DNA from: Brevibacterium oceani
GTDB lineage: Bacteria; Actinomycetota; Actinomycetes; Actinomycetales; Brevibacteriaceae
Direction of reading: 5' to 3'
Length of the DNA: 64,000 bases
Assembly (NCBI RefSeq): GCF_013623835.1
Contig: NZ_JABKDE010000005.1
Location: forward strand, 248,001 to 312,000
Shown: piece after piece, positions 1 to 64,000 of the stretch
Numbering within the stretch: the stretch's first letter is position 1
Layout of the letters: the number at the start of each line of letters is the position of its first letter
Notes under the pieces: model-generated
What the model saw: only the letters and a program-made list of their open reading frames with translations
Told to the model about the DNA's origin: nothing
The model's database searches: none
Translations under genes and position numbers: made by a program

Positions 1-368
1 TAGCTTGCAGTCGTGACATCGACCTTCTCGCCGTCGACGACGACCTCGACGGTGCCGTCCTTCTGCTGTTCGTGCTCGAAGGACTGGCGCTTCACGTCGA
101 AGGCTCCAGTGGCTTCGAGCGTGTCCTCGACGTACTCGACCGCTTCTTCGTAGCCGGGAGTGCCGAGGGCGCGGAATCCCTCATCCGCGTGGGAGGTGGA
201 GATGTCGGAGATCTTCTGCAGGTGCTTCATAGCGGCGTCGCCGGTGACGCCCATATCGGTGTGTTCGCTCGGTCCGGTGGTGCCGGCGGCGAGTGCCGGA
301 CTCACCCCTCCGAGAACCAGTCCGGCTGCGGCAGTGACCGCCAGCCAGCTCTTCGTGCGCAACTTCAT
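1..368 (-). CDS. Secreted M28-family aminopeptidase, N-terminal part (cut by window start)
   Basis: Only the first 122 codons are visible; the gene continues left of the window. It starts at ATG 368 with a clear ribosome site (GAAAGGAACTCC). Residues 1-27 form a signal peptide: basic n-region MKLRTKS, hydrophobic core, and a PALA cleavage site before AGTTG. The mature start carries MKHLQKISDIS, GFRALGTPGYEEAVEYV and a following helix. This is the usual opening of secreted zinc aminopeptidases of peptidase family M28 (aminopeptidase Y/Streptomyces type), ahead of a PA domain and the metal-binding core. The metal ligands lie outside the window, so catalytic competence cannot be judged. Its role would be extracellular release of N-terminal amino acids from peptides. 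Family assignment is by overall pattern and is moderately secure. Confidence 0.7.
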   Translation of the reverse strand, partial: MKLRTKSWLAVTAAAGLVLGGVSPALAAGTTGPSEHTDMGVTGDAAMKHLQKISDISTSHADEGFRALGTPGYEEAVEYVEDTLEATGAFDVKRQSFEHEQQKDGTVEVVVDGEKVDVTTAS

Positions 369-800
369 GGAGTTCCTTTCGCTCCGTCATGTGCCCCGAG
401 GAATCTTTGGCTGGGCGCACCGGAATCGACCGTCACGGCATGGTCCTCACGCCGGTTCCGGTCGTTCGACTGCGCTTGCGGGGAAGCTCGATTCTGACGT
501 TTCGCCGCAATCCGTCGTTGGTAACGAATCACATCTCTCTGTGACGAAACGGTGACACAACTCACATTGGGCTTTAATCTAGCCCACATTCGAGGGGTTT
601 AATGTCACGAATTGATAACAACCGGTCACTGAATGGTTTCGCGGCCGTGGTGCGATTGCGGTTTCCGTGCGACTGACCTGCGGTGGCGTTGTCCCCACAC
701 CTAATCGACCCGCGCTCGCGCACCCCCGCCCCACAGGCTCAATCACGGCCTCCCGCCCCGCCCCTGTGCCGGACCCGACCACACGACTAGACTCGGACCA
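369..800. promoter_or_regulatory. Divergent intergenic region with AT-rich promoter patch
   Basis: This 432-bp gap separates the leftward aminopeptidase from the rightward ferritin-VIT gene. The stretch from about 520 to 630 is AT-rich against the background. It holds an inverted repeat at 568-586 (TGGGCT, 7-nt spacer, AGCCCA) and several TGTGAC/GTCACA-like pieces. It plausibly carries one or both divergent promoters, but I cannot fix -35/-10 boxes with confidence. From 660 to 800 I see no gene or notable structure. Confidence 0.35.
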
Positions 801-1904
801 GTGACGACCAACGATTCCGCGGGAGGCGCCCAGCCCGCTGCCCCCGACAGACGGACGATCCGCCGCTGGCAGCGCTACCTCGCCAACGAACGGCTCGAGG
901 AACGGGTGTACCGCGACCTCGCCGAACGCCGCAGGGGCGAGGATCGGGAGATCCTCCTCAGTCTCGCCACCGCCGAATCCCGTCATCAGGAACACTGGAT
1001 CGAGCTCTTGGGCGAGCACGCGGAGAAGCGTCGCTCGGCCGACCTCGTCACCCGCTGCCTGGCCTTCTTCGGCCGCATGTTCGGCTCCGTGTTCGTCCTC
1101 GCGCTCGCGCAGCAGTCGGAGACGAGCTCTCCCTATGAGGACGACGATGCCGCCTCGGCGGAGATGGCCGCCGACGAACGCATCCACGCCGAGGTGGTCC
1201 GGGCACTGGCCGCCCGATCCCGAGCACGCCTGTCGGGGAACTTCCGCGCCGCCGTCTTCGGCGCCAATGACGGACTCGTCTCGAATCTGGCCCTCGTTCT
1301 CGGCGTCGGCGCTGCGGGAGTCTCGAACACCGTCATCCTGCTCACCGGCGCGTCCGGGCTCCTCGCCGGAGCCCTGTCGATGGGTGCCGGCGAGTACATC
1401 TCCGTGCGGTCCCAGCGCGAGCTCCTCGACGCCTCGACCCCGGACCCCGAGTCCCGGCACGCCCTGGCCGATCTCAACATCGACGCCAACGAGCTCGCGC
1501 TCGTCTTCCGTGCCCGCGGTATGGGCACCCGCGAGGCCGAAGCCCGAGCGAATCGCGCGATCGCGGCGGCGAAGAACCAGCAGCCCCCGAAGCTGCCGGC
1601 CATCGACTCGGGAGTCGACCGTGATGAGCTCGGCACGGGCCTCGGTGCCGCACTGTCGAGCTTCTGCTTCTTCTCCTCCGGTGCGCTGATCCCGATCCTG
1701 CCCTACATCTTCGGCATGATCGGGCTGCCCGCAGTGATCCTCTCCGCCGGCCTGGTGGGCATCGCCCTGCTGTTCACCGGCGGCATCGTCGGCCTGCTCT
1801 CGGGCAAATCCCCGGGACCGCGGGCCCTGCGCCAGCTCGGCATCGGCTTCGGCGCCGCCGCCGTGACCTATATCCTCGGCCTGTTCTTCGGAGGCACTGC
1901 ATGA
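801..1904 (+). CDS. Ferritin-like/VIT1 membrane iron transporter (MbfA-like)
   Basis: A 367-residue protein in two parts. Residues about 20-140 form a ferritin/rubrerythrin-like helical bundle with candidate di-iron ligands: E30, E33/E34, E59xxH62 and E126xxH129. Residues about 148-367 are a VIT1/CCC1 membrane domain opening with FRAAVFGANDGLVSNLAL and followed by five hydrophobic segments. This architecture is that of MbfA, a membrane-bound ferritin that exports or sequesters iron under iron or peroxide stress. Direction of transport here is inferred from the family. The start is GTG 801 with only a weak upstream ribosome site. The stop overlaps the next ATG (ATGA), so the two genes are probably translated in a coupled way, although their functions are unrelated. 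No iron box is obvious upstream. Confidence 0.8.
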   Translation: MTTNDSAGGAQPAAPDRRTIRRWQRYLANERLEERVYRDLAERRRGEDREILLSLATAESRHQEHWIELLGEHAEKRRSADLVTRCLAFFGRMFGSVFVLALAQQSETSSPYEDDDAASAEMAADERIHAEVVRALAARSRARLSGNFRAAVFGANDGLVSNLALVLGVGAAGVSNTVILLTGASGLLAGALSMGAGEYISVRSQRELLDASTPDPESRHALADLNIDANELALVFRARGMGTREAEARANRAIAAAKNQQPPKLPAIDSGVDRDELGTGLGAALSSFCFFSSGALIPILPYIFGMIGLPAVILSAGLVGIALLFTGGIVGLLSGKSPGPRALRQLGIGFGAAAVTYILGLFFGGTA

Positions 1905-2788
1905 CCGATCCGCTCATCCTCGTCGACCCGACCGATGCGACGTTCGCGCTCACCGAGCTGGCCGCCGCACAGCTGCCGGTCACCGATCTCTCCGCCCATC
2001 GAGGGGACGGCATCTTCGAAACGGTGCTGGTCAGCGTGGGTGAGGACGGGATCACCGTCGTCTCGCGAGACCGCCACTTCGCACGTTTCCGCACGTCCGC
2101 CTCGGCGCTGGATCTGCCCGATCCCGACCCCGTGCTCTGGGATCGGGTCATCGACGAACTGATCGCCGAGGTGACCGCCGCCGATGCGACGATCGCCGAG
2201 TTCGGGATCCGCTATGCCCTCTCGCGCGGCGAGGTGGGTGCCGACGGCACGGTCCGCCCGCGCGGGTGGGCATTCCCCGTGCCCGTGGACGAACACATCC
2301 ACACGGCCCGCGCACACGGCGTCACCGCCGTCAGCCTCGACCGCGGCTTCGACGCCTATATCGGCAGCAAGGCCCCCTGGCTGCTCATCGGGGCGAAGAC
2401 CCTGTCGTATGCGGTCAATCAGGCAGCCGGGCGCTATGCCGGGCAGCGCGGAGCCGACGAAGCCCTGTTCGTCTCCCACGACGGCATCGTCCTCGAGGGA
2501 CCGACCGCGAACATCATCATCCGCCGAGGTGACCGCCTGCTCACGCCCGATCCCGCGGCGGGGCTGTTGTCGGGAACGACGCAGCGGCTGATCTTCGATC
2601 ATGCCGAGGAGCTGGGGCTGAGGGCCGAATACGCCGATCTCAGCCTCGAGGACGTCAAGACCGCCGACGGCGCGTGGTACGTCTCATCGATGCGCACCGC
2701 CGCGGCGCTGCGTGAACTCGACGGGAATGCGATCGCTGTCGACGACGCACTGACGACGCGATTCCAGGAGATCGTCCAGGCCGGCTGA
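1901..2788 (+). CDS. pabC: Class IV PLP aminotransferase, likely aminodeoxychorismate lyase
   Basis: A 295-residue fold-type IV pyridoxal-phosphate enzyme. The N-terminal HRGDGIFETV (33-42) is the family landmark. K166 in GAKTLSY is the expected Schiff-base lysine. LEGPTANI (E199) and LLSGTTQRL near 230 complete the cofactor site. Length and motifs suit either 4-amino-4-deoxychorismate lyase (p-aminobenzoate for folate) or a D-amino acid/branched-chain aminotransferase relative. The actinobacterial sequences of this shape are usually called aminodeoxychorismate lyase, and substrate cannot be decided from sequence alone. No pabA/pabB lies nearby to settle it. It starts at ATG 1901 inside the stop of the preceding iron-transport gene, and a strong hairpin follows its stop. 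Confidence 0.75.
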   Translation: MTDPLILVDPTDATFALTELAAAQLPVTDLSAHRGDGIFETVLVSVGEDGITVVSRDRHFARFRTSASALDLPDPDPVLWDRVIDELIAEVTAADATIAEFGIRYALSRGEVGADGTVRPRGWAFPVPVDEHIHTARAHGVTAVSLDRGFDAYIGSKAPWLLIGAKTLSYAVNQAAGRYAGQRGADEALFVSHDGIVLEGPTANIIIRRGDRLLTPDPAAGLLSGTTQRLIFDHAEELGLRAEYADLSLEDVKTADGAWYVSSMRTAAALRELDGNAIAVDDALTTRFQEIVQAG

Positions 2789-2866
2789 TCTGCACGACCG
2801 ATGTTCGTGACTGCTTTACGCGGCTGAACTGCACGTTTGAACTGCGTGGCTGAAGTGGGGGATGCG

Positions 2867-2894
2867 CTGCCCCGAGCGCTCAGGCTCGGGGCAG
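2867..2894. terminator. Hairpin terminator between convergent genes
   Basis: Perfect 11-bp stem (CTGCCCCGAGC / GCTCGGGGCAG) with a 6-nt loop. It lies 79 bp after the aminotransferase stop and overlaps the last codons of the convergent small membrane-protein gene. There is no U-tract, as is common for actinobacterial terminators. Confidence 0.65.
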
Positions 2895-3080
2895 GGCGTC
2901 GGCTCTCGCCGACGAGGGGAGAGTGAAGGCGAGCACGAGCCCGAGGATGCAGGCCGCGCACCCGGTCAGCCACAGCACCCAGAAGATGCCGGAGAGACCG
3001 GGCAGCAGCGCCAGGAAGAACCCGAGGGCGCCACAGACGAACAGTCCGGTGACGACCCGAGTCTTCCATTTCCTCAGCAT
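2880..3080 (-). CDS. Small two-helix membrane protein, unknown function
   Basis: A 66-residue protein with basic N-terminus MLRKWKTR and two hydrophobic segments, about 9-27 and 31-53, ending in a short polar tail. A good ribosome site (GAGAAAGG) lies upstream of ATG 3080, which supports a real gene. I recognise no named family. It faces the aminotransferase gene tail to tail, and its last codons fall in the terminator hairpin. It could be a small stress or envelope protein, but nothing in the sequence says which. Confidence 0.6.
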   Translation of the reverse strand: MLRKWKTRVVTGLFVCGALGFFLALLPGLSGIFWVLWLTGCAACILGLVLAFTLPSSARADALPRA

Positions 3081-3335
3081 GATGCGCCTTTCTCAGCTCC
3101 GCCTCGGCGAGGGCCTTCCCTTACCCCGACCGAAGCGTGCTTTCAAGCTATCGGGCGCACAGCCGAAAGCGCATCCCCCAAAAGTATGAGATGCAGGGAC
3201 TTTCTGACTCATCCCTGGGTACGTCGGCACCGCTGAGAGGCATGCGCCACGTCCTGAGTTAGTGTTGACTCGGACGGAATACGTTCACACGGCTCGAACG
3301 GTCGTGGGACCTGGCTTCAAGGAAAGGACACGGGC

Positions 3336-3635
3336 ATGGGAAAGCTCGCTTGGCAGATCATCGGTGTGGGAGCGCCCATCGCAGCCGCATTCGTCGCTCG
3401 CAAGACCCTGACCTTCGCATGGGAGAAGTCGACGAAGCGTCCGGCTCCGTCGAACCCAGTCGACGATGAGATCTCGATGTCCGAGGCCCTCGCCTGGACC
3501 ATCGTCTCAGGCGTCGGCGTCGCGGTGGCTCAGCTCGTCGTGCAGCGCATCGCCGCGAACACCGTGCGCAACAACTTCGGCGATGCAGCCCTGCCGAAGA
3601 AGTTCCGCAAGCAGGTCGAAGAGACCACCGACTGA
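3336..3635 (+). CDS. DUF4235 small membrane protein
   Basis: A 99-residue protein with two hydrophobic segments (about 5-22 and 49-68) separated by a charged linker (WEKSTKRPAPSNPVDDE), and a polar C-terminus. Arrangement and sequence (GKLAWQ..., EALAWTIVSG, VVQRIA) match DUF4235, a small actinobacterial membrane family of unknown role. ATG 3336 is preceded by AAGGAAAGGACACGGGC, a good ribosome site. It appears monocistronic: its own upstream gap begins after 3080 and a strong terminator follows. Function is unknown. Confidence 0.8.
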   Translation: MGKLAWQIIGVGAPIAAAFVARKTLTFAWEKSTKRPAPSNPVDDEISMSEALAWTIVSGVGVAVAQLVVQRIAANTVRNNFGDAALPKKFRKQVEETTD

Positions 3636-3665
3636 GCTTTGCCGGATCATCGCCGGCTGAACGTT

Positions 3666-3704
3666 AACGGGACCTGCACCCATCGAACGGGTACAGGTCC
3701 CGTT
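3666..3704. terminator. Strong bidirectional terminator
   Basis: A 16-bp stem with one mismatch (arms 3666-3681 and 3689-3704) and a 7-nt loop sits between the DUF4235 gene and convergent aroD. On the + strand it is followed by GTTGTCGTT, a weak T-rich tail. Confidence 0.75.
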
Positions 3705-3733
3705 GTCGTTCGCGCTCCGAAGCGACTTCGCAC

Positions 3734-4516
3734 TCAGATGCGGTCGAGGATCTCGGCGAGGTGCGCGGCGTCGATCTGACCCGGCGCCGAGGCCTCGCCG
3801 ATCTGCGCGAATGTCGCGCAGCTGCCGAAGTCCGCGCCCATGATCCGGCTGGCTCGGCCCAGCTGACCCATCGAGATGCCGAGCACGGGGCATCCCAGCT
3901 CCTCCTGCGCCTCGGCGGTCGCGGCCAGCAGACGCGCAACATCGACCGGGGACCGCGGCATCATCGCCGCCTTCGCCACATCGGCACCCGCCTCGGCCAT
4001 CCTGCGGAAGGTGGCCAGCAGGTCCTCTTCTGAGTCCGTGGACTCGAAGTTGTGATGAGAGGCGACGACCGGAATCCCGACTTCGCGCGCCGCAGCGATC
4101 AGGGCATGAGACTCCGCCCGGTCGATCTCGATGTCGAGGGCGATGGGAACGGTGCCGGACAGTCCTGCGATGAGGTGCCGGACCACCTCGGCGTACTCAT
4201 CCTCAGCGATATCGACCAGTCCGCCTTCGAACCCGGTGCGCAGCGTCACGAGCACCGGCAGACCGGCCGCGACGGCGTGCGGAAGCAGGGCCAGAACCGC
4301 CTCGGCGCGCGTCGCACCATCAGCGTCGCTGCCGGCAAGCAGAGGATCGATGCGCCATTCCACGACGTCGACGACGCCGGTCCGGGCCGCCTCGGCGCAA
4401 TGGGAACTCAAGTCATCGGCATCGACGGCCTGAGTGGGCACGATGAGGGACGGACGCAGTGGATTGCGCACGGCGGGCGTACCTGCGGCAGGATTGAGAA
4501 ACGGCAGAGGCAACAT
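3734..4516 (-). CDS. aroD: Type I 3-dehydroquinate dehydratase
   Basis: A 260-residue class I (Schiff-base) dehydroquinase, third step of the shikimate pathway (3-dehydroquinate to 3-dehydroshikimate). Key residues can be placed: E53 and R55 in VEWRIDP, general acid/base H155 in ASHHNF, Schiff-base lysine K182 in DVAKAAMMP, and the substrate loop SMGQLGRASRIMG. GSCATFAQ and ASAPGQI follow near the C-terminus. Length is normal for the family. It stands alone with no other aro genes. The start at ATG 4516 leaves only 47 bp to the divergent hydrolase gene, so the promoters must overlap. Many actinobacteria use the unrelated type II enzyme, and a type I enzyme may serve quinate/shikimate catabolism instead. 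Confidence 0.9.
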   Translation of the reverse strand: MLPLPFLNPAAGTPAVRNPLRPSLIVPTQAVDADDLSSHCAEAARTGVVDVVEWRIDPLLAGSDADGATRAEAVLALLPHAVAAGLPVLVTLRTGFEGGLVDIAEDEYAEVVRHLIAGLSGTVPIALDIEIDRAESHALIAAAREVGIPVVASHHNFESTDSEEDLLATFRRMAEAGADVAKAAMMPRSPVDVARLLAATAEAQEELGCPVLGISMGQLGRASRIMGADFGSCATFAQIGEASAPGQIDAAHLAEILDRI

Positions 4517-4563
4517 GACTCAAGCGTAGGCGCTGTGCGGCGCGCGCAGGCAGGAGGACACAG

Positions 4564-5376
4564 GTGGAGACGCGGCAGGAGACCAGGATCAGCACTCGCG
4601 ACGGATTCCCGCTCGCGGTCCAGGTCAGCGGCCCAGCCGAGGCTCCGGCACTGCTTCTTCTCCAGGGCCAGGCGAACTCGCACGAGTGGTGGGACGGCCT
4701 GCGCGAGGACTTCGAACCGCAGTTTCGCACGATCACCTTCGACTACCGCGGGACGGGCGGCAGTCGTGGGGAGCTCGGGAAGCTGTCGACCGCGAGCTTC
4801 GCCGCCGACGCCGCCGAGGTGCTCGACCACCTCGGCGTCGATCGCGCGTGTGTCTACGGCACCTCGATGGGCGGGCGGATCGCGCAGATGCTCACCCTCG
4901 ACTTCCCTGAGCGGGTGAGCGCGCTTGTGCTCGGCTGCACGACCCCGGGCGGACCGCACTCGGTCAAGCGCCCGCGCGAGGTCGGGCAGAACCTTGCCCG
5001 CCTGCACGGCGAGGAGCACACCCGCTACCTGTTCGGCCTCTTCTACACTCCCGCGTGGACGGTGTCCGCGAAGTACAGCAAACTGCTCGGCGATGATTCG
5101 ATGGCGGCCGCAGAATCCGCGGCCCACCTGCGCATCAGTGCGAGTCACAACGCGTGGGACCGCCTGCCCGAGATCACCGCGCCGACGCTGATCATCCATG
5201 GCGACGAGGACCGGATGAACCCGGTCGACAACGCCCGCATCCTGCATGAGCGCATCGCCGGTTCGCAGCTGCTCATCCAGCCGGAGGGACGGCATGGCTG
5301 CTTCGAGGAATTCGCCGAGGTGGTCACCCCGGCAGTCGCGCGTTTCCTCACCGAATCGCTCGGCATTCCCTCCTGA
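4564..5376 (+). CDS. Alpha/beta hydrolase
   Basis: A 270-residue single-domain alpha/beta hydrolase. Nucleophile elbow GTSMGG places Ser at 101. The acid is Asp216 in HGDEDRMNP and the base His244 in GRHGCFEEF. The oxyanion region is LLLQGQANSHEWW, where LQGQ replaces the usual HG motif. The cap is small. The family covers esterases, lactonases, epoxide hydrolases and 3-oxoadipate enol-lactonase-like enzymes. The sequence around GGRIAQMLTLDFPERVSALVL recalls the enol-lactonase branch, but substrate is not assigned. GTG 4564 is the start, with CAGGAGG 12 nt upstream. It is transcribed divergently from aroD. Confidence 0.8.
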   Translation: METRQETRISTRDGFPLAVQVSGPAEAPALLLLQGQANSHEWWDGLREDFEPQFRTITFDYRGTGGSRGELGKLSTASFAADAAEVLDHLGVDRACVYGTSMGGRIAQMLTLDFPERVSALVLGCTTPGGPHSVKRPREVGQNLARLHGEEHTRYLFGLFYTPAWTVSAKYSKLLGDDSMAAAESAAHLRISASHNAWDRLPEITAPTLIIHGDEDRMNPVDNARILHERIAGSQLLIQPEGRHGCFEEFAEVVTPAVARFLTESLGIPS

Positions 5377-5775
5377 TCTTCCGCAGGCCCATCGGCCGAG
5401 CTATGATCGGCTTTCACAGAGAGCCGGACACCGTCGTCCGCATTCAGTGAGGCAAGGGCGCCTTTCGCAACAAAGATCGGCAGAGAATAACAAATCGAAT
5501 AAGGGCACATCTACATGGCCCAAGCAGTGTTTATAACAATCAAGTAACGCACACACTTGTATCTTCGCAGGTCAGGCGGGTAGTCAAGCTCGCCACTCCG
5601 CTCAAGCGCACAAAACCTTCCGACGAAAAACCTGAATAAAACTACAATGGAGAGTGAGAAATCCGTGCGCGGCGAGGCTGAAGTGCGATGAACCAGAGAT
5701 CGCCATCGCCGAATCGCGAAACGGGGGTGAAGCCTCTCGTTCTTGCGGAGGGTCAAGAATGCAAGGAGGAAACGC
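5377..5775 (+). promoter_or_regulatory. Leader and promoter region of the betaine ABC operon
   Basis: About 400 bp without a gene. A short hairpin (CGGCT/AGCCG, 5408-5426) may end the hydrolase transcript. From about 5460 to 5660 the DNA is AT-rich and a TACAAT hexamer at 5643-5648 is a possible -10 box. Just before the start, TTCTTG (5740-5745) and CAAGAA (5754-5759) form an inverted repeat whose loop holds GGAGGG, next to the true ribosome site AAGGAGG (5763-5769). An osmotic control region is expected here from the gene function, but no specific operator is recognisable. Confidence 0.4.
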
Positions 5776-7086
5776 GTGAGCGTTGTCAAAGCATCAAACG
5801 TGTACAAGGTCTTCGGCAAGCGCCAAAACGAAGTCGTCAAGCGACTCGAAGAGGGCGCCGACCGCGATGACCTGACCAAACTCGGAACTGCCGCGGTCAT
5901 CGACGCGAGTTTCGAGGTCGAAGCCGGCGAGATCTTCGTCGTCATGGGCCTGTCGGGGTCCGGCAAGTCCACTCTCATCCGCACGCTCAATGGCCTGTGG
6001 CCGACCACCTCGGGATCGGTCGAGGTCCTCGGCACCGACATCGCGAAGATCGATGACGCTGCCCTGCGCAAGGTCCGCAGCGAGCACATCTCGATGGTGT
6101 TCCAGCACTTCGCTCTGCTGCCGCACCGCACGGTCCGAGACAATGCCGCCTATGCCCTCGAGATCCGGGGAGTAGCGAAGGCCGAACGAGACAAGGCCGC
6201 CGACAAGTGGCTCAAAGCCGTCGGCCTCGAAGGCTGGGGTGACAAGTTCCCCGAGCAGCTCTCCGGCGGTATGCAGCAGCGCGTCGGTCTTGCCCGCGCT
6301 CTGGCCGCAGAGACCGACATCCTGCTCATGGACGAAGCCTTCTCTGCGCTCGACCCGCTGATCCGCCGCGAAATGCAGGAACAGCTCGTCGAGCTCCAGT
6401 CGGAGCTGCAGAAGACCATCATCTTCATCACCCACGACCTCAATGAGGCGATGTTCCTCGGCGACCGGATCGCGGTTATGCGCAACGGCCGCATCGTCCA
6501 GGTCGGCACCCCGGAGGACATCCTCACCGATCCGGCCAATGACTACGTCGCGCAGTTCGTCCACGACGTCGACCGCGCCCGCGTTCTCACCGCCAACAAC
6601 GTCATGGAGAAGGCACGCCAGACCGTCTCGAACCAGAACGGACCTCGGGTCGCCCTCCGCAGCATGCGGGAGAGCAACTCCTCCGCGATCTACGTCATGG
6701 ATCGGCACCGGAAGTTCCTCGGCGTGGTCTACGACCGCGACTGCATCGACCACCTCCGCAAGGGCGGGACGACGCTGGACGAGATCATCAAGCCTGCCGC
6801 CCAGACGGCCTCTCCCGACGATCTGCTCATCGATCTCTTCCTGCCGTCCTCAGAGACTCCCCTGCCGGTGCCGGTGACCAACGACGACGGTCAGCTGGTG
6901 GGCGTGGTGCCCCGCGCAACCCTGCTGGCTGCCCTCGGCAATCAGAACGGCAACGACGAAGCGCCCCAGGAAGAGAGCGCTGCTGAATGGCCCGAACCTG
7001 TGGACTCCGGTCTCATCGATCAGGTCCTCGCCGAAACCGGTGATGCGACCGAAGCCGATGCCGCAAACGAAAGGGGTGCCCTCTGA
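5776..7086 (+). CDS. proV: Glycine betaine/proline ABC transporter ATP-binding protein
   Basis: A 436-residue ATPase of the ProV/OpuAA type, energising osmolyte uptake with the permease and lipoprotein that follow. Walker A is GLSGSGKST (58-66). The Q-loop FQHFALLPHRTV, signature LSGGMQQRVGLARAL, Walker B ILLMDEAFSALD and switch histidine ITHD are all intact. The C-terminal third (about 270-390) is a CBS pair. In OpuA such a pair senses ionic strength or c-di-AMP. It ends in an acidic tail. I prefer GTG 5776 over upstream in-frame codons because AAGGAGG lies 6 nt before it and the family begins here. Its stop overlaps the permease start (TGATG). Confidence 0.93.
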   Translation: MSVVKASNVYKVFGKRQNEVVKRLEEGADRDDLTKLGTAAVIDASFEVEAGEIFVVMGLSGSGKSTLIRTLNGLWPTTSGSVEVLGTDIAKIDDAALRKVRSEHISMVFQHFALLPHRTVRDNAAYALEIRGVAKAERDKAADKWLKAVGLEGWGDKFPEQLSGGMQQRVGLARALAAETDILLMDEAFSALDPLIRREMQEQLVELQSELQKTIIFITHDLNEAMFLGDRIAVMRNGRIVQVGTPEDILTDPANDYVAQFVHDVDRARVLTANNVMEKARQTVSNQNGPRVALRSMRESNSSAIYVMDRHRKFLGVVYDRDCIDHLRKGGTTLDEIIKPAAQTASPDDLLIDLFLPSSETPLPVPVTNDDGQLVGVVPRATLLAALGNQNGNDEAPQEESAAEWPEPVDSGLIDQVLAETGDATEADAANERGAL

Positions 7087-7991
7087 TGGAGAACATCCGT
7101 ATTCCCGTCGGCACCTGGGTCGACTCCGCCTTCGACTGGCTCAAAGACAATGTCGCCTGGTTCTTCGATGCCGTGACCTGGCTATTCAGCCTGCTCATCG
7201 ACATCCTCACGAATGTGCTCGTCGACCTCCATCCGCTGGTGATCATCCTCATCCTCGCACTGCTCGGCTGGGTCCTGCGGTCCTGGCAGATGGCCCTGGG
7301 CACAGTGATCACACTGTTCTTCATCATGACGATGGATCAGTGGGTGGCCTCGATGCAGACACTGGCGCTCGTCCTCATCGCTGCGATCATCGCCGTCATC
7401 GTCGCCATACCGGTCGGCATTCTCGCCGCGCGCAACGATACGGCCTCGACCATCATCAAACCGGTGCTCGACTTCATGCAGACCATGCCGGCCTTCGTCT
7501 ACCTCATCCCGGCTGTGACCTTCTTCAGCATCGGCGTCGTGCCCGGCCTCGTGGCCACGGTGATCTTCGCTCTGCCTCCGGGTGTCAGGTTCACAGAACT
7601 CGGCATCCGCGGAGTGGATTCCGAGACGGTCGAAGCCGGACAGTCGTTCGGCGCGACTCCCGGCCAGATCCTCCGCGGAGTCCAGCTGCCCTTGGCCACG
7701 CCGACGATCATGGCCGGCATCAACCAGGTCATCATGCTCGCCCTGGCCATGGCGGTCATCGCCGGCATGGTCGGCGCCGACGGACTCGGAAAGAACGTCG
7801 TCGAAGCGATCGCCACCCAGAACCTGCCGCTCGGCGTCGAGGCCGGCCTCGGCGTCGTCATCATCGCGGTCTATCTCGACCGCGTGACCGCGGCGCTGGG
7901 CAACGCCAAGGACTATCCGGCTTCGCTCGTCGCGGTCATGCGCCGCCGCAGCGCGAAGAACAAGGCTGCGGCCGCGACCGCCAAGGCCTGA
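7086..7991 (+). CDS. proW: Glycine betaine/proline ABC transporter permease
   Basis: A 301-residue inner-membrane permease of the binding-protein-dependent type. After an amphipathic N-terminus there are about six to seven hydrophobic segments. The coupling (EAA) loop reads GVDSETVEAGQSFGATPGQ, followed by the conserved MAGINQVIMLALAMAVIAGM typical of ProW/OpuAB. It ends with a basic tail. It is translationally coupled to the ATPase by TGATG and precedes the binding lipoprotein by 59 bp. It provides the membrane channel for the operon, and very probably also serves the solo binding protein at 10.1 kb. Confidence 0.92.
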   Translation: MENIRIPVGTWVDSAFDWLKDNVAWFFDAVTWLFSLLIDILTNVLVDLHPLVIILILALLGWVLRSWQMALGTVITLFFIMTMDQWVASMQTLALVLIAAIIAVIVAIPVGILAARNDTASTIIKPVLDFMQTMPAFVYLIPAVTFFSIGVVPGLVATVIFALPPGVRFTELGIRGVDSETVEAGQSFGATPGQILRGVQLPLATPTIMAGINQVIMLALAMAVIAGMVGADGLGKNVVEAIATQNLPLGVEAGLGVVIIAVYLDRVTAALGNAKDYPASLVAVMRRRSAKNKAAAATAKA

Positions 7992-8050
7992 TCGCCCAAG
8001 CGTCGGGCACACATTCGGACAAGTCGACCACTAGAGAAAAGGAACACACA

Positions 8051-8962
8051 ATGAAGAGAAGATTCCTCACCCCGATCGTCGCTGCAGTGGCAGCACTCGG
8101 CCTCGCTCTGACCGGGTGCTCCCAGGAAGCATCGAAGGACGACGGCAGCGGAGGCGGAGACAAGGGCGACATCAAGCTCGGCTACGTCACCGGCTGGACC
8201 GACGGTCAGAGCATCTCGCTCCTGCTCGAAGACCAGCTGGGCAAGATGGGCTACAACGTCGAGACCGAGACCTTCAGCGACGCCGCCGTCCTCTACGCGG
8301 GTGTCGCCAACGGCGACATCGACATCTATCCGTCCTCGTGGCCCGAGGTCACACACAAACAGTACATCGACAAGTACGGCGACGACCTCGAGGACCTCGG
8401 CGCATACTACGACAATGCGGTGCTCACCATCGCCGTGCCGAAGTACATGAAGGACATCAACTCCATCCAAGACCTCAAGGGCAAGGGCAAGGACTTCGAC
8501 GGCAAGATCGTCGGCATCGAACCCGGTGCCGGTCTGACCAAGGCCACGAAGGCGATGATTCCCGAATACGGGCTTGATGGCGAGTATAAACTCGTCACCT
8601 CGTCGACGGCTGCCATGCTCACCGAGCTCGGCAATGCCACCGACGCCGAGAAGGACATCGTCGTCACCCTGTGGCGTCCGTTCTGGGCCAACAACGAATA
8701 CCCGGTCAAGGACCTCAAGGACCCGAAGGGTGCCATGGGTGATCCTGAGAAGCTTCACTTCACCGCCACCAAGGGCTTCGGCGAAGAGAACTCGGACGCC
8801 GCCGACTACATCGGCAAGATCAAGATGGATGACAAGCAGTACGGTGAGCTCGAGGACCTCGTCGTCAACAAGCACAAGGACGACGGCGAGAAGGCCATCA
8901 CCGAATGGCTGAAGGCCAACCCCGACGCCTACGACGGCGAATTGACCGACGACGACAAGTGA
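8051..8962 (+). CDS. opuAC: Glycine betaine-binding lipoprotein (OpuAC/ProX type)
   Basis: A 303-residue extracellular substrate-binding lipoprotein. ATG 8051 follows AAAAGGAACACACA. The signal peptide ends in lipobox LALTGC, so it is membrane-anchored by a diacylglyceryl cysteine. The mature domain shows OpuAC-family marks: IKLGYVTGWTDGQS, IYPSSWPEVTHKQY, IVGIEPGAGLT and TLWRPFWANNEY. The aromatic residues supply the quaternary-ammonium cage in this family. Third gene of the operon; a strong terminator follows. A close paralogue lies at 10081-10983. Exact ligand (glycine betaine, proline betaine or choline) is inferred from family. Confidence 0.92.
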   Translation: MKRRFLTPIVAAVAALGLALTGCSQEASKDDGSGGGDKGDIKLGYVTGWTDGQSISLLLEDQLGKMGYNVETETFSDAAVLYAGVANGDIDIYPSSWPEVTHKQYIDKYGDDLEDLGAYYDNAVLTIAVPKYMKDINSIQDLKGKGKDFDGKIVGIEPGAGLTKATKAMIPEYGLDGEYKLVTSSTAAMLTELGNATDAEKDIVVTLWRPFWANNEYPVKDLKDPKGAMGDPEKLHFTATKGFGEENSDAADYIGKIKMDDKQYGELEDLVVNKHKDDGEKAITEWLKANPDAYDGELTDDDK

Positions 8963-9034
8963 TCGGTTCGCCACGGCGATCATCGCGCTGAAGGAGAATT
9001 CGCCTTCTCCTCTCGGCGGTGACCGCCACATCTG

Positions 9035-9074
9035 ACAGTGCCCTCCCGACTTCTCGGAGTCGGGAGGGCACTGT
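9035..9074 (+). terminator. Terminator of the betaine ABC operon
   Basis: Perfect 16-bp stem (arms 9035-9050 and 9059-9074, extendable by one A-T pair) with a 6-nt loop, 73 bp after the lipoprotein stop. Pieces of its right arm (GGCACTGTCGTCCGAA) recur imperfectly three times up to about 9135. The terminator thus seeds a small degenerate direct-repeat patch before the next gene. Confidence 0.85.
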
Positions 9075-9165
9075 CGTCCGAATCGGCACTGTCGACAGGA
9101 AGGGCACTGTCGTCCGAAATGGCACCGTCTCCTGAAACGGACCGACGGCAGATCGGAGGAGCACC

Positions 9166-9750
9166 ATGACGACGAGCTCCGTCACCCTCGACACCTTCGT
9201 CGGCTCGCTGACCGTGACCTGTGGCGTCAGCGCTGTCGTCGGCCTCGAATGGGCCACCCCCGCCGAGGCTGTCGGGCCTCCCGCTGCCCCCGACCCGGCC
9301 GGAATCGCAACCGTTCCACCCCGAAACGGAACCGACCCCACCGAACCGAGTGCGGACTCACCGACCGATTTCGACAATCCCCTCCTTAACGAGGCGGTCA
9401 CTCAGCTGCGTACCTACTTCGACGGCCGCCTCGGCGATTTCGATCTGCCGGTCGACTTCGGTCAGGTCTCGGACGTCGCCCGCACAGTGCTCACGACCCT
9501 GGCCGAACGAGTGCCGGCAGGCACGACCGTGACCTACGGCGAACTCGCGGAGGCAAGCGGCACAGGCATCCCAGCGCGCGCTGTCGGCGGGATCATGGGA
9601 CTCAATCCGATTCCGATCATCGTCCCATGCCATCGGGTCGTCGCCGGTGACGGTCTCGGCGGGTATTCGGGTGGACTGCCGGGCCACGAACTCGAGACCA
9701 AGCGGCGCCTCCTCGAGTTCGAAGACGCCCTGCCGCGGCCGCTGTTCTGA
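9166..9750 (+). CDS. ogt: Methylated-DNA--protein-cysteine methyltransferase
   Basis: A 194-residue suicide DNA-repair enzyme that transfers alkyl groups from O6-alkylguanine to its own cysteine. The acceptor is C155 in IIVPCHRVV. Upstream are TVTYGELAEASG, the arginine finger in PARAVGG, and the asparagine hinge in GLNPIP; LGGYSGGLPGHELETKRRLLEFE follows in the usual place. An N-terminal linker (about 33-68) is proline- and alanine-rich and longer than in most Ogt proteins. It sits between two betaine-binding protein genes with which it has no evident functional link. ATG 9166 has a fair ribosome site (CGGAGGAGCACC). Confidence 0.9.
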   Translation: MTTSSVTLDTFVGSLTVTCGVSAVVGLEWATPAEAVGPPAAPDPAGIATVPPRNGTDPTEPSADSPTDFDNPLLNEAVTQLRTYFDGRLGDFDLPVDFGQVSDVARTVLTTLAERVPAGTTVTYGELAEASGTGIPARAVGGIMGLNPIPIIVPCHRVVAGDGLGGYSGGLPGHELETKRRLLEFEDALPRPLF

Positions 9751-9769
9751 CCCGCTCGCGCCGACGGCA

Positions 9770-9906
9770 GGAAGCCGGCGGCAGGAAGTCCGCGGTAGGA
9801 AGCCGGCGGCAGGAAGTCCGCGGTAGGAAGTCCGCGGTAGGAAGCCGGCGGCAGTCATCGGAAGTCCGCGGCAGTAGGTCGGCGGCAGACATCGGAAGTC
9901 CGCGGT
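9770..9906. repeat. 14-bp tandem repeat patch
   Basis: Six back-to-back 14-bp units fill 9770-9853, alternating between GGAAGCCGGCGGCA and GGAAGTCCGCGGTA in the order A B A B B A. Two more units and a partial one follow to 9906 with short interruptions containing TCATC or ACATC. The period is not a multiple of three and no gene covers it. It lies 20 bp after the alkyltransferase stop. Confidence 0.9.
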
Positions 9907-9948
9907 GACGGTCCACGCTCGGCAGAAACCACTGGCAGTCGGTTGAAT

Positions 9949-9988
9949 AATGTGATTACATTGGCGCACCGGTATTTGTGATCACAAA
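9949..9988 (+). promoter_or_regulatory. Two palindromic operator-like sites upstream of the solo betaine-binding gene
   Basis: AATGTGATTACATT (9949-9962; arms AATGT/ACATT) and the perfect 14-bp palindrome TTTGTGATCACAAA (9975-9988) lie with centres 26 bp apart. They are in an AT-rich island about 100 bp before the lipoprotein start. Shape and spacing suit binding of a dimeric repressor or activator on nearly the same helix face. TGTGATCACA resembles CRP/FNR- or GntR-family half-sites, but the regulator is not identifiable. No similar site is present before the main operon. Confidence 0.5.
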
Positions 9989-10080
9989 CTATTTCGCTCT
10001 CCATGTTCCTGCTCGAACCGCCGAAACCGCCAGCGTCGGCGGTGCCCCGCGTTCGGGCAGCCACCACGAAGAGGACACCG

Positions 10081-10983
10081 ATGAAATCACGCACAATCAC
10101 CTCACTCGTCGCCGCATGCGCGGCCTTGGGTCTCGCCCTGAGCGGGTGCTCCCAGGAGGCGAGCAAGGACTCAGGTTCCGACGGCGACAAGGGAACGATC
10201 ACGATCGGCTACATCTCCTCATGGTCCGACAGTCGCAGCACCGCGTTCCTGCTCGAGGACCAGCTCGAGAAGCTCGGATACGATACCGAGCTGCAGTCGA
10301 TGTCGGAGGCCGCGATCCTCTACGCAGGCGTCGCGAACGGCGATATCGACGTCTACCCGTCCGCATGGCCGGAGCGAACCCATAAGCAGTACATGGACAA
10401 GTACGGCGACAAGATCGAGGACATCAGCACCTACTACGACAAGGCGCAGAACACGATCGTCGTGCCCTCCTACTCGGACATCGATTCGATCGACGAGCTC
10501 AAGGACAACGCCGAGAAGTTCGACAGCAAGATCATCGGCATCGAGCCCGGAGCCGGTCTGACTGCCGTGACGAAGGATTCCATGATGCCGGCATACGGCT
10601 TGGACAAGGACTTCGAGCTCGTCACCTCGTCGACCCCGGCCATGCTCACCGAGCTGGGCAATGCCATCGACGCGAAGGAAGACATCGTCGTCACCCTGTG
10701 GCGACCGTTCTGGGCGAACAACGCCTACGACGTCAAGGACCTCAAGGATCCGAAGAACGCCATGGGCGATCCCGAGAAGATGCACTTCCTCGGCGCCGAC
10801 GGCTTCAGCGACGAGTTCCCCGAAGCATCCGAGCTCATCAAGGGGATCAAGCTCGATGACAAGACGTACGGTGAACTCGAGGACCTCATCGTCAATGAAT
10901 ACGACGAGGGGCAGGAAGGCGACGCCGTCGATCAGTGGATCAAGGACAACCCGTCGGCCTTCGATTCCGAGATCGCCGACTGA
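10081..10983 (+). CDS. Second glycine betaine-binding lipoprotein, without its own transporter
   Basis: A 300-residue paralogue of the lipoprotein at 8051. It has the same lipobox pattern (LALSGC) and the same landmarks: YISSWSDSRS, VYPSAWPERTHKQY, IIGIEPGAGLT, TLWRPFWANNAY, DPEKMHF. I choose ATG 10081 after GAAGAGGACACC rather than upstream in-frame codons, because the signal peptide begins there. No ATPase or permease gene accompanies it, so it probably docks on the ABC transporter encoded 3 kb upstream, broadening ligand range or affinity. W, Y and the central motif match; the differences lie mainly in surface loops. It has its own promoter region with two palindromes. Confidence 0.88.
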   Translation: MKSRTITSLVAACAALGLALSGCSQEASKDSGSDGDKGTITIGYISSWSDSRSTAFLLEDQLEKLGYDTELQSMSEAAILYAGVANGDIDVYPSAWPERTHKQYMDKYGDKIEDISTYYDKAQNTIVVPSYSDIDSIDELKDNAEKFDSKIIGIEPGAGLTAVTKDSMMPAYGLDKDFELVTSSTPAMLTELGNAIDAKEDIVVTLWRPFWANNAYDVKDLKDPKNAMGDPEKMHFLGADGFSDEFPEASELIKGIKLDDKTYGELEDLIVNEYDEGQEGDAVDQWIKDNPSAFDSEIAD

Positions 10984-11071
10984 GCGTGCTGACTGGTGGG
11001 CGCTTGCGCTGAGCGAGCGATTGCGCTGAGCGGCCGGCTGGATCGCACCACCGGGCAAGCCGCCGCGCTGA

Positions 11072-11097
11072 GCGGGCCGCTCCATCGAGCGGCCCGC
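11072..11097. terminator. Terminator between convergent genes
   Basis: Perfect 11-bp stem GCGGGCCGCTC / GAGCGGCCCGC with a 4-nt loop. It lies between the solo lipoprotein gene and the convergent Dyp peroxidase gene. The preceding 80 bp repeat GCGCTGAGCG three times. Confidence 0.7.
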
Positions 11098-11106
11098 CCT
11101 GCCCAT

Positions 11107-12420
11107 TCACCCTTCGAACAGCTCCTGGCCGATGTAGCCCCCGTCCGAAGTTCCCGGCGGGATCGCCCAGACGGTCGACCCGATCGGGGTGGTCCACTCG
11201 TTGAGCAGGTCAACCTCGGCGAGGCGGCGCTGGATCGGCAGGAACTGCCGCTCGATATCGGCCTGGAAGGACGCGAACAGCAGCCCCGCGTCTCCTCCCG
11301 CACCGGTCTCGTAGTTGTAGGTGCGGCGGTGGATCTGCACCTCCGGGCCGAACTCGTCACGAGCCCGCGCGATGTGCGCGGCCTTCGAGATCTTCGTCAG
11401 TCCCCGCTTGTCCACGGCGGTGAAGTCGGGGACGTCGAACTCGTCCGTGCCCGACAGCGGCGCACCGGTGTCCAGGGTCCGCCCGGTGGAGAACTCCCTG
11501 GCCGGCCGGTCGGCCTTGTCCCAGGTGTCGAGGTTCATCGCGATGTCGCGCAGCACGAGCGTCGTGCCGCCGTCCAACCACGGCGGCAGGTGTGATCCGA
11601 GGTCGGTCGGCGGCTCCCCGCGGGCCGAGTACACAGGGTCGGCCCTGTCTGTGCCTTGGCCCCAGATGATCCGCGCGAAGTCCTCGGACCCGGGCCCGGG
11701 ATTGGCGGTGCCGTCGAGCTGACCGAAGAGGTTCCGCTGAGTCTTCCCCTCCCCCGTGGAACCATAGGCGCGGCGGAATCCCCCACGCTGCCAGGCCACC
11801 TCGGCGAAGGTCCGGGTGTCTTTGAACAGCATCCGGCGGGCATGGGCCACGGTCAGCGGGTCGTCGCCGCAGATCTGCAGGAGCAGATCGCCCGTGCACC
11901 GGTCCGGGTCGAGATCATCGATCCGGAACTTCTCCAGGGGCTTCAGCCAGTCCGGCACATGCTGCTTACCTGCCAAGGCGACGAGGCTCGGGCCGAAGCC
12001 GAAGGTCACGGTCAGGCGCGCGGGGTCGACGGTGAGTTCGGACTCGGAATCGGCCAACGGAGGTCTGCCCTGCGTCAGGGCGGCCGCATCCGCGGTGAGC
12101 AACCGGAGCCAGCGGACCGCCTCGGCGGCCTTGATCCCCGGTTTCATCGTGAACGCGAGGAAGTGCGCGTGCGCTTGAGGTGGAGTTTCGACACCTGATT
12201 GATGGGTGCCGTAGAACGGTTCGACCTCTGCCCCGTTCGCTCCGTCCAGGTCTCGCCGAGGCGACCCTCCGTCACCGTCGGATGCGCCGTTCGATCCCGG
12301 GCCGTACCGGCCGATGCCGAACCCGGCCGTCGCACCGACGAGTCCGGCACCGCCGGCGGCAGCTGCCGAGGTGATGAGGCCTCGGCGGCTGAAGCCGGAC
12401 CGCTCGGGCTCAGTGGTCAC
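11107..12420 (-). CDS. Tat-exported Dyp-type haem peroxidase (EfeB-like)
   Basis: A 437-residue dye-decolorising peroxidase. The start is taken as GTG 12420, which overlaps the stop of the upstream copper-chaperone gene by 11 nt and puts the twin-arginine signal SRRGLITSAAAAGG at residues 11-24. The mature protein has the distal motif GQLDGTANP (Asp required for compound I) and a proximal haem histidine in KAAHIARARDEFG. The family C-terminal stretch RTYNYETG...GLLFASFQADIERQF also fits. It acts outside the membrane. EfeB relatives handle haem or peroxide and are often paired with EfeO/EfeU. Here the partner is instead a PCu(A)C copper chaperone, as in several actinobacterial copper/oxidase loci. 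Confidence 0.88.
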   Translation of the reverse strand: MTTEPERSGFSRRGLITSAAAAGGAGLVGATAGFGIGRYGPGSNGASDGDGGSPRRDLDGANGAEVEPFYGTHQSGVETPPQAHAHFLAFTMKPGIKAAEAVRWLRLLTADAAALTQGRPPLADSESELTVDPARLTVTFGFGPSLVALAGKQHVPDWLKPLEKFRIDDLDPDRCTGDLLLQICGDDPLTVAHARRMLFKDTRTFAEVAWQRGGFRRAYGSTGEGKTQRNLFGQLDGTANPGPGSEDFARIIWGQGTDRADPVYSARGEPPTDLGSHLPPWLDGGTTLVLRDIAMNLDTWDKADRPAREFSTGRTLDTGAPLSGTDEFDVPDFTAVDKRGLTKISKAAHIARARDEFGPEVQIHRRTYNYETGAGGDAGLLFASFQADIERQFLPIQRRLAEVDLLNEWTTPIGSTVWAIPPGTSDGGYIGQELFEG

Positions 12421-13057
12421 CGTGATCCCCGTGGTCGGACTCAGAGCCTCCGTGGTCGGAGTCAGCGTGGTCGCTGCTCTCACCGTCGTCGCCGGACTTC
12501 TCGTCTCCGTCACCGTCGTGGCCGCTGTCAGCCTCACCCGGTGCGTAGTCTTCCTGGGCACCGGAGTACTCCTTGGCCACGGCCGTGACCTCAGTGGTCT
12601 GGTCGTCGGCGGTGACGAGTTCGACGGTGATCTGCTCACCGGGTTTGATCGCCTTCTTCAGGCCCATGATCATGATGTGATCGCCGCCGGGTTTGAGGCT
12701 GACGCTCTTCCCTGCCGGGATGTCGAAGCCGCCCTTCTTCTCCTGCATCGACATTCCGCCCGATCCGTCCTCGGTCGTCTCGTGGAGCTGGACCATCTCC
12801 GCGTCCGAGTATTTCGCCTCGACGAGGTTGATGTCATGATCAGTGCTGTTGTGGAGTTCGCCGAAGACCGCCGTCATTCCGTCGTCGGCCGCCTTGACCC
12901 AGGCGTCGTCGAGGCTGAGCCCCGCGGCCTCGACCTGGGATGAGGCGACCTCGCTCGGTTCGGACCCGGATGCTTGGGACTCGGACTGTCCGCAGCCGGA
13001 GAGGCCGAGCACGACGGCGATGGGCAGGGCAAAGGCCAGTGTGATGTTCTTTCGCAT
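12410..13057 (-). CDS. PCu(A)C periplasmic copper chaperone lipoprotein with His/Asp-rich tail
   Basis: A 215-residue lipoprotein: MRKNITLAFALPIAVV then lipobox GLSGC. The core is a PCu(A)C (DUF461) cupredoxin-like domain with the copper motif spread as MVQLHET...GGMSMQE...GGDHIMIMG. H, M, H and M are the expected Cu(I) ligands that feed cytochrome oxidase CuA. The last about 45 residues are dominated by His, Asp, Gly and Ser (for example DHADSDHGGSESDHGDHGDH). This is likely an extra metal-binding tail. I place the start at ATG 13057 because the signal peptide begins there. It overlaps the Dyp peroxidase start by 11 nt. Confidence 0.88.
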   Translation of the reverse strand: MRKNITLAFALPIAVVLGLSGCGQSESQASGSEPSEVASSQVEAAGLSLDDAWVKAADDGMTAVFGELHNSTDHDINLVEAKYSDAEMVQLHETTEDGSGGMSMQEKKGGFDIPAGKSVSLKPGGDHIMIMGLKKAIKPGEQITVELVTADDQTTEVTAVAKEYSGAQEDYAPGEADSGHDGDGDEKSGDDGESSDHADSDHGGSESDHGDHGDH

Positions 13058-13373
13058 GATGTCTGCACTTTCGTCTTCCGGTGCAGTCGAGCACGTTTCG
13101 CATCGACGCGGGCAGGGCCGGGTCGCTGCAGGCAGGTGCCCACGACGCGTGGGCATGCGCCGCGGCACGGGCGCGGGGCACGTTCGCGTGTGCCGACCCG
13201 GCGGGACGTGTTCGTGCGTGCCGACGCCGGCGGTCGCGATCGCCGTCCCCGCAAGGCGCATTATGCGCGAGCGGGATGCTCGACTGTCACCTCATGGTCG
13301 GCGGCCGCCTCTGTGCGGGCGGCCATCCGATGAGGAATGGTGTGCGGCGAGCCGTGTCGCCGCAGATGAGGTG
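13058..13373. other. Intergenic region upstream of the copper chaperone
   Basis: 316 bp with no convincing gene; the frame is open upstream of the chaperone, but the translation is Arg/Pro/Thr-rich and unlike protein. It holds a 7-bp hairpin TGCCCAC/GTGGGCA (about 13137-13155) and the palindrome GCGCATTATGCGC (13256-13268). A separate promoter for chaperone and peroxidase could lie here. Confidence 0.4.
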
Positions 13374-14045
13374 TCACACGAGTGCGGGCGGTCCGCGCCG
13401 ATAGTTCGGACCGATCACCGCCGAGGTGACCGCCTGCGGGAGCCGGAACCGATCGCCTGGCGAACGGAACGGATGCTCGGCAAGGATTCCGGCCGCCTCG
13501 GCGAGGGCCTGCAGGGCGCCGATCACAGGGCCCAGGGCAAGCTGCAGGATGCTGAGGACGATGTCCTCACCGCGCTTGAGGATCACCGCGGTGATCGCGA
13601 CGGCGACGATGTGGGCGAGGAGCATGCCCGTCGACGTGCCGCCGTGGCCGGCGTGCCCGAGCCCAGCCGCGGCAGCGCTGAGATCAAGCGACCCGGAGGC
13701 CGGAACGAGGTGTCCGGCGTGGGCGCCGACGGAACCATTCGCCGAGGTGGCGTGCGATGTCGCCCCGACGCCCGCCGAGGCGGCATGGCCGCTCGCGTGT
13801 CCGCCGGCCGCCCAGCCCATCGTCACGTGCATGAGCACCTGCCCGAGTCCGAGCAGAGCGGTCAGCGCGAGGTATCCGAGGCGTCGGCCGGCGAGGATCA
13901 TCGCCGCCCACAGAACGAGGACGAAGACGATGCCGGTGCCGATCGGGGAGGCGCCGCCGCCCGCACCGACGTGCATGAGAAGCGCGAGGAGGGTGGTGAT
14001 GAGGGCGGCGAAGAGAGCACGCACGGACTTCGTCCATCCGGTCAT
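13374..14045 (-). CDS. Histidine-rich multi-pass membrane protein in copper locus
   Basis: A 223-residue integral membrane protein. Hydrophobic segments lie at about 9-25, 32-51, 56-74 and 138-158. Between the third and fourth is a loop of about 50 residues rich in Gly, Ala, Ser and His (GGHASGHAASAGVGATSHA and following). The loop and nearby helices together contain about nine histidines. No named family is recognised. Strong ribosome site GGAGGG before ATG 14045. It is first of three leftward genes with the PCu(A)C chaperone and Dyp peroxidase, so a metal (copper) role outside the membrane is a reasonable inference. A palindrome at 14159-14175 precedes it. Confidence 0.65.
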   Translation of the reverse strand: MTGWTKSVRALFAALITTLLALLMHVGAGGGASPIGTGIVFVLVLWAAMILAGRRLGYLALTALLGLGQVLMHVTMGWAAGGHASGHAASAGVGATSHATSANGSVGAHAGHLVPASGSLDLSAAAAGLGHAGHGGTSTGMLLAHIVAVAITAVILKRGEDIVLSILQLALGPVIGALQALAEAAGILAEHPFRSPGDRFRLPQAVTSAVIGPNYRRGPPALV

Positions 14046-14158
14046 GTTCCCTCCTTCACTCCGTCGCCGAGGTTGCCCGACTGGGTTCGTCTCACTGAGT
14101 CGGTGTGCACCTACGAGCGGTCACTGGTCAAGGGCTGAATGCACAGCCCCCTCACACA

Positions 14159-14175
14159 TTCTACTCAGAGTAGAA
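14159..14175 (-). promoter_or_regulatory. Palindromic operator candidate before the copper locus
   Basis: TTCTACTCAGAGTAGAA is an 8-bp perfect inverted repeat around one central base, 114 bp upstream of the His-rich membrane-protein start. A weaker hairpin GGGCTG/CAGCCC follows at 14132-14149. The TACTC/GAGTA core resembles operators of the BlaI/CopY class. That link is inference, and no such regulator gene is present nearby. Confidence 0.5.
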
Positions 14176-14223
14176 GTCAGTGGAGCCACTTATCTCCGGA
14201 CCAGTGATAGGTATGCGACAGGC

Positions 14224-14694
14224 TTACATCCGCAGCCAGGTGTCGGCGGTCTTCTTGACCATGGCCCCGGCTTCCTCGGCGGCGGGCATCCAGTCAACGA
14301 GCTCACCCTTGGGACCGGTAGTGGAGTCGGAGAGCACGATGACGTCGAAGTTGCACACGAGAGCGGCCATCGCCGAGGCGTAGACGGCACCGGGAGCATC
14401 GTCGCCGCCGGCGATGACGATGCGGTCGACAGCCATGTCGTGGAGTCCTGCGGCGAGGTCGCTCACGCCCTCGAAGATATCGGGGTTGTCCGAGCGGAGG
14501 ACGAGGTCCTCCTCGTCGGGTACGAAGATGCTCAGCTCCTCGTCCGGAGTGTCCGCGAGGTCCTCTTTCGTCGATGCGAAGATGAGCACCCCGCCTACGG
14601 CTCGCGTGCGGGTGACGATGTCACCGAGGGTCTCCATGGCGTCATCGCTGGGGTAGCTGGCGTCGTCGGTGTCGATGAGGAGCAGGGCATCCAT
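14224..14694 (-). CDS. Degenerate isochorismatase-fold (cysteine hydrolase-like) protein
   Basis: A 156-residue protein with the alternating pattern of the isochorismatase/nicotinamidase fold. It has strand ALLLIDTDD with the usual first Asp (D8), then IVTRTRAVGGVLIFAS, IVIAGGDDAPGAVYASAMAALVCNFDVIVLSDS, and a C-terminal helix. Aligned to the family pattern (G-x-x-T-D-x-C-V), the nucleophilic cysteine falls on Ala in PGAVYAS, and the catalytic lysine is not found at its expected place after LVLRS. So the fold is kept but the triad is not. It may be a binding or regulatory relative, not a hydrolase. It stands alone; ATG 14694 has no strong ribosome site. Confidence 0.6.
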   Translation of the reverse strand: MDALLLIDTDDASYPSDDAMETLGDIVTRTRAVGGVLIFASTKEDLADTPDEELSIFVPDEEDLVLRSDNPDIFEGVSDLAAGLHDMAVDRIVIAGGDDAPGAVYASAMAALVCNFDVIVLSDSTTGPKGELVDWMPAAEEAGAMVKKTADTWLRM

Positions 14695-15056
14695 ACCCCA
14701 ATCGTGCCACGACGTGCGGATTCAGGCGAAGCGGGCTGCGCCGGGGCCATCCTGCGCTCGACCAGGTTCGGGCTGCTCCAGTTCAGTCACTGCACCAGGC
14801 CGATCTGCATGCCGCGACTCGCTCGAGCTGAATCGGCAACGCCGGATTGCCGCGTTGAGCTCGACCGGACACACCGGTGTGCTGCCTAGATCTGAGACTG
14901 CCCTGTCCGTAGGCCAAGGATTCTTGCCCTATATATCGAACATTCCCGAACTGTTCAATTTTTCTCAGAATTTTTTCGAACTACCTATTGTTCTATTTGC
15001 CGTATTCGAATAGAGTGATCATTACAACAACGACGTTGGTGAATGGATCGCTGAAG
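14695..15056 (+). promoter_or_regulatory. AT-rich upstream region of the HNH endonuclease gene
   Basis: 362 bp. The left 200 bp are of ordinary composition and show nothing. From about 14930 to 15025 the DNA becomes strikingly AT-rich. It contains repeated half-sites CGAAC or GTTC (14938, 14947, 14953, 14978, 14990) and a TTCGAA at 15006-15011. The half-sites resemble parts of an actinobacterial LexA box (CGAAC-N4-GTTCG), but none shows the right spacing. It probably carries the endonuclease promoter and may be a foreign remnant. Confidence 0.4.
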
Positions 15057-16676
15057 ATGACTCTCACACCCGAAGACAAAGCCGAGGACGCCGCGGATCG
15101 CGGTGCCCACAAGGCTCCTCAGAGCAGCGGACATCCCCTGCTCGCCGATGAGGAGTGGGCAGATCTGACGCGCTTTGCACCCGAGGTCACCGAGGCGATC
15201 ACCCATCTGATGGGTCTCAAGGACGGACTGCGCAGCTTCGATCGCCCGATGGGACCCGACCAGGCGATCATGCTCGTCGACGGCGTCGAAGCACTCAGCC
15301 GCATCAACGATGCTCTCTCCACTCTTGCGCTCGCGGTCTGCGAGCGGGTCGGCACTCCCAGCGAGTACGGAGCGAAGTCCACCAAAGCCCTCATCGAGAA
15401 TCGACTCAACCTCAGCGGAGCCGAAGCTCACCGGCGCACCGAGATGGCCAAGAATCTCGGCGGCCGGGTCGACTTCACCGGTCAGGCTCTCCCGCCCCTC
15501 TACCCTCTCGTCGCCGAGGCGCTCCACGCCGGAACGATCTCTGCCGGTCAAGCGACCGTCATCGAGAGCTGTCTGAAGAAGGTCCCGGCATGGGCCGACC
15601 AGACAGTCCGCACGGACATCGAGAGTCGATTGGTCACCAACGCCCCCAAGGTGCGTCTGAAAGACCTGCGGGCGATCTTCGATCGCCTCATGGGCCACAT
15701 CGACCCCGACGGCAGCGAACCGCTCGAACCCACCGACCGGTCGAAGTACTGCGTGAATCTCAAGGCTCGCACCAACGGCGACTGGGAACTTTCCGGCCTG
15801 CTCGATCCGGTCGCCGGCGGCACGCTCAACGGTCTGCTGACCTCACGCATCCAGGCCGCCAAAGAGGCGGCCGAGGCAACGACAACCGCAACGGACGAAA
15901 CACAGACTCCCGCCGAGTCCGACGACGAGCTGCTCGACATCGTCGACGCCGTCCTCTCCGGCGAGCGCCACGACGCGGTGAAGGTCCCCACCCCTGAGCT
16001 GCGCAATGCTTCAGGCGAGCGCCCCGCAGCCGACACACCCGGAATCGGTGTCCGCACCGACGGCAGCATCATCGACACGAGCGGCGAGCAGCCGTCCGTG
16101 CGCGAGTGGATCTACGAACGGTTCGCCGGTCTCGTTTCCACGATCGACAAACAGCGCACCACCGCGGGCGCTCCCTACGCCTTGGTCATCACAGCCATGG
16201 CCGAGGACCTCGCGAAGGGAAAGGGCACTGCGACGACCGGCGCCGAAAACCCCGTCCCCATCAGGGAGCTCGCGACCAACGGCCTCAACGGGTCGGTGTT
16301 CTTCCATCTCATGAGCGATACTGCGAAGACCGTGCAGGTCGCTACTGAGCAGCGGTTCGCCAACCGCAAGCAGATCGCCGTCATCACCGCCCGTGACAGG
16401 GGCTGTACGTTCCCCGGATGTGATGCGCCGCCCGGATGGTGCGACGCCAACCACGTCGTCCCCCACAGCGCGGGAGGCAGGACTGACATCAACAATCTCG
16501 CGCTCACGTGTTCCTATCACCACCACCTGCTCGACCACAGCGAGTGGGACACCCTCATGCTCCGCGACGGTCGACCGGCGTGGAAACCTCCAGCCACGGT
16601 AGACCCTGCCCGCACACCGATCCTGCACCCCCGCTTCATCGCGGACGACATCGTCGACACGCTCTTCGACGATTAG
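15057..16676 (+). CDS. HNH endonuclease with DUF222 (13E12 repeat family)
   Basis: A 539-residue protein. Residues about 40-330 form the helical DUF222 domain seen in actinobacterial 13E12 repeat proteins (STLALAVCERVG, GRVDFTGQALPPLYPLVAEAL, GDWELSGLLDPVAGG). The C-terminus is an HNH nuclease: RDRGCTFPGCDAP, then DANHVVPHSAGGRTDINN and LALTCSYHHHLLDH. This supplies zinc cysteines, the His-His pair, Asn and final His. Between them is a low-complexity acidic linker. Copies of this family are multiplied in actinobacterial genomes and their role is unsettled; a mobile or intron-homing origin has been proposed. ATG 15057 is the likely start; earlier in-frame codons add a poor sequence. The AT-rich upstream DNA is unlike its neighbours. 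Confidence 0.88.
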   Translation: MTLTPEDKAEDAADRGAHKAPQSSGHPLLADEEWADLTRFAPEVTEAITHLMGLKDGLRSFDRPMGPDQAIMLVDGVEALSRINDALSTLALAVCERVGTPSEYGAKSTKALIENRLNLSGAEAHRRTEMAKNLGGRVDFTGQALPPLYPLVAEALHAGTISAGQATVIESCLKKVPAWADQTVRTDIESRLVTNAPKVRLKDLRAIFDRLMGHIDPDGSEPLEPTDRSKYCVNLKARTNGDWELSGLLDPVAGGTLNGLLTSRIQAAKEAAEATTTATDETQTPAESDDELLDIVDAVLSGERHDAVKVPTPELRNASGERPAADTPGIGVRTDGSIIDTSGEQPSVREWIYERFAGLVSTIDKQRTTAGAPYALVITAMAEDLAKGKGTATTGAENPVPIRELATNGLNGSVFFHLMSDTAKTVQVATEQRFANRKQIAVITARDRGCTFPGCDAPPGWCDANHVVPHSAGGRTDINNLALTCSYHHHLLDHSEWDTLMLRDGRPAWKPPATVDPARTPILHPRFIADDIVDTLFDD

Positions 16677-16824
16677 CCCCGGCACTACGTTTCCAGGGGA
16701 CAACTGTGCCCGAAACGCCCTCCGCAGTGCCAGGCGCCAGCCGCGCACTCGGGCTCCACTTGGCTGCTCCGGGCCCCACTTGGCTCCCTCGAGCCGCATC
16801 CGGCTCGTCTGGGCCGCACTCCGC
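16677..16824. other. Convergent gap with degenerate direct repeats
   Basis: 148 bp between the endonuclease and nagA. A degenerate unit reading GGGC(T/C)CCACTTGGCT recurs at about 16750 and 16770, with looser copies (GGGCCGCACTCCGCT) to 16825. No clear terminator stem is visible. Confidence 0.4.
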
Positions 16825-18177
16825 TCACATCGCGCCGCCCTCGGGCGCAATCAGCCCGTTCCCGACCGTTTCTATTGAGTCGCGGTACCAGGTTCGCCGG
16901 ATGCGCATGTCCGTCTCCAAGAGCAGAAGGTCCGCCGGCATCCCCGGCATGAGAAGTTCGGGGCCAGACGCCAGGAGTTCGGTGCTGCCCTCTGCGAGCG
17001 ACATTCCCAACGCCTGCAACGGAACGAGGCTCGCGGCCCGCACGGCCTCGCTGGGGCTCAGCCCCACCTCGGCGACGGCGCGCCGGACGGCCCCGTCCAT
17101 CGTCAAGGTGGACCCGGCGATCGACCCGACCGATCCGTCCGCGGTCACGAGCCTGGCCACGGAATCCTCGACGACCACAGGCAGCGAACCGAGCATGTAC
17201 TCGCCGTCGCTCATCCCTGTCGCCGCCATCGCATCGGTGATGAGCGCGATGCGACCAGGCACCATCTCGTGCAGCACGCGCGCGACCGGGCCGACGACGT
17301 GGACGCCGTCGTTGATGAGCTCGAGAGTGACCTGCTCGTTCTCGACCGCGGCCAGGATCGGCCCCGGCGCCCGATGATGGATTCCGGGCATCGCGTTGAA
17401 TGCGTGCGTGAGGATGCTCGCGCCCGCCTCGAATCCCGCCGCCGTCAGCGCGTAGTCCGCTGCCGTGTGCCCGATGGCGACCCGCACCCCCGCCTCGGCG
17501 AACCGGGTGATCGCATCGAGCGCTCCAGGCAGTTCGGGGGCGATGGTGATCTGCGCGAGCGACCCATCTGCGGCCCCGAGGATCGCCTCGACTGCCTCGG
17601 GGGTGGGTGCGGTGAGCACCTCGGGAGCGTGCGCGCCCTTGAAATCCGGGGACAGGAACGGGCCTTCGGCGTGCAGGCCGAGGACACCCGTGTGGCTGCG
17701 CGCGAGTTCGGCGCCGCTGCTCAGCGATCGGCAGAGCCCGTCGATCGTGTCCGAGACATACGACAGCGCGAGCGCGCGGGTGCCGTGCTCGCGGTGGACG
17801 GCGAGGATCGTCTCGATCCCGTCGGCACCGTCCTCGGCGGCCGCGCCGCCGGCACCATGACAGTGGATGTCGACGAAGGCCGGGGACACGTATCCGCCCG
17901 CCGCGTCGATGACCTCGACCTCCGCCGAGGCGGCCGCGTCCTTCCAGCCGTCCCCGCGGCCGCGATCGACGATCGTTCCCTGACCGAACGCGATCCATGT
18001 GTCTGCGGGTGTGCTGGTGGGCGACTCGACCGCACCGTCGAGGATGTGCGCATCGTGGATGACCACCTCGGCGGGGGCGTCCGTACGACCTTTGATTCCC
18101 GCTTCGGCGGGGATGTGCACACGGCTCTCGGGTCCCGCCGCGATCGGTGCGTCCGTACGCTGTCCTGGCAGGGTCAT
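16825..18177 (-). CDS. nagA: N-acetylglucosamine/galactosamine-6-phosphate deacetylase
   Basis: A 450-residue amidohydrolase that removes acetate from N-acetylhexosamine 6-phosphate. Metal and catalytic landmarks are present: DIHCHGAGG, LHAEGPFLSPDFKGAH (Glu ligand), VAIGHTAAD, THAFNAM and ITDAMAATG (catalytic Asp). The C-terminal PADLLLLE and the barrel order are normal. About 35 N-terminal residues before EVVIHDAHIL look like a variable extension, so the start could lie slightly downstream. Last gene of the six-gene amino-sugar operon; its start overlaps the DeoR stop (ATGA). In this context it is equally an AgaA-type GalNAc-6-P deacetylase. Confidence 0.92.
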   Translation of the reverse strand: MTLPGQRTDAPIAAGPESRVHIPAEAGIKGRTDAPAEVVIHDAHILDGAVESPTSTPADTWIAFGQGTIVDRGRGDGWKDAAASAEVEVIDAAGGYVSPAFVDIHCHGAGGAAAEDGADGIETILAVHREHGTRALALSYVSDTIDGLCRSLSSGAELARSHTGVLGLHAEGPFLSPDFKGAHAPEVLTAPTPEAVEAILGAADGSLAQITIAPELPGALDAITRFAEAGVRVAIGHTAADYALTAAGFEAGASILTHAFNAMPGIHHRAPGPILAAVENEQVTLELINDGVHVVGPVARVLHEMVPGRIALITDAMAATGMSDGEYMLGSLPVVVEDSVARLVTADGSVGSIAGSTLTMDGAVRRAVAEVGLSPSEAVRAASLVPLQALGMSLAEGSTELLASGPELLMPGMPADLLLLETDMRIRRTWYRDSIETVGNGLIAPEGGAM

Positions 18178-18965
18178 CGGCTCTCACCCAGCGGTGCGAG
18201 TTCGACGTCATAACCGGCCGCGGTGAGTTCCTCTCGGTCATCATCGCCGAGGTGGTCATCGGTGATGATCGCTTCGAACACGTCGGTGCCCCCGACTGTG
18301 GCGAAGGCCTTCCGCCCGTACTTCGAGGAGTCCGCGACGACGACGGCATGGTCGGCGCGTTCGGCCATCAGCCGGTTGACGTACGCTTCGTCCTCATTGG
18401 CGGTCATCCCACCCGAGGCGGCGGACATGGCGTGGACTCCGACGAACGCGACGTCGAGCCAGATGCTGCGCAGCACACTGTCGACGAAGGAGCCGACGAG
18501 TTCGAAGCTCGAGGTGTTGATGACCCCACCGCAGACGATGACCTTGAGATTCGGATGGATGGCGAGCTTGTTGGCGATGTCGACGGCGTTCGTGACGATC
18601 GTGAGGTCGGCGAGCAGGTCATCACGCTGGCTGAGCGCATCGGCGACCATGAACGTCGTGGTGCCGCCCGACAGGCCGACGATCGATCCGGGGGTGATGC
18701 GGTCGACGGCGGCTCGTGCGATCGCAGCCTTCGCCTCGGTCGCGGCGGCTTCCTTGTAGCGCAGGGACAGTTCGTAGTCGACGGAACGGCGGGTGGCCCC
18801 GCCGTGAGTGCGTTCGACGAGGCGGCGCTGCTCGAGCAGGTCGAGATCGCGGCGGATCGTGGCCACGGAGACCTCGAGTTCGTGGCTGAGGGCCTCGACC
18901 CCGACCGTGCCCTCGTGGTCGAGTTTCGACAGGATCGCGTCGAGTCGATCTTCACGCGTGCTCAT
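18174..18965 (-). CDS. DeoR/GlpR-family repressor of the amino-sugar operon
   Basis: A 263-residue regulator. The N-terminal winged helix (EALSHELEVSVATIRRDLDLLEQRRLVERTHGGA, residues about 22-57) is the DeoR signature. The rest is the sugar-phosphate-sensing DeoR C-terminal domain: GLSGGTTTFMVADAL, VTNAVDIANKLA, VIVCGGVIN and VADSSKYGRKAFATVG. In AgaR/GlpR relatives this domain binds a sugar phosphate that releases DNA. It lies inside the operon between aldolase and nagA, so autoregulation is likely. The candidate operator is upstream of the SIS gene. Confidence 0.9.
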   Translation of the reverse strand: MSTREDRLDAILSKLDHEGTVGVEALSHELEVSVATIRRDLDLLEQRRLVERTHGGATRRSVDYELSLRYKEAAATEAKAAIARAAVDRITPGSIVGLSGGTTTFMVADALSQRDDLLADLTIVTNAVDIANKLAIHPNLKVIVCGGVINTSSFELVGSFVDSVLRSIWLDVAFVGVHAMSAASGGMTANEDEAYVNRLMAERADHAVVVADSSKYGRKAFATVGGTDVFEAIITDDHLGDDDREELTAAGYDVELAPLGESR

Positions 18966-19007
18966 AGGCCAACTTTCCGTCGTGGGCCGGAATTTGGCAA
19001 ACGCGGC

Positions 19008-19982
19008 TCATGCTCCGGTCCCACCGCTCGGCGAACGGCGCACCTGATCGTCGGCTCCTCCGGCAGCCCCGCCCTCCTGTCCGGCAGCGCCACCGCCGGA
19101 CAGGAGGGTGATGAGGCGGGCCACCTCGGCGGCGAAGGCCTCCCGGGCCGGGCCGAGGTACTTTCGGGAGTCCACGAGCGCCGGGTCGGTGTCGAGGATT
19201 CCGCGCAGCCGTTCGGTGAAGACCCTGTTGAGGTGGGTGGAGATGTTGATCTTGCGCATCCCGGCGGCGACGGCGCGGACGATCTCGTCATCGGGGACCC
19301 CGGAGGAACCGTGCAGAACCAGGGGCACGGGCAGTGTCTCTGCGAGGACCGCGATGAGGTCGAGGTCGAGGCGGCTGGTGCGCTCCACCATCGCATGGGA
19401 GCTGCCGACGGCGACGGCGAGCGCGTCGACGCCGGTTGCGGCCACGAAGTCCGCGGCCTCGGTCGGGTCGGTGCGCACCCCGGGCGAATGGGCGCCGTCC
19501 TTGCCGCCGATCTCGCCGAGTTCGGCCTCGACGGCGGCTCCGCTGGCATGGGCGCGGCGGACCGCCTCGGCGGTGGTGGCGACATTCGCATCGAAGTCGA
19601 GGTGGGCACCGTCGTACATCACGGAGTCGAAGCCGAGGTCGATTGCCTCGGCGACGAGTTCGGGGTCCGTGGCGTGGTCGAGGTGCACGGCGATCGGGAC
19701 GTTTGCGGACTCAGCGATGCTCAGTGTTGCACGGGCGATCGGGGCCAGTCGGCCGTGGTACTTCACGCAGTTCTCGGAGATCTGCATGATCGTCGGGCGA
19801 CCTGCCGCCTCGGCGCCGGCGGCGATCCCTTCGGCGGATTCGATGTGGATGACATTGAAGGCACCGACCGCGCAGGGACCGGCGAGCGCCGCTGGGGCTG
19901 CCGGTGACGCGGCGGCGGAAGCCGAGGTCGGCGGAGGGGTGACGCCATCGTGCAGAAGGTCGATCGTGGCGGCTTTCGTCAT
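19008..19982 (-). CDS. Class II ketose-bisphosphate aldolase (GatY/KbaY type)
   Basis: A 324-residue zinc aldolase that splits tagatose- or fructose-1,6-bisphosphate into dihydroxyacetone phosphate and glyceraldehyde 3-phosphate. Seen are VHLDHATD (H100, catalytic D102, Zn ligand H103), SVMYDGAHLDF, VEAELGEIGG, GVDALAVAVGSSHAM, LVLHGSSGVPDDEI and KINISTHLN. Residues 15-37 are an Ala/Pro/Ser-rich insertion absent from typical members, and a Gly/Ala-rich tail follows residue 295. ATG 19982 lies 4 nt after the PfkB kinase stop. Operon position directly after a PfkB kinase points to tagatose-1,6-bisphosphate as substrate, by inference. Confidence 0.9.
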   Translation of the reverse strand: MTKAATIDLLHDGVTPPPTSASAAASPAAPAALAGPCAVGAFNVIHIESAEGIAAGAEAAGRPTIMQISENCVKYHGRLAPIARATLSIAESANVPIAVHLDHATDPELVAEAIDLGFDSVMYDGAHLDFDANVATTAEAVRRAHASGAAVEAELGEIGGKDGAHSPGVRTDPTEAADFVAATGVDALAVAVGSSHAMVERTSRLDLDLIAVLAETLPVPLVLHGSSGVPDDEIVRAVAAGMRKINISTHLNRVFTERLRGILDTDPALVDSRKYLGPAREAFAAEVARLITLLSGGGAAGQEGGAAGGADDQVRRSPSGGTGA

Positions 19983-19986
19983 GGTC

Positions 19987-21315
19987 TCATTCTCCGGGAT
20001 TGTCGGCGGGTGAGGGGTGGTCGGCGGGTGCGGGGTGGGTGGTCGGTGCCTGGCGCTCCTCTGGGGCCGACGAAGGCGGCTCGGCGGGTGCCATGATCTG
20101 CACGCGATCGCGCAGAGCCCTCCAGCTCCCGTGGATAGCACCGGCTTGGGGCATGAGCACCGCGGAGGCCGAGATCGCGACAGCATCGGTGAGGATCGAC
20201 TCGACCTCGGCATCGGTGAGGCTCGCATCAGCGCTGTTGAGGCTCACGGCTGAATCGTCGAGGCTCGCGTCGGCGGCCCGAGACGCCGCAGAATCGTCGG
20301 TGCAAGTGGCTTCCCGCGACTGTGAGCCAGTGCCCTCGGCCAGGCGGCTGAGCAGTGCCGCCACCACGGCGTCGCCGGCACCCGTCGGATTCCCCTGCAC
20401 CGGCTGGTCGAGTTTCGCCGCCGACCGCGGCCCCGACCGGTCGATGAGCGTCAGCCCCGCTTCACCTCGAGAGGCAAGCACGGCTCCCGCCCCCGCCGCG
20501 ATGAGGGCACTGGCGCTCCTGACCTGGAAGGCCGGGGTCATGCTCTGAGAACTGTCGTCGACGAAACCGTCCGCGGCCTGTGCATCCACGCGCGTCTGGT
20601 CGCTGCCCGTGGGCGTTGCGTCGGCTGCGGCGAGTTCGGCGAGTTCGGCGAGTTCCTCAGTGTTGGGTTTGAGCCAGTCGGCTCCGGCCTTCGCCGCTGT
20701 GATCAGTGCCGGCCCCGAGGTGTCGACGACGACGGAGACCCCGGAGGCATGCGCAGCGGCGACGATACGATCGACGAACCCCTCCGGCAGATCCACGGGA
20801 GTCGAACCCGAGATCGCCAGCGCCCTCACCTGCGGTTCGACGAGTCGTGAGCGCAGCTTCTCTTCGATCTGCTCCCACACCTCGACCGGGTGTTCGGAGG
20901 CGCGTTCGTTGAACAGGGTGGCGCGACCGGAGGACTCGACGAGTGCGTAGCTGCGGCGCAGTCGCGCCGGAGTCGGCGTCAGATCCCACACCAAGTCGTC
21001 GGTCGGGCCGACGGCCTCCGGCCAGTCCGTGGTATTCACCGGACCCTGCACATAGACGGACCAATCGAGCGCGGAGAGGACTTGCGCGACGTTGATCCCT
21101 TTCCCGCCGAGGCGGCCGCCGGCCTGCGCGACCCGATGCGAGGTTCCGAGATCGATTGCGTCCACATCGATGGTGAGGTCGCGGGCAGGGCTGAGCGTGA
21201 GGGTGACGACTTGCGGTGCACGGCTCGTCTCTCTGCCGGTCATCGAGCCGCACTCACGCTCGTACCGGTTGCCGTCGCGGCCGGCACCGGACGCATCCGC
21301 CGCCCCGCCGGTCAT
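19987..21315 (-). CDS. PfkB-family sugar-phosphate kinase (tagatose-6-P/1-phosphofructokinase type)
   Basis: A 442-residue ribokinase-fold kinase. It has the tagatose-6-P/fructose-1-P kinase opening VVTLTLSPARDLTIDVDAI, GGRLGGKGINVAQVL, DWLKPNTEELAELAE, and the anion-hole/catalytic motif NPTGAGDAVVAALL. An unusual insertion of about 45 Ser/Ala/Asp-rich residues (SREATCTDDSAASRAADASL and on) follows the catalytic motif, and the C-terminus is Pro/Ala-rich. Both seem to be disordered expansions. I take ATG 21315, which overlaps the ROK stop (ATGA) and has AGGGG upstream. ATG 21243 is the alternative and would remove 24 residues. Role: phosphorylates the ketose 6-phosphate ahead of the aldolase. 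Confidence 0.87.
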   Translation of the reverse strand: MTGGAADASGAGRDGNRYERECGSMTGRETSRAPQVVTLTLSPARDLTIDVDAIDLGTSHRVAQAGGRLGGKGINVAQVLSALDWSVYVQGPVNTTDWPEAVGPTDDLVWDLTPTPARLRRSYALVESSGRATLFNERASEHPVEVWEQIEEKLRSRLVEPQVRALAISGSTPVDLPEGFVDRIVAAAHASGVSVVVDTSGPALITAAKAGADWLKPNTEELAELAELAAADATPTGSDQTRVDAQAADGFVDDSSQSMTPAFQVRSASALIAAGAGAVLASRGEAGLTLIDRSGPRSAAKLDQPVQGNPTGAGDAVVAALLSRLAEGTGSQSREATCTDDSAASRAADASLDDSAVSLNSADASLTDAEVESILTDAVAISASAVLMPQAGAIHGSWRALRDRVQIMAPAEPPSSAPEERQAPTTHPAPADHPSPADNPGE

Positions 21316-22397
21316 CGTTGTCCCCTGGTGAGTTGACCGGCCCTGGTGAGCTGACCGGTCCTGGTGAGCAGGCCGGCGCCGATGAGTCCGGCGACCGAAC
21401 CGAGCCCGGCCGTGTGGATCTCCGGTTCGCGGTGGAATCTCAGCCGAGTGCGCATCGCGGCGGTCACTGCGGGAATGAGTTCAGAGGCACCGCTCAGACC
21501 TCCCCCGAGGACGATCGCCGAGGGAGCGGTGATCGTCACGAGCTGGGCACACATGGCGCCGAGGGCATCGGCCGCCTCGGCGAACACCTCAGCAGCGACC
21601 GCGTCGCCCGAGCGCATCGCCTCGAGCACCTCCCGCGCCCCGCCGGCGTCCCGACCGCTGCGCTCCGCGTACCGACGGGCGATCGCGGCCGCCGAAGCGA
21701 TGAGCTCGACGGGCCCCTTGAACCGCCCTTCGGCGATGTCGACAGCGACCTCGAGGAAGCCCAGCTCACCGGCATATCCCCCGGACGAGACCATCCGGCC
21801 CTCGACCTGCATGGCACCGGCGATGCCCGTGCCGATGGTGACGAGTGCGGCATCGGCGGGCATCGATGCCGCGAACTCGAACTCCGCCCGACCGGCCGCG
21901 CGCACATCATGGCCGAAGACGACCTCACAGCCGAGCGACCGAGCGAGCAGATCCGCCATGGGTACATCCCGCCAGCCGAGGTTCGCCGAGTACACCGCGG
22001 TCCCCGTCGCCTCTTCGACGATGCCCGGCACGACCACGGCCGCCGTCGCGACCGGCAGTTCGGGGTGCGCTTCCGCGAGGTCATCGCGCAGTGCCACGAC
22101 CGCGTCGACGATCGCCTCTTCCGGAGCGTGCACATCGGCAGTCCCCTCCGGGGCGCGCCCACCGGCAGTCCCCTCCGAGTCAGGCACGGGAGCGGACCCA
22201 GCGATGGCGGGCTCAGGTGCGACCCCCGCCGAGGCGGCTGCAGGCGTGGATGCGGTGCGGGCATCGACGAGGGCGCCGTCCGAGTCGAACAGCCCCGCCT
22301 TGAGCCCCGTACCGCCGACGTCAACGGCCAGGGCAACGGGGCCGAGACCGAGGCTGAGAGCTCCGGCCACGTCCAGGATCTCGGTGCGGGTGGTCAT
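21312..22397 (-). CDS. ROK-family sugar kinase
   Basis: A 361-residue ROK/ASKHA-fold kinase. Phosphate-1 loop is ALAVDVGGTGLKAGLFDSDG. The mid-region has TIGTGIAGAMQVEG and SSGGYAGELGF, and VLGGGLSGASELI sits near the C-terminus. The ROK zinc-binding motif (HxxCxCGxxGCxE) that normally follows AGELGH is missing; the sequence runs LEVAVDIAEGRFKG instead. A Pro/Ala insertion (about 50-85) carries the near-repeat EGTAGGRAPEGTADVHAPE. The C-terminus is a tandem repeat TRTGQLTRAGQLTRGQR encoded by 18-bp DNA repeats. It probably phosphorylates an incoming free amino sugar. Coupled by ATGA on both sides. Confidence 0.85.
   Translation of the reverse strand: MTTRTEILDVAGALSLGLGPVALAVDVGGTGLKAGLFDSDGALVDARTASTPAAASAGVAPEPAIAGSAPVPDSEGTAGGRAPEGTADVHAPEEAIVDAVVALRDDLAEAHPELPVATAAVVVPGIVEEATGTAVYSANLGWRDVPMADLLARSLGCEVVFGHDVRAAGRAEFEFAASMPADAALVTIGTGIAGAMQVEGRMVSSGGYAGELGFLEVAVDIAEGRFKGPVELIASAAAIARRYAERSGRDAGGAREVLEAMRSGDAVAAEVFAEAADALGAMCAQLVTITAPSAIVLGGGLSGASELIPAVTAAMRTRLRFHREPEIHTAGLGSVAGLIGAGLLTRTGQLTRAGQLTRGQR
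21323..21374. repeat. 18-bp tandem repeats at the ROK kinase 3' end
   Basis: CCCTGGTGAG(T/C)TGACCGG is repeated at 21323-21340 and 21341-21358 with a partial third copy. In frame it gives the C-terminal TGQLTR hexapeptide repeat of the ROK kinase. The first copy includes the AGGGG ribosome site of the PfkB gene on the minus strand. Confidence 0.8.
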
Positions 22398-23323
22398 CCC
22401 TCGAGGACGACCGAGCGGGTCAGTGACCTGGGATTGTCCGGGTCGACGCCGAGGCGGCGAGCGCGCATGAGCGCCACCGCGTGGAGACGGACGAGATCGG
22501 CCAGGGGATCCCGGTCGGCCTGTTCGAAGCGAGCTCCGGTGGCCTCGACCTGAGCGGCGAGCCCCTCCGGCGCTCGGCCGAACTGCCAGCTCACCCGCCC
22601 CGGAGCGGCGATCGCAATCGGTCCGTGCCGATACTCCATGGACGAATAGGACTCCGTCCAGGCCCGAGCGGATTCGCGCAGCTTGAGCGCCGCCTCGTTC
22701 GCCAACCCCCAGGTCCACCCCATACCGAGGAAGCTGTACTGCTCGGCGGTGAGGAGCCCGTCGTCGATGAGCGTCTCATCGGCCGTCGTGAAGTCGGCGT
22801 CGATTCCGTCGAGCACGGTCCGGGCATCGGCGATGGCCGCCTCGAGCTCGGCGTCCTGGCCGAGCCACGACCGCATCGCCACGATCGCCGAGGTGCCGAA
22901 GCGGGTCTGGACGACCGAGCGCTCATCGGCGAAGTCGAGCTCGACGACATGGCTCGAGGCCGCGCCGATCGGAGAGTCCGCCACCCCGAGCACCGAGGTC
23001 ACCGGCGTCGAACCGGCGAGCTGTTCGAGGGCGGCCGCCACCTCGGTGGTGGTGCCGGACCGGGAGATCGCGACGATGCGGTCATAGCGGCGCCCGGTGG
23101 GGAATTCGCTGGCCGTGAAGGCGTCCGTCTCCCCCTTGCCGAGGCTCTCACGCAGGGACGCGAAGACCTGCGCCCCGAACCACGAGGTGCCGCAGCCGAT
23201 GACCGCGATCCGTTCCCCGTCCTGCGGCAGCGCCGAGGTTGCCGCCGGCGTCTCGAGGACGCGCTGCCAGATGTCGGGCTGACTGCGCAGCTCCGATTCC
23301 ATGAACCGGCCGAGCTCGGACAT
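22394..23323 (-). CDS. SIS-domain aminosugar-6-phosphate deaminase/isomerase (AgaS-like)
   Basis: A 309-residue double-SIS protein related to AgaS and the isomerase half of GlmS. Motifs are VIGCGTSWFGAQVFAS (sugar-phosphate loop), AISRSGTTTEV, and the C-terminal ANEAALKLRESARAWTESYSSMEYRHGP that supplies the catalytic Glu/His region. There is no glutaminase domain, so it should release ammonia from hexosamine 6-phosphate rather than form it. ATG 23323 has CAGGAG 8 nt upstream, which decides it over TTG 23326. First gene of the operon; its stop overlaps the ROK start (ATGA). Confidence 0.87.
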   Translation of the reverse strand: MSELGRFMESELRSQPDIWQRVLETPAATSALPQDGERIAVIGCGTSWFGAQVFASLRESLGKGETDAFTASEFPTGRRYDRIVAISRSGTTTEVAAALEQLAGSTPVTSVLGVADSPIGAASSHVVELDFADERSVVQTRFGTSAIVAMRSWLGQDAELEAAIADARTVLDGIDADFTTADETLIDDGLLTAEQYSFLGMGWTWGLANEAALKLRESARAWTESYSSMEYRHGPIAIAAPGRVSWQFGRAPEGLAAQVEATGARFEQADRDPLADLVRLHAVALMRARRLGVDPDNPRSLTRSVVLEG

Positions 23324-23466
23324 CAATCACACTCCTGATCGAAACTTTCACTAATCAATCACAATAATGACACATTTCCCGCCTCAGCGATAGATAATCT
23401 GTGCGATCTGTCGGCAAGTCGATCATTCCCATGAACGTTCAGCACTGATTCCGTTCATGCTGATGC
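23324..23466 (-). promoter_or_regulatory. Promoter/operator region of the amino-sugar operon
   Basis: 143 bp, AT-rich from 23335 to 23400. CGAAACTTTC (23340-23349) contains GAAA/TTTC half-sites like those bound by DeoR-family repressors. TGATTGATTAGTG, read on the minus strand, lies next to it. A TTATCT-like -10 may lie near 23393. These are suggestions only; the right end runs into the S9 peptidase stop with no clear terminator. Confidence 0.35.
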
Positions 23467-25482
23467 TCAACCCAGGGTGCGGACACGGTTCGCCTCGATC
23501 CCGAGCACATGCGCATCGAGGAAGGCCAGCACGGTGCGGTACCAGACCTCGGCATTGCCGCGACCGAGGATCCAGTGCCCTTCGTCCGGGTAGTAGAGGA
23601 ACCGGTGCTGTGTGTCTCCGTCGGCGTCGAGCGGGGTCTTCGCCTGCGTGAGCAGATCCAGCCACAGCTCCTGCCCCTGCCCGATCGGCACCCGATAGTC
23701 CTTGTCTCCGTGGATGACGAGCATGGGGACTTCGATCTCGCCGGCGAAGAGGTGCGGAGAATATTCCGCCGCCTGCTCGCGCATCGCCTGGTCCCAGGAC
23801 GAGTTGTCCGTGGTCCGGCCCATCGAGGTGGTGTTCCACAGGGAGGCATGGGTGACGATGCATCTGAACCTGCTGCCCGTATGTCCCGCGATCCAGTTCG
23901 CCATGTACCCGCCGTATGAACCGCCGGCCAGGGCGATGCGCTCATCGTCGATGTCCGCCCGCTGCCCGGCCGCCTCAGTGAGCGTCATGATGTCGGTGAA
24001 GGGAGTGCCGCCCAGCTGCTGCTGACCGCGGTCGATCATCGCCTGGCCGTACCCGGTCGAGATCGCCGGATCCGGCAGCAGCACGGCATAGCCGGCAGCG
24101 GCGAAGGGACAGGGATTCCACCGGTAGGTCCACGCGTTCCATGACCCCCAGGGTCCGCCGTGGGCGAAGACGACGAGCGGGTGCGGCCCCTGCCCTTCCG
24201 GCAGGACCAGCCATGCACGGATCGGGGTTCCGTCCTCGGCGCGGACCTCCACCTCGGTGAGGGTTCCCTCCTCGTCGAGGACGGTCGCCGGGTTCGCGAG
24301 TTCGCTGATGACGCCGGTCTCGAGGTCGATCGAGACCGGCAGGGGCGCGACATCGATCGCTGAGGCGGTCGCCACGACCGTGTCCCCGCGCAGTGCGAGT
24401 CCCGAGAACGCATACTTCTGGTCGACGCCTCCGACGAGGCGCCTCGGCTCGGCATCGTCGAGTCCGCCGATGAAGACGCTGCCGCGTCCGTGATCGTCGG
24501 CCGTGGCCACGATCGTCGAATCATCGACCCAGATCGGGGAGAACCAGAAGTCTGCGTCGGGCCACACCGGTTCCAGCTCGGCCGTTTCGAGATCGAGGAC
24601 CATGAGCTCGACCGCGAGGTTGGTCCGAGGAGTCCAGAACTGTTGGCGACTGACCAGTGCTTTCGTCCCGTCGGGGCTGATGGCTTCGATGCCGAACCCG
24701 TGGTCGGCGGCCGGTTTCGTCAGCCGGTGCAGTTCGGGTTCGCCTTCGAGGTCGACGCGCCAGATCTCGCTGGCTTCGAGCTGGCCGGGGATCGGCTTCT
24801 CCAGTTCGACGAGGACGAACCGTGCTTCGTCGTCGACGGCCCAGTCGACGAGCCGTCCGCTCGGCAGCGACAGGTAGCGGAAGTCGAGGCCGGCAGGAAC
24901 GCTCAGTTCGTCGGTGACCTCGGGGAAGTCGGCGCCGGACTGGTCGAGCTTCGCCACGGCCAAGGTCTGTCTGCCCGGCCCCAGGTCGTGGTCCCACCGG
25001 CGGACGGGGAATCCGGTGTGGAGGATGCCGCTGACCTTAGCCTCGCTGCGTTCGGTGCTGAATTCCTGGTGGTCGGACTCATCGGCGGCCCAGGTGTGGA
25101 CGGGGAATTCGACGATGAGGGTCTCGCCCTTGATCTCGATGCGAGAGAATCCGCCCTCGTGGTCGGCGAGTTTGCGGGCCTCGCCGGTGTCCGGCAGCGC
25201 CCAGAGGCTCGAGCTCTCGGCGTCTTTGCCGTCCTCGCCCTTCCGCTTCGAGGCGAAGACGATCGTCCCGTCGTCGCTCAGCGCGGTCGGCCCGATCGAC
25301 TGGGCACCGCGAGTGAGGCGGCGGGCCTCTTCGCCGCCGATGTCGGCGAGGTGGGTGAGGGAGGTGCTGCCTTCGGAGTCGAGGAATGAGTAACTGGCGA
25401 TGACGCGGCCGTTCTGGTTCGTCAGGAGACCTTGCAGGCGGCGGGCGTCGAGGAGTCTGGTCACAGCGTCGTGGGTCGTCAT
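23467..25482 (-). CDS. S9-family prolyl-oligopeptidase-type serine peptidase
   Basis: A 671-residue peptidase: an N-terminal beta-propeller (about 1-400) and a C-terminal alpha/beta hydrolase domain. The triad is S522 in GGSYGGYM, D595 in HGDKDYRVP and H636 in DEGHW. VFAHGGPWGSW is the oxyanion strand. This is the acylaminoacyl-peptidase/dipeptidyl-peptidase branch, cleaving short peptides. No signal peptide is seen, so it is cytoplasmic. ATG 25482 has an acceptable upstream sequence. It stands 25 bp downstream of the lipoprotein gene in the same direction, so read-through from the Mrp/two-component operon is possible. Confidence 0.9.
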   Translation of the reverse strand: MTTHDAVTRLLDARRLQGLLTNQNGRVIASYSFLDSEGSTSLTHLADIGGEEARRLTRGAQSIGPTALSDDGTIVFASKRKGEDGKDAESSSLWALPDTGEARKLADHEGGFSRIEIKGETLIVEFPVHTWAADESDHQEFSTERSEAKVSGILHTGFPVRRWDHDLGPGRQTLAVAKLDQSGADFPEVTDELSVPAGLDFRYLSLPSGRLVDWAVDDEARFVLVELEKPIPGQLEASEIWRVDLEGEPELHRLTKPAADHGFGIEAISPDGTKALVSRQQFWTPRTNLAVELMVLDLETAELEPVWPDADFWFSPIWVDDSTIVATADDHGRGSVFIGGLDDAEPRRLVGGVDQKYAFSGLALRGDTVVATASAIDVAPLPVSIDLETGVISELANPATVLDEEGTLTEVEVRAEDGTPIRAWLVLPEGQGPHPLVVFAHGGPWGSWNAWTYRWNPCPFAAAGYAVLLPDPAISTGYGQAMIDRGQQQLGGTPFTDIMTLTEAAGQRADIDDERIALAGGSYGGYMANWIAGHTGSRFRCIVTHASLWNTTSMGRTTDNSSWDQAMREQAAEYSPHLFAGEIEVPMLVIHGDKDYRVPIGQGQELWLDLLTQAKTPLDADGDTQHRFLYYPDEGHWILGRGNAEVWYRTVLAFLDAHVLGIEANRVRTLG

Positions 25483-25507
25483 CGTCCCATCCTAATTCGC
25501 CGGTCGA

Positions 25508-26314
25508 CTAACGGAAGCTGGGGGCGGGGACCTTCTCGCCGTCGATGCTCACCGTCGGCAGGATCTTCCTGAACTCTTCGTCCGCCTCGGTGTTCGACTT
25601 CAGGGTGCGCATCTCGATGGTGAGGCTGACGAGGCGCCCATTGATCTTGTACCCCGTCTGGACACCGTAGGCCATGGTGGGCTGCTGATCGATGGCAAGG
25701 ATCTCTGTGGCACCGAGTACCGCCTGATAGCTCCAGTACTCACCGGCGCTGAGCGAACCGGTCCTCTCGGCCAGGACCTGAGAGTCCTGCTTCGAGAAGC
25801 TGAACTTTCTCTTCTGGTCGACGACTTCCTGCGCGCTGTCGCTGTATTCGTCGTTGCAGCTGATCATGAAGACGTCTGAACTCGTCGAGCCGTCGGAGCG
25901 AGAGTAGATATGGAACTGGTCCGTGCTGCCGGTGCTGCCGGTCCAATCATCTCCGAGCGCGAAGGAGACCTCCACGGGACAGGTGCCGCCGAGGGTGACG
26001 GTCTCCTTCTTCATCCCCTCGGGAATCCCGCCCTCGGTGGGTTCGCTCGTGGGTTCGGAGCCGGCGGTCTTCTGCACACCGACCCTGACGGGGCCCGATG
26101 ACGTGTCCTCGGTGCGGATCTGCAGGACCGAGCATCCGCTGAGGAGGACGGTCAGCGCCAGGGCTCCGGCGCCCGCGGCACGCCGCGTTCCTGGTGAGGG
26201 CCCGGCCCCGGCCGCGCGTTTCGGGGTGCCGGCATTCTCCGAGGCGGTCGCGGGGCCCGATCCGAGTATGCGCTTCGGGATACCGACGGTGTTCTTCGGA
26301 CGCGGAGGGATCAC
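25508..26314 (-). CDS. Lipoprotein downstream of the histidine kinase, unknown function
   Basis: A 268-residue protein with a long Pro/Gly/Arg-rich n-region (about 1-47), a hydrophobic stretch and lipobox VLLSGC at about 60. It is therefore an exported lipoprotein whose real start may lie downstream of GTG 26314. The mature part has two cysteines (LGGTCPVEV, MISCNDEYS) that could pair, and ends GEKVPAPSFR. I recognise no family. GTG 26314 overlaps the kinase stop (GTGA), so it is translated with the two-component system. It may sense or modulate the kinase at the outer face, by analogy with other kinase-lipoprotein pairs such as MtrB-LpqB, to which it shows no evident similarity. Confidence 0.7.
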   Translation of the reverse strand: MIPPRPKNTVGIPKRILGSGPATASENAGTPKRAAGAGPSPGTRRAAGAGALALTVLLSGCSVLQIRTEDTSSGPVRVGVQKTAGSEPTSEPTEGGIPEGMKKETVTLGGTCPVEVSFALGDDWTGSTGSTDQFHIYSRSDGSTSSDVFMISCNDEYSDSAQEVVDQKRKFSFSKQDSQVLAERTGSLSAGEYWSYQAVLGATEILAIDQQPTMAYGVQTGYKINGRLVSLTIEMRTLKSNTEADEEFRKILPTVSIDGEKVPAPSFR

Positions 26315-27999
26315 CGCTGCTCACCCTGATCTCGCCGCTTCGGGCACCCCTCCTCCGGACCTGGCTGCTGCGGCGGGGTGTTCGGTGCGGTAGTCGGGGC
26401 GGCGCCGGGGTGTGGCGGCTGAGAGCCGGAGTTCGGCTGCGCGTTGTTGCCGAACGGCGTGGACTGCCCGACGTTCTGCGGGCCGGAGTTCGGCTGGCTG
26501 CCGGAGGGCCGCTGTGGGCCGGACTTCGGCTGGCCGGTGTAGGGCTGCGGCTGACTGCCGTACTGAGGCTGCTGCCCGAAATTCTGGGAGCCGCCGTTCG
26601 GCTGCCCGCCGTAGGGCTGTTGGGCCCCGGGAATCGGCTGGCCATAGCCCTGCCCGCCCGGCTGGCTGCCGATCGGTGGCTGCTGTCCGGTGTTCGGCTG
26701 GCTGATGCCGGGCTGACTGCCAAAGGGCTGCTGTGGTCCCGAATTCGGCTGGCTGCCGATCGGGGGCTGCTGACCGTTGTTCGGCGCACCGTTGTTCGGC
26801 TGGACGGGCTGCGGGTTCTGCCCGCCGCCCGGACCGCCGCGCGGCGGCTTGAACTGCGAATGCTGGCCGGAGTCCGGCGGCAGACCGCCGGAGACGGACT
26901 CGCCCGTGGTGCGATTGACCAGCGCCCCGTCGATGCGTTCGAGGCGACGTTTCGACGTCCGCCTCGGCGTGCCGAGGATCCGCCCCTCGAGTTCGTCCTG
27001 GTTCGGCTGGCGCGGCGGCAGGAACCCGGGTGCCTGCCGCGCATCCGCCTGCTGCACCGGCTGCACAGCATGCGATCCGGCGGCCACCCGGTCCATGTGC
27101 TCGGACATCTGCGGCACGGTCACCGGCGCGGCATCGGCGAGCACCGGCAGGACCATGCGCACCGAGGTGCCGACACCCTCCTGGCTGAACAGCTGCACTG
27201 ACCCACCATGGCGGGTGACGATCGCCCGCACCAACGACAGCCCCATTCCCGAACCGGCGACGGCGCGTACCCGCGAGCCGCGGGAGAGTTCGTCCCAGAC
27301 GCCTTCCTGCTCGGCCAGAGGGATTCCGCTTCCCGTATCGGCCACCTCGACGACGACCCACCGGTGGCCGTCGATGATCTGTTCGTTGGCCCGCAGCTCG
27401 ACGACCTCGGCCTGCGACGAATACTTGAGCGCATTGCCCAGAAGATTGAGGATCGCGGTGAGCAGCAGGTCCTCTTCACCGGCGACGTCCGGCAGCCGCC
27501 ACGGCGCCCGAGCGACCGTGGCCACGATCATCCGATCCTCGGCGCCGGGCGCGGTCGAGGCGTCCTCGACGGCCTGATGGATGAGCGCGTCGAGGTCGAC
27601 GCGGGCGTATTCGATGATGCGGGTCTCGACATCGGCGAGCTTGCGCAGATCGGCGAGCAGCCGCGCCACCCGCCTCGAGGACACGTCGACCTGCTTGGCG
27701 GCCGGCTCCACCTCGGACAGGGTTCCCCCGTCGCGGACGACCTCGCGGATGCTCGCCGCCGAGGTGCGCAGCGCCGTGAGCGGATTCTTCAGCTCGTGGT
27801 CGAGACGAATGAGCATGCGATTCCGCTTCGTCATCGAGTCCTCGGCGGCCGCGGTCTCGATGGACTCCCGCAGCGTCGCCTCCCGCTTCTGCAGAGACCG
27901 CCATGCGAACCATGCTCCGACGGCGAGACCGGCGAGCACGAGGACGATCAGGAGCAGGAACAGCCAGACCTGGATCTCGACAACGAGGAAATTCGTCAT
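26311..27999 (-). CDS. Sensor histidine kinase with long Pro/Gln/Gly/Asn-rich C-terminal tail
   Basis: A 562-residue kinase. One N-terminal transmembrane helix (about 8-32) leaves almost no extracellular part, so the signal must be intramembrane, cytoplasmic or passed by a partner. Phospho-acceptor is H68 in LIRLDHELKNPLTAL. The ATPase has N-box LLGNALKYS (N189), G1 DTGSGIP (221-227) and G2 GSGMGLSLV (249-257). Kinase homology ends near 290. Residues about 330-562 are low-complexity, built on GSQPNSGPQ, GQQPPIGSQ and GGQPNGG-like units, an unusual appendage for this family. It overlaps the response regulator stop (ATGA) and the lipoprotein start (GTGA). Confidence 0.9.
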   Translation of the reverse strand: MTNFLVVEIQVWLFLLLIVLVLAGLAVGAWFAWRSLQKREATLRESIETAAAEDSMTKRNRMLIRLDHELKNPLTALRTSAASIREVVRDGGTLSEVEPAAKQVDVSSRRVARLLADLRKLADVETRIIEYARVDLDALIHQAVEDASTAPGAEDRMIVATVARAPWRLPDVAGEEDLLLTAILNLLGNALKYSSQAEVVELRANEQIIDGHRWVVVEVADTGSGIPLAEQEGVWDELSRGSRVRAVAGSGMGLSLVRAIVTRHGGSVQLFSQEGVGTSVRMVLPVLADAAPVTVPQMSEHMDRVAAGSHAVQPVQQADARQAPGFLPPRQPNQDELEGRILGTPRRTSKRRLERIDGALVNRTTGESVSGGLPPDSGQHSQFKPPRGGPGGGQNPQPVQPNNGAPNNGQQPPIGSQPNSGPQQPFGSQPGISQPNTGQQPPIGSQPGGQGYGQPIPGAQQPYGGQPNGGSQNFGQQPQYGSQPQPYTGQPKSGPQRPSGSQPNSGPQNVGQSTPFGNNAQPNSGSQPPHPGAAPTTAPNTPPQQPGPEEGCPKRRDQGEQR

Positions 28000-28748
28000 A
28001 CGTGCCTCTGGCCGTCCTCTCCGCGGACCTCACCGACGAAGCGGTATCCGCGTCCCTGCACGGTGGCGATCCACCGCGGTTCGGCGGCATCCTCGCCGAG
28101 CACCCGTCGCAGCTCTGCGACTCGGGAGTCGACCGCGCGAGTGCCCACGGCCTCCTCGAAGCCCCACAGGACCTCGAGCAGTCGGGAGCGTTCGATGAGC
28201 TCCTCCTTGTGCACCATGAGGTACTCGAGCAGAGTGAAGCCCTTCGGCGTGATGACGAGTTCGCGCGGCCCCAGCCACGCCCTCCGACCGACGCGGTCGA
28301 CGCGCAGCCCGAAGCTCGACACGAGCACGGGGGCCGTCGCCAACGGGGGGCCGTCATTGCGGGTACGTCTGAGCACCGCGCGGATGCGAGCGACGAGCTC
28401 ATGCGGGTCGAAGGGTTTGTTGAGGTAGTCGTCGGCGCCCTCCTCGAGCGCCATCGCCCGCTCGACGCCCTCCCCGACCTGAGTCAGCAGCAGCACCGGG
28501 ACCCAATTCTCCTCCTGCCGCAGACGCCTGAGCACCTGTCGGCCGTCGGCTCCGGGCATGAGCACGTCGAGCACGCAGACATCGGGTCTGTGCCGGTGGA
28601 TCTCATCGAGAGCCAGCAGTCCGTCGCTGGCCGGCAGAACCCGGAAGCCTGAGCGCTCGAGGAACGGCACCACCGCCCCGAGGACGTCGGGCTCATCATC
28701 GGCGACTAAGACGAGTGGTTGGGGCTCGCTGTGATTGTCAGTCGTCAT
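27996..28748 (-). CDS. OmpR-family response regulator
   Basis: A 250-residue two-domain regulator. Receiver: acidic pair D17/D18 in VLVADDEPD, phospho-acceptor D61 in CVLDVLMPG, T89 and K111 in LNKPFDP. The C-terminal winged helix is of OmpR/PhoB type (LVITPKGFTLLEYLMVHKEE, RVAELRRVLGED, TVQGRGYRFVGEV). I set the start at ATG 28748. It lies inside the 3' end of mnhG, overlapping it by 11 nt, so the regulator is translationally coupled to the antiporter operon. This arrangement suggests that it controls, or is induced with, the Mrp genes. The partner is the adjacent kinase. Confidence 0.92.
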   Translation of the reverse strand: MTTDNHSEPQPLVLVADDEPDVLGAVVPFLERSGFRVLPASDGLLALDEIHRHRPDVCVLDVLMPGADGRQVLRRLRQEENWVPVLLLTQVGEGVERAMALEEGADDYLNKPFDPHELVARIRAVLRRTRNDGPPLATAPVLVSSFGLRVDRVGRRAWLGPRELVITPKGFTLLEYLMVHKEELIERSRLLEVLWGFEEAVGTRAVDSRVAELRRVLGEDAAEPRWIATVQGRGYRFVGEVRGEDGQRHV

Positions 28749-29133
28749 GGTGGTCTGGTCCGGTTCCTCTCTGGCGTTCCCAAGCAAGCTCTCGGGCCTC
28801 AGCACGATCGACCGCCTCGGCGAGTTCGTCTCGGTACAGCATAGAACGACGCAGGTGCTTGGTGCGATAGCCGGCGCGGCCGACCATATGCGTGGCGACG
28901 GGGATCGTCACCAGCTGGAAGGAGATGATGATCGCCAGCGTCGTCACCGTCGCCCATGTCGGGAACTGGATCGCGACCCCTACACACACGAGCGTCAGGC
29001 CCAGGACCTGCGGTTTCGCACTCGCGTGCATGCGGGAGAGCAGATCCCCGAAGCGGACGAGTCCCACCGCGGCGGCCAAGGACAGGACCGCGCCGAGGAG
29101 GATGAGCACTGCCGAGATGATGTCAAGAACCAT
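28738..29133 (-). CDS. mnhG: Mrp/Mnh cation antiporter subunit G
   Basis: A 131-residue membrane subunit with three hydrophobic segments: AVLILLGAVLSLAAAVGLV, the middle VLGLTLVCVGVAI, and TLAIIISFQLVTIPVATHMV. The conserved FGDLLSRMHASAKPQ loop is characteristic of MnhG/MrpG. The C-terminal tail is charged (DRAEARELAWERQRG). It is the last antiporter gene. Its start overlaps mnhF by 11 nt and its end overlaps the response regulator start by 11 nt. Confidence 0.92.
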   Translation of the reverse strand: MVLDIISAVLILLGAVLSLAAAVGLVRFGDLLSRMHASAKPQVLGLTLVCVGVAIQFPTWATVTTLAIIISFQLVTIPVATHMVGRAGYRTKHLRRSMLYRDELAEAVDRAEARELAWERQRGTGPDHHDD

Positions 29134-29842
29134 TGTTCTGCCCTTCCCCGGAGGTCTCGTCCGTTTCCGTCGGAGCCCTGTCCGCGTCAGTCGAGGCCCT
29201 GTCCGCGTCAGTCGAGGCCCTGTCCGCGTCCGTCGAGCCCCGGCTCATGTGCTCGGCGTCATCGGGACCGGGATCGGGTCCCGTGCCCTCGCCCTCCCCG
29301 TCGACGTCGGCGTCGGGATCGTAGGTCGGGTCCTCGATCTCGGTGACCTCATCGGTCACCGGACCTGCGTCCTGCGACGATGCGGACCGCGCCCCCGCCT
29401 CGGCGGTGGTGTCCTCACCCTGCGCAGACTCACCCTCCGCAGCGGAGTCCCGCTCACCGGGCCCCTGCTCACCGGCATCCGACGGTGTCTCATCGCGGGC
29501 GTCCCGCGGCATGTGCCAATCGGTGCTGGAGAAATCGGACAGCGCACCCGCCTCGGCGCCGGGAGTCATCGAATCGGACTTCGAGACGTACCGGGACACG
29601 CTCACGGACCCGACGAATCCGAGCATCGCGAGCACGATGAGCACCGGCAGCAGGTCCGTGCGGTCAGACAGCGCCATGTACCCGCCGAGACCGCACATGA
29701 TCGAGGCCAGCACCACGTCGGTGCCGATCATGCGATCGAGGATCGAGGGCCCGCGGACGATGCGATAGAGGGCGAGGACCACCGAGGCGGCCAGGAGCAG
29801 CGAACCGGCGACGATGAGGATGTCGAGGACGATCTGACTCAT
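29123..29842 (-). CDS. mnhF: Mrp/Mnh antiporter subunit F with 150-residue acidic tail
   Basis: A 239-residue protein. Residues 1-86 are a normal three-helix MnhF (LYRIVRGPSILDRMIGTDVVL, LLPVLIVLAMLGFVGSVSVSRYV). MnhF is normally under about 100 residues, so the remaining 150 residues are an addition. This tail is Asp/Glu/Ser/Thr/Gly-rich and contains DADRAST repeated three times, encoded by 21-bp DNA repeats. Base and codon use stay high-GC. The tail is probably disordered and cytoplasmic. It overlaps mnhE (ATGA) and mnhG (11 nt). Confidence 0.9.
   Translation of the reverse strand: MSQIVLDILIVAGSLLLAASVVLALYRIVRGPSILDRMIGTDVVLASIMCGLGGYMALSDRTDLLPVLIVLAMLGFVGSVSVSRYVSKSDSMTPGAEAGALSDFSSTDWHMPRDARDETPSDAGEQGPGERDSAAEGESAQGEDTTAEAGARSASSQDAGPVTDEVTEIEDPTYDPDADVDGEGEGTGPDPGPDDAEHMSRGSTDADRASTDADRASTDADRAPTETDETSGEGQNNGS
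29171..29233. repeat. Three 21-bp tandem repeats inside mnhF
   Basis: Units at 29171-29191, 29192-29212 and 29213-29233, nearly identical. They encode the heptapeptide DADRAST in tandem within the acidic tail of MnhF. Confidence 0.9.
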
Positions 29843-30465
29843 GCTGATCCTCCAGCGGTCTCGCCGAGCGGATCCGGACGGGAGCGCAGCGCGGCGAGGT
29901 CACGATGCGAACCGAGCGTGCGGATGAGCAGCTCCTCGATGTGATAGACCTGCGCCTTGGCCTTGCGCACCTTCTCCTCCGAATCGCAGTCGAGGAAGTG
30001 GAGGTAGAGGATGCCCATCGACCGGTCACTGTCGATGATGATCGACCCGGGGATGAGGCTGGCGGTGTCGGCGATGAGCGTGAGCACGAGGTCCGAGCTC
30101 GTGCGCAGATCGCAGGCGACGACCGAACCGGCACCGACGGCGCGGGGCCGGAATGCGAACCACGCGACCTCGATCGAGGCGTAGAGCACCGAGTAGATGA
30201 ACCACAGGCCGAAGACCAGCGCATGCCAGACATTGAACCGGCCGGAGAGCACCACCGGCGGCAGGTAGAAGACGCGGGTGACGAGGAACGCGACCACGAT
30301 GCCCGAGACCACGGTGATCGCCGTGACCGAATCCCACAGCATCAGCCACAGCAGGACGAGGGAGATGAGCAGCACGAGCTGCTGGACGAACCCTCTGCCG
30401 CGGCTCATCCGCGGTCGGGTCGGGCCGGCAGGACGGCTCAGGCGCGTCGATCGTCTCGGACTCAT
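29839..30465 (-). CDS. mnhE: Mrp/Mnh antiporter subunit E
   Basis: A 208-residue MnhE. A basic N-terminal stretch (MSPRRSTRLSRPAGPTRPRM) is followed by hydrophobic segments (QLVLLISLVLLWLMLWDSV, AITVVSGIVVAFLVTRVFY, HALVFGLWFIYSVLYASIEVAW). The conserved soluble domain (TLIADTASLIPGSIIID, GILYLHFLD) follows. Overlaps mnhD by TGATG and mnhF by ATGA. Needed for assembly of the antiporter complex in characterised systems. Confidence 0.92.
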   Translation of the reverse strand: MSPRRSTRLSRPAGPTRPRMSRGRGFVQQLVLLISLVLLWLMLWDSVTAITVVSGIVVAFLVTRVFYLPPVVLSGRFNVWHALVFGLWFIYSVLYASIEVAWFAFRPRAVGAGSVVACDLRTSSDLVLTLIADTASLIPGSIIIDSDRSMGILYLHFLDCDSEEKVRKAKAQVYHIEELLIRTLGSHRDLAALRSRPDPLGETAGGSA

Positions 30466-32045
30466 CAGCTCTCATCTCCGAGCACGTTGGAGACGTAGTC
30501 GAGCGGGGTCTGCAGATTCTCTGCCGCCCGTTCCGCCATCCCCCACAGCGGTTCGGCCGCGACCGTGAGCACGATGGAGGCGATGACGATCACCGAGGTG
30601 GCCACCACCATGGCAGGGGGCACGCCGATCTGAGACTTCCACTTCTTCCCGGCCAGCAGCGTCTTCTTCCGTTCGGCGAACTCGTCGACGAGGTCCGCAT
30701 TGGGCTCCTCGACGTCGGCGGGGTCGCGCCAGAAAGCGAGGTTGAAGGTACGGCCGATGACGTAGAGGGTGAGCAGGCTCGTCAGGGCGCCGGCGACGAT
30801 GAGGACCGTCGGCAGCCACGCGTGGTCGTCGAAGCCGGCGAGGAACAGCGCGACCTTGCCGATGAAGCCGGAGAACGGCGGAATGCCGGAGAGATTGAGG
30901 GCCGGGACGAAGAACATGATCGTCAGCACCGGAGAGAGCACCATGAGTCCGCCCAACGACCTCGTCGAGGTGGACCCGCCGCGCATCTCCACGAGCCCGA
31001 TGGCCAGGAACAGTGCGGTCTGGACGATGATGTGGTGGAGCGTGTAGTAGATCGCCGCGGACAGGCCCACACTCGTGCCCAGAGCCACACCGAAGAGCAT
31101 GTAGCCGATGTGGGAGACGAGGGTGAAGGACACGATCCTCTTGATCTCCGACTGCGCGATCGCACCGAGGATGCCCACGAGCATCGTCAGTCCCGCCGCG
31201 ATGAGCAGCGGCACCCGCAGGGAGGAATCGGCGAACAGCAGCGTCTCTGTCCGGATGATCGCGTAGATGCCGACCTTCGTCAGCAGTCCCGCGAACACCG
31301 CGGTGACCGGGGCCGGAGCCGTCGGGTACGAGTCGGGCAGCCAGAATGAGAGCGGGAAGATCGCGGCCTTGATGCCGAAGCCGAGCAGCAGCAGCACGTG
31401 GAGGATCATCTGCACATCGGCGGGCAGGTCGGAGATCCGCTCGGACAGCTGCGCCATGTTCACCGTGCCGGTCGCCGCGTAGATGATGCCGATCGCGGTG
31501 AGGAAGATGACCGAGGACACGAGAGAGATGATCACGTAGGTCACGCCCGCCCGGATCCGTTCGGCCGTCGCACCGAGGGTGAGCAGAACATACGAGGCGA
31601 CGAGGAACATCTCGAAGCCGACGTAGAGGTTGAACAGGTCGCCGGCGAGGAAGGAGTTCGCGATGCCCGCGCACAGCACCAGATAGCTGGGGTTGAACAC
31701 GGAGATCGGGGTCTCGTTCGAATCGTCGTTCGCGTCCTGGCTCAGAGCGTAGACGAGCACGCACAGAGTCACCAGCGAGGAGACGATGAGCATGAGCGCG
31801 GAGAGCCTGTCCGCCACGAGCACGATGCCCGCCGGCGGCTCCCACCCGCCGATGGCCACGACCTGCGGCCCGTGAGCGTCGACGCCGAAGAGCACGACCG
31901 TGGCGATGACCATGACCGCCAAGAGGATCGCGATCGACACGACGTTCTGCGCCTTCGTGTACTTGGACAGGACGAGCGTGATGCCCGCGCCGATGAGCGG
32001 CAGCAGAACCGGCAGCGGAATGAGGACGGGCAGGAGATCGATCAT
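30465..32045 (-). CDS. mnhD: Mrp/Mnh antiporter subunit D (NuoN/M-like)
   Basis: A 526-residue proton-translocating membrane subunit homologous to complex I antiporter-like subunits. About 14 hydrophobic segments. Landmarks include NLYVGFEMFLVASYVLL (glutamate in the conserved helix), GFGIKAAIFPLSFWLPDSYPTAPAPVTAVF (lysine and following amphipathic loop), and HIIVQTALFLAIGLVEM. It forms the core antiport module with MnhA. Overlaps mnhC (ATGA) and mnhE (TGATG). The polar C-terminus resembles other actinobacterial MnhD proteins. Confidence 0.93.
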   Translation of the reverse strand: MIDLLPVLIPLPVLLPLIGAGITLVLSKYTKAQNVVSIAILLAVMVIATVVLFGVDAHGPQVVAIGGWEPPAGIVLVADRLSALMLIVSSLVTLCVLVYALSQDANDDSNETPISVFNPSYLVLCAGIANSFLAGDLFNLYVGFEMFLVASYVLLTLGATAERIRAGVTYVIISLVSSVIFLTAIGIIYAATGTVNMAQLSERISDLPADVQMILHVLLLLGFGIKAAIFPLSFWLPDSYPTAPAPVTAVFAGLLTKVGIYAIIRTETLLFADSSLRVPLLIAAGLTMLVGILGAIAQSEIKRIVSFTLVSHIGYMLFGVALGTSVGLSAAIYYTLHHIIVQTALFLAIGLVEMRGGSTSTRSLGGLMVLSPVLTIMFFVPALNLSGIPPFSGFIGKVALFLAGFDDHAWLPTVLIVAGALTSLLTLYVIGRTFNLAFWRDPADVEEPNADLVDEFAERKKTLLAGKKWKSQIGVPPAMVVATSVIVIASIVLTVAAEPLWGMAERAAENLQTPLDYVSNVLGDES

Positions 32046-32743
32046 GCGTCATCCCCCTTCGTGCCCTTGGCGTCGTTGGTGTCCTTCGCTTCCTCGGTGT
32101 CCGTCGCTACGTCGGCATCCGTCGCTTCCTTGGCGTCCGTCGCTTCCTCGGCGGCCTCGGCCTCGTTCGCACTGTGCGCGTCCGTCTGGGAGTCCACGAC
32201 CGCCTCGGCGATGGCATCGGCCTGGGCCGGGTTCGGAGCATCGTCGATCTCCGCGGCGATCTCTTCCCTCTCATCGGGAGTGCCGTCGTCGTCGAGGTCG
32301 ACGGCACCCCTGATCGGGGACTCCGCCTCGTCACCGAACTCGGTGTCGTCGTAGTCGGTGCTCGCCTCCGCCTCGGAGTCGATGACCTTGGTGATCGCGA
32401 CCTGGAGGTCGGCGTCGTCGTCCTGCAGCGAATCGGCGCGCATGAGCCTCCAGGAACGGTAGATCATCGCCAACAGGAACGCGGTCACGGCGAAGGTGAT
32501 GACGATTGCGGTGAGGATGAGGGCCTGCGGCAGCGGGTCGGACATGCCCTCCGTCGACAGGTTCTTCCCATCGGTCAGCGGCACCGAACCGCGGCCGGCG
32601 GTGAGGATGATGAGCAGATTCGCGCCGTTGCCGAGCAGGATGAAGCCGAGCAGGACACGGGTCAGCGACCGCTCGAGCATGAGGTAGATGCCGGCGGCGA
32701 AGAGGACGCCCATGGCCACGACCATGACGAAGGGCATGCTCAC
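32042..32743 (-). CDS. mnhC: Mrp/Mnh antiporter subunit C with acidic tail
   Basis: A 233-residue NuoK-like subunit. Residues 1-100 have three helices (VVAMGVLFAAGIYLMLERS, LLGFILLGNGANLLIILTAG, ALILTAIVITFAVTAFLLAMIY). Family members normally end near residue 110-130. Here about 120 further residues are strongly acidic (Asp/Glu/Ala/Thr, EATDAKEATDADVATDTEEA), a pattern like that seen in MnhF. Overlaps mnhA (ATGA) and mnhD (ATGA). Confidence 0.92.
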   Translation of the reverse strand: MSMPFVMVVAMGVLFAAGIYLMLERSLTRVLLGFILLGNGANLLIILTAGRGSVPLTDGKNLSTEGMSDPLPQALILTAIVITFAVTAFLLAMIYRSWRLMRADSLQDDDADLQVAITKVIDSEAEASTDYDDTEFGDEAESPIRGAVDLDDDGTPDEREEIAAEIDDAPNPAQADAIAEAVVDSQTDAHSANEAEAAEEATDAKEATDADVATDTEEAKDTNDAKGTKGDDA

Positions 32744-35700
32744 AGTCGACCTCCTTCCGCACCGTTGTCGACGTCGAGTTCGTTGACCCGATCCATGATC
32801 ACCGACACGGCTCGGTGTTCGGCCGTGGTGCCCATGTTCTCGGAGAAGCTGACGTTGTCGTGAATGCGGTGGGCCAGCATCGCCTCGTCGCGCTCCTGGT
32901 GCAGGTCGACTTCGGCGCCGAGCGAGCGGAGGATGTCGAGCATGAGGCCGATGACGATGAGGTAGACACCGATGTCGAAGAAGGTCGAGGTGCCGAAGGA
33001 CAGGTGTCCCAGCAGCGGCAGATCACCTTCGAGGTAGACGGAGTCGAAGACGGTCTCGCCCCACACCCAGCCGCCGATGACGGTGAGCACCGCCGTGACC
33101 AGGCCGGTGCCGAGCATCCCGGACGGAGTGAAGGGGGCCGCCTCGGCGAGTTCGTACTTGCCTCCGGCCAGATAGCGCACGACGAGCGCGAGCCCGGCGA
33201 CGAGGCCGCCGGCGAATCCGCCGCCGGGGTCGTTGTGACCGGCGAAGAGGAGGTAGACGGAGAAGACCATGACGGCGTGGAAGATCAGACGTGCGGTCAC
33301 CTCGAGGATGATCGAGCGGTTGCGCGGGGCCAGGGTGCGTCCGGCGATGAGCCAGGACACGCGCTTCTGCGACAGATCCTCACGTCCGGGGTTGTGGATG
33401 TCGGCGACCTCTTCGGCCACGGGCTGGAAGCGGACCCGGCCGGCCGCCTCGGTGCCGTCCTTCTTCCGTTCGAAGCGGTGGAGGTGACCCTCGCGACCGC
33501 GGACGAAGATGAGGCCGGCGATCCCGGTTCCCGCAGCGACGAGCACGGAGATCTCACCCATCGTGTCCCACGCACGGATGTCGACGAGGGTGACGTTGAC
33601 GATGTTCTTGCCGTGGCCGAGTTCGTAGGCGAGCTGACCGAAGTCGACCGAGACCGGATCGGACACGCGCACGCCCGCGGCGATGAGGACCACCAGCATC
33701 ATCGTGATGCCCACGGCACCGCCGATGATCGCCCGCCAGGCCGGGGTGAAACGGCCGGTGGACTCGCCGATGCGGGCCGGCAGGCGACGGAGGACGAGGA
33801 CGAAGACGACGATCGTGATGGTCTCGACGAGCACCTGCGTCAGCGCGAGGTCGGGTGCTCCGACGAAGGCGAAGTAGGCGACCATCGCGTATCCGGAGAT
33901 GCCGGTGACGACGACCGCGGTGAATCGCTTCCGCGCTCTCGTCGCCGAGATCGCGACGATGATGAGCACGGTCGCGACGATGAAGTCGAGCGGGGTGTCG
34001 GAGAGGTGGAAGTCGATGTTCCAGGTGTCGTTGGAGATGACGGCCAGACCGACGCCGGCGACGAGGACGAGGTAGACCACGGCCTGATAGAACGGCAGCG
34101 AACCGCGCTGGGTGCGAGCGGTGACCCACAGCGCCAGGGCCTCCATCCAGCCGATTGACTTCCGATAGAGCTCGTGGAAGTCGATGCCCGACGGCAGCGT
34201 CGACTGCACCTTCGCGAACGGGCGGCGCAGCACGAAGAGCGCGAGGCCTGCGGCGATCGTGACGGCGGAGAATGCGAGTGCCGGTTCGAGACCGTGCCAC
34301 AGTGCCAGGTGGTAGTGCCCGTCCTCGGCGGACACCACCGGCAGGGAGTCGGTCCACGCGGAGAAATAGCCGTCGAGGAGGCCGACCCCGGGGCCCAAGG
34401 CAAGGGTCATCGCGGTGAGGATGAGCGGAGCGACGACGAGGGTGACCTTCTCGTCGCGGCGAGCGATGTCGTCGACTCCGGGCTTCGAGGAGAACGCTCC
34501 CCAGACGAAGCGCGCCGAGTAGGCGACCGTGAGGATCGAGCCGATCATGATGCCGATGAACGCGATCACCGAGGACTTGTCCGGGGAGGCCAGCAGCGTC
34601 GAGTACGCGGCCTCTTTCGCGGCGAAGCCGAGCATCGGTGGCAGTCCCGCCATCGAGGCGGCCGCGATCGTCGCGCACACGGCGACGACGGGGAAGGCCT
34701 TCCACCCCCCGGAGAGCTTCGTCAGATCACGGGTGCCGGCACGGTGGTCGATGATGCCCACGCACAGGAACAGGCAGGACTTGAACAGCGCATGGGCGAT
34801 GAGCAGACCCAGGGCCGCCTTCGTGATGTCCGGGGTCCCGAACGAGGCCATGGTGGTGAGGAAACCCAGCTGGGAGACGGTGCCGAAGGCCAACAGAAGT
34901 TTGAGGTCGGTCTGCTTGAGCGCCTGCCACCCGCCGATGAACATCGTCAGCAGGCCGAGGGTCAGCAGCGTCTCGGTCCACCCCGGGACGTGGTGGTATC
35001 CGGGCGCCAGCCGCAGCACGAGGTAGATGCCGGCCTTGACCATGGCGGCGGCGTGGAGGTAGGCGCTGACCGGGGTGGGTGCGGCCATGGCACCGGGCAG
35101 CCAGAAGTGGAACGGCATGAGCGCCGACTTCGAGATCGCGCCGATGAGGATGAGGATGACCGCGCTGATGATGATCGGACCGGTGTCCATGCCCTGCTGA
35201 GCGCGATCGATGAGCGTGGAGATCCGGCCGGTGCCGGTGGCTGTGATGAGCATGATCATGCCCACGAGCATGGCCAGGCCGCCGGCGGTGGTGACGATGA
35301 GCGCCTGCAGGGCGGCCTGGCGGGAGCGGCGCCGGGACTGGTTGTGGCCGATGAGCAGGTACGAGAAGACCGTGGTGCCTTCCCAGAACAGGTAGAGCAT
35401 GAGGAGCTCGTCGGCGACGACGAGTCCGTACATCATCGCCGCGAAGGCCATGAAGATGCCGGCGAAGCGGGCCAGGCCCGGCTCGTCGGGCGGGAAGTAG
35501 CGGGCACAGTAGACGAAGACGAGGGTTCCGACGCCGGTGACGAGCAGACTCATCACCCAGGAGAGGACATCGAGACGGAACACACCCTCAAGTCCCAGCG
35601 CCGGCAGCCAGTCCATCGACTCGACCAGGGGGTGGGCAACGGGCCCGAAGAGGTCGCCGATCTTCGACAGGCTGAAGATCAGTCCCGCCAGGGGAACGAG

Positions 35701-35793
35701 GGCGAGGAAGAAGAAGCCGTTGCGGCCGAGGAGGCGGATCAGGGGGTAGGCAATGACAGACGCGCCGAAGAAGGCACCTGTCATGGCTAACAC
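32740..35793 (-). CDS. mnhA: Mrp/Mnh antiporter subunit A fused to subunit B
   Basis: A 1017-residue protein. Residues about 1-500 are NuoL-like with the proton-antiporter core (LYLFWEGTTVFSYLLIGHNQ, KSALMPFHFWLPGAMAAPTPVSAYLHAAAMVKAG, HALFKSCLFLCVG). About 560-790 is the MrpA C-terminal/MbhD-MbhE region. About 815-1000 is an MnhB domain (ILEVTARLIFHAVMVFSVYLLFAGHNDPGGGFAGG). A/B fusion is the usual actinobacterial form. GTG 35793 is chosen because GGAGG lies 9 nt before it; ATG 35784 is too far. The complex exchanges cytoplasmic Na+ (or K+/Li+) for protons, giving salt and alkali tolerance. First gene of the operon. Confidence 0.94.
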   Translation of the reverse strand: MLAMTGAFFGASVIAYPLIRLLGRNGFFFLALVPLAGLIFSLSKIGDLFGPVAHPLVESMDWLPALGLEGVFRLDVLSWVMSLLVTGVGTLVFVYCARYFPPDEPGLARFAGIFMAFAAMMYGLVVADELLMLYLFWEGTTVFSYLLIGHNQSRRRSRQAALQALIVTTAGGLAMLVGMIMLITATGTGRISTLIDRAQQGMDTGPIIISAVILILIGAISKSALMPFHFWLPGAMAAPTPVSAYLHAAAMVKAGIYLVLRLAPGYHHVPGWTETLLTLGLLTMFIGGWQALKQTDLKLLLAFGTVSQLGFLTTMASFGTPDITKAALGLLIAHALFKSCLFLCVGIIDHRAGTRDLTKLSGGWKAFPVVAVCATIAAASMAGLPPMLGFAAKEAAYSTLLASPDKSSVIAFIGIMIGSILTVAYSARFVWGAFSSKPGVDDIARRDEKVTLVVAPLILTAMTLALGPGVGLLDGYFSAWTDSLPVVSAEDGHYHLALWHGLEPALAFSAVTIAAGLALFVLRRPFAKVQSTLPSGIDFHELYRKSIGWMEALALWVTARTQRGSLPFYQAVVYLVLVAGVGLAVISNDTWNIDFHLSDTPLDFIVATVLIIVAISATRARKRFTAVVVTGISGYAMVAYFAFVGAPDLALTQVLVETITIVVFVLVLRRLPARIGESTGRFTPAWRAIIGGAVGITMMLVVLIAAGVRVSDPVSVDFGQLAYELGHGKNIVNVTLVDIRAWDTMGEISVLVAAGTGIAGLIFVRGREGHLHRFERKKDGTEAAGRVRFQPVAEEVADIHNPGREDLSQKRVSWLIAGRTLAPRNRSIILEVTARLIFHAVMVFSVYLLFAGHNDPGGGFAGGLVAGLALVVRYLAGGKYELAEAAPFTPSGMLGTGLVTAVLTVIGGWVWGETVFDSVYLEGDLPLLGHLSFGTSTFFDIGVYLIVIGLMLDILRSLGAEVDLHQERDEAMLAHRIHDNVSFSENMGTTAEHRAVSVIMDRVNELDVDNGAEGGRL

Positions 35794-35831
35794 CGGCAGC
35801 CACCTCCGTCATATGCCTGAATGCGGGAAAG

Positions 35832-35882
35832 GTCCGTGACCTATTTTTGCACGGACGGGCGTTGTTTCCCCAATCAGGAAAC
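35832..35882 (-). promoter_or_regulatory. Inverted repeats in the Mrp operon promoter region
   Basis: Two inverted repeats lie 40-90 bp upstream of the mnhA start: GTCCGTG/CACGGAC (35832-35856) and GTTTCC/GGAAAC (35864-35882). They flank or contain an AT stretch (CTATTTTTG) that could hold a -10 element. They are candidates for control of the operon by its own response regulator. From 35883 to 36055 I see nothing further. Confidence 0.4.
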
Positions 35883-36055
35883 GTCTGATATGGGGGCGAA
35901 TCGCCCGTCATGACGGGGCTCGCACCTGGAGTGACGCCGAGGTTGGGCGACGTTCGGCGCGACCGGATCGGGAGGTTGCGACGTCCAGGTAAGGGAGGCA
36001 GCCGTCACCGGTTCGAAACTGCTGTCGAGCTCACTTGCGGAGCTGAGAAACTCAC

Positions 36056-37366
36056 TCATCCAGCCGGCGAAGTCCACTCGCGCAGCTGGCGACTGGTGAC
36101 GAGGAAGCCGTTCTCGTCGAGCCCGATCCCATCGCAGCCGACGAGGAGCTCGGCCCCGATGGCATCGGTCAGCCGGGCGACTTCGCCGCGCATCCGCCGG
36201 AACCGCCGGCTCTGGTCGGGTCGGTAGCGACGGGACTCGGTGTCCATCCAATGCACGTGGTACTCGATCTGCGGAGCGTCCGAGTGTGCGGCGATGATCG
36301 GCGGCACCCATTCGGCCTCCATCACACGGATCTCGAGGCTGCCCGCGCTCTCGGCGATGTCTCCGAGCGGGACCAGCAGCGCATAGCCGTCGAGGACGAC
36401 CGGAGCCGAGGGGTCGAAGAGCGGATCGTCGATGCTCGCCTGTGCCAGCACATCCTCGTCGGGGGTGGGCAGCGCCTGCTGGAAGGCGTGCGGGGCATGC
36501 CGGCGCACGAACTCCAGCGCCACCGCCGGTTCGAGCCAGTACGGCGAGTAGAGGTAGAGGTCGACCTTCGCATCGGGGTCGGGAATGATCACGCGGGTCG
36601 GCAGATCGGCCTCATCGGCCAGGCGCAGCCCCGTGTGCAGGCGGGAGGCGATGGACAGGAAGAGGCTGAGCATCCGTTCCTCCTCCCGGTCGGGCATCCC
36701 CGCCGGGAAAGCCTCATGGAGCCCGTCCGCATCGGCGTGCCAATCCGGCGGCGGGGTCGGCTGACGGTCGCGGGGGCAGTCGATGACGACGGCGTGCCGG
36801 GCCCAGTCGGGAACGTCGAGAGCGGCGACGTCGGCAGGTTCGAGGTCGACCCCGATGCTGAGCCGGGAGTGCCGACTCAGCCGCATCTGCCCGTGTTCGT
36901 CGAGGCGCGGCTGCAGGTCGGGAAGCTTGTTGTGGATGAGCGCGAGGACATCCGAGACCTCGACCTCGTCATCGAGGAGCAGGAGGTGGAATCCCCGCAG
37001 ATCCGCCGAGGTGGCCGTCTCCGCAGGTGCGGATCCGCCGCGGGCGCCGTAGCCGGGCCTGCCCGTCGACGGCATCCCCGTCCGCCGCCTGCTCGCGGCA
37101 GAATCGGAGACGTCGGGCGGCTGAGTGTGGTCAGGGCCGGCGGGAATGGAAGGGCGGCCGGGGCCTGCGACACCATGGTCGGCAGGAATACCGGCACCGT
37201 CAGGGTCGGCGATGCCAGAGCCGACGGCGCCGGTTCCAGTTCGGTCAGGGACGTCCGAGTCAGGGCCGGCATAGTCGGGGCCGGCATAGCGCGCGCCGTC
37301 GGCCTGTTCGCGGGCGGCGCGTTCAGCGGCTTCGCGTTGGAGCCGCAGTTCGCGGCGAGTGATCAC
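36056..37366 (-). CDS. Unknown cytoplasmic protein coupled to dcd
   Basis: A 436-residue protein I cannot assign. Start GTG 37366 overlaps the dcd stop (GTGA), with GGAGGG just upstream. Residues 1-28 form a charged helix ([19 protein letters not shown]). Residues about 29-118 are a Gly/Pro/Asp-rich low-complexity stretch. From about 120 it is globular: [67 protein letters not shown] and [18 protein letters not shown]. There is no signal peptide or membrane helix. The VEWRIDP- or Walker-type motifs that would suggest an enzyme are absent. Coupling to dCTP deaminase hints at a nucleotide-pool link, but that is context only. Confidence 0.7.
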
Positions 37367-37941
37367 ATGTCCCTCCGGTAGAAGTTGAGGTGCGATCGAG
37401 AGGCCGTGGGACCGCGCTGACCCTGGTACCGGTTGCCGGTGGCCTCCGAACCGTAGGGGTTGAGCGCCGAGGAGCTGAGGCGGAAGAAGCACAGCTGCCC
37501 GATCTTCATGCCCGGCCACAGAGTGATCGGCAGGGTCGCGACATTCGAGAGCTCGAGGGTCACGTGGCCGCTGAATCCCGGATCGATGAATCCGGCGGTC
37601 GAGTGGGTGAGCAGCCCGAGCCGTCCCAGCGAGGACTTCCCTTCGAGGCGGGCGGCGACGTCATCGGGCAGAGTGACGAGCTCATGGGTCGAGGCCAGGA
37701 CGAACTCGCCGGGGTGGAGGACGAACGGCTCTCCCGGGGCAGCCTCGACGAAGCGCGTGAGTTCAGGCTGTTCGAGGCTCGGATCGATGACCGGGTACTT
37801 GTGGTTGTCGAAGAGACGGAAGTAGCGGTCGAGGCAGACGTCGACGCTGGCCGGCTGGATCAGCGAGGGGTCGTAGGGGTCGAGGACGATGCGACCGGAG
37901 TCGAGCTCGGCGCGGATGTCGCGGTCGGATAGGAGAGTCAC
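37363..37941 (-). CDS. dcd: dCTP deaminase, probably dUMP-forming
   Basis: A 192-residue trimeric dUTPase-fold enzyme for dUMP/dTTP synthesis. Seen are [54 protein letters not shown] (catalytic Glu130) and the C-terminal [19 protein letters not shown] lid. Length and the [12 protein letters not shown] stretch match the Mycobacterium enzyme, which both deaminates dCTP and hydrolyses dUTP. Bifunctionality here is inferred. GTG 37941 is the start; longer open frames upstream are not protein-like. Coupled to the unknown gene downstream. Confidence 0.92.
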
Positions 37942-38325
37942 GTATCCGATGGTAGTCGTTCGGGCGCCGGAGCGCTCGAAATGCTGCGCTCGAGGATCCG
38001 TGCCTGAGATGCTGTGCCCGAGCCCGGCGCGGCAACCGTCCGACCAGCGCTCAGCAACCCGAAATATGAGCACCCGACAGTCGTCGGACGACAGTGAAAA
38101 CGAGCAAGCCCCAGTGCGACACGCCGAATTGATGTCACAAACCGATAACGATTCACCCCAATTCTCCTGGTTTTTGCCCGTGTGTCTCCCCACAGCGACT
38201 GGTGAATGCTTTAGAGTGATGTGCTGTACGGACCCGCGCACGATGGTGCCTTCCCCTTCTTAAGCCAAGGAATGCCGGGAGTCCCATCGCCTTTCGTGGG
38301 TAGACAACAATCGAAAGGCATTACT
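37942..38325 (+). promoter_or_regulatory. Leader of the LPXTG surface-protein gene with a hairpin masking the ribosome site
   Basis: 384 bp between divergent dcd and the surface-protein gene. 38080-38220 is relatively AT-rich and should hold the promoter. GCCTTTCG (38289-38296) is perfectly complementary to CGAAAGGC (38312-38319), which includes the GAAAGG ribosome site 7 nt before GTG 38326. A 15-nt loop separates them. The hairpin could limit translation until opened. I could not match the leader to a known riboswitch. Confidence 0.45.
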
Positions 38326-39906
38326 GTGAAGACCTCGCGTCTTGTGCTTGCCCCCGCAGTAGCCGTTGCATTGACAGGTCTTGCTGGCGCCCCGGCGTTC
38401 GCGGAGACATCGTCCCCCGCTACGGTCTCTCCCACGGAGGTCTGCGCTCAGGAAGAGCAGCAGTCATCCGACGACTCCGAATCGGATTCCTCTGTTCCCG
38501 ACGAATCGGATCCTCAGGCCACCCTTGCTCAGGCGCAGGTGACCCGAGACGACATCGCGGACCAGAAGAAGGGAATCGGCTTCTCCGGCACCGGATTCAC
38601 CCCGGACGAGAAGGCCACCGTGACGGTCGTCGGCACCGACGGCACCGAATACGCACCGGAGAAGAAGCTCACGGTCGACGAGAAGGGCGAGGTGTCCGGC
38701 ACCTACTTCTTCTCCGTGACCGAGGGAGCGAAGGTTCCCGTCGGGAAGTACTCGCTCTACCTCACCGATCTCAAGTCGGAGAAGAAGTCCTCGAAGGTCA
38801 GCTTCGAGGTCGTCTCCAAGGCTTCCGACGTCGACAATCCCGGAAACGATGACACTCCGGGCAACAACGACGACGACAAGAACTGCGACTCCGCCACCGC
38901 TCCGGCCGACAACGGCGACGACGCGACCGAATCGGAATCGCCGTCGCCGTCCGAGACCGGAACCGAGAAGCCCTCGGAGTCGAACACTCCGAGCCCGACC
39001 GAGACCGACGACAAGTCTGACGACAAGTCCAGCGAAAGCCCGGTCAAGGGAGTCAACCCCGGCCCGGCCAAGAAGCCCACTACTGAGGCTCCGAAGCCGA
39101 CCGAGACCGACGATGCCAAGGACGCCGACGACGAGGACTCCGACAAGGCCGAGGACGCCGACGACAAGACGTCCGAGGCTCCGACGACGTCCGAGGCCCC
39201 GACGACGTCCGAGGCTCCGAAGCCGACCGAGACCGACGACGCCGACGCGTCCAAGGACTCCGAGGACACCGACAAGTCCGACGACACGAAGCGGAAGGCG
39301 TCCGAGGACGACGGCTCGAAGTCCGACGACGAGAAGTCCGAGGACAAGGCCTCCGAGTCGACCGGACCGGCCAGCCCCGGCTCCGATGAGAAGAAGGCTC
39401 CGGCAGCTGCCAAGCAGTCCCTCTTCATCGACCCGACGGAGATCAGCTCCGAAGACTTCCTCAACAAGGGCATCAAGCTCGGCGTCAGCGGAGCCCAGCC
39501 CGGTGAGAAGATCACCATCACGGTCGAGCATGCCCAGGGCAAGGTCGATCGCTACACGATGACGAAGGAAGCCGACTCCGAAGGCAAGGCGACCTTCGGC
39601 GTCCAGGCCAAGGTCAAGTCCGTGCTCGGCACCTACAACGTCACCGCTCAGGCCGAGAGCTTCGATGAGCCCCAGGGCGGAAGCTTCACGGTCCTCACCA
39701 ACGGCACCGCCGTCGACGACGGCGGCAACGGCTCCGGCAGCAACAGTGCGGGCAACGGCTCGGACTCCTCCGGAAGCGACCTGCCGCGCACCGGTGCCGA
39801 GATGACCGGCCTGGCACTCGGTGTCGGTCTGCTCGCCGTCGGTGCCGCAGCCGTCATCATCACCCGTCGGCGGATGCACGCCACCGACGACCCAGCGGAG
39901 TTCTAA
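38326..39906 (+). CDS. LPXTG cell-wall-anchored surface protein with acidic Ser/Thr/Pro stalk
   Basis: A 526-residue sortase substrate. Signal peptide 1-26 (MKTSRLVLAPAVAVALTGLAGAPAFA). Two beta-rich domains, about 65-165 (GIGFSGTGFTPDEKATVTVVGTDG and following) and about 365-465 (LFIDPTEISSEDFLNKGIKLGVSGAQPGEK), look like Ig-like bacterial surface modules. Between them is a stalk of about 190 residues, very rich in Asp, Glu, Ser, Thr, Pro and Lys (KPTETDD, SEAPTTSEAPTTSEAPKP). The C-terminus has LPRTG (486-490), a hydrophobic helix and RRRMHATDD. GTG 38326 follows GAAAGG. It is first of three co-directional genes, 6 bp ahead of an ABC-like pseudo-ATPase. Ligand unknown. Confidence 0.88.
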   Translation: MKTSRLVLAPAVAVALTGLAGAPAFAETSSPATVSPTEVCAQEEQQSSDDSESDSSVPDESDPQATLAQAQVTRDDIADQKKGIGFSGTGFTPDEKATVTVVGTDGTEYAPEKKLTVDEKGEVSGTYFFSVTEGAKVPVGKYSLYLTDLKSEKKSSKVSFEVVSKASDVDNPGNDDTPGNNDDDKNCDSATAPADNGDDATESESPSPSETGTEKPSESNTPSPTETDDKSDDKSSESPVKGVNPGPAKKPTTEAPKPTETDDAKDADDEDSDKAEDADDKTSEAPTTSEAPTTSEAPKPTETDDADASKDSEDTDKSDDTKRKASEDDGSKSDDEKSEDKASESTGPASPGSDEKKAPAAAKQSLFIDPTEISSEDFLNKGIKLGVSGAQPGEKITITVEHAQGKVDRYTMTKEADSEGKATFGVQAKVKSVLGTYNVTAQAESFDEPQGGSFTVLTNGTAVDDGGNGSGSNSAGNGSDSSGSDLPRTGAEMTGLALGVGLLAVGAAAVIITRRRMHATDDPAEF

Positions 39907-39912
39907 GATCCG

Positions 39913-41040
39913 TTGAACGATGAATTGTCCCTCGCGGGGCTGCAGCTCGCTGGGCGCGAGATCGATCTCGGACGTCTGCGAGCAGGGACAATGCTCGGAC
40001 TCATGGGCAGCCCGGACAGCACCACCTCGGTGGTGCTGTCCGTGGCGGCCCTGTCCCACGTCGCACCACCGCCACGCGTCCCGACCGGAGACCGGTCGGG
40101 TCGTTTGCGTGTGCGCAGCTGGATGAAGCACTATCTTCGCGACGCCGATGCCGGATCTGGGGAGGCGGCATCGGCGCAGATGACGGATGCATTGACGACG
40201 TTCGGTCTGCGGCCGGAGATCCTGCGACATCGCCTGCGCGACCTCGAGGCCGCCGACCGTGCCCGCCTCACCTTCGCCGCGGCGTGGGCGAGCGGATCCC
40301 GGTGGCTGACCTTCATCGACCCGTTCGCCTCGGTGCCGGGCCACCTGCGCACCGGACTGCGGAATCGCTTCGCCGAACTCGTTCGCGTCGAGGGCCGCGG
40401 AGTCGTGTTGAGCTCGAATTCGCTGACCGATCACACCATCGCCGAGGCAGGGGTGGCCGACATCGAGAAGGACCAGCTCGTCGCGCTGGGTTCCTTGGAG
40501 GAGATCGTGAGCGAACCCCGGGGTTCGCTTCCGGCCGAGCTCAGCGGCGTCAACGTCTATTCGGGTCTGGCGCGCAGGGGATGGCTGTCGATCGGCCATT
40601 CGGCGGTGAAGGCCCGCACCGAACTCGACGGGAAGGTCTTCGTCACCCTCGGGTGGCGTGCCGCGCTGCTGTCACTGGACGAGCACGACCCGGCGTTCAC
40701 CTCGGCGACGGTGTTCGAAGCTATCATCACGGGACTGCGCGATCGCGGCTCCTGCCTGCAGGCGAAGCTGTCCCCGGTCGACACCGAGATGGGGCTCGCA
40801 CTCGACGTCGACCTCGCCGACCTCGCCGGGACCGCGGGTGCTGCTCGCACCACCGACATCGACGGTGCGGCGGGCCCCACCGGCTCGGCCGATGCGCCGG
40901 CTGCCGCCTCGGCGGGGTTCGGGATCCTCCATCCGGGGCTCGGCTCGACCGTCGCCGAACTGCTTGCCAACGTCAAGGTCGGCACGCATGTCTTCGTCGA
41001 GGTCGACACTTCCGCGTTGCACGCCTACTCAGTGGAGTGA
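39913..41040 (+). CDS. ABC-type pseudo-ATPase with TOBE-like C-terminus
   Basis: A 375-residue protein whose layout follows a MalK-type ABC ATPase but whose active site is lost. The Walker A place reads GLMGSPDSTTSVVL, with Thr where lysine is required. The signature place reads LRDLEAADRARLTFAAAWA. Walker B is LTFIDPFASVPGHLR in place of LLLDEPLSNLDAKLR, so Asp and Glu are lost. The switch region is VVLSSNSLTDH. It then follows the usual IEKDQLVALGSLEEIVSEP and a beta-rich C-terminal part. ATP hydrolysis is very unlikely; nucleotide binding is doubtful. The start is TTG 39913, 6 bp after the LPXTG stop. It presumably has a structural or regulatory role with its surface-protein neighbours. 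Confidence 0.75.
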   Translation: MNDELSLAGLQLAGREIDLGRLRAGTMLGLMGSPDSTTSVVLSVAALSHVAPPPRVPTGDRSGRLRVRSWMKHYLRDADAGSGEAASAQMTDALTTFGLRPEILRHRLRDLEAADRARLTFAAAWASGSRWLTFIDPFASVPGHLRTGLRNRFAELVRVEGRGVVLSSNSLTDHTIAEAGVADIEKDQLVALGSLEEIVSEPRGSLPAELSGVNVYSGLARRGWLSIGHSAVKARTELDGKVFVTLGWRAALLSLDEHDPAFTSATVFEAIITGLRDRGSCLQAKLSPVDTEMGLALDVDLADLAGTAGAARTTDIDGAAGPTGSADAPAAASAGFGILHPGLGSTVAELLANVKVGTHVFVEVDTSALHAYSVE

Positions 41041-41104
41041 TGTGCGGCAGATAGACTGAATTCTGCTCAGTCCCCGCTCAGTCCCCAACCGAATCAGGAG
41101 AGCC

Positions 41105-42064
41105 ATGCGAACCTCGCGCACGCTTCTGATCTCGGCTCTGACAGTCATCGTGCTCACGGTCGCGGCCGTTCCCCTCCTCAACCTCACCGTCTACACGCCT
41201 GCCAGTGCCGCAGAGGCCTATATCGGCGCGCTCGAAAAGGGCGACGCCCACCGCGCATTCTCCTATCTGTCCTCCCCCACTCCGGCATCGACGCTGGCGC
41301 TGAGCAGCGAGGTTCTGTCCGCAGCTCCCGATCTGCCGCGGGAGGCGAAAGCGGAGACCGTCTCCGTCGACGGCGATCACGCGAAGGTCCGCCTCAGCTA
41401 CACCCTGTCCTCACAGGAGCAGACGATCGATCTGACCATGGTCAGGCTCCCTGCAAGCGCGGGCCTGTTCGACCGTTGGGCCATCGAGCAGAAGAAGTGG
41501 CCGACCCTGACCCTCGACGTCTCAGGGTCCTCGACGGCGACGGTCAACGGCTATGGGGTCAGCGCCGGGTCGGTGCCGGTGCTGTTCCCGGCCAGCTACC
41601 TCGTCGGGTTCGATGCGACGTATCTCAAGTCGAAGTCCGAACGCGCCGAGGTGACCGCCCCCGGTGATTCCCACACCGTGAAGCTCTCGCCCGAACCGAC
41701 GGCCAAGCTCGAGGAGACCGTGACCGAGCAGGTCACCGACCACCTCGAGAACTGCGTGAAATCGAAGACGCTCATGCCGGCCGGGTGCGTTTTCGGCTAC
41801 GACACGGACAACGAGATCATCGGCGATGTCAGCTGGTCTCTCGAGCGCAAGCCGCAGATCAGCCTCACAGCGTCGGGCAACGACCTCGAGGTCACCCCGT
41901 CGACGGTGGAGGTCCGGATCAAGGGCCGCTACCGCGACATCGTCACCGCGGCCGAACACGATTTCGACGAGAAGCTCTCGTTCGTCCTCGGCGGCTCCGT
42001 GGTCGTGAAGTCCTCGCAGGTCAGCTTCGAACCGCGCCGCCTCGGCGACGTCTCCGTCGGGTGA
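41105..42064 (+). CDS. Membrane-anchored extracellular protein, unknown function
   Basis: A 319-residue protein with one N-terminal hydrophobic segment (LLISALTVIVLTVAAVPLLNLTV, 7-29), as anchor or uncleaved signal, and the rest outside. Residues about 36-110 (AAEAYIGALEKGDAHRAFSYL) resemble an NTF2/DUF4878-like fold seen in envelope proteins. Two cysteines (LENCVKSK, PAGCVFGY) probably form a disulphide. No lipobox. ATG 41105 follows CAGGAGAGCC. It lies 64 bp after the pseudo-ATPase gene in the same direction and before a long terminator, so it closes the three-gene unit. No named family is certain. Confidence 0.75.
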   Translation: MRTSRTLLISALTVIVLTVAAVPLLNLTVYTPASAAEAYIGALEKGDAHRAFSYLSSPTPASTLALSSEVLSAAPDLPREAKAETVSVDGDHAKVRLSYTLSSQEQTIDLTMVRLPASAGLFDRWAIEQKKWPTLTLDVSGSSTATVNGYGVSAGSVPVLFPASYLVGFDATYLKSKSERAEVTAPGDSHTVKLSPEPTAKLEETVTEQVTDHLENCVKSKTLMPAGCVFGYDTDNEIIGDVSWSLERKPQISLTASGNDLEVTPSTVEVRIKGRYRDIVTAAEHDFDEKLSFVLGGSVVVKSSQVSFEPRRLGDVSVG

Positions 42065-42175
42065 ATGGACTCAGCTCGGACGGGCTCGTCGGGTGAGGTC
42101 GTATCCGGCGGGTGAGGTCGTCGGGTGAGGTCCCTCCCTTCCACTCGCTCGGTCCGAAAAATCAGAGCCTGGCTC

Positions 42176-42237
42176 GATTGTTTGGTCGTTCCACAGCGTT
42201 CTGAGCGTTCAGAACGAAGCGGATCGACCAAACAATC
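42176..42237. terminator. Nested inverted repeat between convergent genes
   Basis: Outer perfect 13-bp arms GATTGTTTGGTCG (42176-42188) and its complement (42225-42237) enclose an inner perfect 8-bp hairpin CGTTCTGA/TCAGAACG (42197-42216). Lies between the secreted-protein gene and the convergent thioredoxin-NHL gene. Likely a bidirectional terminator; the outer arms are AT-richer than surrounding DNA. Confidence 0.7.
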
Positions 42238-42251
42238 TTTGGAAGAGGGGC

Positions 42252-44357
42252 TCAGGCGCCGCGGAGGTCGAGGTTGAGTTCGTTCGGCGCCGCGTCCGCG
42301 AGATCGACGGGGATGCCCCAGTCCTGCTGGTAGAGGTGGCAGGCCGCGTGCAGCGGGATCTCTCCCCCGGGCTCTCCGTCGCAGGCGGCGGCACGCGCGG
42401 TCACATGCAGCACTCCACCGTCGAGGTCGGGGTTGATGACGATGTCGCGTCCGAGTCCTTCGGCTCCCCCGTCGCCGGAGACGATGAGCTCCGGCGGGGT
42501 CGACGAGACCCGCAGGAACGTCGGATCGCCCCAGCGGTCATCGAGTTTCTGCCCGGCCGGAACCGTGAAGCTCACGCTGATCGACACCGGCCCGGACGCG
42601 ATCTGAGTCGAAGGGCGCTTCGTCGTCAGCGCGCCTTCGTCGACCTTCTGGGCGTCCTTGGGCAGCTTCACCCGGGTCAGCGTGTGCGCGGCGGACTCGA
42701 CGACGAGGAGTTCGGCCTCGCCTGAGGTGCCTGGTGCGGAGGCAGCATCATCGGCAGCGCCGACTCCGGTGGCCGCGCCCGATGCTGAGCCAGAGCCAGT
42801 GCCGGCTTCGCCCTCACCGTCGGCCCCGGCGGCGTCGACGACGAGGATGTCCGAGGGTTCGCGCAGCCCCCGGGCCAGCGTGGTGACCTCTTCGGTGGTC
42901 GGGCCGTAGCGGCGGATCGCACCGTTGTAGGTGTCGGCGATCGCGATGGACCCGTCGGGCAGGCTGCGCACTCCCAAGGGGTGCTGCAGGCGCGCCTCGG
43001 CGGCCGGTCCGTCACGGAAGCCGAAGTCGAAGAGCCCGACGCCCACCAGCGTGGAGACCATGCCGCTGGCGGGGTCGAGGCGCCGGATCGAGGAGGTCTC
43101 GGAGTCGGCGATGAGCACCCGGCCTTCCGAGTCGAGGTCGAGACCCGATGTCTGGGCGAACCAGGCCGACTCGGCGTCTCCGTCGCTCAACCCCTCGTTC
43201 ATCGTGCCCGAGAGGATGCGGATCGATCCGTCCTCGGGGTCGAAGGACCAGATGGTGTGATTGCCGGCCATCGCCACGACCACCTCGGCGGTGGAGGGGA
43301 CGAAGAGGACGTCCCACGGCGAGGACAGCTTCACATCACGCCCGGGCCCGTCGTATCGCCCGAGCTCACCGTGCTTGCCGCAGACATTGTCGATGGCGCC
43401 GACCATGTGCTGCTCGCCGGTGCCGGCGAGGGTCGTCACGGTCTCGGTCTCGAGGTCGATGCCGCGCAGGAGGTGGTTGACGGTGTCGGCGACGACGAGG
43501 CTGTAGCCGACCTTCGCGGCGAGCTCGTCGGGCAGCACGGCGATGCCGCCGGGTTCGCTGAAGGACGCCGTGGCGAAGTCTCCGTCGTCCGCGCCCCGCT
43601 CACCGGTGCCGATGCGGCGGATGATGGTCTGCGCTGTTGCGTCGTATTCGACGAGGCTGTGGTGTCCGGAGTCGGCGACGAGGAGGTTGCCCGTGGGCAG
43701 CCGCGTGACCTTCCCGGGATAGAACAGGTCGGTCTCCGGTGCCGGCGGCGGCACGTAGGGGCCGTCACCGGAGTGGAGCGTGCCCTTGGCCGAGTGTTCG
43801 GTGATGAGGCCCTCGATGATCTCGGTGAGACCGGCGGCGTGGCCCTCGCCGGACATCGTCGCCACGAGGTAGCCCTCGGGGTCGATGACGGCCAGCGTCG
43901 GCCAGGCGCGGGCGGTGTAGGCCTGCCACGTGATGAGGTCCGGGTCGTCGAGGACGAGGTGTTCGACCTGGTAGCGTTCGACGGCCTGGTCGACGGCCTC
44001 GACGGTGCGTTCGAACTCGAACTTCGGCGAGTGGACGCCGATGATGACGAGTTCCCGCCCGTACTTCTCCTCGAGCGGGCGCAGCTCGTCGAGGACGTGG
44101 AGGCAGTTGATGCAGCAGAACGTCCAGAAGTCGAGCAGAACGACCTTGCCGCGCAGGTCGGCCAGGGTGAGGTCCTTGCCGCCGGAGTTCATCCACCGGC
44201 GCCCGACGAGCTCGGGCGCGCGGACCTTGACGTCGCGTGTCGACGCCGTGTGCGTCGAGGCCTCGCGTGTCGACGCTGAGGATGCGACCGTCGCCGAGGC
44301 TGCCGCCGGGTCAGCGGCGGGAGCAGGGACGGTGGATTCTTCCGGGCTGGTGTTCAT
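42252..44357 (-). CDS. Thioredoxin-like/NHL-repeat protein (NHLRC2-like)
   Basis: A 701-residue protein. Residues about 45-190 are a thioredoxin/AhpC-TSA fold with the redox motif WTFCCINCLH (C82-I-N-C85, with an extra C81). Residues about 215-540 are a six-bladed NHL beta-propeller (PGKVTRLPTGNLLVADSGHHSL, GGIAVLPDE, SGLDLDSEGRVLIADSE). The C-terminal domain (about 600-701) carries two further cysteine pairs. There is no signal peptide, only a Ser/Thr/Ala N-terminus with repeats (STREASTHTASTRD). The architecture is that of NHLRC2, whose biochemical role is unsettled; thiol-redox activity is inferred from the CxxC. ATG 44357; not in an operon. Confidence 0.9.
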   Translation of the reverse strand: MNTSPEESTVPAPAADPAAASATVASSASTREASTHTASTRDVKVRAPELVGRRWMNSGGKDLTLADLRGKVVLLDFWTFCCINCLHVLDELRPLEEKYGRELVIIGVHSPKFEFERTVEAVDQAVERYQVEHLVLDDPDLITWQAYTARAWPTLAVIDPEGYLVATMSGEGHAAGLTEIIEGLITEHSAKGTLHSGDGPYVPPPAPETDLFYPGKVTRLPTGNLLVADSGHHSLVEYDATAQTIIRRIGTGERGADDGDFATASFSEPGGIAVLPDELAAKVGYSLVVADTVNHLLRGIDLETETVTTLAGTGEQHMVGAIDNVCGKHGELGRYDGPGRDVKLSSPWDVLFVPSTAEVVVAMAGNHTIWSFDPEDGSIRILSGTMNEGLSDGDAESAWFAQTSGLDLDSEGRVLIADSETSSIRRLDPASGMVSTLVGVGLFDFGFRDGPAAEARLQHPLGVRSLPDGSIAIADTYNGAIRRYGPTTEEVTTLARGLREPSDILVVDAAGADGEGEAGTGSGSASGAATGVGAADDAASAPGTSGEAELLVVESAAHTLTRVKLPKDAQKVDEGALTTKRPSTQIASGPVSISVSFTVPAGQKLDDRWGDPTFLRVSSTPPELIVSGDGGAEGLGRDIVINPDLDGGVLHVTARAAACDGEPGGEIPLHAACHLYQQDWGIPVDLADAAPNELNLDLRGA

Positions 44358-44428
44358 GCCTCAATGATCGCAGATCCATCGCCGAGGCGGCCCGGACGGT
44401 GTCATGATGTGACCGGCCCCTCGTCCCT

Positions 44429-44516
44429 GCTGTCACACGGGGCGCCGGCGGGCGGTCGTTGTACGTGGCACCGGCGGGTGCTGGGAGCGGACGGGCGCAG
44501 ACGCTGTCACACGGGG
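44429..44516. repeat. Direct repeat GCTGTCACACGGGG around the hmuV stop
   Basis: The 14-mer occurs at 44429-44442 and 44503-44516, the second copy covering the hmuV stop codon. CACCGGCGGG-like pieces fill the space between. No hairpin terminator is clear in the 149-bp gap. Confidence 0.6.
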
Positions 44517-45346
44517 ATGAGGATCGGGTGGTCGATTCCCTCCGGCCGCACACGGCGCACGGGCTGCCCGTAGACCTCTTCGACGAGCGATTCCGTCAGT
44601 GCCTCGGCCGGCCCGCCGTCGGCGACGAGCCTTCCGTCTCCGAACACGAGGACACGGTCGGAGTACCGCAGGGCGAGGTTGAGGTCGTGGAGGACGACGA
44701 CGATGGCGGCGCCGTCGCCGCGCAGCTGACGCACCGATGTCAACAGCGATTCCTGATGCCTGAGGTCGAGGGCGGCGGTGGGCTCGTCGAGGAAGACGAT
44801 CGGGGTGGTCTGCACCTTCGTCCGCGCAAAGGACACGCGTGCGGCCTCACCGCCGGAGAGCGTCGTGATGTCACGGGTCTCGAAGCCGCGGAGGTCGGCA
44901 TCAGTGATCGCCTCGGCGACGAGCGCGGCATCATGCTCGGCATCGACGTCCCAGGGCAGACGCCCCATGTGCACGGCTTCCTCGACACTGAAGGCGAAGT
45001 TCGAACTGTTGTGCTGGAGCATCACCGACCGCATACGAGCCAACGGTCCGGGCTTCCACTCCCCCACCTCGGCGCCGGAGATCTCCACGGACCCCCGCGT
45101 CGGGGACACGTCCCCGGACAGCAGCGAGAGCATCGTCGATTTGCCGGCACCGTTGGGACCGACGAGGGCGACGACCTCGCCGGCGCGCAGGTCGAAGGAG
45201 ACCCCGGAGACGAGCTCCCGGCCGTCGACGGCGAAGGTGACGTCGCGGGCGCGCACCACCACCTCGGCGGGAGTCGGTCGGGCCTCGGCGGGAGTCGGTC
45301 GGGCCTCGGCGGGTGTCGGTCGGGTCTCGGGATCGGGTCTCACCAT
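44507..45346 (-). CDS. hmuV: Haem ABC transporter ATP-binding protein
   Basis: A 279-residue ATPase. Residues 1-28 are an N-terminal extension made of TPAEARP repeats. Then come VTFAVDGRELVSGVSFDLR, Walker A GPNGAGKST (63-71), the HmuV-like ARMRSVMLQHNSSNFAFSVEEAVHMGRLPW, signature LSGGEAARV, Walker B IVFLDEPTAALD and the switch LHD. It supplies energy for uptake of haem, or a ferric siderophore, with HmuU and HmuT. ATG 45346 overlaps the permease end by 7 nt. The operon is preceded by an iron-repressor box. Confidence 0.88.
   Translation of the reverse strand: MVRPDPETRPTPAEARPTPAEARPTPAEVVVRARDVTFAVDGRELVSGVSFDLRAGEVVALVGPNGAGKSTMLSLLSGDVSPTRGSVEISGAEVGEWKPGPLARMRSVMLQHNSSNFAFSVEEAVHMGRLPWDVDAEHDAALVAEAITDADLRGFETRDITTLSGGEAARVSFARTKVQTTPIVFLDEPTAALDLRHQESLLTSVRQLRGDGAAIVVVLHDLNLALRYSDRVLVFGDGRLVADGGPAEALTESLVEEVYGQPVRRVRPEGIDHPILIPV
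45261..45323. repeat. Three 21-bp tandem repeats at the hmuV 5' end
   Basis: Units 45261-45281, 45282-45302 and 45303-45323 differ by one or two bases and encode RPTPAEA-type heptapeptides ahead of the ATPase domain. Each contains the window-wide octamer CCTCGGCG. Confidence 0.9.
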
Positions 45347-46452
45347 GAGCTCTTCCTCATCCGCACGACCAGGAACAGGAAGAAGGGTGCCCCGACGGCG
45401 GCCGTGAAGAGTCCGATCGGAACCTCGGAGGGCGGGGCCACGACGCGGGAGGCGCAGTCGGCGGCGACGATGAGGATCGCGCCGGCGATCGCCGAGATCG
45501 GCAGCAGCCCGCGATGGCCGGGGCCGACGACGATGCGCACGATGTGCGGGACGACGAGGCCGACGAAGCCGATGGCACCGGCGAAGGCCACGGCCGCACC
45601 GGTGAGCAGCGCGGTGGCGATGATGATGGTCAGTCGGCTGCGTTTGACGTTGAGGCCGAGGTGCTGGGCCTCGCGCTCACCGAGGGTGAGGACATCGAGG
45701 GTGCGGGCGTTGAGGAGGATGATGACGAGGCCCGCGACGAAGACGGGCAGGGTCGCCCAGAACTGCGGCCAGATCACCTTCGCCAGCGATCCCATCTGCC
45801 AGAACGTCAGGGTCTGGAGCTGTTGGTCATCGGCGATGAAGGTGAAGAATCCGGTCAGCGCCTGGCACCCGGACCCGACCGCGATGCCGACGAGCAGCAT
45901 CCGCGAGGTCCCGGTGTTTCGCCCGGGTCGGGCGAGGACGTAGATGAGGCCGGTCACCGCCAGTCCCGCGAGGAAGGCCCCCAGCGGCAGGAGCCAGGTG
46001 ATGCTGCCGCCGGCGAGCACGATGACGCCGACGGCACCGGCAGAGGCTCCGCCGCTGACGCCGATGATCCCGGGATCGGCCAGAGGGTTGTTGAACAGGC
46101 TCTGCAGCGCCGCCCCGGAGATCGCGAGCGCGGCTCCCACGAGCACGCCCATGAGGACGCGGGGGATGCGCAGCTGCCACACGACGGAGACGTCGCGCTG
46201 GCTCAGTCCTGAACCGTCGCCCAGTCCCAGCTGTGCCCAGACGATGCGGGTGACGTCGCCGAGCGGGATCCGCAGCGGCCCGACCGAGGCCGAGACGACC
46301 ATGAGCAGGGCGAGGACCGCGAGACCGATGACCACGCAGGTCAGCAGCGGCAGCCTCCTGACGCTGTGCTGCTTCTCCGCTTTCGCGGCAGCACTGCCGG
46401 TCGCCGGCGTCGACACTGGCATCTGGGATCGATTGAGAACCTTCGATGTCAC
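45340..46452 (-). CDS. hmuU: Haem/iron ABC transporter permease (FecCD family)
   Basis: A 370-residue permease with about nine to ten hydrophobic segments. FecCD landmarks are RIPRVLMGVLVGAALAISGAALQSLFNNPLADPGIIGVSGGASAG, GEREAQHLGLNV, GAIGFVGLVVPHIVRIVVGPGHRGLLPISAIAGA and PPSEVPIGLFTAAVGAPFFLFL, which is complete. GTG 46452 overlaps the hmuT stop (GTGA); longer upstream frames are not protein-like. It forms the channel of the hmuTUV system. Confidence 0.92.
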   Translation of the reverse strand: MTSKVLNRSQMPVSTPATGSAAAKAEKQHSVRRLPLLTCVVIGLAVLALLMVVSASVGPLRIPLGDVTRIVWAQLGLGDGSGLSQRDVSVVWQLRIPRVLMGVLVGAALAISGAALQSLFNNPLADPGIIGVSGGASAGAVGVIVLAGGSITWLLPLGAFLAGLAVTGLIYVLARPGRNTGTSRMLLVGIAVGSGCQALTGFFTFIADDQQLQTLTFWQMGSLAKVIWPQFWATLPVFVAGLVIILLNARTLDVLTLGEREAQHLGLNVKRSRLTIIIATALLTGAAVAFAGAIGFVGLVVPHIVRIVVGPGHRGLLPISAIAGAILIVAADCASRVVAPPSEVPIGLFTAAVGAPFFLFLVVRMRKSSW

Positions 46453-47498
46453 GGCAGCTGCGCGACCGCCTCGGCGAGGGCCTGCGCACCGACACCGATC
46501 TCCGGGCTCGAGTACTTCAGCTGGGCGTCGGGCATGACGAAGATCGCCGAGTTCTGGCCGGCAGGAGTCTGGTCGAGCGTCGGGAACGCCTTCCACAGGC
46601 CGTCTTCGCCGCCCCATTTCTCGTAGTCCGATTCGGCCATGACGATGACGTCCGGCGCCGAGGCGACGATGCCCTCATTGCTGAATTCTCGGGAGTACCC
46701 GCGCAGCTTGGATTCTGCGCCCACGCTCGTGAACCCGAGCGTTTCGATCATCTCGTTTCCGGGGGTTCCGGTGCCGGCGACCGCATTCTGGCCGCCCGCG
46801 CCGGTGGCCGTGACCTCGATAATCGAGAGATCCTTCGTCCCTGATTCCTCCGCCGTGTCCGCGGCGTCGGCGAGCTGGTCGTCGACGGTCTTCGCGAGCT
46901 CCTCGCCCGCTTCGTCGGCCCCGACATAGGAGGCGACGGCCTTGAGCTTGTCGCCCTGCGACTGCTGGTCGTCCATGACGACCGCGTCGGTCCCGGCGTC
47001 GCGGAACTGCTTGGCCACGTCGCCGTGCCGTTTGACGTTGTCGCCGATGAACAGCGAGCCGTCCATCGCGAGCAGACCCTCGACGCCGGTGCTCTTGCTG
47101 AACTCGAAGTGTTCCGGGGCGTCCTTGGCTTCGGGAGAGACGGCATCCTCGGGGGCGGCCGCGATCTTGTCGGCCAGGCCGAGCGCACCCAGTGTCGAGG
47201 CGACGCCGTCACCGGCGACGATGATCTTGTCGATGTCCTTGACCTCGACATCGGTGCCGGTGCCGTCTTCGACCTCGGCGGGCAGCTTCGGGTCCGCCGT
47301 GATCGCGGAGAAGTCGCTCTTCCCCGAGATCTGCTTCCAGCCCTCCGGGAGCGGGACGGAGAGTTCGGAGCCCGAGCCCTGGTCGGCGGCCGAGCCCTGG
47401 TCGGACGCGGAGTCATCTGCGGCTCCGGAGGATGAGCCTCCGCAGCCGACGAGTGCCAGGGCGCAGGCGGCGCCGATGAACGGCAGGACTTTTCTCAT
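46449..47498 (-). CDS. hmuT: Haem-binding lipoprotein of ABC transporter
   Basis: A 349-residue substrate-binding lipoprotein. MRKVLPFIGAACALALVGC is the signal peptide and lipobox, with AAGGAG just upstream of ATG 47498. The class III (TroA/FecB-like) fold shows KIIVAGDGVASTLGALGLADKI, GVEGLLAMDGSLFIGD, GTDAVVMDDQQS, and a final SPEIGVGAQALAEAVAQL. Similarity is closest to HmuT haem-binding proteins; siderophore binding is the alternative. A spacer after the lipobox is Gly/Ser/Asp-rich. First gene of hmuTUV, 92 bp downstream of the iron box. Confidence 0.88.
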   Translation of the reverse strand: MRKVLPFIGAACALALVGCGGSSSGAADDSASDQGSAADQGSGSELSVPLPEGWKQISGKSDFSAITADPKLPAEVEDGTGTDVEVKDIDKIIVAGDGVASTLGALGLADKIAAAPEDAVSPEAKDAPEHFEFSKSTGVEGLLAMDGSLFIGDNVKRHGDVAKQFRDAGTDAVVMDDQQSQGDKLKAVASYVGADEAGEELAKTVDDQLADAADTAEESGTKDLSIIEVTATGAGGQNAVAGTGTPGNEMIETLGFTSVGAESKLRGYSREFSNEGIVASAPDVIVMAESDYEKWGGEDGLWKAFPTLDQTPAGQNSAIFVMPDAQLKYSSPEIGVGAQALAEAVAQLP

Positions 47499-47589
47499 TG
47501 CTCTCCTTGAGGCGGTGCGGCGGCCGAAGGGGCTTCGGTCGGAGGCTGTGTGGCATTCGGGGTCGGCGGGCCGGAATTCCCTCCGACCA

Positions 47590-47608
47590 ATTGGTGAGCC
47601 TAACCTAA
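47590..47608. promoter_or_regulatory. DtxR/IdeR-type iron box between hmuT and the esterase
   Basis: ATTGGTGAGCCTAACCTAA on the + strand (complement TTAGGTTAGGCTCACCAAT) matches the 19-bp DtxR/IdeR consensus TTAGGTTAGSCTAACCTAA at 16 positions. One half is perfect. It lies 92 bp from the hmuT start and 167 bp from the divergent esterase start, so iron-dependent repression of hmuT, and possibly of both, is expected. Confidence 0.8.
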
Positions 47609-47774
47609 TCACGTAGACTAGCAATGCTGTCAGTCGGCTTGTCCAATCGACCGGGTCGACTGTCCGAAATGCGATATTCCTCGCTTCCGGTGGGACGCCG
47701 CTCCTCAGGGGCGGCATCGCCCCTCGACACGGTGACGAGGCCTGTTGCCCACTCCGACCTGCAAGGATCACTGC

Positions 47775-49202
47775 GTGCGCTTCTCCGACATCCTCGATGA
47801 CTTCTCTGAGCCCGACACTGCGGAGGCAGGCAGTGCCGGCGAGAGAACCGGCAGAGCGGGCGAGGATCCAGGCCGTATAGGCGAGGAGTCCGACTGCGCA
47901 AGCGAGCGCGAACAGCGGTTCTGGGATCAGATCGCTCTGCGGGGCACACCGCTGGTCGATCCATGCGTGACCGATCCTGACCTGCGCGATGTCACGTTCC
48001 TCTACCGGTCCACCGATGTGCAGGTCCGCAGCGTCCGGCTCGCGGCGAACCGGGTCACGGACAAGGACCGGCAGGCTGCGGGCATCATGTCCCGGGTCCC
48101 GGGCACCGGCATCTGGGGCGTGACGCTGCATCTGCCCGCCGATCTGCGCTGTTCCTACGGCTTCAGTCCATCTCATGAGGAGGTCGCCCCGCCGTTGGGC
48201 GGCCCGGGCCGACCTGGGCCGCCAGTGCTCGTCGACCCGTTCAATCCCGATCCCCCTCTCACCCGACCGGATCAGCCGGGTGACGGCGAGGGCTCATCGG
48301 TGTTCTCGGCCCCGCTCGCCCCCGATCACAGCGTGTGGCTGTTCGACGGAGCGCGTGGAGCGGGCGCGCCTGCCTCGGGGGTCGACGTAACCGGCGTGCC
48401 TGCTTCGGACAACAATGTCACGGGCGCTCTCGACGAGGCAGGCGGGACCCACCTCGGCGAGGGTCCTGGGATGGATCGTGCTGAACCGACCCTCATGATC
48501 GCAGCCGACCGTGAGATCGACGGCGAGAAGCACCCGGTGCGGGTGTCTCTGCCGAGCACACCGGCGGCCGGAGTTCTCGTGCTCTTCGACGGCAGACAGT
48601 GGTTCGACCACCTCGGCGTCGCCCGGGCCGTGGAGGCGGCCGGGCTTCCCGGACTCATCATCATCGGCATCGGCACCTACTCGACGGCCGAGCGGACGCA
48701 CACGCTGGCCGGCAACGATCAGTTCCTGCGCAGCGTCGCCGCCGAGCTCGTTCCCGAGATCGAAGCCGAAGCGGCCGTGTGGGGTTCTGCGCTGCCGGCC
48801 GGTGCACGTCGGATCATCGGCGGGCAGAGCCTCGGCGGGCTCTCGGCCCTGCTCATGGCTCAGACGTGCCCCGGTGCCTTCGATGCCGTGCTCGCCCACT
48901 CCCCTTCGCTGTGGTGGAGCCCCGGCGGGACCGCGACTCCGGCGGATCTGGCGAGCATCGACGGGGACGATTGGACCACCCGACGATTCCTCGAACCGGG
49001 CGCGGGGGCGGGTACGCGGGAGTTCCACCTCGCCGTGGGCCGGCGGGAAGGACCCATGGTCGACCGTGCCAGTCGGCTGGTCGAGGTGCTCGACGGTCGC
49101 GGGTTCGCCACTTCGTTGTCGGTCTACGAAGGCGGGCACGACTTCGCGTGCTGGCGCGGCGAGCTCATCGAGGGACTGCGGAGGGTGTTCGCGCGGGGCT
49201 GA
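47775..49202 (+). CDS. Fes-like siderophore (enterochelin-type) esterase
   Basis: A 475-residue serine esterase. The N-terminal domain (about 50-140) resembles the Fes N-domain (VTFLYRSTDVQVRSVRLAANR, GTGIWGVTLHLPADLRCSYGF). A variable Gly/Ala/Pro-rich linker follows. The C-terminal alpha/beta domain has the nucleophile in GGQSLGGLSALL, the LVLFDGRQWFDH oxyanion strand and the His in YEGGHDFACWRGEL. In the cytoplasm it would open a tri-ester siderophore to release iron. GTG 47775 with AAGGATCACTGC is chosen over TTG 47745. Divergent from hmuTUV across a shared iron box. Confidence 0.87.
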   Translation: MRFSDILDDFSEPDTAEAGSAGERTGRAGEDPGRIGEESDCASEREQRFWDQIALRGTPLVDPCVTDPDLRDVTFLYRSTDVQVRSVRLAANRVTDKDRQAAGIMSRVPGTGIWGVTLHLPADLRCSYGFSPSHEEVAPPLGGPGRPGPPVLVDPFNPDPPLTRPDQPGDGEGSSVFSAPLAPDHSVWLFDGARGAGAPASGVDVTGVPASDNNVTGALDEAGGTHLGEGPGMDRAEPTLMIAADREIDGEKHPVRVSLPSTPAAGVLVLFDGRQWFDHLGVARAVEAAGLPGLIIIGIGTYSTAERTHTLAGNDQFLRSVAAELVPEIEAEAAVWGSALPAGARRIIGGQSLGGLSALLMAQTCPGAFDAVLAHSPSLWWSPGGTATPADLASIDGDDWTTRRFLEPGAGAGTREFHLAVGRREGPMVDRASRLVEVLDGRGFATSLSVYEGGHDFACWRGELIEGLRRVFARG

Positions 49203-49313
49203 GGGGCGAGCGCGTCGGGACGCGGCCGCGGCTCAGGCGAACGTGTCTCGGGTGGGCGCGCTGAGGGCGGAACGGTCGCGTCTTCCCGCCGTGCACGCTG
49301 CGGGCGGGCGCGC

Positions 49314-50054
49314 CTAGGAATAGTCGCGGGCGCCGAAGACGCTCGATCCGACACGGACCATCGTCGCCCCTTCGGCGATCGCGAGTTCGAAATCGTTGCT
49401 CATGCCCATCGACAGTTCGACCGCCTCGGCGGGGAGGACATCGGCATCGCGCAGTCGTTGGCTGAGTTCGCGCAGATCCGCGTAGCTGGGACGGATCTCG
49501 TCGGCGCTGCTGCCGGGCAGGCCGATGGTCATCAGTCCGCGCAGCCGGATCCGGTCGAGTGACCGAATCTCGGTGATGAGCGCCTCGGCGTCTTCGGGGG
49601 CGACTCCGAACTTCGAGTCCTCGCGGGAGGTGTTGACCTGGACGAAGGCGTCGACGGTCGTCTTGAGCACGTCGAGGCGGTTGTTGATCTTCTCGGCGAG
49701 TGCGAGGTTGTCGACCGACTGGATGCACTGTGCATGACGCAGAGTGTGGTTGACCTTGTTCTTCTGCAGGGGGCCGATGAGGTGAGTCTCGGGGTTGAGG
49801 TCGGCGAGCTCGTCAGCTTTGCCGGTGATCTCCTGGACCTTGTTCTCACCGATGAGGGTGAACCCGTGCTCGAGGGCGACCCGGATCTTCTCCGCCGGCT
49901 GCGTCTTCGTCGCCAACAGCACCTGTACATCGTCCCCACTGCGGCCGCTCGCCTCCGCGGCGGCGCGGGCACGGTCAGCCACCTCGTCGAGGTTGCCGGT
50001 GATGGCGGCGATGACTTCGGGAGTGAGGGAGGAAGGAGAATCAGGCGTACTCAT
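49314..50054 (-). CDS. yggS: YggS/PLPBP family pyridoxal-phosphate homeostasis protein
   Basis: A 246-residue TIM-barrel PLP-binding protein without known catalysis, important for B6 and amino-acid homeostasis. PLP lysine is K50 in LLATKTQP. Other marks are FTLIGENKVQEI, THLIGPLQKNKV, VQVNTSREDSKFG, GLMTIGLPG, LSMGMSNDFELAIAEGATMVRVGS and FGAR. ATG 50054 is the start; a GGAGG sits only one base before it, but GGAAGA further upstream gives a workable ribosome site. It is not in the sepF/ftsZ context seen in many actinobacteria. Confidence 0.92.
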   Translation of the reverse strand: MSTPDSPSSLTPEVIAAITGNLDEVADRARAAAEASGRSGDDVQVLLATKTQPAEKIRVALEHGFTLIGENKVQEITGKADELADLNPETHLIGPLQKNKVNHTLRHAQCIQSVDNLALAEKINNRLDVLKTTVDAFVQVNTSREDSKFGVAPEDAEALITEIRSLDRIRLRGLMTIGLPGSSADEIRPSYADLRELSQRLRDADVLPAEAVELSMGMSNDFELAIAEGATMVRVGSSVFGARDYS

Positions 50055-50171
50055 GCCTCCAGTCTTCCACGAGCCGCGGCAAGTTTCAGGTCGGATGGGA
50101 CCGGCGCGGCCGTAGCTGGAGGGGCACGGGTGGTGGGGTGGCGGGCGTGGCGAGAGACGCGCAGCGACGAA

Positions 50172-50226
50172 TTGCGGACGATCCGTGTTGAAATCATCGC
50201 GATTTCTCCGCACGGATCGTCCGCAA
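50172..50226. terminator. Nested inverted repeat (terminator-like)
   Basis: Perfect 16-bp outer arms (50172-50187 and 50211-50226) around an inner 6-bp repeat GAAATC/GATTTC (50190-50206). Lies downstream of the leftward 3-hydroxyisobutyrate dehydrogenase gene and upstream of yggS. It probably ends the former transcript. Confidence 0.7.
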
Positions 50227-50316
50227 CTCGGTGTTGCTTCGGTGCTCGCGGGGCCACCTGGGGTGCCGTCTCGGCCGGTTCAGCGGCCCGGGCCAGCGGC
50301 AACCCGACCTTGTGAC

Positions 50317-51222
50317 CTACTCCGGCAGGCCTTTGGCCTTCGGGTCGATGTTCTTGATCAGCGCCGAGGTGTCGAGGCCTTCGAGACCGGCATCGACGAG
50401 CTTTTGCAGCTGCTCGTGGACGAGCTTCGCGGCCGGAAGGTCGATGCCCGCGGTCTCGGCACCGGCGAGGGCGAGTCCGACGTCCTTGTGCATGAGCGCC
50501 GTGGCGAACCCGGGCTTGAAGGCATTGTTCGCCGCGGAGGTCTCGGTCACTCCGGGAACCGGGTACCAGGTGCGCAGCGGCCAGGAGTCACCCGATGAGA
50601 CCTTCGCGATGTCGTAGATGGTCGTCGCATCCAGGCCGAGGCGCTCGGCAAGCACGGCGCCTTCGACGACGCCCTGCAGGCTGATCGAGAGCATCATGTT
50701 GTTGACGATCTTGGCGGCCTGACCTGCAGCTTCGCCGCCGGCGTGGAAGATGTTTCCGGCCATCGGCTCGATGAATGTCTTCGCCTCGGCGACATCGGCC
50801 TCGGTCCCGCCGAGCATGAAGGTCAGGGTGCCCGCCTCGGCGCCGCTGATGCCGCCGGACACCGGCCCGTCGACGAAGCGGAACCCGGCCTTGGCCGCCT
50901 CGGCGTGCAGAGCGCGAGCGGAGTCGAAGTCGATCGTCGAGGAATCGACGAGCAGAGTGGACGTGTCCGCGTGCGCCAGGACGCCGTCGGTTTCGAGGTA
51001 GACGGCGCGGGCATGCTCACCCTTGGGCAGCATTGTGAAGACGATGTCCGCACCGGCGACCGCCTCGGCGATGGAACTCACGGGCGTGACGCCGTGTTCG
51101 GCGGCTTCCTTGACGGCGATCTCTACGAGATCGAATCCCTTGACGGTGTGGCCGGCCTTGACCAGGTTCGCAGTCATCGGGCGGCCCATGTTTCCCAGTC
51201 CGACCCATCCAATCGTCGACAT
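50317..51222 (-). CDS. mmsB: 3-hydroxyisobutyrate dehydrogenase
   Basis: A 301-residue beta-hydroxyacid dehydrogenase. Rossmann motif GWVGLGNMGRPM (5-16), cofactor loop FTMLPKGEHA, substrate signature FVDGPVSGGISGAEAG and catalytic K171 in GQAAKIVNNMM are all present. The enzyme oxidises 3-hydroxyisobutyrate to methylmalonate semialdehyde in valine breakdown. Related enzymes act on tartronate semialdehyde or 3-hydroxypropionate. Strong ribosome site GAGGAGG before ATG 51222. Divergent from a LysR gene, which probably regulates it. Confidence 0.88.
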   Translation of the reverse strand: MSTIGWVGLGNMGRPMTANLVKAGHTVKGFDLVEIAVKEAAEHGVTPVSSIAEAVAGADIVFTMLPKGEHARAVYLETDGVLAHADTSTLLVDSSTIDFDSARALHAEAAKAGFRFVDGPVSGGISGAEAGTLTFMLGGTEADVAEAKTFIEPMAGNIFHAGGEAAGQAAKIVNNMMLSISLQGVVEGAVLAERLGLDATTIYDIAKVSSGDSWPLRTWYPVPGVTETSAANNAFKPGFATALMHKDVGLALAGAETAGIDLPAAKLVHEQLQKLVDAGLEGLDTSALIKNIDPKAKGLPE

Positions 51223-51361
51223 AATATGCCTCCTCGCATCATGTTCTGCTCGTGTGCAGTGTTCTCTCTCACATTACGCCAGTCGACACCGCGACGCCTG
51301 AGGCTGCCGTTACCTCTTGCGCACCGGTTATGTGCGCGCACGCAGATAGAATGGGAGCACT

Positions 51362-52237
51362 ATGGCCTCCTATGCACCCGGCGGATCCGGTCCGCAGATC
51401 GCCCCCGAGGATCTGCTCACCCTTCTCGCGGTCGCCCGCCTGGGCAAGTTCACGGCCGCCGCACACAGCCTCGGCCTCAACCACACGACCGTGTCCCGGC
51501 GCATCGCCGCGCTCGAGAAGGCCTACGGCGAACGGGTGCTCGTGGCCTCCCCCGACGGGTGGGAACTCAGCGCCGGCGGACGTCAGCTGCTGCCGATCGC
51601 CGAGGACATCGAGGCCGCACTCGGGCGGATTGACGCGCATCAGACCTCGGCGCTGGCCGGGACGATCCGACTGGCCTGCCCGCAGGCCTTTGCGCTCGAA
51701 TACGCGGTCCCCGCGCTCACGGAACTCCAGCGGCGGCATCCCGGGCTGCAGATCGAACTCATCACGGCCACCCAGCGGGCCCGCCAGTACCGTTCGGGCG
51801 TCGACATCGAGATCGTCGTCGGTCGCCCGGATGCCCCGCGGTCGATCGCCAAGCACATCCGCGACTACCGGCTCGCGCTCTACGCCTCGCAGGACTACGT
51901 CGCCGCGCATTCAATGCCGCAGACGCTCGACGATCTGGCCGATCATCGGATGATCTACTACATCGAGAACTCGCTGCAGGTCGATGACCTCGACGAGGCG
52001 GCCGATGCTCTGCCGCGCAGCACCGGATTCTTCCGTTCGACCTCGGTGCATGCGCATGTGCTCGCCACCTCGCACGGGGTGGGGATCGGGATCCTGCCGG
52101 ACTTCCTCGCCCGCGACAATTCACGGCTGGTGCAGGTGCTGCCGGAGCTGTTCTCGAAGAAGGTCTCCTACTGGGCCTCGGTGCGCCACGAATCTCTGCG
52201 CAACGCGGGAGTCCGAAGCGTCCTCGAAGTCCTCTGA
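51362..52237 (+). CDS. LysR-family transcriptional regulator
   Basis: A 291-residue LTTR. The N-terminal winged helix is EDLLTLLAVARLGKFTAAAHSLGLNHTTVSRRIAALEKAYG (about 16-56). The effector domain begins about residue 95 (GTIRLACPQAFALEYAVPAL) and has the usual two lobes, ending HESLRNAGVRSVLEVL. It lies 139 bp from divergent mmsB and faces hbdH, so the likely targets are these hydroxyacid genes. The effector is unknown. A T-N11-A LTTR box in the shared gap could not be singled out. Confidence 0.9.
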   Translation: MASYAPGGSGPQIAPEDLLTLLAVARLGKFTAAAHSLGLNHTTVSRRIAALEKAYGERVLVASPDGWELSAGGRQLLPIAEDIEAALGRIDAHQTSALAGTIRLACPQAFALEYAVPALTELQRRHPGLQIELITATQRARQYRSGVDIEIVVGRPDAPRSIAKHIRDYRLALYASQDYVAAHSMPQTLDDLADHRMIYYIENSLQVDDLDEAADALPRSTGFFRSTSVHAHVLATSHGVGIGILPDFLARDNSRLVQVLPELFSKKVSYWASVRHESLRNAGVRSVLEVL

Positions 52238-52238
52238 T

Positions 52239-52300
52239 TTGCTACCTGACGGCGGCCCAGATACCTGGCGCCAGGTTGCTGGGCCGCCGTCGGGTAGCAA
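52239..52300. terminator. Very long nested inverted repeat terminator
   Basis: 22-bp outer arms (52239-52260 and 52279-52300) with a single G-T wobble flank an inner perfect 14-bp palindrome ACCTGGCGCCAGGT (52263-52276). It starts one base after the LysR stop and ends 12 bp before the convergent hbdH stop. Strong bidirectional terminator. Confidence 0.8.
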
Positions 52301-52312
52301 TTGAGGGGTGGG

Positions 52313-53059
52313 TCAGGCGGCGGACCAGCCTCCATCGATGCTGTGGGCGCTGCCGTTGATGACGGCGGCATTGTCACCGGCGAGGAAGAGCGCGATCGCC
52401 GCGACGTCCTCGGGTTCGGCGAGCTTCGGCACGGCGGAGTGGCCGAGGAAGACCTGTTCGAGGACCTCGTCCTCGCTGATGCCGTTCGTCTTCGCCTGGT
52501 CGGCGATCTGCCCCTTGACCAGGGGCGTGAGCACATAGCCGGGATTGATCGCATTGCAGGTCACACCGTGCGGTCCGGCCTCGAGCGCCGTGGTCTTCGT
52601 CAGTCCCATCAGCCCGTGCTTGGCCGCGACATAGGCGGATTTGTTCGCCGAGGCGCGCAGTCCGTGGACCGAGGAGAGGTTGATGATGCGCCCCCAACCG
52701 CGTTCGTACATCGTCGGCAGCGCGGCCTTCGTGAGCACGAACGGCGATTCGAGCATGAGCGTGCTGATCAGGCGCCATTCCTCGAGCGGGAATTCGATGA
52801 TCGGGTGGATCCGCTGAATACCCGCGTTGTTGACGAGGATGTCGACGTCGAGGTCGATCCCATCCAGCGCCGAGGTGTCCGCGAGGTTGACTGCCCACGC
52901 TTCGCCGCCGATCTCACCGGCCACCGCAGCTGCTGACTCTGCGTCGACGTCGGCGACCATGACATGGGCGCCTGCCCCGGCGAAGGCCTCGCAGATGGCG
53001 CGGCCGAGCCCGGAGGCTCCGCCGGTGACAAGTGCGCGCCTGTTCGAGAGTTCTCCCAT
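52313..53059 (-). CDS. hbdH: 3-hydroxybutyrate dehydrogenase (SDR family)
   Basis: A 248-residue short-chain dehydrogenase. Cofactor motif TGGASGLG (12-19), NNAGIQ, catalytic S130, Y143 and K147 (NLSSVHGLRASANKSAYVAAK), and the 3-hydroxybutyrate dehydrogenase signatures GIQRIHPIIEFPLEEW, NPGYVLTPLVKGQI and AVINGSAHSIDGGW. It interconverts 3-hydroxybutyrate and acetoacetate with NAD. It lies 273 bp downstream of an MHS transporter gene in the same direction, which could import the substrate. Confidence 0.9.
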   Translation of the reverse strand: MGELSNRRALVTGGASGLGRAICEAFAGAGAHVMVADVDAESAAAVAGEIGGEAWAVNLADTSALDGIDLDVDILVNNAGIQRIHPIIEFPLEEWRLISTLMLESPFVLTKAALPTMYERGWGRIINLSSVHGLRASANKSAYVAAKHGLMGLTKTTALEAGPHGVTCNAINPGYVLTPLVKGQIADQAKTNGISEDEVLEQVFLGHSAVPKLAEPEDVAAIALFLAGDNAAVINGSAHSIDGGWSAA

Positions 53060-53270
53060 GGGATGTCCCTTTCGTGCTTCGGTTCGGTGGTTTCGGTTCA
53101 GCGATTCGGTTCAGTGGTGCAGTCCCCGGTGGTGCGGTGCAGGTCCGGCGGCGCGGGCCCGGTGGCGCATTTCGCCTCACTGGTGCACGTATACCATGGA
53201 CCTCGACGGACGACGAGGCGGCGCTGGCATCGGCCGACACCGCCTCGTCGCGCCGTCATCGGCTCAGCGC

Positions 53271-53326
53271 GGTCGGCTCGACCCGACCGGTGCAGTCCGA
53301 TCAGCTCAACCCGACTGGTGCAGTCC
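53271..53326. repeat. 28-bp tandem repeat at the transporter 3' end
   Basis: Two adjacent 28-bp copies (53271-53298, 53299-53326) match at 24 positions and share CCCGAC(C/T)GGTGCAGTCC. A fragment of a third reaches the transporter stop. The rest of the 273-bp gap to hbdH has looser GGTTCAGTGGTGCAG-type repeats and no gene. Confidence 0.75.
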
Positions 53327-53332
53327 GGTCGC

Positions 53333-54682
53333 TCAGACGACTCCGCGCCGGACCTTGTCCGCGTGGTCGAGCGAGCGCAGGTCGATGCCCTTGGTCTCCC
53401 GCGTGAACAGCAGCGCGACCAGGGAGATCGCGGCAGCGACGAGCAGGTAGATGGCGATCGGCACCGACGAATCGAACTTGTCGAGCAGCGCAGAGGCGAT
53501 GATCGGAGCGAACGAGCCTGCGACGATCGCGGTCACCTGATAGCCGGTCGACACACCGGAGTTGCGCATCCGGGTCGGGAACATCTCGGCCATGATCGCC
53601 GGCTGACCAGCGTACATCAGCGCGTGGAAGATCAGTCCGATCAGCAGACCGAGGAAGATCATTCCCGGCTTCGCCGTGTCGAACATCGGGAAGGCGAAGA
53701 AGCCCCAGCTCGCAGTGAGGACGATGCCGACGCCATAGGGCAGCTTGCGACCGACTTTGTCGGCCAACGCACCAACACAGGGCACAAGAATCGCATGAAT
53801 CGCGTGCGCACCGAGCAGGAGGCCGAGGATCTCATTGGATTCGATCTTGACGACGACGCTGAGATAGGTGATCGAGAACGTCACGACGAGGTAGTAGTGG
53901 ATGTTCTCGACGAAGCGCAGGCCCATTGCGGCGAAGACCTCACGGGGGTAGCGCTTGAACACTGCCTTGATGCCGTAGTCGACGCCTTCCTCGATCTCCT
54001 CGGCCTGGACCTCGTCGAAGATCGGAGCGTCGGAGACGCGGGTGCGGATGTAGTAACCGATGAGGACGATGACGGCCGAGAGCCAGAAGGCGACCCTCCA
54101 GCCCCAGGACAGGAAGTGCTCTTCGGTGAGCGTCGCGGTGAGAATGAACAGCACAGCGGTGGCCAGCAGATTGCCCAGAGGAACACCCGACTGCGGCCAG
54201 GAGGCCCAGAAGCCGCGCGACTTGTTCGGCGAGTGCTCGGCCACAAGCAGGACGGCACCGCCCCACTCACCGCCGACCGCGAAGCCCTGGACGACGCGGA
54301 GAAGCACGAGGAGGATCGGAGCGAAGACGCCGATCGCCGAATAGGTCGGCAGGCAGCCCATAAGGAATGTGGCCGCACCGACGAGGATGATCGACAGCTG
54401 CAGCAGCTTCTTTCGCCCGTATTTATCGCCGAAGTGTCCGAAGACGATGCCGCCGAACGGACGGGCGATGAAGCCGACCGCGTACGTCGCGAAACCGGCG
54501 ATGATCGGCGTCAGCGGGTTGTCCGAGGGCGGAAACAGGACGTGGTTGAAAACGAGCGTGGCTGCCGAGCCGTAGAGGAAGAACTCGTACCATTCGACGA
54601 CCGTCCCGGCCATCGAGGCGGCGACGACCTTGCTCAGCTTCGCGCGGATCGACTTCCTCTCCGTGTTGTTCTGGGAACTCAT
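53333..54682 (-). CDS. MHS-family (ProP/ShiA-like) MFS transporter
   Basis: A 449-residue major facilitator with 12 hydrophobic segments. Metabolite:H+ symporter marks are GTVVEWYEFFLYGSAATLVF in helix 1, ARPFGGIVFGHFGDKYGRKKLL in the first intracellular loop, and VVQGFAVGGEWGGAVLLVAEHSP in helix 5. ATG 54682 has AAGGAG 6 nt upstream. Family substrates include carboxylates, shikimate, alpha-ketoglutarate and osmolytes. Next to 3-hydroxybutyrate and 3-hydroxyisobutyrate dehydrogenases, a short hydroxyacid is the likely cargo, by context only. Confidence 0.9.
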   Translation of the reverse strand: MSSQNNTERKSIRAKLSKVVAASMAGTVVEWYEFFLYGSAATLVFNHVLFPPSDNPLTPIIAGFATYAVGFIARPFGGIVFGHFGDKYGRKKLLQLSIILVGAATFLMGCLPTYSAIGVFAPILLVLLRVVQGFAVGGEWGGAVLLVAEHSPNKSRGFWASWPQSGVPLGNLLATAVLFILTATLTEEHFLSWGWRVAFWLSAVIVLIGYYIRTRVSDAPIFDEVQAEEIEEGVDYGIKAVFKRYPREVFAAMGLRFVENIHYYLVVTFSITYLSVVVKIESNEILGLLLGAHAIHAILVPCVGALADKVGRKLPYGVGIVLTASWGFFAFPMFDTAKPGMIFLGLLIGLIFHALMYAGQPAIMAEMFPTRMRNSGVSTGYQVTAIVAGSFAPIIASALLDKFDSSVPIAIYLLVAAAISLVALLFTRETKGIDLRSLDHADKVRRGVV

Positions 54683-55139
54683 GTGACTCCTTCGATTCCA
54701 CAATCCGCGTCACCTTTGATGCGCGAATCGACTTGCATGTGCGCCGGCGGCACGACGGACTGGTCATCGCGGACCGCTTCGATGCGGCCGACGATTCCTG
54801 TCCGTGCCGTGGCACGGCGACGCAGGGATATTTTTCTCATCCAAGCAACAGTGTGCGCCACATTACGAAGTTTCGGGCGCTTTCCTGGGTGGAATCCGAG
54901 AATTTCCGGTATGTATTCGTGCACATCGGATGTGCACAGTCAGACGCGGCAGCATTTCGCCGTGAGCAGAGCCGATCCCCACCGGGGCGGTGCGGCCGAT
55001 CCACCGCCGAGGTGGCCGCCAGTGCCGATGCCGACATCCCCCACCGGGGCGGTGTGGCCGATCCCATCGCCGAGGCTGCCGGCCGTTCCGCCGCCCGCAC
55101 CTCTCCGAGCCGAAACCCGGCCCGACACGGGACCCAGGC
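54683..55139. promoter_or_regulatory. Transporter promoter region plus a 26-bp direct repeat
   Basis: 457 bp. Next to the transporter, 54825-54930 is AT-rich (GATATTTTTCTCATCC) and should carry its leftward promoter. TGTGCACAT-like palindromic sequence lies near 54920-54937 (GTGCACATCGGATGTGCAC). Further right, two copies of a 26-bp element that begins CCCCACCGGGGCGGTG lie at 54977-55002 and 55039-55064. They differ at one position. No gene is visible. Confidence 0.5.
54977..55064. repeat. Two 26-bp direct repeats with GC-rich palindromic head
   Basis: Copies at 54977-55002 and 55039-55064 begin CCCCACCGGGGCGGTG and continue (C/T)GGCCGATCC. Each head can pair with itself (CCCC/GGGG). A CGCCGAGG octamer lies shortly after each copy. 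Non-coding. Confidence 0.8.
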
Positions 55140-57197
55140 TCAGCGGCGCCGACCGTCCATCTTCGAGTCGCGTTCGGCCATCGAGGCGAGCATCTCGTTG
55201 TAGGCGCGCAGCTCGGCATCGTCGGTGCGGTCCTCGCGCCGGTCGATGCGCTTGGCCTCCCGATCAGAGGACCTCGACCACTGCAGACCGACCATGATCG
55301 CCACGAACAGCGTCGGTATCTCGCCGATGCCCCAGGCGATGGCACCTCCGAGCTGCTGGTTCTCGATCGCCGTATAACCCCAGTCGGCGCCGATATTGCC
55401 GAACCAGTCGCCGGCGATGAGCACATTGGAGCTCATGATCGAGATGCCGAAGAACGCGTGGAAGGCCATGGTCACCAGCAGCATGACGAGGCGCATCGGG
55501 TAGACCGGGCGCCTGACCCCGGGATCGATGCCGATGAGCACGGAACCGAACATGTACCCCGCACCGAGGAAGTGGGCGATCATCAGCTCGTGCCCGATGT
55601 GCGTGTCCAGGGCGTAGAACATAATGCCCGAGTAGTAGAAGACGACGAGCGAACCGGCGAAGTTCACGCTCGCCACGATCGGGTTCGCGAAGAAGCGCAG
55701 ATACGGGGTGTGGACGAGCCACAGCACCCATTCGCGGACACCGACCGAACCGTCCTGCCGCGCCTTCGTCGCCCGCATGAGCATCGTGATCGGAGCGCCG
55801 AGGACCATCGGCAACGGCACCACCATCACCAGGAGCATGTGCTCGATCATGTGCGCCGAGAACTGAACCTCACCGTAGACCCGGGGACCGGCGGAGGTGA
55901 CGTAGACGAGGAAGGCCATGCCGACCAGCCAGCTGATCAGGCGCAGCACCGGCCAGCGGTCACCTCGGCGGCGGAGATTGATGAAACCGACGATATAGGC
56001 GATCGAGGTGCCCGCGGCGATCGCGATCCACAGCGGATCGATCGACCATTCGCTGAAGTACCGTGCGAAGTTCGGTGCCGGCGGCAGCGGATCGCCGGTG
56101 AGGATCTCGGCCGGGGTGGGGTTGCCCACCGGCTCCTGCGACACCGGCGGCTGAGATCGCGCAAGCGCGACCGCGAGTCCCATCGTGGCACCGAAGATGA
56201 TGAATTCGACGGTGATGAGGCGCCAGAATTCCATCGTCGCCGAGGCGGCTGTGCCCAAGCGTGCGATGACGAACCGACGGTGCCAGAATCCGACGAGACC
56301 GAGCAGGACCGTCGCGAAGACCTTCGCGATGATGACCTCCCCGTAGGGGGTCATGAGATCGTCGAGACTGTGCACACGCAGGAGCGCATTGACCACACCG
56401 GAGAAGACGATGAGGCAGAAGGCGATGAGGGCGGCGGTCGAATACCTGCGGATGACCGCCTGCAGATTGTTCGACCGGGCGAGCCCGGCACCGAGGAGAG
56501 CGATGACGAAGAGACCGCCCATCCAGATGGTGGCGCCGAAGATGTGGAGGCCGAGGCTGTTCACGGCCTGAGTGTGCCCGGAGGCCTCGGCAGAGTGGCC
56601 CATCAGGGCCAGGGGGATCATCACGCCCACCCCGAGGACCCCGGCGACGGCGATGCCGAGGTGGGAGCGGGTGCCGAAGCACAGCGTCGAGGCGACGGCG
56701 ATGAGCACGACGATGAGCACCCACAGCTGCCCGTAGGCGATCTGGGTGACGAAGACACCGAGCTGGTTCGAGAAGTCAAGGTAGGCCTGAGCCCCGACGG
56801 TGTCGACGAACGAGAACACGAGGACGGCGACCGCTGAGAGTGTCCATGCCACGGAGGAGTACTCGGCGATCGTCAGCGCCTTCGTCCACAGCGGATCGAG
56901 CCGAGCAGCTTCGTCTGTCTTCGTCTTGCGGCGGTTTCTGCGGCCTTCGGTGCGCGGGAGGATGAGGACGGCGAACATGAGAGCGCCGACGGTCAGGGAC
57001 ATCGCGGTGTTGAAGACGAACTTCGCCGCCGGCAGTCCGAAGCGGACGACGGAACCGGGGTCATTGAGCAGGGTGGGATTCGCGGCCCCGGTGAAGAAGA
57101 GAGCGGCGAGACCGACGACGCAGCCGAGGAAGACCACGATGGGGACGGCGGCTCGTTGAGTGAACCGGACGATCGGTTCGAAGACTGGTGAACTCAC
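55140..57197 (-). CDS. CopD-CtaG fusion: copper/cytochrome oxidase assembly membrane protein
   Basis: A 685-residue polytopic protein of about 15-16 helices. The N-terminal half (to about 350) includes a CopD copper-resistance domain (LHIFGATIWMGGLFVIALLG, FSGVVNALLRV, YGEVIIAKVFATVLLGLVGFWHRR). The C-terminal half (about 400-650) is CtaG/caa3-assembly type (FSAHMIEHMLLVMVVPLPMVLGAP, LDTHIGHELMIAHFLGAGYMFG, GDWFGNIGADWGYTAIENQQLGGAIAWGIGEIPTL). The His and Met residues in both halves could carry copper. I set GTG 57197 as start, after AAGGGG; TTG 57230 would add 11 residues. It probably delivers copper to a haem-copper oxidase. Confidence 0.88.
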   Translation of the reverse strand: MSSPVFEPIVRFTQRAAVPIVVFLGCVVGLAALFFTGAANPTLLNDPGSVVRFGLPAAKFVFNTAMSLTVGALMFAVLILPRTEGRRNRRKTKTDEAARLDPLWTKALTIAEYSSVAWTLSAVAVLVFSFVDTVGAQAYLDFSNQLGVFVTQIAYGQLWVLIVVLIAVASTLCFGTRSHLGIAVAGVLGVGVMIPLALMGHSAEASGHTQAVNSLGLHIFGATIWMGGLFVIALLGAGLARSNNLQAVIRRYSTAALIAFCLIVFSGVVNALLRVHSLDDLMTPYGEVIIAKVFATVLLGLVGFWHRRFVIARLGTAASATMEFWRLITVEFIIFGATMGLAVALARSQPPVSQEPVGNPTPAEILTGDPLPPAPNFARYFSEWSIDPLWIAIAAGTSIAYIVGFINLRRRGDRWPVLRLISWLVGMAFLVYVTSAGPRVYGEVQFSAHMIEHMLLVMVVPLPMVLGAPITMLMRATKARQDGSVGVREWVLWLVHTPYLRFFANPIVASVNFAGSLVVFYYSGIMFYALDTHIGHELMIAHFLGAGYMFGSVLIGIDPGVRRPVYPMRLVMLLVTMAFHAFFGISIMSSNVLIAGDWFGNIGADWGYTAIENQQLGGAIAWGIGEIPTLFVAIMVGLQWSRSSDREAKRIDRREDRTDDAELRAYNEMLASMAERDSKMDGRRR

Positions 57198-57230
57198 TGC
57201 GCGCGAACCGCCCCTTCTGACATGACTCAA

Positions 57231-57563
57231 GTTTATCGCTCAGCAGCGGGCCCCACCCAACCGGCAGCGGCCGCTGTGGTCGAGCTCTCGGGGCACCACC
57301 TCGGCGCAGGCGGGCTGGGGCGCTGCCTCGGCGAGACCGGGACGGGTACGGGGGCCAGTGGGTATCGAAAGTGCATACGTACAGTTTTTCATCACTACGT
57401 GTGCACTTTCGATAGGCAGCAGCACTGGGCGCCACCTCGGCGGCGGGGTGGGCGGGCCCGGGTGTCCCCACCGTTCGGTGGCAGCGGTACTGGGCACCGC
57501 CTCGGCGGGGATACACGAATGGCCCGGACCAAACGGTCCGGGCCATTCGACGCTGGGTGCAGA
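57231..57563. other. Intergenic region dense in the CCTCGGCG octamer
   Basis: 333 bp without a gene between the CopD-CtaG gene and the HU gene. It holds four copies of CCTCGGCG (near 57299, 57332, 57437 and 57501) and the long terminator described separately. GC-rich throughout except for the terminator loop. Confidence 0.5.
57363..57414 (-). terminator. Long hairpin downstream of the HU gene
   Basis: 19-bp arms (57363-57381 and 57396-57414) with a single G-T mismatch and a 14-nt loop containing CAGTTTTTC. On the minus strand it follows the HU gene by 150 bp and likely ends the ribosomal-protein/HU transcript. AT-richer than its surroundings. Confidence 0.7.
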
Positions 57564-57851
57564 TCACTTCGGGCTGCCAGCGGCACCCTTCAGCTTCGAA
57601 CCAGCGGACAGCTTCACGGAGTAGCCGGCCTTGATCTGGATCTCTTCACCGGTCTGCGGGTTGCGACCCTTGCGAGCGGCACGCTCGGTGCGCTCAACGG
57701 AGAGCCAGCCGGGGATGGTGAGCTTGTCGCCCTTGGCAACGACGTCGGAGAAGACGTCGAAGACACCATCGAGAACATCCGAGACCTGCTTCTGGGTCAG
57801 GCCGGACTTCTCGGCAACTTCTGCCACGAGCTCGCTGCGGTTCTTAGCCAT
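57564..57851 (-). CDS. hup: HU-family nucleoid protein
   Basis: A 95-residue histone-like protein: MAKNRSELVAEVAEKSGLTQKQVSDVLDGVFDVFSDVV (dimer helices), LTIPGWLSVERTERAARKGRNPQTGEEIQI (beta-arm, where GWLS replaces the more usual GFG(T/S)F) and AGYSVKLSAGSKLK. It is the short HU type without the Lys/Ala-rich tail of mycobacterial HupB. AAGGAGG 8 nt before ATG 57851 marks a highly translated gene. It lies downstream of rpsN in the same direction. Confidence 0.93.
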   Translation of the reverse strand: MAKNRSELVAEVAEKSGLTQKQVSDVLDGVFDVFSDVVAKGDKLTIPGWLSVERTERAARKGRNPQTGEEIQIKAGYSVKLSAGSKLKGAAGSPK

Positions 57852-57920
57852 AAAAGTGTCCTCCTTAGGACAAGTCGGTCGGTCACCGGTCCGTTTTTCC
57901 GATGACGAACTTCCTCGAGA

Positions 57921-58226
57921 TTACCAGCTTGACTTGGTGATTCCGGGCAACTCGCCGTTGTGAGCCATTTCGCGGAAGCGAACTCGGGAGAGTCCGAACT
58001 TCCGGAGGTAGCCACGAGGACGACCGTCGACCTGGTCACGATTGCGGACGCGAACAGGCGAAGCATCGCGCGGAAGCTTCTGCAGAGCCAGGCGTGCCTC
58101 CTCGCGCTGCTCGTCGGTGGAATCGGGGTGTGTCAGCTGACGCTTGAGAGCGGCGCGGCGCTCTGCATAGCGTTCGACGATGACGCGACGCTGCTTGTCG
58201 CGGGCGATCTTTGACTTCTTAGCCAT
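57921..58226 (-). CDS. rpsN: 30S ribosomal protein S14, zinc-free form
   Basis: A 101-residue S14 of the long type ([27 protein letters not shown]..., [30 protein letters not shown]). It lacks the CxxC...CxxC zinc ribbon of the short 61-residue form and has no cysteine at all. It is 6 bp downstream of rpmG and cotranscribed with rpmG and rpmB. In mycobacteria this cysteine-free set is induced by zinc shortage through Zur. In some Micrococcales it may be the only copy. Confidence 0.95.
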
Positions 58227-58232
58227 GTGCGC

Positions 58233-58400
58233 TCAGCGCTCCTCTCGGAAATCGACGTGCTTGCGGATGACGGGATCGTACTTCTTGAGCACGATGCGAT
58301 CCGGGCTGTTGCGGCGGTTCTTGCGGGTCACGTAGGTGTACCCGGTGCCGGCGGTCGACTTGAGCTTGATGATGGGACGAATATCCTGGGCCTTGGCCAT
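58233..58400 (-). CDS. rpmG: 50S ribosomal protein L33, zinc-free form
   Basis: A 55-residue protein: [18 protein letters not shown], then [20 protein letters not shown] and a basic C-terminus ending FREER. It matches L33 throughout but has no cysteines, so no zinc ribbon. ATG 58400 overlaps the rpmB stop by one base (TGATG). Third-codon GC and ribosome site fit its neighbours. Confidence 0.95.
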
Positions 58401-58636
58401 CAGAGCTTCACTCCCTTAGCGATCAGTTCATTGACCACGGCGTCGATTCCGCGCGCGTCGATGACCTTGATGCCCTTGGCGGACAAGGTCAGGGTGACGT
58501 TGCGGCGCAGAGACGGAACGTAGTACCGCTTCTTCTGAATATTCGGGTTGAAGCGACGCTTCGTGCGGCGCTTCGAGTGGGACACGTTGTGTCCGAAACC
58601 GGGGACCGCCCCGGTTACCTGGCAGGTTGCTGCCAT
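58400..58636 (-). CDS. rpmB: 50S ribosomal protein L28, zinc-free form
   Basis: A 78-residue L28: [62 protein letters not shown]. Only one cysteine (C5) is present instead of the two CxxC pairs of the zinc form. First gene of the rpmB-rpmG-rpsN operon. ATG 58636 is preceded by GGAGAGAC. Confidence 0.95.
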
Positions 58637-59271
58637 GTCTCTCCTCCAGTTCACAAGTTACCGACTCTCGAAACAAGCTCCTGCGGACGAACTTCCCGCT
58701 CGCTTGCGCCGATGTCGGAAGACATCAACAAATTCTCGCGAATGCCGCCTGATCGAGCGTGCCCGACCACGGTCGCCATCGAATCGAACTGAGCCGATCC
58801 GCCTCCGACCCGCATCGAGTGAACTCGGTGCGCGACGTCCGCCGTGAAAATTGTGTACGCCAAAACAGGTTTGCCCGTTCGGGCGAGATGTCTCACCAGC
58901 GCTGAAGCCGTAGCCTGTGAGAGATGGCCGAAGCTGGAGTGCAGCGGTGGGTGAGCACCATGTCGGTCCTAGCAGATCGATCAACGACCGTTCTGGTACG
59001 ACACAACAGGAATCAATCCTACTGAGAGTGCGGGCTCCAGGGCAAATTCAATCCACGCCGCAGAGCTGCGGTCTTCCTCACCCGATGCGGTCTTCGCCAC
59101 CTGCCGGAGCCGGCTGCGGGAACTTTCTCAGCTGGGCTCAAGGCAACCCGGGGAAAAGCGCAGTAGGCTTTCGTCGGCAACATGTCCTGCCGGCGATCGT
59201 GTTGAACGCCCGCCTGACTCGTGCCAAGGTAAGAAGATGATTGCCACCACATATGGCACTCCGGAGGCCCG
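58637..59271. promoter_or_regulatory. Divergent upstream region of rpmB and the membrane-protein gene
   Basis: 635 bp with no tRNA or convincing gene on either strand. The left part should carry the rpmB promoter. GTGAAAATTGTGTAC (58845-58859) shares TGAAAAT with one half of actinobacterial Zur boxes but lacks the other half, and it is 210 bp from rpmB, so I do not call it a Zur site. The right end holds AGGTAAGAAGATGATTG and the GGAGG ribosome site for the gene at 59272. The centre shows no clear structure. Confidence 0.35.
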
Positions 59272-60228
59272 ATGAGCGACGTTCCACAGAGGCCGCGCAT
59301 TCGTCCGGCGACCAGTGACGACTGGCAGAAGGATCACCACGATTCTGCTGGTCAGACACCGTCGTACGGGAATGAGGCGGGACGTTCGCCTGCCGATTTC
59401 GACAGCTCGACCTACTATGAGTACCTCGAACGGCACACCGGGGAGCAGTCGATCTCGAAGGCCCGGACCGGCAACGTCTTCGCCCCGGCCGGTCGTTCTC
59501 CTTTCGACGAGCAGTCCTCCTCTGCACACGCTGGTCAGACCGATGCCTCCTACCGGGCCCAGGGGCCGGCGAACGGCCTCGTTGCTGCGGCGCCGAACGG
59601 GCAGGATCCTCCGACTCCTCCCCCGCCTCAGTTCCCGCCCGCAGTCGGGCCGGGCGGGCAGAAACCGCGCAACGGACTCAAGATCACAGCCGTCATCATT
59701 GCCCTGGTTATGGTCCTCGCACTCGTCGCCTTCTTCGGGATCCGGTGGCTCGCACCCTCGTCCGGGACTGTTCCCGTCGATGTCGGTTCGAGCGAACCGG
59801 CCTCACCGTCGCCGAGCCCGTCCGACGATCTCGTCCAGCCCTCGCAGTCGCCCGAGGACAGGCTCGACGCGTACACGAAGGACGGCACCGACAAGGCTGC
59901 CGACCTCGAGGGCGAGTGGGTGACGCAGGTGAGCGCAAAGAAGGTCGGCCTCAAAGCCGACGGCAAGACCTGGACCGCCGCCGACATCCTCAACGAATAC
60001 GAAGCCAACAAGGTCAAGTACCCGGGTTCGATCCTCATTCACAGCGGCGACTGGGCGTCGTACAAGGACGGAAGCTACTGGGTGACCGTCGTCGACACCG
60101 GCTACAGCGAGCCCGAGGCCGCCCTCGACCAGTGCCGCTCATGGGGTCTCGACCGCAATCACTGCCTGGCCAAGCGGCTGGTCAAGGACGGCAGTCCGAA
60201 GGACAACAGCGCCTACCTCGATAACTGA
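59272..60228 (+). CDS. Single-pass membrane protein with Pro-rich cytoplasmic N-terminus, unknown
   Basis: A 318-residue protein. Residues 1-135 are hydrophilic and Pro/Gly/Ser-rich (QDPPTPPPPQFPPAVGPGG), with a Tyr/Asp motif (DFDSSTYYEYLERHTGEQS). One transmembrane helix at about 138-160 is followed by a Ser/Pro linker and a C-terminal extracellular domain of about 120 residues. That domain (WVTQVSAKKVGLKADGKTWTAADILNEYE, YPGSILIHSGDWASYKDGSYWVTVVDTGYSEPEAA) has two cysteines (QCRSWGLDRNHCLAK), probably disulphide-bonded. The C-terminal fold recalls SPOR-like domains, but weakly. GGAGG 4 nt before ATG 59272. Monocistronic, ended by a very long hairpin. Confidence 0.8.
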   Translation: MSDVPQRPRIRPATSDDWQKDHHDSAGQTPSYGNEAGRSPADFDSSTYYEYLERHTGEQSISKARTGNVFAPAGRSPFDEQSSSAHAGQTDASYRAQGPANGLVAAAPNGQDPPTPPPPQFPPAVGPGGQKPRNGLKITAVIIALVMVLALVAFFGIRWLAPSSGTVPVDVGSSEPASPSPSPSDDLVQPSQSPEDRLDAYTKDGTDKAADLEGEWVTQVSAKKVGLKADGKTWTAADILNEYEANKVKYPGSILIHSGDWASYKDGSYWVTVVDTGYSEPEAALDQCRSWGLDRNHCLAKRLVKDGSPKDNSAYLDN

Positions 60229-60573
60229 GCAGCGGCTGAGCGGTCGCGGCTGTGGCTTCGACGACCACAAACGGCACACTCCACTCTGAGCAGCCCAGTT
60301 CCGAACTTGGGCTATCGAGCGTGGATTGAGCCGTTTCGCGAATTCCAGCGTCTCCGCCCGTTCTTTCCTCACGCCGAGCCTGCTGCCCCGTGTCAAAGCG
60401 ACGGCCACGCGCCGGGCTTACTGCCCCATGTCAATGACGTCCCCGCGACGAGACAACGGTGGCCCCGCGCCGAGACAACGGCGAAGCGCCGAGACACCTG
60501 TACACACAGTGGTCTCGGCGCTCTGCCGTTGTTTCGAGGAACCTCGGGCCTTGTTTCGCGGTGCCGCCGGCGC
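60229..60573. other. Convergent gap with short direct repeats
   Basis: 345 bp. TGCCCC(G/A)TGTCAA occurs twice (about 60393 and 60423) and GAGACAACGG twice (60460 and 60473), leading into the long hairpin at 60475-60532. No gene. Confidence 0.5.
60475..60532. terminator. 27-bp-arm hairpin between convergent genes
   Basis: Arms 60475-60501 and 60506-60532 pair over 27 positions with four mismatches grouped in two internal bulges, around an ACAC loop. Pairing blocks are ACAACGGC, GCGCCGAGAC and CTGT. It should end transcription from both the membrane-protein gene and the dehydrogenase operon. Confidence 0.8.
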
Positions 60574-62115
60574 TCAGGCCAGCAGCAGAGTCGGGTCCTG
60601 CAGTCCGCGGCCGACGTCGGCGAGGAACTTCGAGATGATCTCGCCGTCGACGACTCGATGATCGGCGCTCACTGACAGCGTCGTGATCTCGCGCGGGACG
60701 ATCTCGTCGTCGACGACCCAGGGCATCTTCCGAATCTGCCCGAAGGCGAGGATCGCGGCTTCGCCCGGGTTGATGATCGGAGTGCCCGCATCGACGCCGA
60801 AGACGCCGACGTTGGTGATCGTGATCGTGCCCCCGGCCTGATCGGCCGGCGGAGTCTTGCCCGACCGCGCCAGCGCCGTGAGGTCCTGGATGCCCTGAGC
60901 GAGTTCGCCCAAGCCCATGGCCTGCGCGTTCTTGATGTTCGGGACGATGAGTCCGCGCGGTGTGGCCGCGGCGATGCCGAGGTTGACGTACTTCTTGACG
61001 ACGATCTCGTCACCGTCGAGGCACGAGTTGATCCGCGGGTTGCGTCCCGCGGCCCAGGCCACAGCCTTGGCCACGATGAGCAGCGGTGAGACCTTGACGT
61101 CCTCGCCGAGAAACTTCGTCGACTTCAGCCTCCGGACCATTGCCATGGTCTCGGTGACGTCGACGTCGAGGAACTCGGTGACATGCGGCATCGTGAACGC
61201 CGAATCGACCATGGCCTTGGCCATCATCTTCGTCACGCCCTTGAACGGGATCCGTTCTTCGAGTTCGCCGGAAGCACTCGCCGAGGCGGCCCCCGGTGCC
61301 GTCGCACCCGCAGTCAGGGACGCGGCTGGGTTCGCCGCGGCTGAGGTCGACGCCGCCGAGTTCGCCGCTGCGTGCACGTCATCGCGGGTCACATCACCGC
61401 GAGGTCCGGTGGGCACGACCTGAGTGAGGTCGACGCCGAGGTCCTTCGCGAGCTTGCGGACGGGCGGCTTCGCCAGCGGCTTGCCGGTTCCCGACGACGC
61501 CGAGCCTGCCGCCGCTTCGGCCGCGGCCCCATGTGCGGGGGCGGCCGGCGCATCCGGTGCCGCCGGTGCAGGTGATGTCGACGCATTCGGTGCCGCGGGC
61601 ACCGGGGCGGACGCTGGAGCCGACGGTGCGGCCGACGCAGCTGGTGCGGCAGAAGCCGGGGCCGGGACGGCACCGCCCTTGCGGGGACGACGCTTCGACG
61701 ACGTCGCCTTCGCGCCGTAGCCGACGAGCGTGGCACCGCCGTCGGCATCCGCGGAAACGGGGGCAGCCTCGGCGGGAGCAGACCCCTCCGGCGAAGCAGC
61801 CCCAGATGAGGCGGAACCGGACGAGGACGACGCGGCACCGGCGGAAGCGGGGGCAGCCTCGGCGCCGGTGTCGCCATCGGCACCGCCGAAGCGGATGATC
61901 GGGGTGCCGACCTCGATCGTCTGCCCCTCCTCGACGAGAAGGGCGTCGACGGTGCCGGCCTGCGGGCTCGGCAGTTCGACGAGGGACTTCGCGGTCTCGA
62001 TCTCGACGAGGATCTGGTTGACGGTGACGGTGTCGCCGGCGGCGACCTTCCAGGACACGATGTCGGCTTCGGTCAGGCCCTCACCGACGTCGGGAAGAGG
62101 AAATTCGAATGACAT
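60574..62115 (-). CDS. bkdC: Branched-chain 2-oxoacid dehydrogenase E2 (lipoamide acyltransferase)
   Basis: A 513-residue E2. One N-terminal lipoyl domain with K43 in VEIETAKSLVELP. Then an Ala/Pro linker of about 120 residues, a peripheral-subunit binding domain (AKPPVRKLAKDLGVDLTQVVPTGPRGDVTRDDV), a second Ala/Ser linker, and the catalytic domain ending SADHRVVDGE with H486 and D490. Substrate range depends on E1. Because actinobacterial pyruvate dehydrogenase normally uses homodimeric AceE, this E1alpha/E1beta/E2 set is most likely for branched-chain 2-oxoacids from Val, Leu and Ile. ATG 62115 follows GAGGAGAGTC, 18 bp after the E1beta stop. Confidence 0.92.
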   Translation of the reverse strand: MSFEFPLPDVGEGLTEADIVSWKVAAGDTVTVNQILVEIETAKSLVELPSPQAGTVDALLVEEGQTIEVGTPIIRFGGADGDTGAEAAPASAGAASSSSGSASSGAASPEGSAPAEAAPVSADADGGATLVGYGAKATSSKRRPRKGGAVPAPASAAPAASAAPSAPASAPVPAAPNASTSPAPAAPDAPAAPAHGAAAEAAAGSASSGTGKPLAKPPVRKLAKDLGVDLTQVVPTGPRGDVTRDDVHAAANSAASTSAAANPAASLTAGATAPGAASASASGELEERIPFKGVTKMMAKAMVDSAFTMPHVTEFLDVDVTETMAMVRRLKSTKFLGEDVKVSPLLIVAKAVAWAAGRNPRINSCLDGDEIVVKKYVNLGIAAATPRGLIVPNIKNAQAMGLGELAQGIQDLTALARSGKTPPADQAGGTITITNVGVFGVDAGTPIINPGEAAILAFGQIRKMPWVVDDEIVPREITTLSVSADHRVVDGEIISKFLADVGRGLQDPTLLLA

Positions 62116-62133
62116 TCTTGACTCTCCTCGTAA

Positions 62134-63111
62134 TCAGTAGGACAGGGCCCGATCGACACCGTCGAAGATGCGATCGAGGTCGGGCAGGTAGTGCTCTTCC
62201 ATCCGGGAACCGGGGTACGGGGTGTGGTAGCCGCCGACGCGGATGACAGGAGCCTCGAGGTTGAAGAAGCAGCGTTCGGTGATGCGCGCGGCGATCTCGG
62301 ACCCCAGACCCAGGAAGGTCGGGGCCTCATGGGCGACGACGAGGCGGCCGGTCTTCTGCACGGACTTCTCGATCGTCGTGAAGTCGATCGGGCTGAGGCT
62401 GCGCAGGTCGATGAGTTCGACGCTCTTGCCCTCGTCCGCGGCCGCACCGACCACGTCCTGGGCGGTCGGCATGAGCGGCCCATAGGCGACGAGGGTGACG
62501 TCGGTGCCTTCGCTGACGACGCGGGCATCGTGCATGCCCACTCCCCCGCGATCGGCGGTGTCGACGTCCCCACGCAGCCAGTAGCGGCGCTTGGGTTCGA
62601 AGAACATCACCGGGTCGTCGCTCTTGATCGCGTCCTGGATCATCCAGTAGGCGTCGTGGGCGTTCGACGGCGAGATCAGGCGCAGACCAGCATGGTGGGC
62701 GAAGACGGTCTCCGGGCTCTCCGAGTGGTGTTCGGGTGAGCCGATGCCGCCGCCGTAGGGCACCCGGATGACCATCGGGATGCGTTCCTTGCCCAGGGTG
62801 CGGTTGAACAGCTTCGACACCTGGGTGACGATCTGGTCGTAGGCCGGGAAGATGAAGGCGTCGAACTGGATCTCTATGACCGGTCGGTAGCCGCGGATGG
62901 CCATGCCGATCGAGGTGCCGACGATGCCGGATTCGGCCAGCGGGGCATCGATGACGCGCTGCGGACCGAAGTCCTTCTGCAGGCCTTCGGTGACGCGGAA
63001 GACGCCGCCGAGCTTGCCGATGTCCTCACCGATGAGGACGACCTTCGGGTCGTCCTCCATGGCCTTGCGCATTCCGGCGGTGATCGCCTTTGAGAGGGGA
63101 AGCTTCTCCAT
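62134..63111 (-). CDS. bkdB: Branched-chain 2-oxoacid dehydrogenase E1 beta
   Basis: A 325-residue transketolase-like beta subunit: MEKLPLSKAITAGMRKAMEDDPKVVLIGEDIGKLGGVFRVTEGL (opening with Glu of the TPP site), FDAFIFPAYDQIVTQVSK, RVPYGGGIGSPEHHSESPE, SPSNAHDAYWMIQDAI, and the C-terminal VAHEAPTFLGLGSEIAARITE. It completes the thiamine-dependent E1 heterotetramer. ATG 63111 shares its base with the E1alpha stop (TGATG). Confidence 0.94.
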   Translation of the reverse strand: MEKLPLSKAITAGMRKAMEDDPKVVLIGEDIGKLGGVFRVTEGLQKDFGPQRVIDAPLAESGIVGTSIGMAIRGYRPVIEIQFDAFIFPAYDQIVTQVSKLFNRTLGKERIPMVIRVPYGGGIGSPEHHSESPETVFAHHAGLRLISPSNAHDAYWMIQDAIKSDDPVMFFEPKRRYWLRGDVDTADRGGVGMHDARVVSEGTDVTLVAYGPLMPTAQDVVGAAADEGKSVELIDLRSLSPIDFTTIEKSVQKTGRLVVAHEAPTFLGLGSEIAARITERCFFNLEAPVIRVGGYHTPYPGSRMEEHYLPDLDRIFDGVDRALSY

Positions 63112-64000
63112 CAGGCCTCACCCGCATCGGCGAACGAAGCCTGGTACGCCAGGAATTCAGCGCGCTCCTCGTCGACGAGGGAGTGGGGTTCGGAGGTGAC
63201 GTGGGCGAACATCTCGATGGGATCGGGGTTCTCCATCGTCATGCAGTTGTGGCGGATGCGGGCGGCCAGGGTGTCGGCTTCGGCGTCCACCTCGGCGAAG
63301 AACTCTTCGCTGGTCTCGGTGTGCTTGTCGAGATAGGCCTTGAGGCGGACGATCGGGTCGCGGTCCTCCCAGATCTCCTCTTCGGCCTTGTCACGGTACT
63401 TCGTCGGATCATCGGCGGTCGTGTGGGCGCCACGACGGTAGGTGAAGGCTTCGATGAGCATCGGGCCGTTGCCGGCGCGGACCGAGTCGAGGCTGGCGCG
63501 GGCGACGGAGTACATCGCGATGATGTCGTTGCCGTCGACGCGGATGCCGGGGACTCCGAAGCCCTCGCCGCGCTTGCACAGGGGTGCCGCGGACTGGACG
63601 TGTGTGGGCTCGGAGATCGCCCACTGGTTGTTCTGGCAGAAGAACAGGACCGGGGCGTGGAAGGCTCCGGCGAAGGTCAGCGCCTCGGAGACATCGCCCT
63701 GCGAGGTGGCCCCGTCGCCGAAGCAGGCGATGGACACGGTGTCGCGGTCGATGTCGCCGGTGCCGACGTCGCCGTCCATGCTCACACCCATGGCGTAGCC
63801 GGTGGCGTGCAGCGTCTGCGAGCCGATGACGATGGTGTACGTGTGGAACCGGTGCTCCTGGGGATCCCAGCCGCCGTGGTTCTGACCGCGGAAGATGCTG
63901 AGCAGGGTCTCGGGTTCGACACCGCGGGTGTAGGCGAGGCCGTGTTCGCGGTAGGTGGGGAAGACGAAGTCTTGGGGGCGGGCGGCCCGGCCCATGCCGA
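63111..64000 (-). CDS. bkdA: Branched-chain 2-oxoacid dehydrogenase E1 alpha (C-terminal part, cut by window end)
   Basis: About 296 codons are visible; the start lies right of the window. The TPP motif is complete: CFGDGATSQGDVSEALTFAGAFHAPVLFFCQNNQWAIS (GDG to NN). Upstream FPTYREHGLAYTRGVEPETLLSIFRGQNHGGWDP and downstream EAFTYRRGAHTTADDPTKYRDKAEEEIW, including the phosphorylation-loop region of the mammalian homologue, are typical E1alpha. It decarboxylates the 2-oxoacid and acylates the E2 lipoyl group. First visible gene of the leftward E1alpha-E1beta-E2 operon. Confidence 0.94.
   Translation of the reverse strand, partial: GMGRAARPQDFVFPTYREHGLAYTRGVEPETLLSIFRGQNHGGWDPQEHRFHTYTIVIGSQTLHATGYAMGVSMDGDVGTGDIDRDTVSIACFGDGATSQGDVSEALTFAGAFHAPVLFFCQNNQWAISEPTHVQSAAPLCKRGEGFGVPGIRVDGNDIIAMYSVARASLDSVRAGNGPMLIEAFTYRRGAHTTADDPTKYRDKAEEEIWEDRDPIVRLKAYLDKHTETSEEFFAEVDAEADTLAARIRHNCMTMENPDPIEMFAHVTSEPHSLVDEERAEFLAYQASFADAGEA

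Follow-up and report, generated by a model that had tools for sequence, protein, structure and literature searches.

A predicted Aga-type amino sugar operon in Brevibacterium oceani with a SIS protein outside the AgaS family

The 64,000-nucleotide stretch of Brevibacterium oceani DNA analysed here (the window) carries six genes in an operon whose most likely role is the breakdown of an amino sugar, for instance N-acetylgalactosamine (GalNAc), its predicted substrate, with a kinase of its own acting first. Judged from sequence and gene content, we hold with moderate confidence that it encodes an actinobacterial Aga-type pathway for a GalNAc-type amino sugar, running via tagatose phosphates, with substrate and activities both predicted; as such it is a variant of a known pathway, partly built of different enzymes. 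GalNAc or a small GalNAc glycan would enter through an ABC importer whose genes lie on another contig, and the ROK kinase would convert GalNAc to GalNAc-6-phosphate. The genome's single NagA, also needed for the GlcNAc-6-phosphate of a separate NanE/NagB route, would then deacetylate GalNAc-6-phosphate, a GlmD-like SIS enzyme would deaminate and isomerise galactosamine-6-phosphate (GalN-6-P) to tagatose-6-phosphate, and PfkB with the class II aldolase would deliver triose phosphates. The DeoR protein would repress the operon, perhaps via a conserved element before sis.

Table 1. Features of the operon and its upstream element (window positions).
Feature	Position	Strand	Description
sis	22394..23323	-	opens the operon; SIS-fold phosphosugar deaminase/isomerase, predicted to deaminate GalN-6-P (or GlcN-6-P); PF01380
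rok	21312..22397	-	ROK-family sugar kinase; predicted free amino sugar to 6-phosphate; PF00480, 138.7 bits
pfkB	19987..21315	-	PfkB-family ketose-phosphate kinase; predicted tagatose-6-P to tagatose-1,6-bisP; PF00294
aldolase	19008..19982	-	class II ketose-bisphosphate aldolase; PF01116, 278 bits
deoR	18174..18965	-	DeoR-family regulator, predicted repressor; PF08220 + PF00455
nagA	16825..18177	-	N-acetylhexosamine-6-phosphate deacetylase, last gene of the operon; TIGR00221, 209 bits
operator/promoter-like element TGTGTCATTATTGTGATTGAT	23354..23374	-	upstream of sis, conserved

The six genes are real, intact and under purifying selection. They form a tight operon (16825-23323) with zero internal stops, 4-bp overlaps at sis/rok, rok/pfkB and deoR/nagA, and remaining gaps of 4 and 42 bp, lying between an upstream S9 peptidase gene (Pfam) and a convergent gene downstream. 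Ten more genomes of the genus show the same gene order, with tblastn segments 45-95% identical; in G050, one of the ten, a contig end truncates nagA. Against the nearest genome carrying this order, dN/dS is 0.10-0.40. All six proteins exceed their Pfam cut-offs (SIS, ROK, PfkB, F_bP_aldolase, HTH_DeoR with DeoRC, Amidohydro_1), and in NCBIfam every one of the six stays below the curated cut-off of each model listed, the top names being GlmS/GlmD, ROK glucokinase family, 1-PFK hexose kinase, class II FBA, AgaR and NagA. The original prediction of six overlapping or closely spaced genes of these families thus agrees with both coordinates and Pfam matches, as does its statement that the operon is devoid of a transporter, the Pfam scan finding no such gene within it.

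By sequence and structural comparison, the SIS protein is not an AgaS orthologue, and its nearest characterised relatives deaminate glucosamine-6-phosphate (GlcN-6-P). Its NCBIfam scores descend from GlmS (89 bits) through GlmD (63) and NagB-II (45.5) to agaS_fam, at 29.6 bits against a cut-off of 529.2. Foldseek searches with its AF2 model (pLDDT 93.4) returned GlcN-6-P deaminases and the GlmS isomerase domain as top matches, the former at 100-123 bits as against 39-50 bits for the AgaS-annotated structures 3odp, 3i0z and 3c3j. The catalytic Glu and His residues of the motif in GlmS have aligned counterparts in the protein. With the SIS-type GlcN-6-P deaminases GlmD, TM0813 and NagB-II it thus has fold and aligned motif residues in common, but it is 19-25% identical to them in structural alignments and, unlike them, sits in an operon with PfkB and an aldolase. 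Streptomyces NagS, a SIS protein acting as a GlcNAc-6-P dehydratase, was considered and rejected as its identity: NagS is described as related to MurQ and confined to Streptomycetaceae (PMC12680351), whereas the window's protein matches GlcN-6-P deaminases and GlmS.

The closest solved relative of the rok product is the ROK glucokinase 3vgk, and the zinc motif CxCGxxGC is absent from the cassette copies aligned (8 of the 11). PfkB scores 160 bits to TIGR03168 and has a tagatose-6-P kinase as its closest solved chain (54 bits), with 1-PFK just behind (51); the aldolase scores 238 bits to FBA, 212 to GatY and 186 to tagatose-bisP aldolase, all below cut-off, with an FBA as its closest solved chain. 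Their scores to specificity models are therefore ambiguous between fructose- and tagatose-type substrates. The top model of the regulator is AgaR (179.4 bits, below the AgaR equivalog cut-off of 260). What tips the balance is genomic context: PFK, NagB and a further class II aldolase are encoded separately in the genome, which would make the operon's own PfkB and aldolase superfluous on fructose-6-phosphate and leaves the tagatose reading as the best fit. The Aga logic through tagatose phosphates put forward in the original prediction is supported by the kinase at the start, the PfkB and class II aldolase at the end and these separate enzymes, and weakened by a SIS protein nearer to GlcN-6-P deaminases than to AgaS.

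NagA, the operon's last gene product, belongs to the NagA/AgaA deacetylase family and is linked to the operon by position, as originally claimed; it is, however, a core gene of the genus rather than operon-specific: of the 16 cassette-less congeners fetched, 15 have it in this position on its own. Its TIGR00221 score of 208.9 bits (cut-off 225.65) is a family-level match only, yet it is the sole strong match in its genome, the runner-up reaching only 21 bits. The operon's deaminase is of SIS type and no NagB-type deaminase is encoded there; the genome's sole PF01182 match, a NagB above cut-off, lies on contig C4, clustered with genes for NanE, a NanA/DapA-like lyase, a ROK kinase and an SSS symporter. 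A genome search placed no NagA match in that cluster, which the operon's NagA should also serve. NagA of Streptomyces coelicolor also accepts GalNAc-6-P (PMC12680351).

As the nearest characterised relatives of the SIS protein are GlcN-6-P deaminases, the main rival is a gluco route: a self-contained glucosamine/GlcNAc module in which the SIS protein, NagB-like, would yield fructose-6-phosphate for PfkB and aldolase to take to triose phosphates. Beyond the SIS affinity, FBA as the top aldolase model and NagA within the operon speak for it, and NagB is missing from 5/11 cassette genomes, as against 2/28 genomes with nagA and without the cassette (hand-counted from match lists; Fisher p 0.012, uncorrected for relatedness), as if the cassette could replace NagB. 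Nevertheless, NagB is kept in the window's own genome, as in 6/11 cassette genomes, alongside the separate PFK and further class II aldolase, and by established pathway knowledge a NagB-type route has no use for another kinase or aldolase, all of which leaves this module unlikely. Points counted against the Aga-type reading comprise the SIS affinity, the FBA-leaning aldolase, the ambiguous PfkB and the NagB absences, together with the unaligned importer-promoter sites, the 14/60 loci without nagA and the ATPase gene not beside sis, detailed below.

Loci outside the genus bear on two further readings. Among 60 whose sequence extends beyond 5 kb to either side of sis (match, tblastn >50 bits), deoR lies within 6 kb in 54, aldolase in 50, pfkB in 45, nagA in 25 and rok in 24. 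That the five-gene cassette serves free galactosamine, with nagA a mere neighbour doing its own GlcNAc-6-P work, would accord with the solitary nagA of cassette-less congeners, with G059 (five genes, no nagA in the 19 kb fetched) and with 14/60 outside loci holding the other four partners but no nagA within 6 kb. It is rendered improbable by the nagA/deoR overlap in the window and by the differing layouts in which nagA joins elsewhere: three Agromyces loci repeat the six-gene order with nagA last, and in Nonomuraea and Actinomadura it accompanies sis-pfkB-aldolase. Least credible of all is that no amino sugar is involved, the SIS protein being a simple aldose/ketose isomerase or acting as a deglycase on a different hexose-6-phosphate; GH4-like and ABC genes without a nagA match in five outside loci (GH4 confirmed for one) and an AGE-type epimerase after the aldolase in one might suggest as much, but the deaminase/GlmS-type fold matches, a mere 25 bits to the fructoselysine deglycase model and the 25/60 loci with nagA argue against it.

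Shewanella is described as using GalNAc with a kinase and permease instead of a PTS, a deacetylase and a SIS deaminase (AgaK, AgaP, AgaA-II, AgaS; PMC2996990; PMC12118421). The pathway predicted here would share the deacetylase, the SIS deaminase and, given its unlinked candidate importer, entry by kinase plus permease (AgaK itself left out of the comparison), but differs in that its SIS protein is not AgaS-family by score, in its PfkB kinase and single class II aldolase, and in the ABC or MFS importer of its genus. Its DeoR-type regulator is nearest AgaR by score, a likeness to the E. coli aga/gam regulon, which differs in PTS import and AgaS (PMC12118421). In E. coli nagA can substitute for agaA, the two being interchangeable, and nagB cannot substitute for agaS (PMC3668189), which fits one common NagA and a dedicated SIS enzyme. 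NagA is likewise common to the NagA/NagB pathway for GlcNAc and sialic acid, represented by the NanE/NagB cluster (L053 on contig C4); that pathway differs in needing no kinase/aldolase pair and in its PF01182 deaminase, as against the PF01380 SIS protein of the window. An actinobacterial glucosamine-kinase cluster was set aside as a match, its kinase being maltokinase-like and the word aldolase missing from the text that describes it (PMC6520443). A literature search by title and start of abstract, with subscription journals mostly outside its coverage, found no account of this operon in Actinobacteria.

More tentatively, the GlmD-like SIS protein might represent a further non-AgaS family of galactosamine-6-phosphate deaminases marking an Actinomycetota-wide GalNAc pathway, with NagA common to the GlcNAc/sialic-acid route and an MFS importer exchanged for a Microbacteriaceae-like ABC type in the window's lineage, a combination we regard as plausible rather than probable. 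If true, many Actinomycetota would possess an unrecognised GalNAc/galactosamine route, and AgaS-based pathway predictions would miss it because model scores place its key enzyme among generic SIS or GlmS-like proteins.

Within the genus, the cassette (sis, rok, pfkB, aldolase, deoR) occurs in 11/57 genomes and is probably accessory and repeatedly lost. Its distribution is hardly clustered, since 71/500 shuffles on the flank tree need as few changes; flank and cassette trees were quick searches with SH-aLRT support only, and the latter comes with a warning that long branches meet at the outgroup. NagA pairs G046 with G052 and G005 with G016, whilst the flank tree pairs G046 with G005, a conflict that makes some exchange within the genus likely on phylogenetic grounds. 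The genus can also be read as a natural experiment, with nagA as a single core gene, a cassette that is accessory and was probably lost (or exchanged) on many occasions, and a transporter that seems to have been replaced.

A divergent MFS sugar porter adjoins sis in 7/11 cassette genomes (at most 27 candidates scored per genome). It is absent from the window's genome and its sister, as it is from the cassette genomes G045 and G052, importer absence being assessed at the syntenic site only; the best match to the congeners' gene anywhere in the window's genome is just 31% identical. The search for an importer elsewhere in the genome, proposed with the original prediction, yielded, for the window's genome as for its sister, an unlinked ABC system whose binding protein and permeases are 66-84% identical to the kind adjoining sis in Agromyces and Microbacterium. 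The window genome's own binding protein, on contig C14, is 73% identical to an Agromyces one divergent from sis, and its permeases are 74-84% identical to those of five sis-adjoining outside loci, where the ATPase gene does not adjoin sis. It is because of this linkage that we assign the system to the operon, as a candidate importer of its substrate.

The TGTGTCATTATTGTGATTGAT element is kept in the 11 upstream regions of sis and is most diverged in G031. Allowing up to 2 mismatches, the operator pattern has one match in the window's genome, the sis site itself (control 0). A weight matrix of the 11 sites scores 8.7 and 14.4 at the importer promoters of G000 and G003, respectively (expected 0.002 and 0.001 against contig background); these operator-like sites differ in position between the two genomes, and among 113 GC-matched windows, which partly overlap, 3 equal or exceed the score of the G000 site.

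The six genes lie in one run on contig C16 of the window's genome (4.48 Mb in 20 contigs; the window is bases 248001-312000 of C16), with all six reading frames intact and spacings, in transcription order, of -4, -4, 4, 42 and -4 bp. Each protein exceeds the cut-off of a Pfam family, none reaches that of any listed NCBIfam model, and names beyond family level are therefore putative. The ROK kinase lacks, in all eight copies aligned, the cysteine zinc motif usual in this family, and the window's copy carries a 34-residue Ala/Pro-rich stretch absent from the other seven (G003, the sister genome, not being among them). PfkB (442 aa), longer than most relatives, contains Ala/Ser-rich stretches.

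Coordinates of the operon and of related features (window positions unless a contig or fetched locus is named)
Feature	Location	Strand	Remark
sis	22394-23323	minus	first in transcription order
rok	21312-22397	minus	second
pfkB	19987-21315	minus	third
class II aldolase	19008-19982	minus	fourth
deoR	18174-18965	minus	fifth
nagA	16825-18177	minus	sixth, last
DUF222/HNH-endonuclease-like gene (presumed)	14988-16676		adjoins nagA, convergent
candidate ABC importer	C14:394053-398574		window's genome
NagB/NanE cluster	L053:3540-9392		contig C4, window's genome
N-acylglucosamine 2-epimerase family gene	L163:12675-13919		Intrasporangium, immediately 3' of aldolase
ABC importers beside sis	L142, L167, L169		Agromyces
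ABC importers beside sis	L130, L131		Microbacterium
different importer	L278, G034:C1 about 3,786,000-3,791,000		place of the candidate importer in the window's lineage

The original prediction was an Aga-type route through tagatose phosphates, on the argument that an ordinary NagB route would need neither the PfkB kinase nor the aldolase. That argument has gained force: the genome encodes an ordinary phosphofructokinase and a second class II aldolase besides the operon's, so that a fructose-6-phosphate product would require neither operon enzyme, and its NagB, above the NCBIfam nagB cut-off, already handles GlcN-6-P. For these reasons we prefer tagatose over fructose. The SIS protein itself fits the prediction less well, as profile, fold and alignment agree in placing it closest to GlcN-6-P deaminases. 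NagB is also missing from five of the 11 genomes with the five-gene cassette sis-rok-pfkB-aldolase-deoR (G006, G034, G042, G045, G050), against just two of 28 nagA-bearing genomes without it (G007, G047; Fisher test); three of those five, however, belong to one clade, leaving few independent events. A route via GlcN-6-P to fructose-6-phosphate still retains a real share of our belief. A survey of gut genomes treats AgaS as the signature of the GalNAc route (PMC5583593), and the operon's SIS protein would probably escape a survey of that kind.

NagB of the window's genome sits in a cluster of sialic-acid type, with NanE, a NanA/DapA-like lyase, a ROK kinase, an SSS symporter and a GntR-like gene (named by eye), and with no NagA. 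Since a TIGR00221 profile search of this genome gave a single strong NagA, that of the operon, both routes probably share it; in E. coli an arrangement of this kind has been shown to work (PMC3668189).

Within the genus, nagA behaves as a core gene and the cassette as an accessory. Sixty genomes, 57 of them Brevibacterium, were searched at family level, and a strong SIS orthologue turned up in 11 of the 57, the window's genome counted. In the other ten all six genes recur in unchanged order, 45-95% identical (in G050 a contig end interrupts nagA, the remainder lying on another contig). Against the nearest genome, G003, dN/dS is 0.14 for sis, 0.29 for rok, 0.40 for pfkB, 0.22 for the aldolase, 0.10 for deoR and 0.28 for nagA. 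Strong NagA (E < 1e-50, counted by hand) occurs in 39 of 57. Among 16 fetched of the 28 NagA-bearing genomes without the cassette, nagA keeps its neighbours on both sides in 15, where none of the other five genes gives a match; an S9 peptidase match beside nagA was not found in G051 and G007, and the only strong NagA of the sixteenth, G010, is 42% identical and adjoins a NagB. On a tree of flanking proteins the cassette's distribution takes seven changes, at least six forced by well-supported branches (though no more are required by 71 of 500 shuffles), and the tree's main groups recur in the cassette's own. The simplest reading is that the locus was inherited vertically and that the five genes were lost repeatedly while nagA was spared; NagA conflicts with the flank tree in the group G046, G005, G016 and G052, which makes a degree of exchange within the genus likely. 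Neither NagB nor cassette accompanies nagA in G007 and G047, and a NagB-family match occurs without strong NagA in nine genus genomes (G008, G013, G015, G020, G030, G036, G039, G054, G055). A short contig of G046 (L047, G046:C14, 11,998 bases) bears, opposite the first, an inverted, diverged second cassette copy with stops within the sis frame: a degenerate copy, a contaminant or an assembly artefact.

A contig scan over 84,980 species gave 477 stretches, 406 encoding a relative, of which the best 80 were retained; 79 of these 80 have actinobacterial record names. Our literature searches turned up no account of this operon from Actinobacteria. Of the 80, seventy-two lie outside Brevibacterium, 60 of them with sis flanked on either side by over 5 kb, and within 6 kb of sis these 60 hold deoR in 54, the aldolase in 50, pfkB in 45, nagA in 25 and rok in 24 (matches above 50 bits, paralogues possibly included). 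Microbacterium has the layout sis-rok-pfkB-aldolase-deoR, three Agromyces loci add nagA to it, and Nonomuraea has a divergent deoR followed by sis-nagA-pfkB-aldolase; that nagA has joined repeatedly, in differing layouts, supports an N-acetylated substrate. In L141, L152, L165, L176 and L188 a GH4-like glycosidase gene shares a cluster with relatives of sis and genes for an ABC importer (family confirmed for the L141 member), possibly a galactoside or galactosaminide variant.

For GalNAc, a kinase and a permease are known to take the place of the PTS in Shewanella (PMC2996990; reviewed in PMC12118421). The original prediction had suggested seeking the importer elsewhere in the genome, and a candidate was found on C14. 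In five of the best 80 of 406 loci divergent ABC importer genes adjoin sis, and the C14 genes are their orthologues (binding protein 66-80% identical, permeases 74-84%); an ATPase gene accompanies them on C14 but is missing beside sis in the five. Six more of the 80 have distant binding-protein relatives (35-39%) upstream of sis. The best solved relatives of the binding protein are assorted sugar binders, with a galacto-N-biose binder far down the list, and similarity therefore does not name the sugar. An element before sis is common to 11 upstream regions and may be bound by DeoR; it occurs once in the window's genome, and the case for the importer sharing it is weak.

Seven of the 57 genus genomes, all with the cassette, have a divergent sugar-porter MFS gene (PF00083; TIGR00879 above cut-off) adjoining sis, and at E <= 1e-100 it was not found in any other genus genome; in G059, which belongs to another genus, an MFS gene 45% identical lies about 275 kb from the cassette. 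The cassette stands without MFS in the window's genome, G003, G045 and G052. The ABC importer occupies a syntenic site in the window's genome and G003, one event in sister genomes. At that site no importer match was found in MFS-bearing G021, G031 and G046 (in G046 except a 31% ATPase hit) or in cassette-less G028, G018, G043, G038 and G016 (G034 and G016 gave no match to the flanking Gfo/Idh gene; the comparison excludes G045 and G052, and also G048 and G027, in which two the site was not reached). The pattern is consistent with an exchange of the MFS porter for the ABC importer in the window's lineage, absence being judged at the syntenic site only. At this site MFS-bearing G034 has a different importer (66% for the ATPase and 29-30% for the permeases; the binding protein has no match), and the site is possibly an insertion hot spot.
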